Under the pieces are notes generated by a model. That model did no database searches, was not told where the DNA came from, and was given only the letters and a program-made list of their open reading frames with translations. A stretch of DNA of 42,144 nucleotides, from contig NZ_BJNM01000021.1 in the NCBI RefSeq assembly GCF_006539685.1, positions 1 to 42,144 on the forward strand, written 5' to 3'. Source of the stretch: Gluconobacter oxydans. Lineage in GTDB: Bacteria > Pseudomonadota > Alphaproteobacteria > Acetobacterales > Acetobacteraceae. The translations under genes and the position numbers were made by a program. This document shows positions 1 through 42,144 of this stretch, in pieces. Numbering within the stretch: position 1 is the stretch's first letter; each line of letters opens with the position of its first letter.

Positions 1-73
1 AGTGATATGGATCAAAAACTGAACCTCCTGACGAAAATGTCAACAGGATCTGTTTTCAATTGTGATGGTGTCA

Positions 74-79
74 TATAAT
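74..79 (+). promoter_or_regulatory. -10 element of the marR promoter
   Basis: A perfect TATAAT hexamer lies 8 bases before the ATG at 88. The -35 region is poor (T-rich, around 51-58). Transcription would begin close to 86, so either the message is nearly leaderless or the ATG at 115, which has GAGG at 100-103, is the true start. Confidence 0.5.
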
Positions 80-87
80 CTATTGCC

Positions 88-597
88 ATGTCAACAGATG
101 AGGTGTCAGCAGAAATGGCTGTTCAGTACGATCCGTCCATTCTTCGGGACAGCAGTTTTCATGACATGGGGCTGACCTTTCATGTCCTGCGACTGTCGAG
201 TCTGTGGCGGGCGCAGCTGGGCCGTCTCCTGCTGCCCGAGGGCATGACGCTCGCGACCATGCGGCCCATGGCGTACCTGATGGTGATGGGAAACGGGATG
301 AAGCAGAGCGATCTGGCGTCCGTCATGGGCGTAGACAGTTCGGCGCTCGTGCGGGTTCTCGATCATCTGGGGCGGGAAGGGCTAATCTCGCGGAAGCCCG
401 ATCCGCAGGACCGTCGCTCCAACCTTCTGGTTCTCACGCAAGCCGGGTGCGAGCGGTGCCGTCAGTTCCACCGCATCGCGGCGGATCTGGAAGCCCGTCT
501 GACCGAGGGACTGCCTTCGGATGCCGTGGCGATGATTCGCAGCCAGCTTGGCATGATGGAAGGGAAATTTTCCCTCTCCGGTTTTTCTTCCCCCTGA
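88..597 (+). CDS. MarR-family transcriptional regulator
   Basis: This 169-residue protein is a winged helix-turn-helix regulator of the MarR type, which usually represses a neighbouring transporter until a phenolic or other small ligand binds. The recognition region is visible at about residues 70-110 (KQSDLASVMGVDSSALVRVL), followed by the wing with DPQDRRSN, the characteristic D-x-R-S/R pattern of the family. It ends 15 bases before a FUSC-type exporter gene on the same strand, so the two are very likely co-transcribed and the exporter is the probable target. The start is uncertain: the ATG at 88 has no ribosome binding site and sits just behind a TATAAT, whereas the in-frame ATG at 115 has GAGG upstream. 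The ligand cannot be read from the sequence. Confidence 0.9.
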   Translation: MSTDEVSAEMAVQYDPSILRDSSFHDMGLTFHVLRLSSLWRAQLGRLLLPEGMTLATMRPMAYLMVMGNGMKQSDLASVMGVDSSALVRVLDHLGREGLISRKPDPQDRRSNLLVLTQAGCERCRQFHRIAADLEARLTEGLPSDAVAMIRSQLGMMEGKFSLSGFSSP

Positions 598-612
598 TTT
601 TCCGGACCTTTC

Positions 613-2784
613 ATGCGCAATCCTTTTCGCCAGCTTCTTTCTTTCGACCGCAACAGCGTGCGGTGGCGGAATTTCGTCTCAACGGCGGCTTTTACGGCCA
701 GGGTTTTCCTGTCCATCGGTATTGCGCTCTTTCTCGCGTTCATGATCCAGCTGGAATCGCCGATGAGTACGGTCACGACCGTCCTGATCGTCGCGAACCC
801 GACCGTGGGTGCTCTGGTCTCCAAAAGCGTTTGGCGCATGACCGGGACGGTGATCGGCGCGGCCCTGAGCACGGCTGTCATGGCCATGTTCGTACAGTCC
901 GCCGTCCTGTATTTCATGGTGCTGTCGGCCTTTGTGGGCCTGGCCTGCATGACGGCAACCTGCCTGCGCTATTTCCGGGCCTATGCGGCGGTTCTGGCAG
1001 GTTACACGATCATCATCGTGGCCGTTCCCGCGTTTGCGCATCCCGAGAATATTTTCATGTCCGCCATGATGCGCGTGTCGGACGTAGCACTTGGGATCGT
1101 GGTGACGGCGGCGGTGTTCATGGTGACATCGCCGCGTCGGCGTCAGGGCACGATGGACGCGCTTTCGGGGGCGTTCCGCGAGACGATCCGCCATGCCCTG
1201 GTGTTTCATGAAGGACTGATGAACCGCTCCGATGCGCAGGATGTTCCGGGTTCGGAACCTGTGGGAACTGAAGGGGCTTTCCGGAGCCTTCCGCAGACAA
1301 TCTATGACGGGCGGCAGCGTCTTCTGGGGCAACTGGCACGGCTCGGACCTGCCATTGAATACGCCGCGACGGACAACCCCGATATTCATGCCGGGGTGCG
1401 GGGATACCGGCTCGCCGTCAGCCGCATGACGGGGCTTGTCGCGTCCTATCATCCGTACTGGCGCAATCTGGGAGTAGCAAATCCGCTCTCTGCGCCTGTT
1501 CATCGTGAGATCCGCGACACGCTGATTCAGCTCCTCGCCCTGACGGAAAGTGCTGGATGGATCGAGCGGCCGCAGGGCGTGCTGGCCTGTCTGGAAGAGG
1601 CGCTCGGGCGGCTTGAGGTTCTGGAGGAAGCGGCGACTTCGCCTGCGGTTCAGGCATCTGTCGATAATGTCCGCGACATTCTTCTTCAGCTTCGTGAGAC
1701 GGTTCTGGACCTGTCCAGCCCGCGCGGCCCGCATGTCCGCGTCCGGGTGCTGCCTTATCTGGAATGGATGTCGGCGATCTATAACGGGCTGCGCGGGATG
1801 CTGATCGCCTTTCTGGCCTGCATGATCTGGTACATCACCTATTTCCCGACAGGGCCGATGATGATCATGTATGTCGTGGCGGCATCGAGCCTGCTGTCCA
1901 CGGCGCCCTCGGCGGCACGGGCCAGTCTTCCAATGGCGATCGGGACGGCGCTGTCGGTTCCGGCCTGCTGGCTGTGCCATATCGCCGCAATTCCACGCGT
2001 GGACGGCTATCCAATGCTCTGGCTGTCGGTCTGTGCCTGCATGCTGCCGGGCGTGTGGCTCCAGTTTCATCCGCGTTACGGCGTGGGGGCGTTCGGCTAC
2101 ACGGTCTTTCTGGCCATGCAACTGATGATAACGAACAGCATGGTTCCCGATGACATCACGCTCATCAACACCTGGCTCGCCATTCTGATGGGCTGTGCGC
2201 TTCTGGTTCTGGTGTTCCGGGTGATCATGCCGGCCGATCAGCGGCTTTATGCCTCACGGCTCGTCATTTCCCTTGGGCGCAGTTTGCAGAGCCTTTCGGC
2301 CCGGCCTGCGGCGAAGGTGCCATCCTGGATGGTGTGGGAAGGGACGCAGATTCAGAAGGTTTCCATCCTGCTCATGCGGTTGTCTCTGGTGGCGTCTCCC
2401 ATCGACCGTCAGGGCTATGTCGATGGTGCGTTTGCCGCCCTGTCCCTCGGGCGTCTGCTGATCCGGCTGCGGCAGGCCGTGGAACCGGCGGGGCTGAATG
2501 CTCGTGAAAGGGAGGCTCTGGATGTGGCGCTTGCGTCCTTCAGGACCCTGCGGCGGGATCCGGTCGGGACGGCTGCGTCTCTTATGGCGGCCGCGGGGTT
2601 GATCGGGGCGGGCGAGGCTTCCGGGATGGAGGGACTGTACCGTGTCCGTCTGGTGTCGTGTCTGGAGCAGAGTGCTCATATCATTGACAGCATTCCGGGT
2701 TTTTTCCATGCGGATGGCCCGTTGCATCTCTGGTATGCCGAGCGGGGACCTGCGACGCTGGTTGCGGTCAATCCTGCGCGGTGA
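613..2784 (+). CDS. FUSC-family membrane exporter (AaeB/YccS-like)
   Basis: This 723-residue inner membrane protein has the two-block layout of fusaric acid resistance/aromatic acid exporter proteins. A first cluster of hydrophobic helices spans about residues 25-180, a long soluble region follows to about 390, and a second helix cluster spans about 393-545 before a C-terminal cytoplasmic domain. Known relatives (AaeB, FusC type) export aromatic carboxylic acids, often with a periplasmic adaptor. No adaptor (HlyD/AaeA-like) gene is beside it, so it may work alone or with a distant partner. It follows the marR-type gene by 15 bases and converges with the GntR gene, leaving 3 bases between stop codons. 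The substrate is not determined. Confidence 0.85.
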   Translation: MRNPFRQLLSFDRNSVRWRNFVSTAAFTARVFLSIGIALFLAFMIQLESPMSTVTTVLIVANPTVGALVSKSVWRMTGTVIGAALSTAVMAMFVQSAVLYFMVLSAFVGLACMTATCLRYFRAYAAVLAGYTIIIVAVPAFAHPENIFMSAMMRVSDVALGIVVTAAVFMVTSPRRRQGTMDALSGAFRETIRHALVFHEGLMNRSDAQDVPGSEPVGTEGAFRSLPQTIYDGRQRLLGQLARLGPAIEYAATDNPDIHAGVRGYRLAVSRMTGLVASYHPYWRNLGVANPLSAPVHREIRDTLIQLLALTESAGWIERPQGVLACLEEALGRLEVLEEAATSPAVQASVDNVRDILLQLRETVLDLSSPRGPHVRVRVLPYLEWMSAIYNGLRGMLIAFLACMIWYITYFPTGPMMIMYVVAASSLLSTAPSAARASLPMAIGTALSVPACWLCHIAAIPRVDGYPMLWLSVCACMLPGVWLQFHPRYGVGAFGYTVFLAMQLMITNSMVPDDITLINTWLAILMGCALLVLVFRVIMPADQRLYASRLVISLGRSLQSLSARPAAKVPSWMVWEGTQIQKVSILLMRLSLVASPIDRQGYVDGAFAALSLGRLLIRLRQAVEPAGLNAREREALDVALASFRTLRRDPVGTAASLMAAAGLIGAGEASGMEGLYRVRLVSCLEQSAHIIDSIPGFFHADGPLHLWYAERGPATLVAVNPAR

Positions 2785-2787
2785 GGA

Positions 2788-3480
2788 TCAGGGCGTTGTC
2801 CGCTCGCGGATGACGTCCAGCGACAGGGACGCGGCTTCGAGAATATGCTGCTTCGTCAGGCGGCCGAGTTCCTCGCCGTCGCGAGCGCGGCAGGCCTGAA
2901 GGATCTGGAAATGTTCGGCGTCGGTGGCGGCTTTCCGCCCCGGCAGTTCCAGATGGGCGCGGATGTAACGGTCGAGCCGGGAATGCAGGTCGTGGATCAT
3001 GCCGTACAGCCTCGGGCGCTGCGCTGCGGCATAGATGGCACCGTGAAATTCCCAGTTCAGACGTCCGGACTGCTCCATCCCCTGGGCGCCGCCTGTTCCG
3101 CTGACAAAGGCCTCATAGGCGTCCTCGATCCGCGCCAGATCGACACGGGTGAGGGATGTCATGACCAACCCCGCTGCCATGCTTTCCAACGAGGCGCGAA
3201 TGTCCGAATATTCCAGAATGTCCGCCTCGCTCAGCCCTGTGACCACGGCGCCGCGATGGGGCAGGAAAGCGATCAACCCTTCCGCCTCAAGCTGTTTGAG
3301 AGCCTCGCGGACCGGGATGGTGGAGACGCCGAAATTGCGGGCAAGCTCCGACTGTCGCATCGGCTGACCGTCAGTCAGGATACCCTCTGTGATGGCACGG
3401 CGCAGGGCGTCCGCAATTTCGAGCGAGGCCGAGCCGCTTTTCGTATCAACAGGTGTAAACTTCGGCTCGGCAGCGCGCAT
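2788..3480 (-). CDS. GntR-family (FCD domain) transcriptional regulator
   Basis: This 230-residue regulator has an N-terminal winged helix of the GntR type (QSELARNFGVSTIPVREALK and then LEAEGLI) and an all-helical FCD ligand domain in the second half, as in the FadR subfamily. Such proteins sense carboxylic or amino acids. I chose the ATG at 3480, just before the conserved helix. An in-frame ATG at 3537, 14 bases after the putA stop, would give 249 residues, and neither start has a convincing ribosome binding site. The gene lies directly downstream of putA on the same strand, so it is probably co-transcribed and a plausible regulator of proline catabolism, particularly because this PutA lacks its own DNA-binding domain. 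That role is inferred from position. Confidence 0.88.
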   Translation of the reverse strand: MRAAEPKFTPVDTKSGSASLEIADALRRAITEGILTDGQPMRQSELARNFGVSTIPVREALKQLEAEGLIAFLPHRGAVVTGLSEADILEYSDIRASLESMAAGLVMTSLTRVDLARIEDAYEAFVSGTGGAQGMEQSGRLNWEFHGAIYAAAQRPRLYGMIHDLHSRLDRYIRAHLELPGRKAATDAEHFQILQACRARDGEELGRLTKQHILEAASLSLDVIRERTTP

Positions 3481-3551
3481 GGGGTCGTCCGTCAGTTGGG
3501 GGGCAGTCCTCTTAGCATGGCCGGCGCGAACGGCCATGCCGGACAGGACCG

Positions 3552-6500
3552 TTATCCGATGGTCATCAGGCTGGCATTGCCGCCCGCGGCCGTTGTGTTC
3601 GTGCTGACGACCTTTTCCTGAAGCACCCATTCAGGCCGGATCGGGCTTTTCGCGTCAAGCATGTAAAGCTGGACGATCATGCCCGAACGCGACAGGGCTG
3701 CACGGGCCTGTTCCGCCATCTGCTTTTCTTCCGGAGATGCAAGGATCGTCCGGCATCCTGCAACACGCCCACCCTGCGTGCGGCGGATATGCAGCGCAAG
3801 CGCATCGGGAAGGTCGGAAACCCAGTCCGAAGCCACATTCGGTCCCTGAACGAAGGCCGTGTTTCCACCGCTCAGGGCAAGGCCCACGGCGCGAAGCATG
3901 GTCTCGCGGTCGCTGGCGACGCACAGGACGGCGCCACGCGGCAGAAGCTGATACAGGTTGGTCTCGCCGACCGGGCCGGGCAGTTCGCGCGTGGTGCCGC
4001 ACATGCCGTGCTGCATGGCGTCCACGATTGTCTGATAGAGCGGGAAGCTTGTCCGCATCAGCCAGGACAGGAAGAGCCGTGCGGGCTCTGGCAGTTCCTG
4101 GTTTTCCCAGTCCGTATGGGCCGGGGCGGTGCTCATCAGGCGACGCAGGATCAGCGGACCACCGGCTTTTGGCCCCGTACCCGACAGCTTTTCGCCGCCA
4201 AAAGGCTGACTACCCACAACCGCGCCGACCATGTTGCGGTTGACGTAGAGGTTCCCGGCCTCGATGCGCGAGGTGACATGCGCCATGCGGCTTTCGATCC
4301 TTGTGTGCAGACCGAAAGTCAGGCCGTAGCCGGACTGGTTGATCGCGTTGATCAGGGCCTCGAAGCCGCTGGCCTCAAAGCGCAGGACATGCAGGACCGG
4401 CCCGAAGACTTCGCCCTTGAGGTCCGCCAGACTGTCGATCTCGATGATCGTCGGGGCGATGAATGTGCCGTTCGATGTGGTGTCCGGAAGGGGAAGGGAC
4501 CAGACAGCACGGTTCTGCGCGCGGGATGCGTCGATATAGGTCTGGATGCCGGATTGGGCTTCAGCGGAAATGACCGGGCCGACATCCGTGTGCAGTTCGG
4601 CCGGATTGCCCACGCGCAGTTCTTCGACCGCACCACGGAGCATGGTCAGGACGCGATCGGCGCAGTCTTCCTGGACGCACAGGACGCGCAGGGCGGAGCA
4701 GCGCTGGCCGGCACTGTCGAAGGCCGAGACCAGAACATCCGCGACCACCTGTTCGGTCAGGGCGGAGCTGTCCACGATCATGGCGTTCTGGCCGCCGGTC
4801 TCGGCTACGAACGGAACGGGTTGCCCGTCTGCGCCGGTCCGGCTGGTCAGAGTGCTGGCGATCAGGCCGGCCACGGCGGTGGAGCCGGTGAACATCACGC
4901 CAGAAATCCGCGGATCGGCCACAAGGGCCGCGCCGGTTTCGCCCGCACCTGGCACAAGCCGGAGGGCGTTTTCCGGCACGCCCGCTTCGCGCAGAAGGGC
5001 GACGGCGCGCAGGGCGATGAACGGTGTTTCCTCGGCCGGTTTTGCGACGACCGTATTGCCAGCCGCCAGTGCGACCGAAATCTGTCCCAGGAAAATGGCG
5101 AGGGGGAAGTTCCACGGGCTGATACAGGCGACAACGCCGAGCGGCGCGCTGCTACCGGCCTGGGCCGTTTCGCGGGCCTGAACGGCGTAATACCGCAGGA
5201 AATCAACGGCTTCGCGAACTTCAGAGAGCGCATTGGCATAGGACTTGCCCGCTTCGCGAACCAGAAGGGCCATCAGTTCGCTCTGATGCTCTTCCAGCAG
5301 ATCCGCTGCGCGATCGAGCTTGGTGCTTCGTGCGTCGGCGGAAAGAGCCGCCCATGCTGCGCCTTCGCTTTCGGCGGCATCAATGGCCTTGCGGACATCC
5401 TCTTCGGTTCCGAAACGGACACTGCCGATCCTGTCCAAATGGTTGGCCGGATTGCGGATTTCCTGCGTCTCACCCGAGCAGGACAGGTCCTCCAGCGTCT
5501 GTTTTTCGGAGGCGCAGACGGCTTCGGCCAGGGCCGTGACGGTGTGTTCGTCGGTCAGATCCAGACCGCGGGAATTGGTGCGTTCGGGCACGAACAGGTC
5601 CTTCGGCAGGGCAATGGCCGGATGCGAGGCGCCCGGAGGCTGGACGGCTTTTGCGAGCGCGACCGGATCGGCGATCAGGGTCTCGATGGGAAGGCTCTCA
5701 TCGCCGATCTGGTTGACGAACGACGAATTGGCGCCGTTTTCCAGCAGGCGGCGCACCAGATAGGCCAGCAGCGTCTCATGCGAGCCGACCGGGGCGTAGA
5801 CCCGGCACGGGCGGTTGAGCTTCTGCGGGCCGACAACTTCGTTGTAGAGCGTCTCGCCCATGCCGTGCAGGCACTGGAACTCGTAGTCGCCGATCTGGAA
5901 GTTCAGACCCGCCAGCGTGTAGATCGTGGCCAGCGTGCGGGCGTTATGGGTCGCGAACTGTGGGAAGACGACATCGCGCGCCGCGAGGAGTTTTTTCGCG
6001 CAGGCGATATAGCTGACATCCGTGTAGCATTTGCGCGTGTAGACCGGGAAATCCGTCTGGCCTTCGACCTGCGCTTTCTTGATTTCGCTGTCCCAGTACG
6101 CGCCCTTCACCAGACGGATCATGAGGCGATGTCCGCTGCGGCGGCCGAGGTCGATCAGATAGTCCAGAACCTTGGGTGCACGGCGTCCATAAGCCTGCAC
6201 GACGATGCCGATGCCGTTCCAGCCGTCCAGTTCCGGGCAGTGGCACAAATCTTCGATCAGATCGAGCGAGAGGTCCAGACGTTCGCTCTCTTCGGCGTCG
6301 ATATTGATGCCGATGTCATAGCGGCGGGCCTGAATGACCAGGTCCTTCAGCGTTTGGCCGAGTTCTTTCAGCACACGCTCGCGCTGGGCGAAGGCATAGC
6401 GCGGGTGCAGGGCCGAGAGCTTGATGGAAATCCCGGCTTTTTCATAGACATTCGCACCGCGCGCGGTCTGGCCGATCACGTCGATCGCGCGCTCGTAGTC

Positions 6501-7160
6501 ACGGCGGTAGCGCAGGGCGTCCGCTTCCGTCATCGCCGCTTCGCCGAGCATGTCGTAGGAATATTTGAAGCCGCGCTCTTCGGGTTCCGTGCTGACCTTG
6601 CGGGCTTCCTCGATGGTTTCGCCGATGACGAACTGCTCGCCCATCATGCGCATGGCGATGTCGAGCGCACGGCGGACCAGCGGCTGCCCGCCACGTCCGA
6701 CGAGGCGGAACAGCGCGGCAGCCAGTCCTTCATCCGTGTCGTTGGTCAGCTTGCCCGTCAGCATCAGCCCCCACGAGGCCGCATTCACGAAAACGGATTT
6801 TTTGCCGCCGACATGGGACAGCCAGTCCCCCGTGCCGATCCGGTCGCGGATCAGGGCGTCGCGTGTTGCGGCATCCGGAATACGCAGGAGTGCCTCGGCC
6901 AGACACATCAGGGAGACGCCCTCGGCGGAGGATAGCGAGAATTCCTGCACGAGTGCTTCGACGCCGCCCGGACGACGCTGCGTCCGCAGCGTACGGGTCA
7001 GATGGCGGGCGACGTCAAACGTGTTCTGCTGTTCCGTTTCGGTCAGCGTGGCCTGTTCGATCAGGGGAAGGATGCATTCCGCTTCGGGCCTGCGCATGTC
7101 TGCGGCGATGGCCTGACGAAGGGAGGAGCGGACAGGATAGGACGGCACAAAAGTTGACAT
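3552..7160 (-). CDS. putA: Bifunctional proline dehydrogenase / L-glutamate gamma-semialdehyde dehydrogenase
   Basis: PutA oxidises proline to pyrroline-5-carboxylate with FAD, then to glutamate with NAD+. The 1202-residue product begins with an alpha-helical region and the proline dehydrogenase barrel (KGAYWDSEIKKAQ near residue 350; RRLLENGANSSFVNQ near 477). The aldehyde dehydrogenase half carries the glutamate of FVAETGGQNA (about 787) and the catalytic cysteine of SAGQRCSAL (about 820). A tail of more than 150 residues after the dehydrogenase matches the extra C-terminal domain of long PutAs. There is no ribbon-helix-helix DNA-binding segment at the N-terminus, unlike the E. coli protein, so it should not autorepress. 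The ATG at 7160 was chosen because GAGG lies about 10 bases upstream and the conserved N-terminus starts there. A GntR gene follows downstream. Confidence 0.97.
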   Translation of the reverse strand: MSTFVPSYPVRSSLRQAIAADMRRPEAECILPLIEQATLTETEQQNTFDVARHLTRTLRTQRRPGGVEALVQEFSLSSAEGVSLMCLAEALLRIPDAATRDALIRDRIGTGDWLSHVGGKKSVFVNAASWGLMLTGKLTNDTDEGLAAALFRLVGRGGQPLVRRALDIAMRMMGEQFVIGETIEEARKVSTEPEERGFKYSYDMLGEAAMTEADALRYRRDYERAIDVIGQTARGANVYEKAGISIKLSALHPRYAFAQRERVLKELGQTLKDLVIQARRYDIGINIDAEESERLDLSLDLIEDLCHCPELDGWNGIGIVVQAYGRRAPKVLDYLIDLGRRSGHRLMIRLVKGAYWDSEIKKAQVEGQTDFPVYTRKCYTDVSYIACAKKLLAARDVVFPQFATHNARTLATIYTLAGLNFQIGDYEFQCLHGMGETLYNEVVGPQKLNRPCRVYAPVGSHETLLAYLVRRLLENGANSSFVNQIGDESLPIETLIADPVALAKAVQPPGASHPAIALPKDLFVPERTNSRGLDLTDEHTVTALAEAVCASEKQTLEDLSCSGETQEIRNPANHLDRIGSVRFGTEEDVRKAIDAAESEGAAWAALSADARSTKLDRAADLLEEHQSELMALLVREAGKSYANALSEVREAVDFLRYYAVQARETAQAGSSAPLGVVACISPWNFPLAIFLGQISVALAAGNTVVAKPAEETPFIALRAVALLREAGVPENALRLVPGAGETGAALVADPRISGVMFTGSTAVAGLIASTLTSRTGADGQPVPFVAETGGQNAMIVDSSALTEQVVADVLVSAFDSAGQRCSALRVLCVQEDCADRVLTMLRGAVEELRVGNPAELHTDVGPVISAEAQSGIQTYIDASRAQNRAVWSLPLPDTTSNGTFIAPTIIEIDSLADLKGEVFGPVLHVLRFEASGFEALINAINQSGYGLTFGLHTRIESRMAHVTSRIEAGNLYVNRNMVGAVVGSQPFGGEKLSGTGPKAGGPLILRRLMSTAPAHTDWENQELPEPARLFLSWLMRTSFPLYQTIVDAMQHGMCGTTRELPGPVGETNLYQLLPRGAVLCVASDRETMLRAVGLALSGGNTAFVQGPNVASDWVSDLPDALALHIRRTQGGRVAGCRTILASPEEKQMAEQARAALSRSGMIVQLYMLDAKSPIRPEWVLQEKVVSTNTTAAGGNASLMTIG

Positions 7161-7200
7161 GGACTCAGCCTCGGACACGACACTCGGTCTGAGTCCTATA

Positions 7201-7212
7201 ATCATATACGAT
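7201..7212. promoter_or_regulatory. Candidate GntR-type operator upstream of putA
   Basis: ATCATATACGAT is a 10-of-12 inverted repeat centred about 46 bases before the putA ATG. Its AT(C/T)-GTATAT-GAT form resembles sites bound by FCD-type GntR regulators. The adjacent GntR gene is the obvious candidate to bind it. No experiment or second copy supports this. Confidence 0.35.
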
Positions 7213-7243
7213 CCTGAGTAAAATATATGAAATGATGGTCAGA

Positions 7244-8263
7244 TCATTTTTGTGGCGTATCTTTGCATCCGAAACGTTCGTGCCATGTCGGGAGGGCGCT
7301 ACCACCGGGAAGAGGGGACGCCTCATACACGCCCCGGGCGATGGCGCGGGCTGTGACCTGCGTGGCGGCATGGAGGATTTCGGTCCATTCCTGACCCAGG
7401 GGAGCTGGCTTTTCGCAGGTCGAGACCCCGATCATGGCGTCTCCATCCAGCGGCAGGTGGGCTGGAAACACGCCGCGTGCCACGCCGTCCTGCGCCAGAA
7501 TGGCGAGACGTTTGGCCTGTGTTTTGGTGAGGGTGGCGTCCGTGGCGATAAGGCCGATCGTGGTGCCGGTGACGGAGGCCCATTTGGAACGCAGGCGTAA
7601 ATCCTCAGTGCTGAGATGCGCCGGCATACCCAGACCGCCGAATTCGTCTCCCTGCTCGAAAGGCGCGCTCCAGAAATGCGGCCCGTCGCCGATTGTGGCC
7701 GTTCCGACGGCATTGACGGCGACCAGTGCGGCCACTCGGTGCCCGGCGGGTGTGATCGCGCTCGCTGAACCCAGCCCCCCGCGCAGTATGGCGGTTGTCG
7801 CGCCTGTTCCTGCGCCAGCCGTGCCCAGTGTGAAAGCTCCGCTTCGGGCGCTGGTCGCGGCCTGATGGCCCATTTCGGCATAGGGCGAATAGCGGCCCCA
7901 TGTCGTCTGTCCGCCCGCAGGAAGGTCGTAAAGACTGGCCTGCACTACGATGGGGACGCGGATGGTGCCCGGCGGCAAAGGTGCGTTGCCGAACTGCTTG
8001 CGCAGCCAGGCCTGAACCCCGGTTGTCGCGTCCAGCCCATAGGTCGAGCCGCCTGACAGGAGGACCGCATGGATATGCCCGACCATGTTTTCCGGTTCCA
8101 GCAGCGCGGTTTCCCGCAGGGCCGGTGCGCCGCCCGGGAAACTGCCGGAGGCGATGACGGGGCGATCGAACAGGATCGCTGTCACGCCCGTGCGCAGGGT
8201 TAGATCCTGGCTATGGCCGACGCGGATGCCGGGAATGTCGGTAAGGAGGTTCAGGCTGGTCAT
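7244..8263 (-). CDS. P1 family (S58, DmpA-like) peptidase
   Basis: This 339-residue protein belongs to the S58 family of self-cleaving N-terminal nucleophile peptidases, whose best known member DmpA is an L-aminopeptidase/D-esterase. Family landmarks are visible: NLLTDIPGIRVGH at the start, LLSGGSTYGLDA, a glycine-rich GATTAILRGGLGSAS, ALVAVNAVG, then GTTIGLIATDATLTK and LDGDAMIG. By comparison with DmpA, self-cleavage would be expected before the threonine of GTTIG, making it the nucleophile (inferred). I moved the start to the ATG at 8263, which has GAGGCG just upstream and lies 13 bases after the ABC ATPase stop. It is therefore the last gene of the peptide-import operon and probably hydrolyses imported peptides. 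No signal peptide is evident. Confidence 0.9.
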   Translation of the reverse strand: MTSLNLLTDIPGIRVGHSQDLTLRTGVTAILFDRPVIASGSFPGGAPALRETALLEPENMVGHIHAVLLSGGSTYGLDATTGVQAWLRKQFGNAPLPPGTIRVPIVVQASLYDLPAGGQTTWGRYSPYAEMGHQAATSARSGAFTLGTAGAGTGATTAILRGGLGSASAITPAGHRVAALVAVNAVGTATIGDGPHFWSAPFEQGDEFGGLGMPAHLSTEDLRLRSKWASVTGTTIGLIATDATLTKTQAKRLAILAQDGVARGVFPAHLPLDGDAMIGVSTCEKPAPLGQEWTEILHAATQVTARAIARGVYEASPLPGGSALPTWHERFGCKDTPQK

Positions 8264-8276
8264 GACGCCTCGCGGG

Positions 8277-9041
8277 TCAGTAGGTGTTTTCAAGAAGCGC
8301 CTTCGTGGCGGGCTGGGTGGGCGTATCCAGAATATCGGATGCCGGGCCGGATTCCACGATCCGACCCTGATCCAGAACGGCGATATGATGCGACAGATGG
8401 CGGATGACGGCCAGATCGTGACTGACGAAAACATAAGACAGTCCATGCTGCTTCTGAAGATCGAGCAGCAGGTTCAGGACGATGGCCTGTGTGGACACAT
8501 CCAGCGCCGAGACGGCTTCATCGGCGATGATGACGGAAGGGCGTGTAATCAGGGCGCGGGCGATGGCGATCCGCTGCTTCTGGCCGCCGGAAAAGGCTCT
8601 CGGGTAGCGGCTGGTGATATCGTCGGAAAGTCCGACGTTCTGGAGGGCTGTGCGGATGCGGGCGTCCCGATCCGGGACGGGACCCAGCGCTTCCCCCACA
8701 ATATCACCGACCGTCTGACGTGGATCGAGCGCGCCAGCCGGGTCCTGAAAGATCATCTGGATCGCGGGACGGATTTTCTTCCGCGCGGCTTCTGATGCGG
8801 TCACGAAATCCTGCCCCTGATACAGGATCTGCCCTTCATCGGGCGCGATCAGGCCGCTGAGGATACGGCACAGGGTGGATTTTCCGCTTCCCGAGGCCCC
8901 GACGATCCCGAGCGTCTGGCCTGCCTGCAGATCAAGGCTGATATTTTTCAGAATGGGTGGGCGTGCAGATCGCGTGAAGGAGAAACCCTGCCGGCCTGTC
9001 CTCCCATACGTCACATTCCGGGCTTGAAGGATCGGGGTCAT
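8277..9041 (-). CDS. Oligopeptide ABC transporter ATP-binding protein (DppF/OppF-like)
   Basis: This 254-residue ATPase is one of two that power the peptide importer encoded upstream. It has Walker A GASGSGKST at 48-56, the Q-loop FQDPAGALDPRQ, the signature FSGGQKQR and Walker B with VIIADEAVSALD, the alanine/valine variant common in this family. The LDPRQ-type sequence after the Q-loop is typical of Dpp/Opp ATPases. Its ATG overlaps the stop of this operon's other ATPase gene by 4 bases (ATGA). At 254 residues it is short for DppF/OppF and lacks most of the C-terminal extension with the cysteine motif seen in iron-sulfur-containing relatives. Confidence 0.93.
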   Translation of the reverse strand: MTPILQARNVTYGRTGRQGFSFTRSARPPILKNISLDLQAGQTLGIVGASGSGKSTLCRILSGLIAPDEGQILYQGQDFVTASEAARKKIRPAIQMIFQDPAGALDPRQTVGDIVGEALGPVPDRDARIRTALQNVGLSDDITSRYPRAFSGGQKQRIAIARALITRPSVIIADEAVSALDVSTQAIVLNLLLDLQKQHGLSYVFVSHDLAVIRHLSHHIAVLDQGRIVESGPASDILDTPTQPATKALLENTY

Positions 9042-9856
9042 GACGGCGCCGTAAAGACGGAAAGGGGCGTAAGCGGCGTGCGGGCCGCGCCGTGCAAGGA
9101 CATGGCAAGGAGCGCCTGCGTGTAGGGATGGTGTGGGGCGTCAAACACGGATGGGGTCGGGCCCTGTTCCACGCAGGTGCCGTCTTTCATGACCAGAACA
9201 TGATCGGCATAATGACGCACCAGCCCGAGGTCATGGGAGATCATGAGAACGGCCATGCCCTGCGTTTCGCAACGGCGGGTCACGAGCGCCATCATGACGG
9301 CCTGGGTCCGGGCATCGAGTGCGGTGGTGAACTCGTCCGCGATCAGGAGTTCGGGCTGGCAGGCCAGCGCCATTGCCAGAAGGACACGCTGTCTTTGGCC
9401 ACCGGAAAGCTGATGCGGATAGGCGCGTTCGTTTACGCCAGCTTCAGACAGGCCGACCTGTTCCATAAGCGTGCGCGTTTCCGTGTCGATCTCGCGAGGG
9501 GAGAGCGTCGTATGAAGGCGGAATGTATCCCCGATCTGTGTTCCGATACGGCGCGTGGGATTCAGGGCCGTCATGGGTTCCTGAAAGACCATGCCCAGTC
9601 TTTTTCCCCGGAGCCGGCACCAGTCCTGTTGGGAGAGTGTGGAAAGCTCCGTCTCTTCAAGCCGGATGCTGCCGTGAGCCTGAAAACCGGGGGGCAGCAG
9701 CCCCATCAGGCTTAGTGCGAGCGTGGATTTCCCTGAACCGGATTCCCCGGTGACAGCGAGGATCTGGCCCGGTTCAAGCGTGAAGGATACCTCATGCAGG
9801 ATCGGCCGCTCCGGGCTCTGGACGCTCAGATTCCGGACATGGAGCAGAGGGCTCAT
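9038..9856 (-). CDS. Oligopeptide ABC transporter ATP-binding protein (DppD/OppD-like)
   Basis: This 272-residue protein is the second nucleotide-binding subunit of the importer. It shows Walker A GESGSGKST, the Q-loop sequence FQEPMTALNPTRR typical of DppD/OppD, signature LSGGQRQR, Walker B LLIADEFTTALD and the switch histidine in MISHDLGLV. Near the C-terminus, PHHPYTQALL matches the conserved oligopeptide transporter ATPase tail (P-x-H-P-Y-T). Start and stop overlap the neighbouring genes by 4 bases each, indicating translational coupling. ATP hydrolysis in the cytoplasm drives the two permeases encoded just upstream. Confidence 0.94.
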   Translation of the reverse strand: MSPLLHVRNLSVQSPERPILHEVSFTLEPGQILAVTGESGSGKSTLALSLMGLLPPGFQAHGSIRLEETELSTLSQQDWCRLRGKRLGMVFQEPMTALNPTRRIGTQIGDTFRLHTTLSPREIDTETRTLMEQVGLSEAGVNERAYPHQLSGGQRQRVLLAMALACQPELLIADEFTTALDARTQAVMMALVTRRCETQGMAVLMISHDLGLVRHYADHVLVMKDGTCVEQGPTPSVFDAPHHPYTQALLAMSLHGAARTPLTPLSVFTAPS

Positions 9857-10668
9857 GGGGTGTGCTCCTCATGGGCGGCATCCAGAGCATCCCGCAGGCC
9901 ATCCCCGAACATATTGAAGCCCAACACGAGCAGCATGATCGTTACTCCCGGGATGGCGACCAGCAGTGGATGATCGAAGATATGGATCTGATACGACGCT
10001 AGGGCGCGTCCCAGATCCGGTCGGGGCGGAGGGGCGCCCAGACCGAGATAGGACAGCCCGGCATCGGACAGGATCGCGAGGGCCAGCGAGGAGGTCGCCT
10101 GGACCGTCAGGAGCGGCAGGATGTTGGGCAGGACGTGGCGGCGCATGATGTAAACCGGGCCACGTCCGGCCAGTCGGGATGCGGCGATATAGTCCTGAAT
10201 GAGGATGGAGCGTGCAGCCTGCCGTGTGATGCGGATCTGGGCCGGGAGGCCGAACAGGGCAATGGCGAGGATTTCACCCGTGGCGGAGGCTCCAAGAGCT
10301 GTGACGAGCAACGCTGCGATCAGGACAGGCGGGAAGGCCAGGCCCAGATCGGTTAGTCCCATGATGGCTCTTGCGGGTCGGACCGCCGCGATCAGGCCGA
10401 GGGCCGTTCCTACAATCGTGGCGAGGCAGACGGCGATCGCGGCGATCGTCACGCTGTTGAAGGCTCCGGTCAAAACATGGACCATGAGGTCGCGACCGAA
10501 AGGATCGGTTCCGAGCGGATGCAGCAGGGATGGCGGTGCATAACGGTGCAGAACATCGATGGGCGGCGCGTGACCGCCATCGAGCAGGGTTATGACGGTC
10601 GCGGGGAGGAGGACAATTCCGAGCAGAATGCTCCCCGCCCGGAGCGTCCGGTTGGGACGCTCTATCAT
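9853..10668 (-). CDS. Peptide ABC transporter permease (DppC-like)
   Basis: This 271-residue inner membrane protein is one of the two channel-forming subunits. It has an N-terminal membrane helix, an extracytoplasmic segment with HPLGTDPFGRD (the family hallmark of DppC/OppC, G-T-D-x-x-G-R-D), then about five further helices. The cytoplasmic EAA-like loop, which contacts the ATPases, contains RLAGRGPVYIMRRHVLPN (family form A-x-x-x-G-x(n)-I-x-x-H-x-L-P-N). It overlaps both neighbouring genes by 4 bases. Together with the DppB-like subunit it would form the translocation path for short peptides. Confidence 0.94.
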   Translation of the reverse strand: MIERPNRTLRAGSILLGIVLLPATVITLLDGGHAPPIDVLHRYAPPSLLHPLGTDPFGRDLMVHVLTGAFNSVTIAAIAVCLATIVGTALGLIAAVRPARAIMGLTDLGLAFPPVLIAALLVTALGASATGEILAIALFGLPAQIRITRQAARSILIQDYIAASRLAGRGPVYIMRRHVLPNILPLLTVQATSSLALAILSDAGLSYLGLGAPPPRPDLGRALASYQIHIFDHPLLVAIPGVTIMLLVLGFNMFGDGLRDALDAAHEEHTP

Positions 10669-11618
10669 GATGGGTCGGCCTCAAGGCGCGGATCAAGCCA
10701 GCGAACGAAGATCGTCATCAGCACATTGAGGACCATCACAGACGCGACGATCAGCATGACGAGGTTCTGTACAACGGGAATATCGCGCTGGTTGACGGCC
10801 TCCAGCAGGAGCTTTCCACAGCCGGGCAGGCTGAAGACGCTTTCGACGATGATCGTTCCGGTCACGAGGACCGGAAGCTGGATCCCGGCCAGGGTCAGGA
10901 CGGGGATCAATGCGTTCGGCAGTGCGATGCGCCACAGAACGCCGCGTCTGCTGTAGCCCTGTGCCCGGGCCGTGCGGATAAAATCCTGCGACAGGGTTTC
11001 GATCAGGGACGAGCGCATGAAACGCGCCGTGATGGCGGCCTGCGGGATGGCGAGAGCGATGGCGGGAAGGGTGAGGGCCCTGAGCGCCGGGAGGGCACCA
11101 GCATGCCAGCCGGGAAAGCCGCTGGAGGGCAGCCAGTGCAGGGTCAGGGAAAACAGGAATGTCATCATCATCGCCAGCCAGAAATCCGGGATGGATTTGA
11201 AAAGCTGGAGGAAGCCCATCAGGCCCGTATCAAGCAGTGTTCCGCGCTTGGCGGCCGCTATCACGCCGAGCGGGATGCCTGCGCCCAGAGACAGCAGCAT
11301 GGCCAGCAGAATGAGGGGCAGACTGCTTTGCAGGCGCTCGCCGATCAGGCTGCGGACGGGAACATCATAAATGTAACTCTGGCCCAGATCACCGCGAATA
11401 AATGCGCTGATCCAGTGTAGGTATCGCGCGGGCAGGGATGATTCCAGTCCCAGTTTCTGGTGCAGGGCCGCCAGACTTTCAGGGCTTGCATCCAGCCCGA
11501 GCATGACCGCTGCGGGGTCGCCGGGCAGCAGGTTCATGGCCGCGAAAATAACGAGGCTTGCGACAACAAGAAGAACCAGCCGTTCCAGTAGGATACGGAA
11601 AACAGCCATGCCCGTCAT
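10665..11618 (-). CDS. Peptide ABC transporter permease (DppB-like)
   Basis: This 317-residue inner membrane permease begins with the typical FRILLERLVLLVVASLVIF helix followed by the periplasmic segment LLPGDPAAVMLG (family L-x-P-G-D-P). The coupling loop carries FIRTARAQGYSRRGVLWRIALPNAL, of the form T-A-R-A-x-G-x(7)-H/I-x-L-P-N. I chose the ATG at 11618 because it forms an ATGA overlap with the stop of the binding-protein gene, exactly like the other junctions of this operon. An upstream ATG at 11672 would lie inside the preceding gene. An alternative start at 11609 would shorten it by three residues. Confidence 0.94.
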   Translation of the reverse strand: MTGMAVFRILLERLVLLVVASLVIFAAMNLLPGDPAAVMLGLDASPESLAALHQKLGLESSLPARYLHWISAFIRGDLGQSYIYDVPVRSLIGERLQSSLPLILLAMLLSLGAGIPLGVIAAAKRGTLLDTGLMGFLQLFKSIPDFWLAMMMTFLFSLTLHWLPSSGFPGWHAGALPALRALTLPAIALAIPQAAITARFMRSSLIETLSQDFIRTARAQGYSRRGVLWRIALPNALIPVLTLAGIQLPVLVTGTIIVESVFSLPGCGKLLLEAVNQRDIPVVQNLVMLIVASVMVLNVLMTIFVRWLDPRLEADPS

Positions 11619-13111
11619 GGCGCCCAGGAAACGCCGGCGACCGGGCAGCCTGCGATGGGCTGGTTGGTCCACAGTCCCTTAAGGTGCCGGTTCATGACGG
11701 TTTCGCGGGGGATCGCGAACAGGAAAACATTGGGCTCGTCCTGTGCGAGCTGTTCCTGCATCTGCACGGAAAGCTGGTGCCGCCGGGTCATATCCGCCGT
11801 CGCTTCGTACTGTTCTACGAGCCCGTGAAAGACCGGGCTGTGATAGTGGAAATAGACGGGCGTGCGGTCATAGATCGTGATGTCATGGGGTTCAGTATGG
11901 GCGATGACGGTCATGTCGAACTGGCCCTGTCCGTAAACCTGACCGAGCCATGTCGGCCATTCCACGGGCTGAAGCGTCACATTCAGCCCGACCTGTTCCA
12001 GATAGGCGGCAATGAGTTCGCTGCTGTCGCGTGCATAGCCGATGGGCGGGAAGGTCAGGGTCAGGTGCGTGCCGGATGCCACGCCCGCCTCTTTCAGCAG
12101 GGCGCGGGCATGGTCCGGATCGTAGGGATACCGGTCGGGCAGGGCGACGTAATCGGGGTCGTCCGGTGCCATGTGAGATTGCAGGAGCGTCCCGTCTCCG
12201 TCGGCCACGGCCTGGATCAGGGCTTTGCGGTCAATGGCCTGTGCGATGGCCTGCCGGACGCGGAAATCGCTGAACGGGCGGCGGGCGTTGTTGAGCGCGA
12301 GAATGGCCTTGAACGGAAAGCTGCCCCGGATGACCTGCAACTGCGTATTTCCGGCAAAGCGGCTCAGGATTTCCCGGGACGGGAAAGACGGATAGGCATC
12401 CAGCTCCCCGGCCAGCAGCGCGTTACTGGCGGACAGCGGATCGGGCATGAAGCGGAACGTCACCGATCTCAGGGTCGGTCTGGCGCCCCAGTAATCCGGA
12501 TTGCGGGTCAGGGTCAGGTGGTCGCCACGCCGCCATTCACTGAACACGAACGGACCTGTACCGACGGGATGGCTGATGTTCTGCGCTGCGGACGCCGGCG
12601 AGAGAATGGCGGCGTCGTTCCAGGCAAGCTGATAGAGGAAGCTGCCGTAAGGATGCTGAAGCCGGATGCGGACATGCAGGCTGTCCGGGCATGAGATGTC
12701 GGCGATCTGGCTGAAGATGGCCCTGTGCGGGTTGGTGCTGTCCGCTGCACCTGCCCGGAGCAGGGAAAACTTTACGCTGTCGCAGGTCAGGGGCGTGCCA
12801 TCATGGAAACGCACGCCGTCATGAAGCGTGAAATCATAGGTCAGACTGTCCGGCGAGATATGCCAGTCCTGCGCCAGAAGGGGTTTGAGGGTGCCCTGTT
12901 CGTCCAGCCGCATCAGCCCTTCGTAGATGTTGCCGTACGTCACCATCCCGATGGCTTCGCTGGAGCCGCGCGTCGGATCCAGACCCGGCGGTTCGATGGC
13001 CAGACCGATCGAGAGCGTATCGCGCGTCTCGGCTGCCTGCGCCGTCCCGGGGACATGGGACGCCGGAAAGCCGACCGCCAGAACGGTCAGGAGAATGGAC
13101 ACGGTTTTCAA
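11615..13111 (-). CDS. Peptide ABC transporter substrate-binding protein (SBP family 5)
   Basis: This 498-residue periplasmic protein captures the peptide and delivers it to the permeases. It has a signal peptide (hydrophobic segment at residues 4-22, probable cleavage after AQA near 27). Family-5 binding protein motifs follow: EPPGLDPTRG, YEGLMRLDEQG, LAQDWHIS, and FHDGTPLTCDSVKFSL, of the form F-H-D-G-x-P-x-x-A/C-x-D-V-x-F-S. The start is TTG at 13109-13111, with GGAG about nine bases upstream; no ATG gives a better signal peptide. It is the first gene of the importer operon. Specificity (di-, oligopeptide or other) cannot be assigned, but the P1 peptidase at the end of the operon argues for peptides. 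Confidence 0.93.
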   Translation of the reverse strand: MKTVSILLTVLAVGFPASHVPGTAQAAETRDTLSIGLAIEPPGLDPTRGSSEAIGMVTYGNIYEGLMRLDEQGTLKPLLAQDWHISPDSLTYDFTLHDGVRFHDGTPLTCDSVKFSLLRAGAADSTNPHRAIFSQIADISCPDSLHVRIRLQHPYGSFLYQLAWNDAAILSPASAAQNISHPVGTGPFVFSEWRRGDHLTLTRNPDYWGARPTLRSVTFRFMPDPLSASNALLAGELDAYPSFPSREILSRFAGNTQLQVIRGSFPFKAILALNNARRPFSDFRVRQAIAQAIDRKALIQAVADGDGTLLQSHMAPDDPDYVALPDRYPYDPDHARALLKEAGVASGTHLTLTFPPIGYARDSSELIAAYLEQVGLNVTLQPVEWPTWLGQVYGQGQFDMTVIAHTEPHDITIYDRTPVYFHYHSPVFHGLVEQYEATADMTRRHQLSVQMQEQLAQDEPNVFLFAIPRETVMNRHLKGLWTNQPIAGCPVAGVSWAP

Positions 13112-13195
13112 TCAGGCGCTCCGCGAACTTGCAGCCTCAGGGCGCAGGATCACGGAAAATAGGGCCTTCGTCGCCTGAGCGAAAGGGGCTGCTGT

Positions 13196-13822
13196 TCAGG
13201 GGCGCGGGCTCATGCTGGCGATCCGGGCAGCGAGCTGTTCGACGAGGGTCCGGGTCAGGGCGACCTTGCCACTGTCGGTCGTCACCGTGCCCTGTGCGGT
13301 GAATGAGCCGCGGCTGCGCTGAATGGGCTGGTGCTCGTCCGAGGGGATCAGCGCCCAGTCGGCAGTCAGGGCACCCTGACCGCTGCTGTCGAGATCCAGC
13401 CGGCTGATATTGACCGCAAGACGCAGGGCAGGAGTTTCGGCCAAAGGCTGCGTGGTTACGACATAACCTGGCCAGTCCTGTCCCAGATGGGCGGCAAGAA
13501 GGTCGGTCACGCCCTGGGACAGACGGCTTCCCCAGCGCCCGTTGGGGCTGCGGTCAAGCTGGTCGCCCTGACGTATGAGGATATCCTGACTGTCGAGATA
13601 ATCCGGGAGTGTGACATGCGACACGTTCAGGACCGGGGCCGATGCGGGCAGCGTGCCGCTGTTCTGCGCGATTGCGGGGGCCCCAAGCGTATAGAACTGC
13701 ATGGGGGGCGCGGCACATCCTGACATCAGGGCGAAGGCCAGAAGGGCTGCGGATCGGGTCATGAGCCGTGTCACGGGTTTGGTCTCCGGAAGGAACAAAG
13801 GGCGGCGGAACTGTCTGCTCAT
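13196..13822 (-). CDS. PqiC/YmbA-like lipoprotein of an MCE transport system (ABC-type auxiliary lipoprotein)
   Basis: This 208-residue outer-membrane lipoprotein has a hydrophobic signal ending in a lipobox-like sequence (FALMSGC). The mature part begins with FYTLGAP, the opening strand typical of the ABC_trans_aux family, and contains a later strand LRLAVNISRLDLDSSGQGALTADW. Such lipoproteins accompany MCE proteins and may take the lipid route on to the outer membrane. The ATG at 13822 overlaps the MCE gene stop by 4 bases but leaves a long 20-residue stretch before the hydrophobic core. The in-frame ATG at 13762 would give a more normal signal peptide, so the start is uncertain. It is the last gene of the Mla-like operon. 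Confidence 0.85.
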   Translation of the reverse strand: MSRQFRRPLFLPETKPVTRLMTRSAALLAFALMSGCAAPPMQFYTLGAPAIAQNSGTLPASAPVLNVSHVTLPDYLDSQDILIRQGDQLDRSPNGRWGSRLSQGVTDLLAAHLGQDWPGYVVTTQPLAETPALRLAVNISRLDLDSSGQGALTADWALIPSDEHQPIQRSRGSFTAQGTVTTDSGKVALTRTLVEQLAARIASMSPRP

Positions 13823-14778
13823 GGCCGGCGTCCCGTGAGGAGGAGCTGCGGATTACGCTCCACGTCCGTTGCAAAACCGCGCAGGGCGGATGCGGCGGCG
13901 GCAATATCCCGCAGGCTTGCTTCGAGATTGGCGCGGTCGGCAGAGCGTGGGGACGTCATGCTCTCCAGATTGGCCAGACTCTTCGAGGCCTGCTGGACGG
14001 CGTCATTGCTGTTCTGCAGTACGGCATGGAGTTCATGCCCGCGCGCATTGAGCTGGGTGGCGCCCTCATTGGCCAGCCTGTCCACACTGAGCAGCGTCCG
14101 CGTCAGGACGGGTTCAAGGTCCGTCACCGTCTTGCGGGCGGCATCGACCATGTCCCGGCTGTGATCGGAGGTGTCACGGATGCTCTGCACAAGCGCCGGC
14201 AGTTCCCTGTCGAGCTGGTCCGAAAGCTGCCGGACCGAGGCCAGGGTCGCATCGGCGTTCTCGCCGATCTGCTTCAGCGGCAGGTCCTGAAGGCTCTGTG
14301 TCATGGCCGCGATGGTGGACTGCTTGGTCGGGATTTCGGTGATGCGGGCGATATCGGGATGCAGCACGGCCGGGGTCGAGGGGGCGAAATCCAGATCGAT
14401 TTCAGACGTGCCGGTAACGAAGCTCTTCAGGTTCATCTCGCCGCGCAGACCCTGCTGGACGAGTTCTTCCATGCCGGGGCGGTGATGAGTGCTGCTCGTC
14501 AGGACGATGTTGTCGGGGCGTATGGTGACGAAGACCGGAATATAGGCGTCTTTCGTAGCCGGATTGTATTCGATGACGACACGGTCCACCGCGCCGACCT
14601 GGACACCACGGAACGTGACGGGAGATCCGACAGACAGCCCGGACGAGGCGCCATGAAACACGAGAACGGCTTTTTCCGTCCGGGTGAAGGGATGGAAATT
14701 GCCGAACAGGACGAACGCCGCGACAATCAGGCCCGTCCCCCCAAGGACGAAAGCACCGACAAGAGCCTGCCTGTTCAT
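13819..14778 (-). CDS. MCE-family periplasmic lipid-binding protein (MlaD-like)
   Basis: This 319-residue protein is anchored by one N-terminal helix (about residues 6-26). A single MCE domain follows (about 35-115) with the characteristic SGLSVGSPVTFRGVQVGAVD, and then a long, mostly helical C-terminal region. MCE proteins form hexameric rings that bind phospholipids between the two membranes, and a long helical tail as here can build a needle or tunnel. The ATG at 14778 shares one base with the ATPase stop (TGATG); a GTG one codon earlier is also possible. Neighbours encode the ATPase, permease and lipoprotein of the same machine. Confidence 0.92.
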   Translation of the reverse strand: MNRQALVGAFVLGGTGLIVAAFVLFGNFHPFTRTEKAVLVFHGASSGLSVGSPVTFRGVQVGAVDRVVIEYNPATKDAYIPVFVTIRPDNIVLTSSTHHRPGMEELVQQGLRGEMNLKSFVTGTSEIDLDFAPSTPAVLHPDIARITEIPTKQSTIAAMTQSLQDLPLKQIGENADATLASVRQLSDQLDRELPALVQSIRDTSDHSRDMVDAARKTVTDLEPVLTRTLLSVDRLANEGATQLNARGHELHAVLQNSNDAVQQASKSLANLESMTSPRSADRANLEASLRDIAAAASALRGFATDVERNPQLLLTGRRP

Positions 14779-15545
14779 CACGTTTTTCCTTCTTCGTCGC
14801 GTTCACGGTGCATGAAGGCATGCACCTGTGGATCGGTACAGTTGTCCCTCAGGTCCCGGGGGGAGCCATGGGCGATCGGGGTTTTTGTCCTGGCGTCCAG
14901 GAAGATGCCGTCATCGGCGATATGAAACAGGCTCGGCAGTTCGTGGCTGACGATGACGATCGTCGCGCCAAGCCCGTCCCGCAGGTTCAGGATCAGGTCA
15001 TCGAGCCGGGCCGAGGTGATCGGATCAAGGCCCGCGGAAGGCTCGTCGAAAAACAGGATATCCGGATCAAGGGCGAGGGCGCGCGCCAGACCAGCACGTT
15101 TGCACATGCCGCCACTGATTTCCGACGGGTAGAGATCAATCGCCTGTAACATGCCGACGAAACCCAGCTTCAGTTCCACAAGCCTGCGGATCACGGAGGG
15201 TTTGAGATCCGTGAACATCTGGAGCGGCAGGGCGATGTTCTCGCCGACCGTCATGGAACTCCACAGCGCGCCGCTCTGGAACAGGACGCCGAAGCGGTGG
15301 TTCAGATCCGTGCGATGGGCTTCGTCTCCGGCCCAGTAGTTCTCGTCCCCGACATGATATTCGCCGGCGGATGGGCGCAGCAGGCCGATCATGCTCTTGA
15401 GAAGCGTGCTCTTGCCGCAGCCCGAGCCGCCCATGACGGCGAAGATGCTTCCCTTGCGCACGTCGAGCGAGATGTTTTTCTGGATGATCTTGGGGCCGAA
15501 GGAGAGCGTGATATCGCGCAGGGACAGGACGGTCTGGTCAGGCAT
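14778..15545 (-). CDS. ABC transporter ATP-binding protein, MlaF-like
   Basis: This 255-residue ATPase energises the lipid transporter. It has Walker A GGSGCGKST near residue 39, the Q-loop FQSGALWSSMTV with a typical MlaF/Mkl sequence, the signature ISGGMCKR and Walker B DILFFDEPSAGLDP. The signature is of the S-G-G-M-x-K/R-R type special to MCE-associated ATPases, here with cysteine in the variable position. The gene starts 3 bases after the permease stop and shares one base with the MCE gene, so the three are co-translated. Confidence 0.94.
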   Translation of the reverse strand: MPDQTVLSLRDITLSFGPKIIQKNISLDVRKGSIFAVMGGSGCGKSTLLKSMIGLLRPSAGEYHVGDENYWAGDEAHRTDLNHRFGVLFQSGALWSSMTVGENIALPLQMFTDLKPSVIRRLVELKLGFVGMLQAIDLYPSEISGGMCKRAGLARALALDPDILFFDEPSAGLDPITSARLDDLILNLRDGLGATIVIVSHELPSLFHIADDGIFLDARTKTPIAHGSPRDLRDNCTDPQVHAFMHRERDEEGKT

Positions 15546-15548
15546 GTC

Positions 15549-16712
15549 TCAGATCCCCAGAACATCGGCGATGACGGCGAAGATCGCGTCGATCGCAATA
15601 ACGCCCACGATCCCCACGACGACGGCGCGCGTGGCGGCAATGCCGACATCCGCGGCCGAGCGTCCGGCCTTCAGGCCGATCCGGCAGCTCGTCAGACCGA
15701 TAAAGGCCCCGAAAACGAGGCTCTTGGTGAAACCGAAGATGAACTGGCCGATCCCGAACGCCGTGACCGTCTGATGGAAATATCCCGCCGCCGTGATGTC
15801 CAGCATCGAGATGGCCACGACGAAGCCGCCCAGCATGCCAATCAGGCACCCATACAGGTAGAGGAACGGCATCGTGATGATGAGGGAGAGGACGGCCGGC
15901 AGGATCAGATAGGTTGAGGTCGGAATGCCGAAGACGTTCAGGGCATCGATTTCTTCGTTGCCCTGCATGGTGGAAATCCGTGCGGCATAGGCGCCACCCG
16001 TCCGACCGGCCATGATGATGGCGGTCATGACGGCGGCCATCTCACGCACCATGGCGATGCCGACCAGACTGGCCACATAGATGCCGGCGGCGAATTTCTG
16101 AAGCTCGACGGCGCCCACGAAGGCCAGGATCGCGCCGATCAGAAAGTTGACGATCCCCACGATGAGCAGGGCGTACGGACCGGCATCGGCCGTATTGGCC
16201 AGCAGATCGACCATGCGCATCCGGCTGCGGCCAAGAAGCGTGAGGACGGCGCCCTTTGCCGTCAGCGCGCCCAGTTCGGAGACCACGCCGACTTCCGTCA
16301 TCGATGCGATGGCGTGATTGCCGACTGTTTCCAGAAAAGGGGTGCGGGCCGTCTTGTGATGGACGGGTTCGTCGGGGACTTCGGGCAGCAGTTCGAGAAG
16401 CTGGCGCATCGGGCCGGGCAGCGTCTGCATGTCCAGACTGATGCCTGCGTCATGGGCAACGCGCTTGAGATCCCACAGGAACGCCACAAGCCCGGTATCC
16501 CAGACCTGGAGATCGGATGTCTGGAAAGACAGATGAGCGCCGGGCGCCTTTTTCAGTCCGTCTTTTGGAAAAACGGGAATATTGCCGGCCCGCGCCTGCC
16601 AGGTACCGCTCAGAACCATGACCGGCGCGGTCTGCTCGCCCTGCAGATGCCACTGCGGCGTTCTGTCTGCCGGCTGTGCGGCTGATGGCCCTGTCGTGGT
16701 CAGGTCTGTCAT
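15549..16712 (-). CDS. MlaE-family permease with N-terminal STAS domain
   Basis: This 387-residue protein is the membrane subunit of the lipid transporter. Residues 20-110 look like a STAS domain (VMVLSGTWQARAG; LQVWDTGLVAFLWDL), which in E. coli is the separate MlaB protein but is fused here. The MlaE permease part begins near 130 (VGNHAIASMTEVGVVSELG) and contains the conserved REMAAVMTAIIMAGRTGGAYAA and MQGNEEIDAL segments, followed by four to five helices. I took the ATG at 16712, because an earlier in-frame start at 16880 would add 56 residues unlike the family. No strong ribosome binding site is visible. It is the first gene of the operon. Confidence 0.93.
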   Translation of the reverse strand: MTDLTTTGPSAAQPADRTPQWHLQGEQTAPVMVLSGTWQARAGNIPVFPKDGLKKAPGAHLSFQTSDLQVWDTGLVAFLWDLKRVAHDAGISLDMQTLPGPMRQLLELLPEVPDEPVHHKTARTPFLETVGNHAIASMTEVGVVSELGALTAKGAVLTLLGRSRMRMVDLLANTADAGPYALLIVGIVNFLIGAILAFVGAVELQKFAAGIYVASLVGIAMVREMAAVMTAIIMAGRTGGAYAARISTMQGNEEIDALNVFGIPTSTYLILPAVLSLIITMPFLYLYGCLIGMLGGFVVAISMLDITAAGYFHQTVTAFGIGQFIFGFTKSLVFGAFIGLTSCRIGLKAGRSAADVGIAATRAVVVGIVGVIAIDAIFAVIADVLGI

Positions 16713-17013
16713 GGACTTTGCATTTCCGGTCCTGACATCCCCTGATGCTGCAAAAGAGCGGAAAGGCTGGCGGGAAGTGACACTTGAAGAAACAACTGGC
16801 TGGCGGTTACGGGCGAGACGGGGTGGAAATCCGATCGCCGTCCTGACGTGGCACCTTATCGGCTGCAGGCAAAAGATCAATGCTCATGAAAGGTTCTGAC
16901 ACGGATCGACTGTACCCGAAGAACGCTGTTCTTTTCGTGACGGGAGGGCTGACTGTTACGCGGATATTTCTGTTATGATCATTCTGTCACGATTTGGAAC
17001 CTGAAAACCCTCT
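16713..17013. other. Divergent intergenic region between the Mla operon and a glycosyltransferase
   Basis: About 300 bases separate the two divergent starts and must hold both promoters. A rightward extended -10 is visible at 16971-16979. I see no convincing leftward promoter hexamers, no coding pattern and no clear repeat in the remainder. Confidence 0.6.
16971..16979 (+). promoter_or_regulatory. Extended -10 promoter element for the glycosyltransferase gene
   Basis: TGTTATGAT contains a TGn-extended TATGAT hexamer, 34 bases before the ATG at 17014. The matching -35 is weak, which extended -10 promoters tolerate. Confidence 0.4.
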
Positions 17014-17940
17014 ATGGCCAGCCAGCTTTCCCTGATTGTCCCGTTCTGGAACGAAGAAGCCGCCATCAGCCATTTCGTGCGGAGTATCCTGCCTGTCCTT
17101 GACGGGATTGCGGACACGGACTGGGAAATCGTCTGCGTCGATGACGGCAGCAGTGACGGCACGTTGCGGGAGCTGATCGGATTTTGCGAAACCGACCGGC
17201 GGTTCAGGGTGCTCGAACTGTCGCGCAATTTCGGCAAGGAAGCCGCGCTGACGGCCGGTCTCGATGCGGCGACGGGAGATGCGGTCATCATCATTGACGC
17301 CGATCTCCAGGACCCGCCTGAGATCATCCCGAAAATGGTGCAGGCCTGGCGCGATGGGGCAGAGGTCGTGCTGGGCAAACGGATCGACCGGTCCAGTGAC
17401 AGTCTGCTCAAGCGCAAGACGGCGTCCTGGTTCTATGCGCTGCATAACCGGCTTGCCCATATCCGGATTCCGGGAAATGTGGGGGATTTCCGCCTGATGG
17501 ACCGATGCGTGGTCGAGGCGCTCAAAAGGCTGCCCGAACGTCAGCGGTTCATGAAAGGCCTGTTCGCTTGGGTCGGCTTCCGGACGGTCAGCATCGATTA
17601 CGTCCGTGCGCCCCGTGCGGCGGGCATGACAAAGTTTTCCGGCTATTCCCTGTGGAATTTCGCCCTGGAAGGCTTCACCAGCTTTTCCTCTGCGCCCATC
17701 CGGCTGTGGACCTATCTGGGAACAGCGGGCGCGCTGCTCTCCATGTTTTATGCGCTTTTCATCGTGTTGCGAACGATCGTCTGGGGCAATCCCGTTCCGG
17801 GTTATACATCCCTGTTCGTGGCGATCATTTTTTTCAGCAGTGTGCAGATCATCAGTATCGGCATGTTGGGGGAATATATCGGCCGTATCTACATGGAGAC
17901 GAAGCAGCGCCCGATTTACGTGTTGCGCCGCACGTACTGA
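17014..17940 (+). CDS. Family 2 glycosyltransferase, polyprenyl-phosphate sugar transferase (GtrB/ArnC-like)
   Basis: This 308-residue enzyme would transfer a sugar from a nucleotide donor to undecaprenyl phosphate at the inner face of the cytoplasmic membrane. The GT2 fold is clear: LSLIVPFWNEE at the start, VDDGSSDGT, IIDADLQDPPE with the metal-binding D-x-D, and VGDFRLMDRCV. RLPERQRFMKGLFAWVGF is the conserved loop of the dolichol/undecaprenyl-phosphate class. Two membrane helices near residues 235-260 and 270-295 anchor the C-terminus, as in GtrB and ArnC. The usual flippase (GtrA) is not adjacent. A GT39-like polytopic protein lies 6 kb away and could be a downstream acceptor enzyme, but this is speculative. 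Confidence 0.92.
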   Translation: MASQLSLIVPFWNEEAAISHFVRSILPVLDGIADTDWEIVCVDDGSSDGTLRELIGFCETDRRFRVLELSRNFGKEAALTAGLDAATGDAVIIIDADLQDPPEIIPKMVQAWRDGAEVVLGKRIDRSSDSLLKRKTASWFYALHNRLAHIRIPGNVGDFRLMDRCVVEALKRLPERQRFMKGLFAWVGFRTVSIDYVRAPRAAGMTKFSGYSLWNFALEGFTSFSSAPIRLWTYLGTAGALLSMFYALFIVLRTIVWGNPVPGYTSLFVAIIFFSSVQIISIGMLGEYIGRIYMETKQRPIYVLRRTY

Positions 17941-18032
17941 CGGATCGAATGCGGTCAGGCATTCTGTTGCGTGATCGTAAAAAACCGCTACTCTTTTCCA
18001 TAAAGGACCAGGGCAGAGGAGAGATACGGAAC

Positions 18033-19217
18033 ATGCCGGAGAGGCTCGCCACAAAAAGGTACGGTTTTCTGAAGCGGCGCCATGTCCTGCTCGGAGGGGC
18101 GGCGGCCTGTGTCAGTCAGATGGCCGCCTGCGCGCGTCCGGGTTCTTCGTTTGGCTCAGTGGACGTTCTTGTCCGGGATGCCATCAGAAGAGGTGAAGCT
18201 CCGGGCGCCGTGGTCGCGATCGGTCATGATGAAAAGATCGTGCACCGGTTCGTCTATGGAAAGCGGGCGCTTGCTCCGGTGTCCGAACCTCTGGACTGGG
18301 AGACGCGCTTTGACATGGCGTCCCTCACCAAGCCGACCATGACGGCGCTGGCGGTCATGCAGCTGGTCGAGCAGCAGAAGCTGCATCTGGATGACCGCGT
18401 CAGCCAGTATTTTCCGGAATTTGCATCCAATGGAAAGGGCGACATTTCGGTTCGTCTGCTCATGACCCATTATTCCGGCCTGCCGCCGGACATTCCCCTG
18501 AACGATCCCTGGACCGGGAAGGCCGAGGGCGTCAGACGGGCCATGACGTCTCCGCTCGCCAATCCACCGGGCGAGAAGTTTGTTTATAGTGACATCAATT
18601 ACATCATGCTGGGGCTTCTGGTCGAAAAGCTGGGCAGCCTGCCGCTCGACCAGTATGCGCGGATCAATATTCTTGAACCGCTGGGCATGACGGAATCCGG
18701 CTATCTTCCGGCGACCGGTCTGCGTTCCCTCATTGCCCCGACCCAGTATGACGAGCAGGGCAACATGCTGCGCGGCGTGGTGCATGATCCGACGGCGCGG
18801 AGAATGGGGGGCGTGGCCGGCCACGCCGGGCTGTTTTCGGATGCGCGGGACATGACAATTTATGCGCAGGCCCTTCTGGATCGTCTGAAAGGACGTCCGA
18901 GCCGCTTCCCCCTGCGCCAAGAGACGCTCATCCTCATGACCACGCCGCAGCAGCCGGCAGGAAAAACGGAGCTTCGGGGACTGGGCTGGGATATCGACAC
19001 CCATTATTCGTCCCCGAGGGGAGACGTGTTTTCCCACCGCTCCTTCGGACATACCGGCTTTACCGGTACGTCTCTCTGGATCGACCCGGACAGCGACAGC
19101 TATGTGCTGATCCTGACCAACCGGGTCCATCCTTCAGGGGGCCACAGTGTCGTGCGGCTGAGGCATGATATCGCCACGGCAGCGGGAAGGGCGCTCGGCC
19201 TTTCCGCGCCGGTCTAG
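18033..19217 (+). CDS. Beta-lactamase-fold serine hydrolase (class C / esterase-like), exported
   Basis: This 394-residue protein has the three active-site motifs of the beta-lactamase/DD-peptidase superfamily: S-L-T-K at residues 97-100 (MASLTKPTM), Y-S-D in the YxN position (FVYSDINY), and H-T-G in the KTG position (FGHTGFTG). This set is usual for esterase-like or D-aminopeptidase-like members rather than true beta-lactamases. The N-terminus has KRRHVLLGG (14-22), resembling a twin-arginine signal, then a hydrophobic stretch and MAAC, so it may be exported by Tat and lipid-anchored. The ATG at 18033 was chosen because GAGGAG lies about 12 bases upstream and it immediately precedes the signal. 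It follows the glycosyltransferase gene by 92 bases. Substrate unknown. Confidence 0.88.
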   Translation: MPERLATKRYGFLKRRHVLLGGAAACVSQMAACARPGSSFGSVDVLVRDAIRRGEAPGAVVAIGHDEKIVHRFVYGKRALAPVSEPLDWETRFDMASLTKPTMTALAVMQLVEQQKLHLDDRVSQYFPEFASNGKGDISVRLLMTHYSGLPPDIPLNDPWTGKAEGVRRAMTSPLANPPGEKFVYSDINYIMLGLLVEKLGSLPLDQYARINILEPLGMTESGYLPATGLRSLIAPTQYDEQGNMLRGVVHDPTARRMGGVAGHAGLFSDARDMTIYAQALLDRLKGRPSRFPLRQETLILMTTPQQPAGKTELRGLGWDIDTHYSSPRGDVFSHRSFGHTGFTGTSLWIDPDSDSYVLILTNRVHPSGGHSVVRLRHDIATAAGRALGLSAPV

Positions 19218-19237
19218 GAGTTTTCCGCAGCTGCGTG

Positions 19238-19867
19238 TCAGGGAACGCGCCGGACACCGACGAAGGGGTGAACCGGATCCTTCGGACAGGATCCGGGATA
19301 CAGGGCGATCAGCTCCAGAACATGCCGCGTCAGGGCATCGCGGCTGGTTCTGATCCTTTCCCCTTCCGCCTGACGCACGGTGTCGCTCTGTGACAGGAGA
19401 TCACCGGCATAGCCGACTTCCCGCGCCATTTCCGCATCCGGCAGTGCGGAGAGCGGGACGAACTGGACCGGAAGATCAAGTGTTTGGGCTTTCGTGCGGT
19501 TCGCGTCCGCCTGAAGGCCGAAAACGGGCAGTGTGCCGGAACTGCTGACCGAAAAGCTGCCCGAGGACGTAAAGCTCCCCGATAGTGACAGCGTAACCGG
19601 CCCGGACATCATGGCGACAACCGGGTCCGGAGCATGCTGGCTGCATTGCAGGGCGCGGACGTTCCGGTCGAACCCAGTCTTCTGCTCCTCTGTCCAGTCC
19701 TGCACATGCGAGGTGCTGACCACCCCCGTTTTCGTCAGATCCATCTGGACGCCGGCAATGGCCTCACTGATCGTGACAGGGGACGGAGACCCCGCCGAAC
19801 AGCCGCCGAGGAGGGCGAGTGCCAGCAGGCCCAGAGCAGAACGGCCGGAGGAAATCCTGCCGCTCAT
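19238..19867 (-). CDS. Hypothetical lipoprotein
   Basis: I do not recognise this 209-residue protein. It has a clear lipoprotein signal with lipobox LLGGC near residue 23. A serine-rich stretch in the middle (SLSGSFTSSGSFSVSSSG, about 95-112) could form beta strands. A C-terminal helical part ends in LELIALYPGSCP. Its ATG overlaps the stop of the papain-like gene by 4 bases, so the two are translated together and probably act in the same compartment. It is the last gene of a leftward four-gene cassette of unknown role and converges with the beta-lactamase-fold gene. Confidence 0.75.
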   Translation of the reverse strand: MSGRISSGRSALGLLALALLGGCSAGSPSPVTISEAIAGVQMDLTKTGVVSTSHVQDWTEEQKTGFDRNVRALQCSQHAPDPVVAMMSGPVTLSLSGSFTSSGSFSVSSSGTLPVFGLQADANRTKAQTLDLPVQFVPLSALPDAEMAREVGYAGDLLSQSDTVRQAEGERIRTSRDALTRHVLELIALYPGSCPKDPVHPFVGVRRVP

Positions 19868-20613
19868 ACGCCTCTCACTTCCGCCAGAAGGGCTTCGAAG
19901 GCTTCTCCGTTGGGCGATGTACCGGGAATGCCGATCCAGTTCTGGCGTGACAGCAGGCCATAGGCTTCATCGGCAATTTTCGTAAAGGTGTCCCACGGCA
20001 TGAATGTCCGCGTGCCCCAGGTATTGAAGAAAAGCCCTTCAGGATTATAGCCCACGAGGGCGATGGCATGACCGCCCACCGGCGTGCGGTCGGAAATGGC
20101 GTTCCAGTCCCAGGTCGCGCCCAGTGGAAGATCCATGAAGCCCTGTGGCACCTGAACCCCTGCGAGAACGCCCCCAAGATAACAGATGCCGCGGCGGATC
20201 CCGTCGCAGTCCTGCGGATCGATCGTGCCGTAAGCCGTCAGGTAATCCAGGGTCTGTCCTGGACGGTGCAGACCCTGACGCAGCCAAAAGTTCAGCTCGT
20301 CCAGCAGGACCGTTCCGTTGTCCCGGGCCCCCGTCTGCGGATCAAACCCGGTCACGGCCCCGTAGTTGTTCAGCACCATATCCGTGGACAGCACGACCAG
20401 CCCCTGCGCGGCATGGGTCCATGTCGCCGTCAGGGCCGCATGGGCCGCGAACGCACAGCAGCCATACCGGTCGTTGCCCCACATCTGATAGGGCACCCCT
20501 TCGGACCAGTCCTTCTGCACGGGAACGGCGGGAAGGTGTGCGGCCAGCATGGGCGCCAGACGGTAGGTTCGCAGATCATGCTTGGGCGCACGTTTGCCAA
20601 GGCATCGGGACAT
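19864..20613 (-). CDS. Papain-like cysteine-peptidase-fold protein of unknown role
   Basis: This 249-residue protein shows the order of residues expected for a papain/C39-like fold. A cysteine sits in NDRYGCCAFAAHAA near residue 55, a histidine in VGGHAIALVGYN near 187, and an asparagine/tryptophan segment FFNTWGTRTFMPWDTF follows. No signal peptide is evident. The ATG at 20613 has GGAG eight bases upstream. The in-frame ATG at 20634 lies right behind a terminator hairpin with no binding site, so I rejected it. It is coupled by ATGA to a lipoprotein gene. The fold assignment rests on motifs only; I cannot say whether it cleaves peptidoglycan peptides, a precursor or nothing. Confidence 0.7.
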   Translation of the reverse strand: MSRCLGKRAPKHDLRTYRLAPMLAAHLPAVPVQKDWSEGVPYQMWGNDRYGCCAFAAHAALTATWTHAAQGLVVLSTDMVLNNYGAVTGFDPQTGARDNGTVLLDELNFWLRQGLHRPGQTLDYLTAYGTIDPQDCDGIRRGICYLGGVLAGVQVPQGFMDLPLGATWDWNAISDRTPVGGHAIALVGYNPEGLFFNTWGTRTFMPWDTFTKIADEAYGLLSRQNWIGIPGTSPNGEAFEALLAEVRGV

Positions 20614-20635
20614 GGGCAACTCCGGCAGGAACATA

Positions 20636-20663
20636 AAAGGGAGCGGTTCAGGCGAACCGCTCC
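20636..20663 (-). terminator. Intrinsic terminator-like hairpin
   Basis: A perfect 10-base-pair stem (20640-20649 with 20654-20663, loop AGGC) is followed on the minus strand by a short U-run. It lies 30 bases after the stop of the lipoprotein gene at 20694 and 22 bases before the next ATG at 20613. Confidence 0.8.
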
Positions 20664-20693
20664 TGTCTTCGGGACGAAAAAGCGGACGGAGGG

Positions 20694-21194
20694 TCAGACG
20701 CCCTGATAGATCCGGGCGCGGATCAGTTCCGGCGACTGCGTCGTGGCTGCGAAAGGGGCGGCCGTGAGGCCTGCGAGGGCTTCGACCAGCGGGATCATCG
20801 CGGACACCGTGCTCATGTAAGTGGCGGCGGAGGGCGAGTAGACCTTCACGATCGGCGTTGCGATGGCCAGCAGAGTCTGCAGATCGGTGCCAAGGCTCTT
20901 GGCCCAGTCCTTGCCGGTCGTAACCGTGATGGAACCGCTGGAGTTGGCCGCAACCTGTGCGGTCACGCTCTTGATCTGGGCGATCAGGTTGTCAAACGTC
21001 GCCTTGTCCGTGGCGGACAGATGACTTTCCAGATCCGGAATGCTCTCGATGGCCTGAACCGCATAGGCGATGGCAGCGGCGTCACTGCTCAGGGCCTGGG
21101 TGTTGAACGTGGTTGTGCTGCCAGTGGTGGTGCAGGCGCTCGTGGACGCGAGAAGAAGAGCGCCAAGGCTCAGGGCGATCAGACGGTTACGCAT
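20694..21194 (-). CDS. Hypothetical small lipoprotein
   Basis: This 166-residue protein has a lipoprotein signal (MRNRLIALSLGALLLASTSAC, 21 residues including the lipidated cysteine at 21) and a threonine-rich linker. The mature part is predominantly helical with many alanines and serines, including a hydrophobic C-terminal stretch (AATYMSTVSAMIPLVEALAGLTAAPFA) that could be amphipathic. I do not recognise a family. It is bracketed by terminator-like hairpins on both sides, so it may be transcribed on its own. Its neighbours are a small membrane protein upstream and the papain-like protein downstream. Confidence 0.72.
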   Translation of the reverse strand: MRNRLIALSLGALLLASTSACTTTGSTTTFNTQALSSDAAAIAYAVQAIESIPDLESHLSATDKATFDNLIAQIKSVTAQVAANSSGSITVTTGKDWAKSLGTDLQTLLAIATPIVKVYSPSAATYMSTVSAMIPLVEALAGLTAAPFAATTQSPELIRARIYQGV

Positions 21195-21213
21195 CAGTAA
21201 AAGCTCCAGAAAT

Positions 21214-21238
21214 AAAAAAGCCGCCTCAGGAGGCGGCT
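21214..21238 (-). terminator. Intrinsic terminator-like hairpin
   Basis: An 8-base-pair perfect stem (21219-21226 with 21231-21238, loop CAGG) is followed on the minus strand by six U. It ends 19 bases before the lipoprotein ATG at 21194 and is the second hairpin behind the 21308 gene. Confidence 0.8.
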
Positions 21239-21263
21239 ATGGATCGTGAAAATGAAAATTGTC

Positions 21264-21284
21264 CCGGGCAGGCGTTCAGCCCGG
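21264..21284 (-). terminator. Hairpin after the small membrane protein gene
   Basis: CCGGGC at 21264-21269 pairs with GCCCGG at 21279-21284 across a 9-base loop. On the minus strand it is followed by a U-rich tract a few bases on, 24 bases past the stop codon at 21308. Confidence 0.45.
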
Positions 21285-21307
21285 CTGTGAAATGACCGAT
21301 GTTGAAA

Positions 21308-21643
21308 TCAGTTGACGCGACGGGGCGGCTCACCGGCCTTCGGATGTGTCGAGACCATATCCAGCCCCAGCTTTTCGGCGTCTTTCGCACGCGAGGAGCC
21401 AACCGGCACCATGATGGCTTTCGCCCCCGGCTGATAGGCGCTGGTATTCCAGCCTTTCGCCTGCGCGATCATGCTCACGATCCGGAACAGCGGCAGCAGC
21501 TTCGACGTGCTGGCCGGCGGCTTCCAGAAGCGCAGGGCCAGCGCGGCCGCGGCAATGAGAAATGTGATGATTGAAACAATATCGCCAGCGTATTTGGCGG
21601 GCAGATAGGGCAGGATTGTCTGGAACAGCGATGTCCAGTCCAT
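21308..21643 (-). CDS. Small membrane protein, possibly holin-like
   Basis: This 111-residue protein has one clear membrane helix near residues 20-40 (IVSIITFLIAAAALALRFW), preceded by a short segment with LPYLPAKYAG and followed by a soluble tail with basic and polar residues. The ATG at 21643 was chosen because GGAG lies six bases upstream; the in-frame ATG at 21649 directly abuts that GGAG. The layout (a short amphipathic start, one or two helices, then a tail with SMIAQAKGWN) resembles small membrane proteins found near lysis genes of alphaproteobacterial phages, but I cannot prove homology. A terminator-like hairpin lies just upstream of its ribosome binding site. Confidence 0.65.
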   Translation of the reverse strand: MDWTSLFQTILPYLPAKYAGDIVSIITFLIAAAALALRFWKPPASTSKLLPLFRIVSMIAQAKGWNTSAYQPGAKAIMVPVGSSRAKDAEKLGLDMVSTHPKAGEPPRRVN

Positions 21644-21660
21644 TGTCATCTCCGGCTATG

Positions 21661-21682
21661 AAAAACCGCCCCGAAAAGGCGG
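21661..21682 (-). terminator. Terminator-like hairpin in the 5' region of the small membrane protein gene
   Basis: CCGCC (21666-21670) pairs with GGCGG (21678-21682), and five U follow on the minus strand. It ends 17 bases before the ATG at 21643. No gene that it could terminate is visible upstream on this strand, so it may act as an attenuator. Confidence 0.6.
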
Positions 21683-21857
21683 GCGTGTCAACACACACTG
21701 CCGGTCTAGGGAGGAGTTTTCGCACGCACCAAGGAGAAAATGCCGTCAAGCGGCAATTGGCCGTTTCCGCACGCTTTCGGTAGCGCGATCAGCCGTTTGA
21801 CGATCCTTCCTGAACACCATACGGTTCGGCATCATCACGAGTATTACAGGCGATTTC

Positions 21858-23984
21858 ATGGCTTTCAATTTCAGGCTTGCCGCAGTTCTTGCGGTTTCGG
21901 CATTTTCCCTTTCCGTTGAGGCGCATGCCGCTTCTACGAACCCGTTCTTTTCGGCAAGCACGCTGCCCTATCAGGCCCCCCGTTTCGACCAGATCACGGA
22001 CAGCGACTACGCTCCGGCCTTCGAGCGCGGAATGGCTGAGCATCTGCGCGAGATCAAGGCGATTGCCAACAACCGCGCAGCGCCGACGTTCGATAACACC
22101 ATTGCCGCCATGGAACGCGCGGGCCAGACGCTCAACCGCGTGCAAATGACGTTCTATGGTGTCTACCAGGCCAACACCGATGATACGCTGGACAAGGTGC
22201 AGAGCCAGGAAGCGCCCCGGCTGACCGCCCATGAAGATGAAGTCTATCTGAACGCAAAGCTCTTCGCCCGCGTGAAGTCCCTTTATGACCGGCGCGAAAA
22301 GCTCAACCTGACGCCCGAACAGGCGCAGCTCCTCGACATCTATTACCAGCAGTTCGTCCATGCCGGCGCCCAGCTCTCGGCAGCGGACAAGACGAAGCTG
22401 CGTGCGATCAACACGCGCCTTTCCAATCTTGAAACCCAGTACGAACAGAAGCTGATTGCCAGCGCCAAGAACGGCGCCCTCATCGTGGACAGCAAAAAGG
22501 CGCTGGCCGGTCTGGATGACAACACGATCGCCTCGGCTGCCAAGGCCGCGCAGGAGCGCGGACTGACCGGGAAATGGGTCATCCCCCTTCAGAACACGAC
22601 GCAGCAGCCGGCCCTCTCTTCCCTGACGGACCGCGAGACCCGTCAGGCCCTGTTCGAGCAGAGCTGGACCCGTGCCGAGAAGGGCGACGAGAACGACACC
22701 CGCGCCACGATCGCCGAACTGGCAGAACTCCGCGCGCAGAAGGCCGCGCTCTTCGGCTATCCGAATTTCGCCGCCTATACGTTGTACGATCAGATGGCCA
22801 AGACGCCGGAAGCTGCGGAAAACTTCATGCAGCAGCTCGTTCCGGCCACGGTTGCCGAACAGAAGCGGGAAGCCGAGGTTCTTCAGAAAGCCATCCGCAA
22901 GGACGGCGGGAAGTTCGATCTGAAGCCCTGGGACTGGAAGCATTATTCCGATCAGGTGCGTCGCGCGAAGTACAATCTCGATCAGGATGAAATCAAGCCG
23001 TATTTCGAGCTCAAAACGGTCCTGACAGATGGCGTGTTCTTTGCCGCCAACCAGCTTTACGGGATCACGTTCCAGCAGCGGACGGATATCCCCGTCTATC
23101 AGCCTGACGTCATGGTTTTTGAAGTCCACGACAAGGACGGCTCTCCGCTGGGCCTGATGTATTTCGATTACTTCAAGCGGGACAACAAGTCCGGCGGTGC
23201 GTGGATGTCCAATTTCGTCGGGCAGTCCAAGCTGCTTGGGACGAAGCCCGTCATCTACAACGTCGCCAACTTCACCAAGGCAGCCCCCGGCCAGCCGCAG
23301 CTGATCACGTCTGACGATGTGACGACCATGTTCCACGAATTCGGCCATGCCCTGCACGGGCTGTTCGCGGACCAGACCTATCCGTCGCTGTCTGGCACGA
23401 GTGTGGCGCGTGACTTCGTGGAGTTCCCCTCGCAGTTCAACGAGAACTGGGCGCTGGATCCGAAGGTGCTGTCGCATTACGCCCGGCACTACAAGACCGG
23501 CGCTCCGATGCCCAAGGCTCTGGTCGAGAAGATCCGCAAGGCCGCACATTTCAATCAGGGCTATGCGCTGGGCGAGATCGTGGCCGCAGCCGAGCTGGAC
23601 ATGAAATGGCACAGCCTGCCCGCGACGGCACCGCGGCAGGACGTGGACAAGTTTGAAAGCGATGCGCTGAACAGCACGGGGCTGGACGTCGCAGCCGTTC
23701 CGCCGCGTTATCGTTCCAGCTACTTCCTGCATATCTGGTCCAACGGATATTCCGCCGGCTATTACGCCTATCTGTGGACGGAAATGCTGGATCAGGACGT
23801 GTTCTCCTGGTTCCAGGAGCATGGTGGTCTGACACGTGAAAACGGACAGCGCTTCCGTGACATGATCCTCTCGAAGGGACACACCATGGATTACGGCCCG
23901 ATGTTCCGCGCCTTCTACGGCCGCGACCCGGACATCACCCCGATGCTGGTGCATCGTGGGCTTGTTTCCGAACAGGGCAAATAA
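21858..23984 (+). CDS. M3 family zinc oligopeptidase, peptidyl-dipeptidase Dcp-like, exported
   Basis: This 708-residue metallopeptidase has the M3 zinc motif H493-E-F-G-H497 in TMFHEFGHALHGLF, and the conserved downstream region ends in YYAYLWTEMLDQDVF and MDYGPMFRAFYGRDP, typical of Dcp/OpdA. A signal peptide is present (hydrophobic core at residues 6-20, likely cleavage after AHA near 24), so it should work in the periplasm, removing dipeptides from the C-terminus of oligopeptides. This fits the peptide importer and other peptidases in the window. The ATG has AGGCGA five bases upstream. A good terminator follows the stop codon. Confidence 0.95.
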   Translation: MAFNFRLAAVLAVSAFSLSVEAHAASTNPFFSASTLPYQAPRFDQITDSDYAPAFERGMAEHLREIKAIANNRAAPTFDNTIAAMERAGQTLNRVQMTFYGVYQANTDDTLDKVQSQEAPRLTAHEDEVYLNAKLFARVKSLYDRREKLNLTPEQAQLLDIYYQQFVHAGAQLSAADKTKLRAINTRLSNLETQYEQKLIASAKNGALIVDSKKALAGLDDNTIASAAKAAQERGLTGKWVIPLQNTTQQPALSSLTDRETRQALFEQSWTRAEKGDENDTRATIAELAELRAQKAALFGYPNFAAYTLYDQMAKTPEAAENFMQQLVPATVAEQKREAEVLQKAIRKDGGKFDLKPWDWKHYSDQVRRAKYNLDQDEIKPYFELKTVLTDGVFFAANQLYGITFQQRTDIPVYQPDVMVFEVHDKDGSPLGLMYFDYFKRDNKSGGAWMSNFVGQSKLLGTKPVIYNVANFTKAAPGQPQLITSDDVTTMFHEFGHALHGLFADQTYPSLSGTSVARDFVEFPSQFNENWALDPKVLSHYARHYKTGAPMPKALVEKIRKAAHFNQGYALGEIVAAAELDMKWHSLPATAPRQDVDKFESDALNSTGLDVAAVPPRYRSSYFLHIWSNGYSAGYYAYLWTEMLDQDVFSWFQEHGGLTRENGQRFRDMILSKGHTMDYGPMFRAFYGRDPDITPMLVHRGLVSEQGK

Positions 23985-23991
23985 TTACAAG

Positions 23992-24034
23992 CCGGGAGGA
24001 AAGACCTGATCTTTTCTCCCGGTCTTTAATCTTT
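23992..24034 (+). terminator. Intrinsic terminator of the M3 peptidase gene
   Basis: A 12-base-pair stem with one G-U pair (23992-24003 with 24011-24022) and a 7-base loop is followed by a T-rich tract to 24034. It begins 8 bases after the stop codon at 23984. Confidence 0.85.
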
Positions 24035-24046
24035 CCGGACAAAAAC

Positions 24047-25618
24047 ATGCCGACACCCATGCGCAGAATGAGCTTCCTTCCTTTTTGCGGCCCATTCCTT
24101 GCGGTGCTTGCCGTGCTGTATTTCGGCCTGAAGACGTTCTTCGGCCTCGGAGCCCCATCTTTTGGCGATGAATCCGGCCATATCCTCGGCGGACTGGCCA
24201 TCGTCAGGGGCGATATCCTGTATCGCGACTATATCGACGCGCACGGCCCGCTGATTTTTGCCCTGTCCTGGCTCGTCGGCCTGGTGACGGATTTCCGCCA
24301 CGCCTATCTCATGCGGCTCATCCCGGTTGTCTGCACGATGGCCAGCGCCGTGGCCGTCTTCCTGTCCCCCGCGCTCAAGAAACCATCGGTTCGGTGCCTT
24401 GCGACTGCGGCATGGCTTGTCGCAATGGGTGTCCAGTGGACGATCCAGGCGTTCAACATGGACAGTTACTGGACCATCGGCGGTGATCTGCTCGCGGGCG
24501 CCATAACGCTGCTGGTTCTTCCGGTTCTGCTGGGAGAGGAGGTCGGTTGCTGGCAGGCGCGATGTGGTGGGGCCTGCATCGCTCTTCTGCCGCTTACGGC
24601 GTATTCCTTCGGTCCGACGGCCGTCCTGCTGGGGCTGGTCGTCATTGCCGTAAGACGTCCGGCCTACTGGAACGGGATTCTGCAGGTTCTGCTCGGCGCT
24701 GGTGCGGCACTCGCCCTCAGCGGCCTCTGGATGACGGTTTACGGCGATCTGGGCGGTATGATCGCCTATCACTTCGTCGCCAACCAGTTCTACTATGCTC
24801 CCTATATCGACGTGGGCCTTGGCACTCTGTTTCTCAGCCTTGTTCCATCCTTCCGGCCCGATACCACGATCCAGTCCCTGGCCGTCATCTGCTTCGTGAT
24901 CGGCAGTCTTCTCGTTCTCGCAACATCCCGGCACAGACTGGCAGCCCTGCTGCTCATCGGCGGGGTGTTGATGATGCAGGTGCGCGGCGCGTTCGGGTTT
25001 CAGGACGGAACATTCATCATGGGCGCGCTCACCCTCTGCGTTCTGATGATGATGCGCGTGTTGCAGTCCTATGGCCGTGCGGCACACTGCATCGCGCTCG
25101 TCTTCTGTGCCCTCTATGTCATCGGGGTCCGGCACGCCGTCTCCTCACCGCATGGCATGACACGGCAGCAGTTGCGTCAGGCAGGCTTTCACCCGATCCG
25201 CGAAAACAGGGATGTCGGTTTCGTCAAAGCCATTCAGACCCATTCCCGCCCGGACGAACGCATTCTGGTCATTCCCTATAACCCGGATGTCTATATTTAC
25301 GCGGGCCGCCTCTCCATGAAGAAATACCATGAATACCTGCCATGGGAGGCGGATTACGCGCATCACCCCTGGGGCGGCTATGAGCGTGACCTGTGCCATG
25401 ACCTTCCGCAGGATCTTCCGCCCGTCATCTATTTTGATGATTACCATGTGTGGGGCAGGTGGGCGCCTGCGGATTTCATGCCCTGTGTCCTGAAAGTACT
25501 CGCACAGGATTATCAGCGCGATCCGGTTGAAAAGAGCGTCTATATCCGCCGTGATCGTGTGGACCCGGCGGCACTGAAAGACGCCGGTCCGATTTCTTCT
25601 TCCCAGAACCGTAACTGA
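24047..25618 (+). CDS. Polytopic membrane protein, GT39/PMT-like glycosyltransferase candidate
   Basis: This 523-residue protein has about ten hydrophobic helices followed by a soluble C-terminal domain of roughly 140 residues. The first extracytoplasmic loop contains GDESGHILGG and then RGDILYRDYIDAHGPL. This is the pattern of an acidic D-E after helix 1 followed by Y-x-D-x-x-D-x-x-G-P that marks GT-C enzymes using polyprenyl-phosphate sugars. On that basis it may transfer a sugar to an envelope acceptor in the periplasm. In-frame ATGs at 24047, 24059 and 24068 leave the exact start open; no strong ribosome binding site is visible. It lies 15 bases before an M28 peptidase gene, likely in one transcript. 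Confidence 0.75.
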   Translation: MPTPMRRMSFLPFCGPFLAVLAVLYFGLKTFFGLGAPSFGDESGHILGGLAIVRGDILYRDYIDAHGPLIFALSWLVGLVTDFRHAYLMRLIPVVCTMASAVAVFLSPALKKPSVRCLATAAWLVAMGVQWTIQAFNMDSYWTIGGDLLAGAITLLVLPVLLGEEVGCWQARCGGACIALLPLTAYSFGPTAVLLGLVVIAVRRPAYWNGILQVLLGAGAALALSGLWMTVYGDLGGMIAYHFVANQFYYAPYIDVGLGTLFLSLVPSFRPDTTIQSLAVICFVIGSLLVLATSRHRLAALLLIGGVLMMQVRGAFGFQDGTFIMGALTLCVLMMMRVLQSYGRAAHCIALVFCALYVIGVRHAVSSPHGMTRQQLRQAGFHPIRENRDVGFVKAIQTHSRPDERILVIPYNPDVYIYAGRLSMKKYHEYLPWEADYAHHPWGGYERDLCHDLPQDLPPVIYFDDYHVWGRWAPADFMPCVLKVLAQDYQRDPVEKSVYIRRDRVDPAALKDAGPISSSQNRN

Positions 25619-25633
25619 AGATATGGTCTTGCC

Positions 25634-27322
25634 ATGACACAGAAGACATTCCCCCGACGCAGCCTGTTTCTTGCCACTGTCCTGACAGCGGTTCTTCTCG
25701 CTCCGGTCACCGGTCATGCCGACCCGACAGCCGAGATCAGCCCGTCCCGCATGTCGGAGACGATGAAAATCCTGGCCTCCGACCGGTTCGAGGGCCGTGC
25801 TCCCGGAACGGAAGGGGAGAAGGTCACGGTTCCCTGGCTGATCGAGCAGTACAAGGCTCTGGGACTTGAGCCGGCTGGTGAAAATGGCGGATGGACGCAG
25901 ACTGTCCCCATGATCCGCACCAGAACCGCCGCGAACGGTTCCATCACGGCCCGGACCAGCGGCAGGACGCTTCCCCTGATCCAGCTTCAGGACATCTATC
26001 TTTCGACGCTACTGCCGGAAGACCGGCTGCAGGTCAAAAATGCTCCGATGGTTTTCGTGGGCTATGGCGTGCATGCGCCGGAGCGTCACTGGGATGATTT
26101 CAAGGGCGTCGATCTGAAGGGTAAGGTCGCGGTTTTCCTCGTCAACGATCCCGATTTCGATGCGGCTCCCGGTGAACCCGTCGCTGGTCGCTTCGGCGGC
26201 AAGACAATGACGTATTACGGCCGCTGGACCTACAAATACGAGGAAGCAGCGCGTCGTGGTGCTGTCGCTGCCCTGATCGTGCACGACACGGCAGGCGCGT
26301 CCTATCCTTGGAGCACGGTCGTGGCACCGGGCGGGGAGGCCTATGACGTGGAACATGCTGCCACCGAAAGCCGCCCCGTTCCCGTGCAGGGCTGGCTTGA
26401 AGGCAAGGCCGCGGCCGCACTGTTTCAGCAGGCTGGTCTGGATCTTGAGGCCCTGCGCATCAAGGCCCGTTCCGAAAGCTTCCGTCCCGTCACGCTGAAG
26501 CACACGACGCTCTCAGCCGACCTGCCGGTCACGGTCGATCGGCTGCATAGCCAGAACGTTCTCGCCAAGATCACGGGCGCGAAATATCCGGACGAGACGG
26601 TCATGTTCGGTGCCCACTGGGATGCTTACGGCAAGAGCACCGACGCGCAGGGGAACACTGTCATCCGTCGTGGCGCGATCGACGATGGTTCGGGAATTGC
26701 TGCGCTGTTCGAAATCGCCCGGGCCTTCAAGGCCGGACCAAAGCCCGACCGTACCATCCGTTTCGCCGCCTGGACAGGCGAGGAGCGCGGTCTGCTGGGA
26801 TCAGGCTGGTACGTCGCCCATCCGCTGGCTCCGCTGGACAAGACGGCTGCCAATCTGACGATGGACGTGCTCCAGATGGCTGGCCCTGCGCATAACGCCT
26901 TCATCATCGGGGCAGGGCAGGACACACTTCAGGAGCAGTTCGCAGCCGCTGTGGCTCTTCAGGGCCGCACCGCACAGCCGGAAGCCATGCCCGAGCGTGG
27001 CGCATTCTATCGCGCGGATCATCTCCCCTTCGCGCGTGCCGGGGTCCCGGTTCTTGCTGTCATGGACATGGCGGGCAAGTTCGATCTTCTGAAGGGCGGA
27101 ACGGAAGCGGGTGGCAAATGGCTGACGGCCTACATGGCCTGCTACCATCAGGCCTGCGATGCCTGGAGCCCGGACTGGGATGTGCGGGGTGCCGCGCAGG
27201 ACGTCTGGGCCGTGTGGAAAGTCGGGCATGACGTGGCGTTCTCCCATGACTGGCCACAATGGAAGGCTGGTTCGGAATTCGCCGCGATCCGCCAGAAGAC
27301 CGCTCCGGCTACGGTTCAGTAA
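25634..27322 (+). CDS. M28 family zinc peptidase with PA domain, exported
   Basis: This 562-residue aminopeptidase-like enzyme has a signal peptide (cleavage probably near VTGHA, about residue 29). A protease-associated domain sits in the first half (about 130-290; GVDLKGKVAVFLVND). The M28 catalytic domain has the zinc ligands in order: H328 and D330 (GAHWDAYG), D350/D351 (IDDGSG), E383/E384 (TGEERG), and a final histidine in RADHLPFARAGVP. The family removes N-terminal residues from peptides. It follows the GT39-like gene by 15 bases and converges on the LysR gene. Confidence 0.93.
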   Translation: MTQKTFPRRSLFLATVLTAVLLAPVTGHADPTAEISPSRMSETMKILASDRFEGRAPGTEGEKVTVPWLIEQYKALGLEPAGENGGWTQTVPMIRTRTAANGSITARTSGRTLPLIQLQDIYLSTLLPEDRLQVKNAPMVFVGYGVHAPERHWDDFKGVDLKGKVAVFLVNDPDFDAAPGEPVAGRFGGKTMTYYGRWTYKYEEAARRGAVAALIVHDTAGASYPWSTVVAPGGEAYDVEHAATESRPVPVQGWLEGKAAAALFQQAGLDLEALRIKARSESFRPVTLKHTTLSADLPVTVDRLHSQNVLAKITGAKYPDETVMFGAHWDAYGKSTDAQGNTVIRRGAIDDGSGIAALFEIARAFKAGPKPDRTIRFAAWTGEERGLLGSGWYVAHPLAPLDKTAANLTMDVLQMAGPAHNAFIIGAGQDTLQEQFAAAVALQGRTAQPEAMPERGAFYRADHLPFARAGVPVLAVMDMAGKFDLLKGGTEAGGKWLTAYMACYHQACDAWSPDWDVRGAAQDVWAVWKVGHDVAFSHDWPQWKAGSEFAAIRQKTAPATVQ

Positions 27323-27343
27323 AGGACGCTTTTCCCGGTTTCG

Positions 27344-28255
27344 TCAGATCGTCCAGGGCGGAACCGGACCATAGCGTTCAACCAGAAAATCGATCATCGC
27401 CCGGATTTTGAGCGGGACATGAGGCGTCGGAGCATAGACAGCATGCAGTTCCGGCCCCGTCATGACGGGTACATCAAGCGGCAGCGGAACCAGCCGACCT
27501 GATTTCAGCTCATCCGAAACGATGAATGTCGGCTGATAGATGATGCCCTGTCCGGCCACGGCAGCCTCGCGCAGGATATCGCCGTTATTGGCATGCATGG
27601 GACCGCTCACCGGGACCGTGCGCTCGCCGTTCGGACCAAAGCTCCAGCGCGCGCTGCTGATCTCGTCACCGAGCGTATAGCCCAGACAGCGGTGGTTCGG
27701 CAGGTCGGCAACGCTGCGGGGCGTGCCATACTCTTCCAGATAGGACGGCGCCGCGCAGACCACGAAATCGACCTGTGCCAGCCGACGCGACCGCAACGCG
27801 CTCGATGGCATCCGCCCGATGCGCAGCGTCAGATCCCATCCTTCGGTAATCGGATCAATCCTCCGGTCATCCAGCCCCAGTTCGACCGTGACAAGGGGAT
27901 GGCGTCGGCTGAACTCCGGCAGGATCGGTCCGACATGGCGGATGGCGAATGAGACTGGCGCATTCAGGCGCAGCAGCCCGCGCGGCTCCTGATTTTCCGC
28001 CGAGACTTCCTGTTCCATCTCTTCCAGATCCGTCAGGATTTTCTGACTGCGGATGAAAAAGAGACGCCCCGGTTCCGTGAGCGACAGCTTGCGCGTGCTG
28101 CGATGGAACAGCGAGATCCCCAGCCGGCTTTCCAGCGCAGCAATATGTTTCGTGACCATCGTCTGCGACAGACCCAGCGAGCGTGCGGCTCCTGAAAAGC
28201 TGCCCTGAGCCACGACCTTTGCAAAAACCTGCATGCCCGTGAAGCGATCAAGCAT
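27344..28255 (-). CDS. LysR-family transcriptional regulator
   Basis: This 303-residue regulator has the N-terminal LysR winged helix (residues 4-62: FAKVVAQGSFSGAARSLGLS, then HIAALESRLGISLFHRSTR) and a C-terminal substrate-binding-like effector domain. It is of the widespread CrgA/DsdC-like group that regulates divergent genes. It is transcribed away from a DODA-type dioxygenase gene with about 105 bases between the starts, and these are its likely targets. An inverted repeat in that gap may be its binding site. The effector is unknown. Confidence 0.95.
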   Translation of the reverse strand: MLDRFTGMQVFAKVVAQGSFSGAARSLGLSQTMVTKHIAALESRLGISLFHRSTRKLSLTEPGRLFFIRSQKILTDLEEMEQEVSAENQEPRGLLRLNAPVSFAIRHVGPILPEFSRRHPLVTVELGLDDRRIDPITEGWDLTLRIGRMPSSALRSRRLAQVDFVVCAAPSYLEEYGTPRSVADLPNHRCLGYTLGDEISSARWSFGPNGERTVPVSGPMHANNGDILREAAVAGQGIIYQPTFIVSDELKSGRLVPLPLDVPVMTGPELHAVYAPTPHVPLKIRAMIDFLVERYGPVPPWTI

Positions 28256-28277
28256 TCACCTCACACTCCTGGTGTCA

Positions 28278-28293
28278 GATCCTATCCCGGATC
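28278..28293. promoter_or_regulatory. Candidate LysR operator
   Basis: GATCC-TATCCC-GGATC is a perfect 5-base inverted repeat with a 6-base spacer, in the 105-base gap between the divergent LysR and dioxygenase genes. Position and symmetry fit a LysR site; nothing else supports it. Confidence 0.35.
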
Positions 28294-28360
28294 AGGGAAT
28301 TATTCTTTTCGGGTGAGGGTGGCAAGATCAGTCCCATCGTACGGAACGGAGGCACTCACC

Positions 28361-29176
28361 ATGACCCTGAACGATCAGGACACGACGCGGCAGCCCGTTC
28401 TTTTCCTGCCGCATGGAAGTGGCCCGTGCTTCTTCATGGAGTGGGGGACGACATGGGACCACATGGCTGCCTATCTCCGTTTTGTAGGGCCCTCCCTGGC
28501 ACGTCGTCCGGATGCCATTGTGGTCATGTCCGGTCATTGGGAGACGTCGGATATGGTCGTCGGATCAGCGGCTCATCCGTCGCTGATCTACGATTATTAC
28601 GGCTTTCCGCCTCACACCTATCAGCTTGAATATCCCGTACCCGGATCGCCGATCGTGGCAGGGAAAATCCGCGATCTCCTGCGTCACAGGGGTATGGCCT
28701 GTACGGAAAATGCCACGCGTGGACTGGATCACGGGGTCTTCATTCCATTCATGCTCGCATTTCCTGATGCGGATATCCCGGTTGTGGAGATTTCCCTGCC
28801 AGGGTCGCTGGATGCCGCAGGCGTCCTGCAACTCGGGGAAATGCTGGCGCCTCTGCGGGATGAAAACATCCTGATCGTGGGCACGGGCATGACTTACCAC
28901 AACATGCGCCATCTAATGCGACCCGATGCCGTGTCGGATGCACAATCCGTCGCGTTCGACACCTGGCTTCCGCAGGCGGTCGAGGCTCCGCCTGCTCGTC
29001 GCACACAGAGCCTGCTGGACTGGGAGCACGCCCCGTTTGCGCGGGAGTGCCACCCTCAGCCGGAACATCTCCTGCCGTTGATGTTCGCCGCCGGAGCCGC
29101 GGGAACCGATGCAGGTCATCGCGATTACAACGATATCGTCATGGGGAAGGCCCTGTCCGGCTTCCGGTTTGGCTGA
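28361..29176 (+). CDS. DODA-type (class III) extradiol ring-cleavage dioxygenase family protein
   Basis: This 271-residue protein is of the LigB/DODA superfamily (YgiD-like), enzymes that use a single metal ion to open catechol rings with oxygen. The metal-ligand histidines are visible in LPHGSGP, in MSGHWET and in GLDHGVFIPF, the last being the strongest family hallmark. IVGTGMTYHNMR corresponds to the conserved G-S-G-x-x-x-H-N segment. I chose the ATG at 28361, with GGAGG nine bases upstream, rather than an upstream in-frame start at 28313. It is divergent from LysR and 33 bases before a YceI gene. The physiological substrate is unknown. Confidence 0.92.
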   Translation: MTLNDQDTTRQPVLFLPHGSGPCFFMEWGTTWDHMAAYLRFVGPSLARRPDAIVVMSGHWETSDMVVGSAAHPSLIYDYYGFPPHTYQLEYPVPGSPIVAGKIRDLLRHRGMACTENATRGLDHGVFIPFMLAFPDADIPVVEISLPGSLDAAGVLQLGEMLAPLRDENILIVGTGMTYHNMRHLMRPDAVSDAQSVAFDTWLPQAVEAPPARRTQSLLDWEHAPFARECHPQPEHLLPLMFAAGAAGTDAGHRDYNDIVMGKALSGFRFG

Positions 29177-29209
29177 CTTCTTCACTTCATCAAGAAAGAT
29201 CATGACATC

Positions 29210-29821
29210 ATGAAAACACGTTTCCTCAAGGGCGCAGGCGCAGCGTTCGCTCTCACACTCCTGTCTTCCACGGCTTATGCCGCCAACCCTGCGGATGTGC
29301 AGTCCGGCGCCTATACGGTCGAGACCAGCCATACGCAGATCGGCTTCTCCGTGCTGCATTTCGGCTTCACCTATTATTCCGGCCAGATCTCCGGTGTCAC
29401 CGGCGCGCTTCAGCTTGATACGGCCCACCCCGAGGCCTCGCACCTGAACGTGACCATCCCGGTTTCGAGCATTTCAACCACCAGCACGGTTCTGACCAGC
29501 GAACTCAAGAACGGTGAATGGTTTGATGTCGCAAAATATCCGGATGCGACCTTCGTCTCGACGCAGGTTCGTCGCACGGGCACGGATGAGGCCCTGGTGA
29601 CCGGCAACCTGACGCTGCATGGCGTCACGCACCCGGAAGTCCTGCACGTCCATTTCGTGGGCGCAGGCGTCAACCCGATGGACAAGGCCTATACGGTCGG
29701 TTTTCAGGCCGAAGCGACGATCCATCGCAGCGATTTCGGCGTGAAGAAATATGTCCCCTATGTCGGCGATGACGTGACGCTGACGATTGCCGGGGCGTTT
29801 GAGAAGACTGCCGCGAAATAA
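29210..29821 (+). CDS. YceI family periplasmic protein
   Basis: This 203-residue exported protein has a signal peptide ending near STAYA (about residue 24) and the YceI beta-barrel (lipocalin-like fold). The family start reads YTVETSHTQIGFSVLHFGF, and the conserved region later is MDKAYTVGFQAEATIHRSDFGV. YceI proteins bind polyisoprenoids or other amphiphiles in the periplasm. It follows the dioxygenase gene by 33 bases, so the pair may be under the same LysR regulator. A strong terminator follows. Confidence 0.94.
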   Translation: MKTRFLKGAGAAFALTLLSSTAYAANPADVQSGAYTVETSHTQIGFSVLHFGFTYYSGQISGVTGALQLDTAHPEASHLNVTIPVSSISTTSTVLTSELKNGEWFDVAKYPDATFVSTQVRRTGTDEALVTGNLTLHGVTHPEVLHVHFVGAGVNPMDKAYTVGFQAEATIHRSDFGVKKYVPYVGDDVTLTIAGAFEKTAAK

Positions 29822-29832
29822 CGCGCATAAAA

Positions 29833-29858
29833 AAACGGCCCACGAAAGTGGGCCGTTT
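29833..29858. terminator. Bidirectional intrinsic terminator between yceI-like and MFS genes
   Basis: An 11-base-pair perfect stem (29833-29843 with 29848-29858, loop GAAA) has A-rich sequence on its left and T-rich on its right. It can therefore stop both the rightward YceI transcript and the leftward MFS transcript. Confidence 0.9.
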
Positions 29859-29882
29859 CCTTTTTCGGACTGTCCGGAAAAA

Positions 29883-31175
29883 TCAGGACGTCTTGCGGAC
29901 TTTCCATCCGGTTTCCTTGAGCAGGAAGCCGAGCAGAATGGCAATTCCGATACCGATGACCAGCGGCAGGAAAGCCGTATGGAACTGTTCCATCGTCTCC
30001 GGCGCGTCCTTGCCCATCAGGGCGGAAACGAGCGGCGACATGATGCCGGTCGTGCCGAACACGAGGAAATTCATGACGCCAGCGGCTGTTCCCTTGACCT
30101 CGGGCGGATTGACTTCCTTCATCGAGGAGAACGGGATCATAGCCGCCCCGGACGCAATGCCCATGATCAGCGCCACGGAGTAGTGCGGCATAACGCCGAC
30201 CGGCACGTAAAGTGCGCAGAGCGACGCTGCCAGAAGCACCAGTGCGCCACCGATCATGACAGGCTTGCGACGGCCGATCTTGTCGGAAATCCAGCCCAGA
30301 AGCGGGCAGCCGATGACCCAGCCGATGGGGACCATCGACACATCCGTGGCCGCAAAGCCCATCGTCGTGTGTTCGCCCTTGCTCAGCATCAGCGCACCCC
30401 AGCCCAGAGCACCGATCGTGGTCGGCACGAAGAGCAGGCCACCGGCAAGACCGGCAATCCAGCTCTGCGGGTTGGAGAAGATGATCTTGAAGGGACGTAG
30501 CAGGTTGGCCATGGAAAAATCGCCATGGTGCTGGGCGCTGTCACCCGTATCGCGTGGCATGACGAAAAAGACCGCCACAGCCAGCAGGAGCCCGATAACA
30601 CCAAAGCCCAGCCAGACCGACTGCCAGGGGATATGGAACGACCCATGCGGATCGATCAGGATGCGCGTCGGCTTGGAGCCGAAGGCGGCACCAGCCATAC
30701 CCATGCACTGCGTCAGACCGACGAAAAGCGCCAGCGTCCGGGCCGGAAGATAGCGTGCGGCAACATAGGACGCGCCGACGAAGGCACAGATCGCACCAAT
30801 ACCCTGGATGATGTAACCGCCGATACCCGCAACCAGGCTGCCCTGGCCGAAGATCAGACAGCCCACGCCCGTGATGGCAATGAACATCGGCATGATGGCA
30901 TGGGCGCCGTAGCGGTCCAGCAGCACGCCCACGGCAAGGGCCATCAGCGCGTAGACGATGTAATAGGACGCAATCATCAGGCCGAGATGACTGTTGCCCC
31001 AGGCGTGCGTCAGCTCATCCTGCATGATGCCGGGAGCGGAACGGATGGCATACTGATAGAAGTAGAACAGCGCGCACAGGAACCACGACAGCACATAAAG
31101 CGGCTGAAGTTTCTGCGGTTGCGTCGGGGACGGATTCAGGGGCTTGGGCGGCGCCTGAGTTGTTGTGCCAGACAT
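29883..31175 (-). CDS. MFS transporter
   Basis: This 430-residue protein has twelve predicted membrane helices with a central cytoplasmic loop near residue 210. The MFS signature between helices 2 and 3 reads GVLLDRYGAHAI, and its second-half copy reads GWISDKIGRRKPV. The first helix segment FYFYQYAIRSAPGIM is typical of organic-anion or sugar-acid symporters, but the substrate cannot be assigned. The ATG has GGAG seven bases upstream. It lies 130 bases downstream of the porin gene on the same strand, so outer- and inner-membrane steps for one solute may be encoded together. Confidence 0.9.
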   Translation of the reverse strand: MSGTTTQAPPKPLNPSPTQPQKLQPLYVLSWFLCALFYFYQYAIRSAPGIMQDELTHAWGNSHLGLMIASYYIVYALMALAVGVLLDRYGAHAIMPMFIAITGVGCLIFGQGSLVAGIGGYIIQGIGAICAFVGASYVAARYLPARTLALFVGLTQCMGMAGAAFGSKPTRILIDPHGSFHIPWQSVWLGFGVIGLLLAVAVFFVMPRDTGDSAQHHGDFSMANLLRPFKIIFSNPQSWIAGLAGGLLFVPTTIGALGWGALMLSKGEHTTMGFAATDVSMVPIGWVIGCPLLGWISDKIGRRKPVMIGGALVLLAASLCALYVPVGVMPHYSVALIMGIASGAAMIPFSSMKEVNPPEVKGTAAGVMNFLVFGTTGIMSPLVSALMGKDAPETMEQFHTAFLPLVIGIGIAILLGFLLKETGWKVRKTS

Positions 31176-31305
31176 GAAATTCTCCAGAGTGTCATGGCTG
31201 GCCTGTCAGACCGGAAACCATGACTGTGAGGGCGCGAAAGTCTTGAAAAAAGCGTGTTTGCCGGTTGGAATGATTTGTCAAGTAATGTGAATATTTCACC
31301 AGATG

Positions 31306-33234
31306 TTATTGCTGGAAGGGGTAATAACGGAAGGTCACATACACCGTATGTCCGTAAGTCGTGGGATCGACGGCATGATCCGCGCCGTCATTGCCCTTGA
31401 AGGCGAACTTCCGGATATAGGTGTACTGAAGCCCGCCCATGACACTGCCGTAATGGCCGTCCAGGAAGTGCCACCAGCCGCCGGTCGTCAGGGAGGCCAG
31501 CGTTCTCGTCTGGGCGGAGCACGTTCCGAATTCGTATTCACAGCCGGAGAGGTTCAGGTCCGTCGCGCCATAACCATGCTGGATGCCGTCGGCGCCCAGA
31601 TAGGTACGGCGTCCCGCGCTCTCCACACCGCCATAGGTGTAAAGCAGCACGGACCGTGCCGGATGTCCGACCAGCCCGAGCGAACCCATGATTTCCGGGA
31701 TCGGAGTGGGATTGCCGTTGCTATCGAAGGTCGTATCGGGAATGAGGCTGGGCCCGTAACGTCCGACACCCTGACCGGCGAGCACGTTTCCGGTCAGCTG
31801 AAGCTTGTCCGTCCCGAGCGGCACGGTCATACCAGCGCCCACGCCACCGCCGAACTGCGTGCTTTTGTGGGTATGGTTCTCGCCAGCCGGCTGAACCAGT
31901 CCACGGAACCAGCGGGCAAGGCCAAAGACCTCATAATGCCCGAAGGACGTATCAACCGCCGTTTTCAGGACGATGTCGGGGGCCGGATTGTAGCTGTACT
32001 GCGTGTTCGGGTTCAGCAGGACGCCACCGCTATTGGCGTAATAGACCCGCGGCCCGGCCAGATGGCCGTAGCTGGCCGGGAGGGTCCCGCCGGAGCTGAG
32101 CGTATCGGAGAAACCGACCGTCGCCTGGGGATCCTCGATCGACAGCGCGATCCAGTATTTCTTGTTCCAGTCCTTGGCGATGCGGATCTGCGGGACACGC
32201 GTAAAGGTAATGCCCGGGATCTGGTTGTTATCCGTCACGGCCGGGAGCTGTTCCTGACGGGGAATGACGCCCTTGGCGTAATTGGTCGTCAGGCTCCAGG
32301 CCTGGCCCATGAGGACATGCAGCCCCCAGTCCTTCTGCGTGAACGTGAAATATCCCTGCCGCAGACGGGGGGTATAACCGTTGATCTGCACACTGTTGGT
32401 CGTCCCGCCAGACCCGCCGAAATCGCTCTCAACATAAGCCTGAAGACGCACGGACTTGGTCGGATTGGCTTCCAGAAGCGTGGAGAAACGCGAAAGCTGT
32501 GCGGAAAACCGTTCCTCGCTCAGCCCGTGATTGGGACTGTTGGCATACGGGAAATTGTTCCACGCCGTCGCAGGGCCACTGGTCATGTTCGAACTTCTCC
32601 AGATGTTGGAGAAATCGATGAACCCGCCCAGCCTGACCGTCAGATTGCCAATCTGGAAGACCGGCGGAAGATGATCCACTTCCGTCTGGGTAATGGCGAG
32701 CGGACTGGACGATGTCAGGTCGATGGATGTCCGATGCGCTTCGTTGTGCTGGTTGCCCAGCCACTGGAACAGCGGCGGCGGTGTCTGGTGGGCCGGTGTA
32801 ACGATCGGGGTTGAGGGGACCGTTGCGGATCCTGCCGTGACGCTGTCCGGGGCGAAGCCTGCTGTTGAAACCGGCATGATCCCGCTGCTGGGGCGGGGAA
32901 TGCTGCTGGCCGGAGAGGATGGCGATGTTGCCGCGCGGGCGGTTTCGATTTTGGGGGTCTCGCCCTTTATCGGAAGCCTGCGCGCGACGGAGGTTTTCGG
33001 GGTATTCGGACGGGCCGCATGGGAGGGCGATCCTGCATGGCGGCGTTGCTCGATGGCCTGAAGACGGCCTTCGAGCATGCGCATCTCCGCCTTGATTGCG
33101 GCCAGTTCCTGGTCATCGGCGCTCTGGGCAAAGGCAGGAAGGGGGGAGCCAATGAAGAAGACAGCACCCAGGAGCAGTCTGTACCGTCTGGGCAGGTAAT
33201 TTCCCGTGATCTTCAGGCCACCGAGAGGAGACAC
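31306..33234 (-). CDS. DcaP-like outer membrane porin
   Basis: This 642-residue protein has a signal peptide (hydrophobic core at residues 18-33, cleavage near AFA). A short coiled coil follows (DDQELAAIKAEMRMLEGRLQAIEQ broken into heptads, about 38-62). Next is a long proline/serine/threonine-rich linker and then a beta-barrel whose last residues end in an aromatic-rich strand (VTFRYYPFQQ). A coiled coil before a large barrel is the DcaP trimeric porin layout, used for small dicarboxylates or sugars. The start is GTG at 33232-33234 with AGGAAGGG just upstream. It precedes an MFS gene on the same strand. Confidence 0.85.
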   Translation of the reverse strand: MSPLGGLKITGNYLPRRYRLLLGAVFFIGSPLPAFAQSADDQELAAIKAEMRMLEGRLQAIEQRRHAGSPSHAARPNTPKTSVARRLPIKGETPKIETARAATSPSSPASSIPRPSSGIMPVSTAGFAPDSVTAGSATVPSTPIVTPAHQTPPPLFQWLGNQHNEAHRTSIDLTSSSPLAITQTEVDHLPPVFQIGNLTVRLGGFIDFSNIWRSSNMTSGPATAWNNFPYANSPNHGLSEERFSAQLSRFSTLLEANPTKSVRLQAYVESDFGGSGGTTNSVQINGYTPRLRQGYFTFTQKDWGLHVLMGQAWSLTTNYAKGVIPRQEQLPAVTDNNQIPGITFTRVPQIRIAKDWNKKYWIALSIEDPQATVGFSDTLSSGGTLPASYGHLAGPRVYYANSGGVLLNPNTQYSYNPAPDIVLKTAVDTSFGHYEVFGLARWFRGLVQPAGENHTHKSTQFGGGVGAGMTVPLGTDKLQLTGNVLAGQGVGRYGPSLIPDTTFDSNGNPTPIPEIMGSLGLVGHPARSVLLYTYGGVESAGRRTYLGADGIQHGYGATDLNLSGCEYEFGTCSAQTRTLASLTTGGWWHFLDGHYGSVMGGLQYTYIRKFAFKGNDGADHAVDPTTYGHTVYVTFRYYPFQQ

Positions 33235-33528
33235 ACTTTTCCCTTCCTAAAATCCGTCCAAGGAATTCCATCAGTTACCCGACCGCCATGCCGATGGGAA
33301 CTGCCCGTCAGGAGAGACTTACGCGTTCACGGAAGTTTGAAAATTGATATATCTCAAAAATAACGAAAATTACACATTATTTATGGATCAGAATAACAAC
33401 TTACCACGCTTCATGGAAGTATATTCTCTATCCTGGCGTGGGTATTTGACGATTTTCATATTGGAGACAGGATACCGAGGAGGGGTTATTAAAATACAGC
33501 CCTCCTCAATAATGATTCCTGTATTTTC
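33235..33528. other. AT-rich intergenic region upstream of the porin
   Basis: About 290 bases lie between the ABC-F stop and the porin start. The stretch 33330-33420 is strikingly AT-rich for this window and probably holds the porin promoter and regulatory sites. A hairpin at 33477-33507 lies next to the ABC-F stop. I see no supportable gene. Confidence 0.6.
33477..33507 (-). terminator. Possible terminator hairpin after the ABC-F gene
   Basis: GAGGAGGG (33477-33484) pairs perfectly with CCCTCCTC (33500-33507) around a 15-base AT-rich loop, about 20 bases past the ABC-F stop. No U-run follows, so efficiency is doubtful. Confidence 0.4.
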
Positions 33529-35169
33529 TTATTTAGTCTTCTTTTTCTTGCCCTTGGAGCGCTTTTCCTTTGCGGCGCTCTGGGACGGGGCGGATGTTCC
33601 ACCTTTGGCACGCTCGATGACGAACCTGGCGTAATCATCCATATCGCCATCGAAGGGGACGATCTGGTTGTCCGCGGCCAGCCAGAGCCGGTCCGCGACC
33701 AGTTCCATGAGCGAGCGGTCATGGGTGATGAGGATGACCGCGCCTTCGTAACTGTTCAGGGCGTCCAGCAGGGCGCGGCGGCTGTCAATGTCCAGATGGT
33801 TGGTCGGCTCATCGAGGATCAGCAGATGCGGGGCGGCCATGGCGATCATATTCAGCAGCAGGCGCGCGCGCTCACCACCCGAGAGCGCCTCGACCTTGGT
33901 GCCCTGCTTTTCGAAATGAATGCCGAACTGCGCCAGACGGGAGCGATGGGACTGATCGCTGTCCGTCGGCCGGGCCTCGCGCATGATATCGAGCGGGGTC
34001 TGTTCGGGATCGAGTGCCTCGATCTGGTGCTGGTGGAACCAGCCGACCTCTATGCGGGGGGAGCGCGAGACCTCTCCGGAGCGGACTTCGAGAGCGCCGG
34101 CGATCATTTTGGCAAAAGTGGACTTGCCGGCACCGTTGACGCCAAGCAGGCCGATACGGTCGTCCACATCCAGCCTGAGGTTCAGATCGCGCAGGATGGC
34201 GGGATCATCGCCATAGCCGACTTCCACATTTTCCAGCCGGATCAGCGGCGGTGCCAGCGGGCGGGCGGGCGAGGGAAGCAGGAACGGCGAGACCGAAGCC
34301 TCGATTGTGGTTTCGATCGGCGTCAGCTTGGCGAGGCGCTTGACGCGGCTCTGGGCCTGGGCGGCTTTGGCGGCCGAGGCCTTGAAGCGATCCACGAAGG
34401 ACTGGAGATGCGCGCGCTCTGCTTCCTGTTTGGCGCGGGTGGCGCTTTGCAGACGGATTTTCTCCGCGCGCTGGCGCTCGAAATCGTCGTAACCGCCGGT
34501 GTAAAGTTCCAGCTTGCCTTCCGTGACATGCAGCGTGAAATCGACGGAATTGTTCAGCAGTTCGCGGTCATGGCTGATGATGAGCGCGGAATGCGGATAG
34601 CGGGCGAGGCGCGCTTCCAGCCACAGGGCGCCTTCGAGATCGAGATAGTTTGTCGGCTCATCGAGCAGCAGCAGGTCAGGCTCTGCAAACAGCGCGGCAG
34701 CGAGTGCCACACGCATGCGCCAGCCGCCGGAAAACTCGGCCATCGGGCGATCGAGATCGGCGGTGGAGAAGCCCAGACCGTTGAGAATTTCCGCCGCGCG
34801 GGAAGGGGCGCTGTCGGCGTCGATTTCGATCAGGCGCATCCAGATATCGCCCATACGCTCCGGATCGGCGGTTTCCAGCTCGGCCATGAGGGCCGCGCGT
34901 TCCGTGTCGGCCGCGAGGATCGTGTCGATCAGGCTGATGGGGGTGGCGGGGTGTTCCTGATCCACGGTCGCCACGCGAGCGGCGCGGGGGATAACGATCT
35001 CACCGGAATCCGGCTGAAGCTCGCCCTTGATCAGTTTGAAAAGTGTGGATTTCCCGACGCCATTCCGGCCGACCAGAGACACCTTGGACGGGTTGGGCAG
35101 GTTGGCGCTTGCACGATTGAAGAACTGTCGTCCCCAGGCGTTGAAGACAAGGTTTTCGATCTGAAGCAT
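33529..35169 (-). CDS. ABC-F family ATPase (Uup/YheS-like)
   Basis: This 546-residue soluble protein has two ABC ATPase domains joined by a charged helical linker and no membrane helices, the ABC-F layout. The first domain shows GRNGVGKST, FSGGWRMR and LLLLDEPTNYLD. The second shows GVNGAGKST, LSGGERAR and LLILDEPTNHLD. Members act on the ribosome, for example in relieving stalling, not in transport. The linker (about 225-285) is rich in arginine, lysine and alanine, and the C-terminus ends in a lysine tail (KRSKGKKKKTK). The ATG at 35169 starts the conserved first strand; its ribosome binding site is weak. Confidence 0.95.
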   Translation of the reverse strand: MLQIENLVFNAWGRQFFNRASANLPNPSKVSLVGRNGVGKSTLFKLIKGELQPDSGEIVIPRAARVATVDQEHPATPISLIDTILAADTERAALMAELETADPERMGDIWMRLIEIDADSAPSRAAEILNGLGFSTADLDRPMAEFSGGWRMRVALAAALFAEPDLLLLDEPTNYLDLEGALWLEARLARYPHSALIISHDRELLNNSVDFTLHVTEGKLELYTGGYDDFERQRAEKIRLQSATRAKQEAERAHLQSFVDRFKASAAKAAQAQSRVKRLAKLTPIETTIEASVSPFLLPSPARPLAPPLIRLENVEVGYGDDPAILRDLNLRLDVDDRIGLLGVNGAGKSTFAKMIAGALEVRSGEVSRSPRIEVGWFHQHQIEALDPEQTPLDIMREARPTDSDQSHRSRLAQFGIHFEKQGTKVEALSGGERARLLLNMIAMAAPHLLILDEPTNHLDIDSRRALLDALNSYEGAVILITHDRSLMELVADRLWLAADNQIVPFDGDMDDYARFVIERAKGGTSAPSQSAAKEKRSKGKKKKTK

Positions 35170-35241
35170 GGGGCAGGATGGTCCGGTGGCGGTAAAACGG
35201 GAGCGCCATCCCTATAACAGTTTGACCGCCCCGGACAGGGA

Positions 35242-35264
35242 CGAGGCGGATCTTTTCCGCCTCG
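35242..35264 (-). terminator. Stem-loop after the M1 aminopeptidase gene
   Basis: CGAGGCGGA (35242-35250) pairs perfectly with TCCGCCTCG (35256-35264) around a 5-base loop, 13 bases past the stop. There is no U-run, so it may stabilise the 3' end rather than terminate. Confidence 0.45.
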
Positions 35265-35277
35265 CCCGGGTGTTGTG

Positions 35278-37914
35278 TCAGTGGGTGCGAGCGGCAAGCC
35301 AGTCGTGGATCTGGCTCTGGGTCGCCTGAACCGCTTCCTGACGGGCAGCAACGGTGTTGAGGGCATGGGCCGTGGCAATCTTGGCTCCGGTCGTCTTGCT
35401 GGAAGACGGATCCTTCTGAAGCTCGGCCAGGATGTCCGGATTGTTGGAATGTCCTGCGATGGCCGGCAGGAACCCGTCCTGTGACCAGGGGGCCAGATGC
35501 GTGCGGATCTCGGCCTCGTGCTGGCGGACCAGCTTCCAGACGAGGTCCGGATTTTCGCTGGCAGAGGCGATCTGTGACAGTGCCATAGAAATACGGCCGT
35601 TCGGAATGGCGCCGCTATAGGCCAGTTCCACGTTGCGACGGATCAGGTCCGGGTCGGAGGCGTTGGCGAGGGCCTGGAACAGGCGGAGCTTGAGTTCGGT
35701 CGCCTGTGTGTCACGGACTTTCTTGGCCATGATTTCGTAGGTTGCGGCGTCGGTATGCTTCATCGCAAGGGCCGAGACCGTACCGACCAGATCAGGACGC
35801 AGGGAGGCCGGGTTCTTCAGCCAGATTGCGAAACGGCGCTTGGCCTCGGCAAGCACGGCCGGGTCATTGAAGGTGCCAAGCGCCGAGATGACGGACGGGC
35901 GCAGCATTGTGTCCAGTACGCTTTCATGCGGCTTCTGGTCCCAGCCGAGACGCTTCAGGACCGGGGCAAGGCGGCTGCGGGCATAGGCCTGGAATGCAGG
36001 GCGGTCCGGGCTGCCGATTTCGTAGAAATCGAGCGTTTCCAGCTTGCCGATGATTTCCTCAAGCGTGGCGATATCGGTCTCATGCTCGGCTGTCAGCCGG
36101 TCCACGAGGTCGAAATAGGAGGACAGCGCGCCATGCCCGGCCCGGAACTGCGCGAACTGGTCGCCAAGGATGTTGGCGCGGTCCACGGGAGCAAATTTGG
36201 AAATCGATGCGGCGATCGGGGCGAAGGCCACGTCGTCGTAATGCACGCGGTAATACCCGCTCTCGCCCAGATCGAGCTTGAGAGGCGCATTGCAGCGGGG
36301 TAGGGTAAAGGTGGCGGGTTCCGCACCAAGCACCAGCTTGCGCGTCTCAAGGCCGGGGCCGCCTGCGACAACCGGAATGTTCCAGGTCAGGGCCTTCGCA
36401 TTCGGGTCGTGGATCGTAAAGCGGCTCTGCGTCAGGGTGTAGGTCGTCTGGCCGTTCCTGCAGACTGCCGCGACATTGACCTGCGGAATCCCGGGCTGTT
36501 CGGTGAAGCTGCGGGCAACCTTGCCGACATCCTGTCCCGATGTGCCGGAGAGCGCGTTCCACAGGTCCTGACTGGTCGCGTTGCCGAAGGCATGGGCCTT
36601 CATATAGGCGCGCATCCCGTCGCGGAAATGGTCTTCGCCAAGCCAGCCTTCCATCATGCGGATGACCAGTTCGCCCTTGCCGTAGCTGATGTCGTCAAAC
36701 GCGGAGTTGGCTTCGCTGACATTGTGGATGACCTGCTGGATCGGATGGGTCGTGGACAGGGCGTCCGTTGCCATCGTGGCTTCGCGGGTCTCGTGCTGAC
36801 GCGGCCAGATGTCCCAGTCCGGGTTCATCTTGTCCGTCGCCTTGATCTCCATCCAGGAGGCAAAGCCTTCGTTCAGCCAGATATTGTCCCACCAGCCCAT
36901 GGTTACCAGATCGCCGGACCACTGATGCGCCATTTCATGCGCAACGACTTCATAGATCAGTTCGCGGGTGCGTGGCGTGCTGTTCTTCGGATCGAACAGC
37001 AGGACGTTATCGATATAGGTCAGCGCGCCCCAGTTCTCCATCGCGCCGGCCTGATAGTTGCCGGGGATGGCCAGCATGTCCATTTTCGGCAATGGATATT
37101 TGATGCCGAAATAGTCGTTGTAATAGGGCAGGATCTTCTCGGCAGCGCTCAGTGCGTAAGTGCCCTGGCTTTCAAGGCCGCTCGGTGCGAAGACGCGGAT
37201 GGGGGTGCCGTCCGCCTTGCCGTCCACGGAGGCCATGTCGCCGGCTACCAGTGCGAGCAGGTAGCTCGACATGCGGGGCGTCGGGCTGAAAGAGACGCGC
37301 TTCGTCTTGGCGTCCTGCTGCGTCGTGCCGATGATCGGCATGTTGCTGACAGCCGCGTATTCGAACGGCAGCGTGACGTTCAGCTGGTAGGTTGCCTTGA
37401 AGGCGGGTTCGTCCCAGCCCGGGAACATCCGGCGTGCGTCCGCAACCTCGAACTGCGTGACGAGCATCCGCTTCGGCTTGCCTGCCGGGTCGGTGTAGTC
37501 GTCAATATAGATGCCGTTCGGCGTTTTCAGGATCGGGCCGGAATACTTGATCGCCAGCGTGTGGACGCCGGCCGGAACGGGTGCCGGAAAATGCAGGGTG
37601 ACGGTTTCGGCGGCATCATCCTGACGGATCTCGGCTTTCTGCGAGTTGTCCAGAAGGGCGCTGGCCAGTTTGAGGCCTGCCTGATTGAGCGTGACGTCGG
37701 CGGTCGGGCTCTTAACCTCGACGCGGACGATTTCATCGCCCTGAAGCGTCAGATGCTCCATGTCGGTCGTCAGATCAATGATGTAGTCCGTCGGCACGAC
37801 GGTCTTGGGAAGCTGACCCGGTGTCGTGGCGAAGGAAAACGTGCCTTCAGCATGGGCGGGGAGCGCAAGGGGCAGGCCTGCAAGCAGCGTTGTGAGAACC
37901 AGAAGACGGCGCAT
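35278..37914 (-). CDS. M1 family zinc aminopeptidase, exported
   Basis: This 878-residue gluzincin aminopeptidase has the exopeptidase motif GAMEN near residue 290 (QAGAMENWGALTY) and the zinc site H326-E-M-A-H330 with the third ligand E in WLNEGFASWME. An ERAP1-like C-terminal helical domain makes up the last 350 residues. A signal peptide is present (hydrophobic core residues 4-18, cleavage near AHA at 22), so it works outside the cytoplasm, unlike E. coli PepN. It removes N-terminal residues from peptides, complementing the periplasmic M3 enzyme. The ATG has AGGA about ten bases upstream. Confidence 0.95.
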   Translation of the reverse strand: MRRLLVLTTLLAGLPLALPAHAEGTFSFATTPGQLPKTVVPTDYIIDLTTDMEHLTLQGDEIVRVEVKSPTADVTLNQAGLKLASALLDNSQKAEIRQDDAAETVTLHFPAPVPAGVHTLAIKYSGPILKTPNGIYIDDYTDPAGKPKRMLVTQFEVADARRMFPGWDEPAFKATYQLNVTLPFEYAAVSNMPIIGTTQQDAKTKRVSFSPTPRMSSYLLALVAGDMASVDGKADGTPIRVFAPSGLESQGTYALSAAEKILPYYNDYFGIKYPLPKMDMLAIPGNYQAGAMENWGALTYIDNVLLFDPKNSTPRTRELIYEVVAHEMAHQWSGDLVTMGWWDNIWLNEGFASWMEIKATDKMNPDWDIWPRQHETREATMATDALSTTHPIQQVIHNVSEANSAFDDISYGKGELVIRMMEGWLGEDHFRDGMRAYMKAHAFGNATSQDLWNALSGTSGQDVGKVARSFTEQPGIPQVNVAAVCRNGQTTYTLTQSRFTIHDPNAKALTWNIPVVAGGPGLETRKLVLGAEPATFTLPRCNAPLKLDLGESGYYRVHYDDVAFAPIAASISKFAPVDRANILGDQFAQFRAGHGALSSYFDLVDRLTAEHETDIATLEEIIGKLETLDFYEIGSPDRPAFQAYARSRLAPVLKRLGWDQKPHESVLDTMLRPSVISALGTFNDPAVLAEAKRRFAIWLKNPASLRPDLVGTVSALAMKHTDAATYEIMAKKVRDTQATELKLRLFQALANASDPDLIRRNVELAYSGAIPNGRISMALSQIASASENPDLVWKLVRQHEAEIRTHLAPWSQDGFLPAIAGHSNNPDILAELQKDPSSSKTTGAKIATAHALNTVAARQEAVQATQSQIHDWLAARTH

Positions 37915-37953
37915 GAAACGCAGTTCCTTGAAACGGTTGAATGATGAGAAATG

Positions 37954-37966
37954 GAACGGACCGTTC
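37954..37966. promoter_or_regulatory. Palindrome upstream of the M1 aminopeptidase gene
   Basis: GAACGG-A-CCGTTC is a perfect 6-base inverted repeat around one base, 40 bases before the M1 ATG. TetR-type repressors bind sites of this size; no such regulator is nearby. Confidence 0.3.
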
Positions 37967-38039
37967 GTTTTTGTTACGCAGACGATGGCATAGCGTGGTC
38001 ATGCGGAAAAGTGTCTCTCCCTAAAAACCTTGTCATCTC

Positions 38040-38070
38040 TTGACAGGTTGGGGCCTTCACGGCTTTTCAT
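38040..38070 (+). promoter_or_regulatory. Promoter of the fluoride antiporter transcript
   Basis: A perfect TTGACA at 38040-38045 is followed 19 bases later by TTTCAT at 38065-38070, a weak -10. Transcription would then begin just before the riboswitch aptamer at 38080, as expected. Confidence 0.45.
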
Positions 38071-38079
38071 GAGGCAGAA

Positions 38080-38144
38080 GGCAATGGATTCTGCCTGACC
38101 GTTCCCGGTCGAACCGCTTCATCCGGAAGCTGATGATTCCTGTC
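38080..38144 (+). promoter_or_regulatory. Fluoride riboswitch (crcB motif) aptamer
   Basis: The conserved parts of the fluoride aptamer occur in order and spacing. A stem GGCA/TGCC (38080-38083 with 38092-38095) closes an 8-base loop beginning with ATG. A later A-A-C linker (38112-38114) precedes a second stem GCTTC/GAAGC (38116-38120 with 38126-38130), followed directly by TGATG (38131-38135). The loop segment GGATTC can pair with GATTCC at 38135-38140 in five of six positions, forming the known pseudoknot. A small extra hairpin (38097-38101 with 38106-38110) is inserted between stem 1 and the linker. The downstream gene is a fluoride-type CLC, which independently supports the call. Confidence 0.88.
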
Positions 38145-38170
38145 CCTCGTCCCCTTTGGACAAGACAGGA
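38138..38170 (+). promoter_or_regulatory. Riboswitch expression platform sequestering the ribosome binding site
   Basis: TCCTGTC (38138-38144), the 3' edge of the aptamer including part of the pseudoknot strand, is exactly complementary to GACAGGA (38164-38170), which contains most of the Shine-Dalgarno AGGAG. GTCC/GGAC (38149-38152 with 38158-38161) can stack inside. Fluoride binding, by holding the pseudoknot, should release the site and turn translation on. Confidence 0.7.
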
Positions 38171-38184
38171 GAACTGCGTCCGTT

Positions 38185-39525
38185 ATGAGTGAACTTCAGA
38201 ATCAGCCCCGTTTTCCCGGTATTTTCAGCCTTATGCGTCTGAGCGCGGTGCTTGTTGTGCTGTCGGTCTGTATCGGGAGTGCCTGTGCCCTGTTCCTGTG
38301 GCTTCTGGAACGCGCCACTTCGCTGCGGATCGAGCATCCGGTGCTGCTGTTCGGGCTTCCGTTGGCGGGTGTGGCGGTCGGTCTGTGTTACTTCTGGTTC
38401 GGCCGCGACGTTGAGGCCGGGGCGAACCTGATCGTGGATGAAATCCATGAACCGGGCGCGGGCGTTCAACTGCGGATGGCGCCGTTCGTGCTGATTGCCA
38501 CGGTAGTGAGCCATCTGTTCGGCGCTTCCGTGGGACGGGAAGGGACCGCGATCCAGGTCGGAGGAAGTCTGGCGAGTGCCACGGCCAGACTGTTCAGGCT
38601 GCGGGCGCCGGAAACCTGTGTTCTGCTGACATGCGGCATTGCAGCGGGATTTGGTGCCGTTTTCGGGACACCCATCGCTGGCGCCGTGTTCGCCCTTGAA
38701 GTCCTGACGCTCGGGCGGCTGGACTACCGTTTTCTTCTTCCCGCCGCGATGTCATCGATCATTGCGGACTGGGCCTGCCGCGCCTGGGGCATCCATCATG
38801 CGTCCTATCCGCTGGTGTTTCAGGGGACGCTGAATTCTGATGGCTCCCTCTCGCATGTGGACATCATGCTTGTGGTGCGCGTTGCCATCGCCGCGCTGGC
38901 ATTCGGGCTGCTGAGCCGGGTGTTCGCCGAGAGCGTGCACCTTCTGGCGGCGTTCATGAAAAAGCTCTGCAAGACACCGTGGCTGCGTCCGGCGATCGGC
39001 GGCATTCTGACCATTCTTCTGGTGATGATCGTCGGAAACCGGGATTATCTGGGGCTGGGCGTTCTGCCTGCTGAGCCGGGTGGGGCGTCGATCGTCAGTT
39101 TCTTCGGGCCGACGATTTATCCGTGGTCCTGGTTCTGGAAGCTGGTTTTCACGGTCACGGTTCTGGCAACCGGGTTCAAAGGCGGTGAAGTCACGCCACT
39201 CTTCTTTCTGGGAGCCGCGTCGGGGAACATTCTCGCCTTCCTGCTGCATGTTCCGGTGGATCTTCTGGCGGCTGTCGGGTTCGTGTCGGTCTTTGCCGGA
39301 GCGGCAAACACGCCGCTGGCTTGTACGCTGATGGGTGTCGAACTCTTCGGGGCCGGGGATATCGTCTATTTCGCGACCGGATGTTTCGTGGCCTATGCCT
39401 GTTCGGGCCATACCGGCATTTATCTGTCCCAGCGGATCGGGACACCCAAGAGCGCGTCCTGGAACCGGGTCTGCGGCATGACATTGCGCGAGGCGCGGAT
39501 GCCGCAGATCCCTGCTAGGGACTGA
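38185..39525 (+). CDS. CLC-F type fluoride/proton antiporter
   Basis: This 446-residue membrane protein has the CLC fold but carries the marks of the fluoride-specific CLC-F branch rather than chloride CLCs. GREGT (117-121, gating glutamate E119) replaces GREGP, and GANLI (79-83) stands where chloride CLCs have GSGIP. GFKGGEVTPLFFLGAASGN (about 330-348) and SGHTGIYLSQ (about 406) are typical of the fluoride branch. It would expel fluoride in exchange for protons across the inner membrane. It is preceded by a fluoride riboswitch whose platform overlaps its Shine-Dalgarno AGGAG (38167-38171). General annotation tools may call it a chloride channel. Confidence 0.93.
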   Translation: MSELQNQPRFPGIFSLMRLSAVLVVLSVCIGSACALFLWLLERATSLRIEHPVLLFGLPLAGVAVGLCYFWFGRDVEAGANLIVDEIHEPGAGVQLRMAPFVLIATVVSHLFGASVGREGTAIQVGGSLASATARLFRLRAPETCVLLTCGIAAGFGAVFGTPIAGAVFALEVLTLGRLDYRFLLPAAMSSIIADWACRAWGIHHASYPLVFQGTLNSDGSLSHVDIMLVVRVAIAALAFGLLSRVFAESVHLLAAFMKKLCKTPWLRPAIGGILTILLVMIVGNRDYLGLGVLPAEPGGASIVSFFGPTIYPWSWFWKLVFTVTVLATGFKGGEVTPLFFLGAASGNILAFLLHVPVDLLAAVGFVSVFAGAANTPLACTLMGVELFGAGDIVYFATGCFVAYACSGHTGIYLSQRIGTPKSASWNRVCGMTLREARMPQIPARD

Positions 39526-39531
39526 CGAACC

Positions 39532-40905
39532 TTACCGTGTCCGGCTGGGTTCGTTGAGCGCCATGATCAGCGCCGCAACCCACCCGATGATGGTCCAGCC
39601 CAGAAGTACGGTTATCATCGCGATCCGGTGCTGACGGATCGTATTGCGGCGGTAGGCGATCAGGACCGGAACAAGATAGAGCGCCAGTCCCAGCGCGCCG
39701 AGAACCGCGAACATGCCCCTGGATTTTGCGGGAACAGCCGAAGCGGAGAGGGCCTGGTTCCTTTCGGGTGGTTGGGCTGCGGCGGATGAGGGCGGGTTCG
39801 GGGCCTCGTGCGGCGTGGCCGCGGGTGGAACGGGCGGGGGCACCGAAGCGGCCTCATGACTGTCCGTCACGGAGGCTACCTGCTCGGGCGTGATGTATCC
39901 CGCGCGGACGAGGAAAAGGGACAGGGCCTGCGGGAAGGGGAGCAGTTCTTTTTCTTTGGCGGAACAGGCATGGCCGTTCTGCTTTTCAGCGGGCGGTTTG
40001 AGATCGCATGCCGAGAGGCCGAAGCCGGACTCTTTCGTGGACTGTGCATGGGCCAGCATGTCGCGCCAGCCTTCCGCGAACCGGCCCATATTGGCCATGG
40101 TCGCGACTTCATAGGCGAGGAATCCATTGGGCTCGAAACGTCCGGACTTGATCCAGTTGCGCCGCCTATCCGCCAGATCCTTCGCAAGATAGTCCTGATA
40201 GGCCGGATCGCGCGTGACGTTTTCAAGGACGCCATCGTGGTAGCGTGCGATGACGACAGGGGCTTCGGACCCGGCATGCGATGCGAAGGCATAGAGGAAC
40301 GACTGATCGGATGTCAGGATTTCCTGTTGCCCATTTCCGGCGATATCCACGACGTCCGGTTCCCCGTCGCCGTCCATCGCTCCAAGTTCGAGATGCTGCC
40401 AGCTTCTGCCGGAGCTTCCATCGGGGCGCAGATCGAATATGGATGTGAGCGAGCAGCAATGGGCGCCCCCTGTATAGGCGGAGACCATGACCTGCGGGAA
40501 AGGCGATGACGCGTCCAGATGCCGTAGAGACATCTTCAGCTGCGCCATGCCGTCATCCTCGGTGCCGTAAGGCGTCAGGGGGAATGAGGCAGGGCGGGAG
40601 TGTGTGTTGCCGGGCTGGCTGAGTGTCAGGAAGGCCATGCTGCACGGAGAAGCCGGGCTGGTATCGGCGTCGGCCCAGACGACGGGCACGTTACAGTGCG
40701 AGGTCCGACGGACGTCCAGAGTGGCAACAACACCCTGTGCGGACAGGGCGGCGTGGGTGCTGGTTCCCATTTCCGCCTGGGCAATCGGTGCGAGCGGATG
40801 GAGTGTGGCAGACTGCGCCGGAACGCCTGTGGCAAGGAGTGCCGGAAGCATGATGCCGATCAGGGCGTTCATCTTGAGAATGGTCTGTCTCCGCTTTCCT
40901 GTCAT
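39532..40905 (-). CDS. Exported protein with C-terminal superinfection-immunity-like membrane domain
   Basis: This protein of about 457 residues begins with a signal peptide (hydrophobic MLPALLATGVPAQSA). The middle is a soluble region with GGAHCCSLTSIFDL and LGAMDGDGEPDVVDIAGNG, acidic repeats like those of FG-GAP or calcium-binding loops. A proline-rich linker follows (PPPVPPAAT). The C-terminus ends with LYLVPVLIAYRRN and VLLGWTIIGWVAALIMAL, two short helices with the G-W-T-x-I-G-W-V pattern of the superinfection-immunity membrane family. The start is uncertain (ATG at 40905, 40935 or 40872). The gene is divergent from a secreted nuclease gene. Overall function unknown. Confidence 0.75.
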   Translation of the reverse strand: MTGKRRQTILKMNALIGIMLPALLATGVPAQSATLHPLAPIAQAEMGTSTHAALSAQGVVATLDVRRTSHCNVPVVWADADTSPASPCSMAFLTLSQPGNTHSRPASFPLTPYGTEDDGMAQLKMSLRHLDASSPFPQVMVSAYTGGAHCCSLTSIFDLRPDGSSGRSWQHLELGAMDGDGEPDVVDIAGNGQQEILTSDQSFLYAFASHAGSEAPVVIARYHDGVLENVTRDPAYQDYLAKDLADRRRNWIKSGRFEPNGFLAYEVATMANMGRFAEGWRDMLAHAQSTKESGFGLSACDLKPPAEKQNGHACSAKEKELLPFPQALSLFLVRAGYITPEQVASVTDSHEAASVPPPVPPAATPHEAPNPPSSAAAQPPERNQALSASAVPAKSRGMFAVLGALGLALYLVPVLIAYRRNTIRQHRIAMITVLLGWTIIGWVAALIMALNEPSRTR

Positions 40906-41128
40906 GCGGGCTCTGTGCTCCGCAGCATCAGGCATATCCCGACTTTCCTCTGTAACGCCAATGGAGGATGCGGAGTTTTCATCTCCTGTAAGGAGAAGCA
41001 TCCCGGAAAGGGGGATGGCTTCTGAAGAAAGAAATTGGAAAATCAATCGGTTGTGCGGGGTTCCCTGATCCACTAACACCGGGGCAGTCCCGGAATGGAT
41101 ACTGCGGAACCGGGTATGCGAGGTATTA

Positions 41129-41995
41129 TTGAATTTCCTGTCGTATCTTCCGATCTGTGCTCTTCTTGTCGTGCTTCCGGCGCAGGCTGCGTCCTGTCCG
41201 GATATGTTCGCTGATGGTGTTGCACCCCAGGTGCTGAATGAAACGCTCCGGATCGGGACGGTTCAGCTGTGTAATGCGGATTATGCGGTGCTTGCTTCGG
41301 AAAGCACGAAGGGACCGCTATGGTCGGCCGAGGATCTGACGGAAGAAAATCTGGAAATCGCGGACCGCACGCGCCGGCAGGGGAGTTTTTACCCTGATGA
41401 GCGTCTTCCTGTAAGCATGCGGGCAGCCCTCGAGGACTACACGTCTTCGGGTTTCGATCGCGGGCACATGACACCCAGCGGAGACGAGCCCGGTGTGCAG
41501 GCACAGCAGCAGTCCTTCCTGCTGTCGAACATCGTCCCGCAGACTGCGGAGCTGAACCGGGGGCCATGGGAAGGGGTGGAGAGCGCTGTTCGGGGATGGG
41601 CCCGGCAGGAAGGGGAAATCTTTGTCGTGACCGGACCGGGTTACGATCCGGATCAGACCCGGACGATCGGGGCGGGGCGTATTCCGGTGCCTGCCGTGAC
41701 CTGGAAAGCGATCTATGATCCGGCGGCTAACGGGATGGGGGCGTATGTGTGTCTGAACACGCGCCGTCCGACCTGCCGGATTACGAGTGTTGCGCTTCTG
41801 ACCGAGCTGGTGGGGATCGATCCGTTTCCCGCACTTCCGGCATCGCTGAAGGATCACGTCAGTGCCATGCCGCCGATCAGGGAAACGCCGGAAGCCCTTT
41901 CGAGACAGCCGCGCTCGCGGGAACTGCTGCAGGAATGGGGATCGAAAGCGGCCCAGAAGGCTCTCAAGGCCCTTCTGAAAGCGCTCGTGCAGTAG
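41129..41995 (+). CDS. Secreted DNA/RNA non-specific endonuclease (NUC1 family)
   Basis: This 288-residue protein is a beta-beta-alpha-metal nuclease related to Serratia nuclease. The active-site motif D110-R-G-H-M (FDRGHMTPSGD) supplies the general-base histidine H113. LLSNIVPQTAELNRGPW carries the metal-binding asparagine of the family (N-x-x-P-Q-x-x-x-x-N). IFVVTGPGY is the conserved following strand. A signal peptide (core residues 4-19, cleavage near AQA) indicates export. The start is TTG at 41129 with GAGG eight bases upstream. It could scavenge nucleotides from extracellular DNA or attack foreign DNA in the periplasm; the sequence does not decide. Confidence 0.92.
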   Translation: MNFLSYLPICALLVVLPAQAASCPDMFADGVAPQVLNETLRIGTVQLCNADYAVLASESTKGPLWSAEDLTEENLEIADRTRRQGSFYPDERLPVSMRAALEDYTSSGFDRGHMTPSGDEPGVQAQQQSFLLSNIVPQTAELNRGPWEGVESAVRGWARQEGEIFVVTGPGYDPDQTRTIGAGRIPVPAVTWKAIYDPAANGMGAYVCLNTRRPTCRITSVALLTELVGIDPFPALPASLKDHVSAMPPIRETPEALSRQPRSRELLQEWGSKAAQKALKALLKALVQ

Positions 41996-42144
41996 ACGCT
42001 GTGTGCGGGAGTGCAGACAGGGCGCGGCATGTTCGTATACTTTTGTTTCTCAAGTCACGAGTATGAATGTTTTATGAAAACCAAAAACGTCATAACTAAA
42101 AATTCCTGAAATGGACTAGGTGTTTGGTCCCGGGGTTTGATGGA
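41996..42144. other. End of window without recognisable gene
   Basis: About 150 bases follow the nuclease stop. The last 100 are relatively AT-rich. I see no hairpin with a U-run and no supported reading frame, so this may be the upstream region of a gene outside the window. Confidence 0.5.

Follow-up and report, generated by a model that had tools for sequence, protein, structure and literature searches.

A fluoride riboswitch that probably turns on translation of a CLC-F-like antiporter gene in Gluconobacter oxydans

The window, a stretch of 42,144 nucleotides of Gluconobacter oxydans DNA, carries a fluoride riboswitch aptamer and, starting 35 bases after the end of the riboswitch match (ATG 38185), an ORF that codes for a CLC-F-like antiporter (Table 1). 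The aptamer is the sole Rfam match within the window at the gathering threshold, and the genome to which the window belongs (G000, 2.7 Mb in 107 contigs) contains a single fluoride riboswitch match. Further along, a long ORF on the reverse strand (39532-41079) matches the superinfection immunity domain PF14373 at its C-terminal end, and it adjoins a DNA/RNA non-specific endonuclease gene (PF01223) on the forward strand (41129-41995).

Table 1. Positions in the window of the riboswitch parts, of the putative expression platform and of the downstream gene.
Feature	Position	Strand	Basis or remark
Probable -35 element, TTGACA	38040..38045	+	recurs in Gluconobacter leaders
Fluoride riboswitch aptamer	38071..38149	+	Rfam RF01734
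P1 stem (38079-38083/38092-38096) and loop AUGGAUUC	38079..38096	+	Rfam alignment, pair counts
Loop AUG	38084-38086	+	
5' pseudoknot strand GGA, inside loop AUGGAUUC	38086-38088	+	
Extra 5-bp hairpin GACCG-UUCC-CGGUC (GACCGTTCCCGGTC), between P1 and the AACC linker	38097..38110	+	unpaired insert in the Rfam alignment
AAC linker	38112-38114	+	
P3 stem (38116-38120/38126-38130)	38116..38130	+	Rfam alignment
UGAUG	38131-38135	+	
3' pseudoknot strand UCC	38138-38140	+	
UCCUGUC, 3' pseudoknot strand (UCC) and anti-Shine-Dalgarno strand	38138..38144	+	exact complement of 38164-38170
Inner hairpin GUCC-CCUUU-GGAC of the sequestering stem	38149..38161	+	MFE of 38136-38172
GACAGGAG, sequestered strand with Shine-Dalgarno AGGAG at 38167-38171	38164..38171	+	13 nt before ATG
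CLC-F-like antiporter gene, 446 aa, motifs GANLI, GREGT, GEVTP	38185..39525	+	homology

The covariance search with the crcB RNA model, which the initial annotation had named as a check, is significant: RF01734 scores 41.6 bits (E 2.7e-8) against a gathering cut-off of 34. All features of the family (P1, P3, the GGA/UCC pseudoknot, AAC and UGAUG) are present, and each of the parts that the initial annotation had read from the sequence, the loop ATG included, lies at the place claimed for it. It is hardly credible that we are looking at a decayed or non-functional aptamer kept by descent. A score of 41.6 bits is only moderate, and three Gluconobacter matches fall below the Rfam cut-off, but a covariance model that includes the insert described below gives the window 83.4 bits (the window being one of its training rows), and 22 columns are invariant among the 50 aligned insert-bearing aptamers. 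Two other pairings were considered and rejected. A longer 5' helix, AGGCAGAA/UUCUGCCU (38072-38079/38089-38096), appears in a fold starting at 38071; many relatives do not preserve its upstream strand, and the helix would fall at the probable start of the RNA or ahead of it. In unconstrained folds the start codon pairs with the P3 region; this pairing was set aside because both sequences vary among relatives when compared by eye.

The aptamer shares with the crcB motif the conserved loop, the AAC linker, UGAUG, the pseudoknot and a score above the curated cut-off, but adds to it a covarying hairpin, GACCGTTCCCGGTC, in the connector between P1 and P3, which the Rfam alignment treats as an unpaired insert and which was absent from the initial annotation. 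Published work names the two stems P1 and P3, with J1/2 between them (PMC11077080, in the portion accessible to us), and this numbering suggests that the original consensus had an optional P2. In an alignment of 53 rows, composed of 50 insert-bearing and 3 ordinary aptamers of the same loci and fitted to the structure, four of the five connector pairs change on both sides and 90.4% of the cells are paired. The covariation score of the whole structure was reached by none of 500 shuffles, a comparison in which the alignment is fitted to the structure and the shuffles ignore relatedness.

When the connectors were folded, a hairpin of at least three pairs was found in 40 of 41 CLC-linked aptamers of Gluconobacter and other Acetobacteraceae (the exception being L055) versus 11 of 55 others. 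The connector is too short for a hairpin in 41 of these 55 non-CLC aptamers, and L098, L114 and L120 were left unparsed. As the Acetobacteraceae aptamers were taken mainly from the longer matches (65-88 nt, plus three of 62-64 nt), these shares are not estimates for the family. The set of 96 aptamers excludes L028-L030 (Gluconobacter, 25-28 bits), three of the five G001 matches, and L081, which repeats L058.

We had considered that the connector hairpin might be special to the Acetobacteraceae, and this was rejected. The insert-including model finds matches in 16 of 385 genomes of the class and in 34 of 398 genomes of the phylum (the draws overlap). Among 17 of those loci inspected by eye, a connector hairpin is seen in two from other alphaproteobacteria (L121, L122) and four from other Proteobacteria (L139, L140, L146, L147), and less clearly in L131; the remainder look like ordinary aptamers or doubtful matches. 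Because similar inserts thus occur in other Proteobacteria, the hairpin is not unique.

The initial annotation had also noticed that TCCTGTC, the 3' strand of the aptamer, is complementary to a GACAGGA that overlaps the Shine-Dalgarno sequence. The match is exact, all seven positions of 38138-38144 pairing with 38164-38170, so that an aptamer strand pairs with the Shine-Dalgarno AGGAG in an alternative fold. The pseudoknot and the anti-Shine-Dalgarno pairing are mutually exclusive, since both use the same UCC. The hairpin formed by 38136-38172 has a free energy of -14.8 kcal/mol compared with -7.45 +/- 2.36 for dinucleotide shuffles (z -3.1), and one in 200 shuffles was as good. The spacing of 13 nt to the ATG is long, at the upper end of the 3-14 nt given for G. 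oxydans in the accessible part of PMC5756330.

Four of the seven pairs (UCCU/AGGA) come free, because UCCU is part of the consensus of the aptamer, and AGGA of that of Shine-Dalgarno sites. The informative part of the helix is therefore the GUC/GAC segment (3 of 7 pairs), the inner 4-bp hairpin and the conservation of the pairing, and the remaining pairs were examined by comparison among relatives. In Gluconobacter, we aligned 18 of the 24 CLC leaders, the 6 most divergent being left out; 126 of 126 cells of the switch helix are paired, compared with 40-57% in slid controls. Five of the seven pairs are invariant and none has changed on both sides, and the helix is thus conserved, not covarying, within the genus. 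The inner hairpin is replaced in many relatives by other sequences that still pair.

Of 38 CLC leaders of the Acetobacteraceae, 36 pair UCCU with a strand that lies no more than 24 nt upstream of the start codon, compared with 6.3 expected when the whole stretch from UCCU to the start codon is shuffled. Three of the 41 leaders (L055, L089, L101), whose start codon is more than 60 nt away, were dropped before the pairing and openness analyses. The two misses, L097 and L102, may owe their status to a wrongly assigned GTG start and were kept as misses. Moreover, at the four positions adjacent to the core, cognate strands form 2.55 pairs and swapped strands 2.14 (permutation p 0.0012, 20 distinct leaders). 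The leaders are related sequences, and their counts are consequently not independent.

The pairing could in principle be an incidental by-product of a genuine aptamer, that is, the unavoidable match of UCCU with AGGA. The inherent 4-bp core, the lack of covariation inside Gluconobacter and the absence of any gain for several Acetobacteraceae leaders in the static folding model described below would all agree with this explanation, but the 36 of 38 leaders and the advantage of cognate over swapped extensions, both obtained on related sequences, together with the z score of the hairpin, speak against it and make it improbable.

A separate feature of these leaders is a GGAGUGCGUCC-like tail following the anti-pseudoknot strand, present in 24 of the 96 leaders versus 0.81 expected from shuffles that leave relatedness uncorrected. 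The window tail (38168-38182) has a looser form, GGAGAACUGCGUCCG, and is outside the 24.

How would this arrangement work? We propose an RNA that begins a short way upstream of the aptamer. As long as fluoride is absent, the pseudoknot would be unstable, and the strand UCCUGUC would pair with GACAGGA in a hairpin covering the Shine-Dalgarno sequence. Fluoride and magnesium would lock the GGA/UCC pseudoknot, making UCC(U) unavailable to the Shine-Dalgarno sequence, which would be released; ribosomes would then load and the exporter would be made. It is highly probable, in our judgement, that the element is a fluoride riboswitch through which a CLC-F-like fluoride/proton antiporter comes to be translated. 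Support for this translational-ON model is good, short of proof. Observed are the match to the aptamer, both of the exclusive pairings, the conservation of the second of them and the homology of the exporter; we infer that the RNA binds fluoride, that it switches ON, that it does so at the level of translation, and where the RNA starts.

The proposed start agrees with a TTGACA or TGACA that 24 of 25 Gluconobacter leaders carry at a distance of 40-46 bases ahead of the aptamer loop. A weak -10 element would lie near 38063-38069, and transcription would then start just before P1. A generic sigma-70 scan of 37900-39700 found no promoter; a lax -10 consensus has been reported for G. oxydans (PMC5756330). 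In another genome (G014), the riboswitch of L007, near 1430-1500, apparently stands directly after the 3' end of a tRNA, and no TTGACA box is seen there by eye.

The initial annotation had described a translational switch in front of the CLC gene, and the comparison supports it, with the anti-Shine-Dalgarno pairing kept in 36 of 38 leaders and no intrinsic terminator recognised in the 41 CLC leaders screened. This screen of Gluconobacter and Acetobacteraceae was crude: a GC stem with a T tract behind it was found in 0 of 41 CLC leaders versus 4 of 55 other fluoride leaders, the former being read as far as the start codon, for 60 nt at most, and the latter over 90 nt. Likewise, when 37900-39700 was scanned, no terminator turned up in the interval 38149-38185. 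The same aptamer, with the same ON direction, could also act mainly on transcription, sequestration being the trigger for an untranslated leader to be cut short by Rho or degraded. Four G. oxydans riboswitches of other classes (FMN, glycine, SAM-II and TPP) were described as having leader-rich coverage, and termination without a clear terminator was noted there as possible (PMC5756330). On the other hand, no intrinsic terminator was seen in the CLC leaders or in the interval 38149-38185, two results that are compatible with termination by Rho, and the fluoride element of strain 621H shows no excess of leader coverage in the accessible part of the same study, but it is a different, crcB-linked element. 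We regard mainly transcriptional control as unlikely and favor translational control.

We then have to ask how far static folding reproduces the two states. The openness of the window Shine-Dalgarno sequence is modelled at 0.05 in the free fold and at 0.50 when the 3' strand and the loop of the aptamer are held. The gain of the window is matched by 13% of its spacer shuffles, and its closed state by 7%. Over the 38 leaders the mean openness is 0.10 free and 0.31 held, compared with 0.23 and 0.38 for spacer shuffles; the gain reaches at least 0.5 in three leaders and is absent in several. The anchor used in this model is looser than that of the pairing count and misplaced at least L104 and L107. 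When the aptamer stems are fixed and the leader stops at the ATG, openness in the window rises from 0.11 to 0.45, or to 0.32 if UCC alone is held. Extending the leader to 38200 gives 0.56 (0.47 with UCC alone), and adding coding sequence up to 38230 brings it down to 0.20 (0.05 with UCC alone).

These models lend good support to the OFF state, and in the modelled ON state static folding releases the Shine-Dalgarno sequence in part only. The mutually exclusive helices of the initial annotation stand, both pairings being present and the second conserved, but its statement that the site is free with fluoride exceeds what static folding gives: the held site is about half open, and lengthening the modelled stretch further into the coding region covers it again. 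How far the site opens in the ON state may depend on the order of co-transcriptional folding and on ribosomes.

Homology places the gene behind the riboswitch, previously read as a CLC gene, with the fluoride type. It matches PF00654 (Voltage_CLC, E 1.9e-64), and its best PDB relatives by sequence are 6d0j (E 6.5e-55), 6d0k and 6d0n, a CLC-type fluoride/proton antiporter, the chloride CLC 1kpl being far weaker (E 2.1e-6). Its nearest named relative, from G. potus, is 99% identical over residues 1-443. The motifs given for fluoride-type CLCs are GREGT/V, GEVTP and GNNLI or GMGLI (PMC11139923, accessible portion). GREGT and GEVTP are both present; the third motif is not matched in the window protein, which reads GANLI at this place, a substitution missed by the initial annotation. 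This third motif is not strict, because the solved CLC-F 6d0j itself reads GMNLV, and the alanine of GANLI aligns with its methionine. Of 24 Gluconobacter riboswitch-CLC loci, 13 read GANLI, as the window does, and the other 11 GNNLI; identity between the window protein and the GNNLI forms of the genus is 53-64%. The protein is a CLC-F by descent, and its transport specificity is a prediction, hence our term CLC-F-like.

Each of the 26 Gluconobacter genomes has a riboswitch match at E 0.001 (23 are over the cut-off), 25 have a CLC gene of at least 54% identity, and in all 25 a fluoride riboswitch lies directly before the CLC-F-like gene. The exception, G011, has CrcB and distant CLCs only, and its riboswitch adjoins, on the 5' side, an alginate-export-like porin gene. 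CrcB is found in two of the 26 genomes (G001 and G011), and a search for it in the genome of the window gave no match. Beyond the genus, at least 103 of the 299 sampled Acetobacteraceae genomes have a riboswitch match.

Some relatives carry many fluoride riboswitches. Among the matches listed, there are at least 14 in G118 (7% contaminated), 12 in G205, 10 in G273 (77% complete) and 9 in G242, all Acetobacteraceae. In G001 (contig C72), five lie within about 6 kb (L160, 4190-10306), next to genes for an enolase, an alginate-export-like porin, a universal-stress-like protein followed by CrcB, a histidine phosphatase and a CLC-F-like protein with GNNLI. This region is a fluoride-resistance island in a relative. 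At two loci (L022, 1501-3079, and L160, 4398-6225), the riboswitch stands directly before the gene of the alginate-export-like outer-membrane porin (PF13372), an association of which we found no mention in the accessible part of the open literature searched.

Translational fluoride riboswitches and riboswitch-linked CLC-F proteins are already known, and the window holds a good instance of a fluoride riboswitch before a CLC-F-like gene, with probable translational control. Fluoride riboswitches from P. syringae and B. pseudomallei have been employed as translational controls, with no fluoride-dependent termination reported (PMC13273304), and those of P. syringae and B. thailandensis have been used in reporters, with fluoride induction for the B. 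thailandensis one (PMC8814607); this is what the accessible portions of both papers give. The mode that we propose in Gluconobacter is the same, but the host is another one and the expression platform of the window is read from sequence and comparison. Riboswitch-controlled CLC-F antiporters are on record (Stockbridge 2012, as summarised in PMC11139923, partly accessible). The window likewise combines GREGT, GEVTP, the CLC fold and a riboswitch in front, but has GANLI as selectivity motif in place of GNNLI or GMGLI. Finally, the fluoride element of G. oxydans 621H, of the same genus and RNA family, is assigned in the accessible part of PMC5756330 to a gene annotated CrcB, with similar coverage of leader and gene and a start site that was not found, whereas the window element precedes a CLC-F-like gene.

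In conclusion, the riboswitch precedes the sole gene for a probable fluoride exporter that was recognised when its genome was searched for CrcB and CLC, and probably acts through a Shine-Dalgarno-sequestering platform. It offers a compact, easily read circuit from fluoride to exporter in an acetic acid bacterium that gave no CrcB match, and a comparative case for translational control across the Acetobacteraceae. We tentatively suggest, as a conjecture, a Gluconobacter clade with a natural alanine at the anion-selectivity position of a riboswitch-linked CLC-F-like protein and no CrcB found; the covarying connector hairpin of the aptamer may in addition tune the stability of the pseudoknot. If transport by the GANLI form stays fluoride-selective, the asparagine/methionine rule for CLC-F selectivity would be incomplete; if it does not, the riboswitch would regulate a less selective halide exporter. 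The GANLI variant and the connector hairpin are two direct handles on how CLC-F proteins and fluoride aptamers work.
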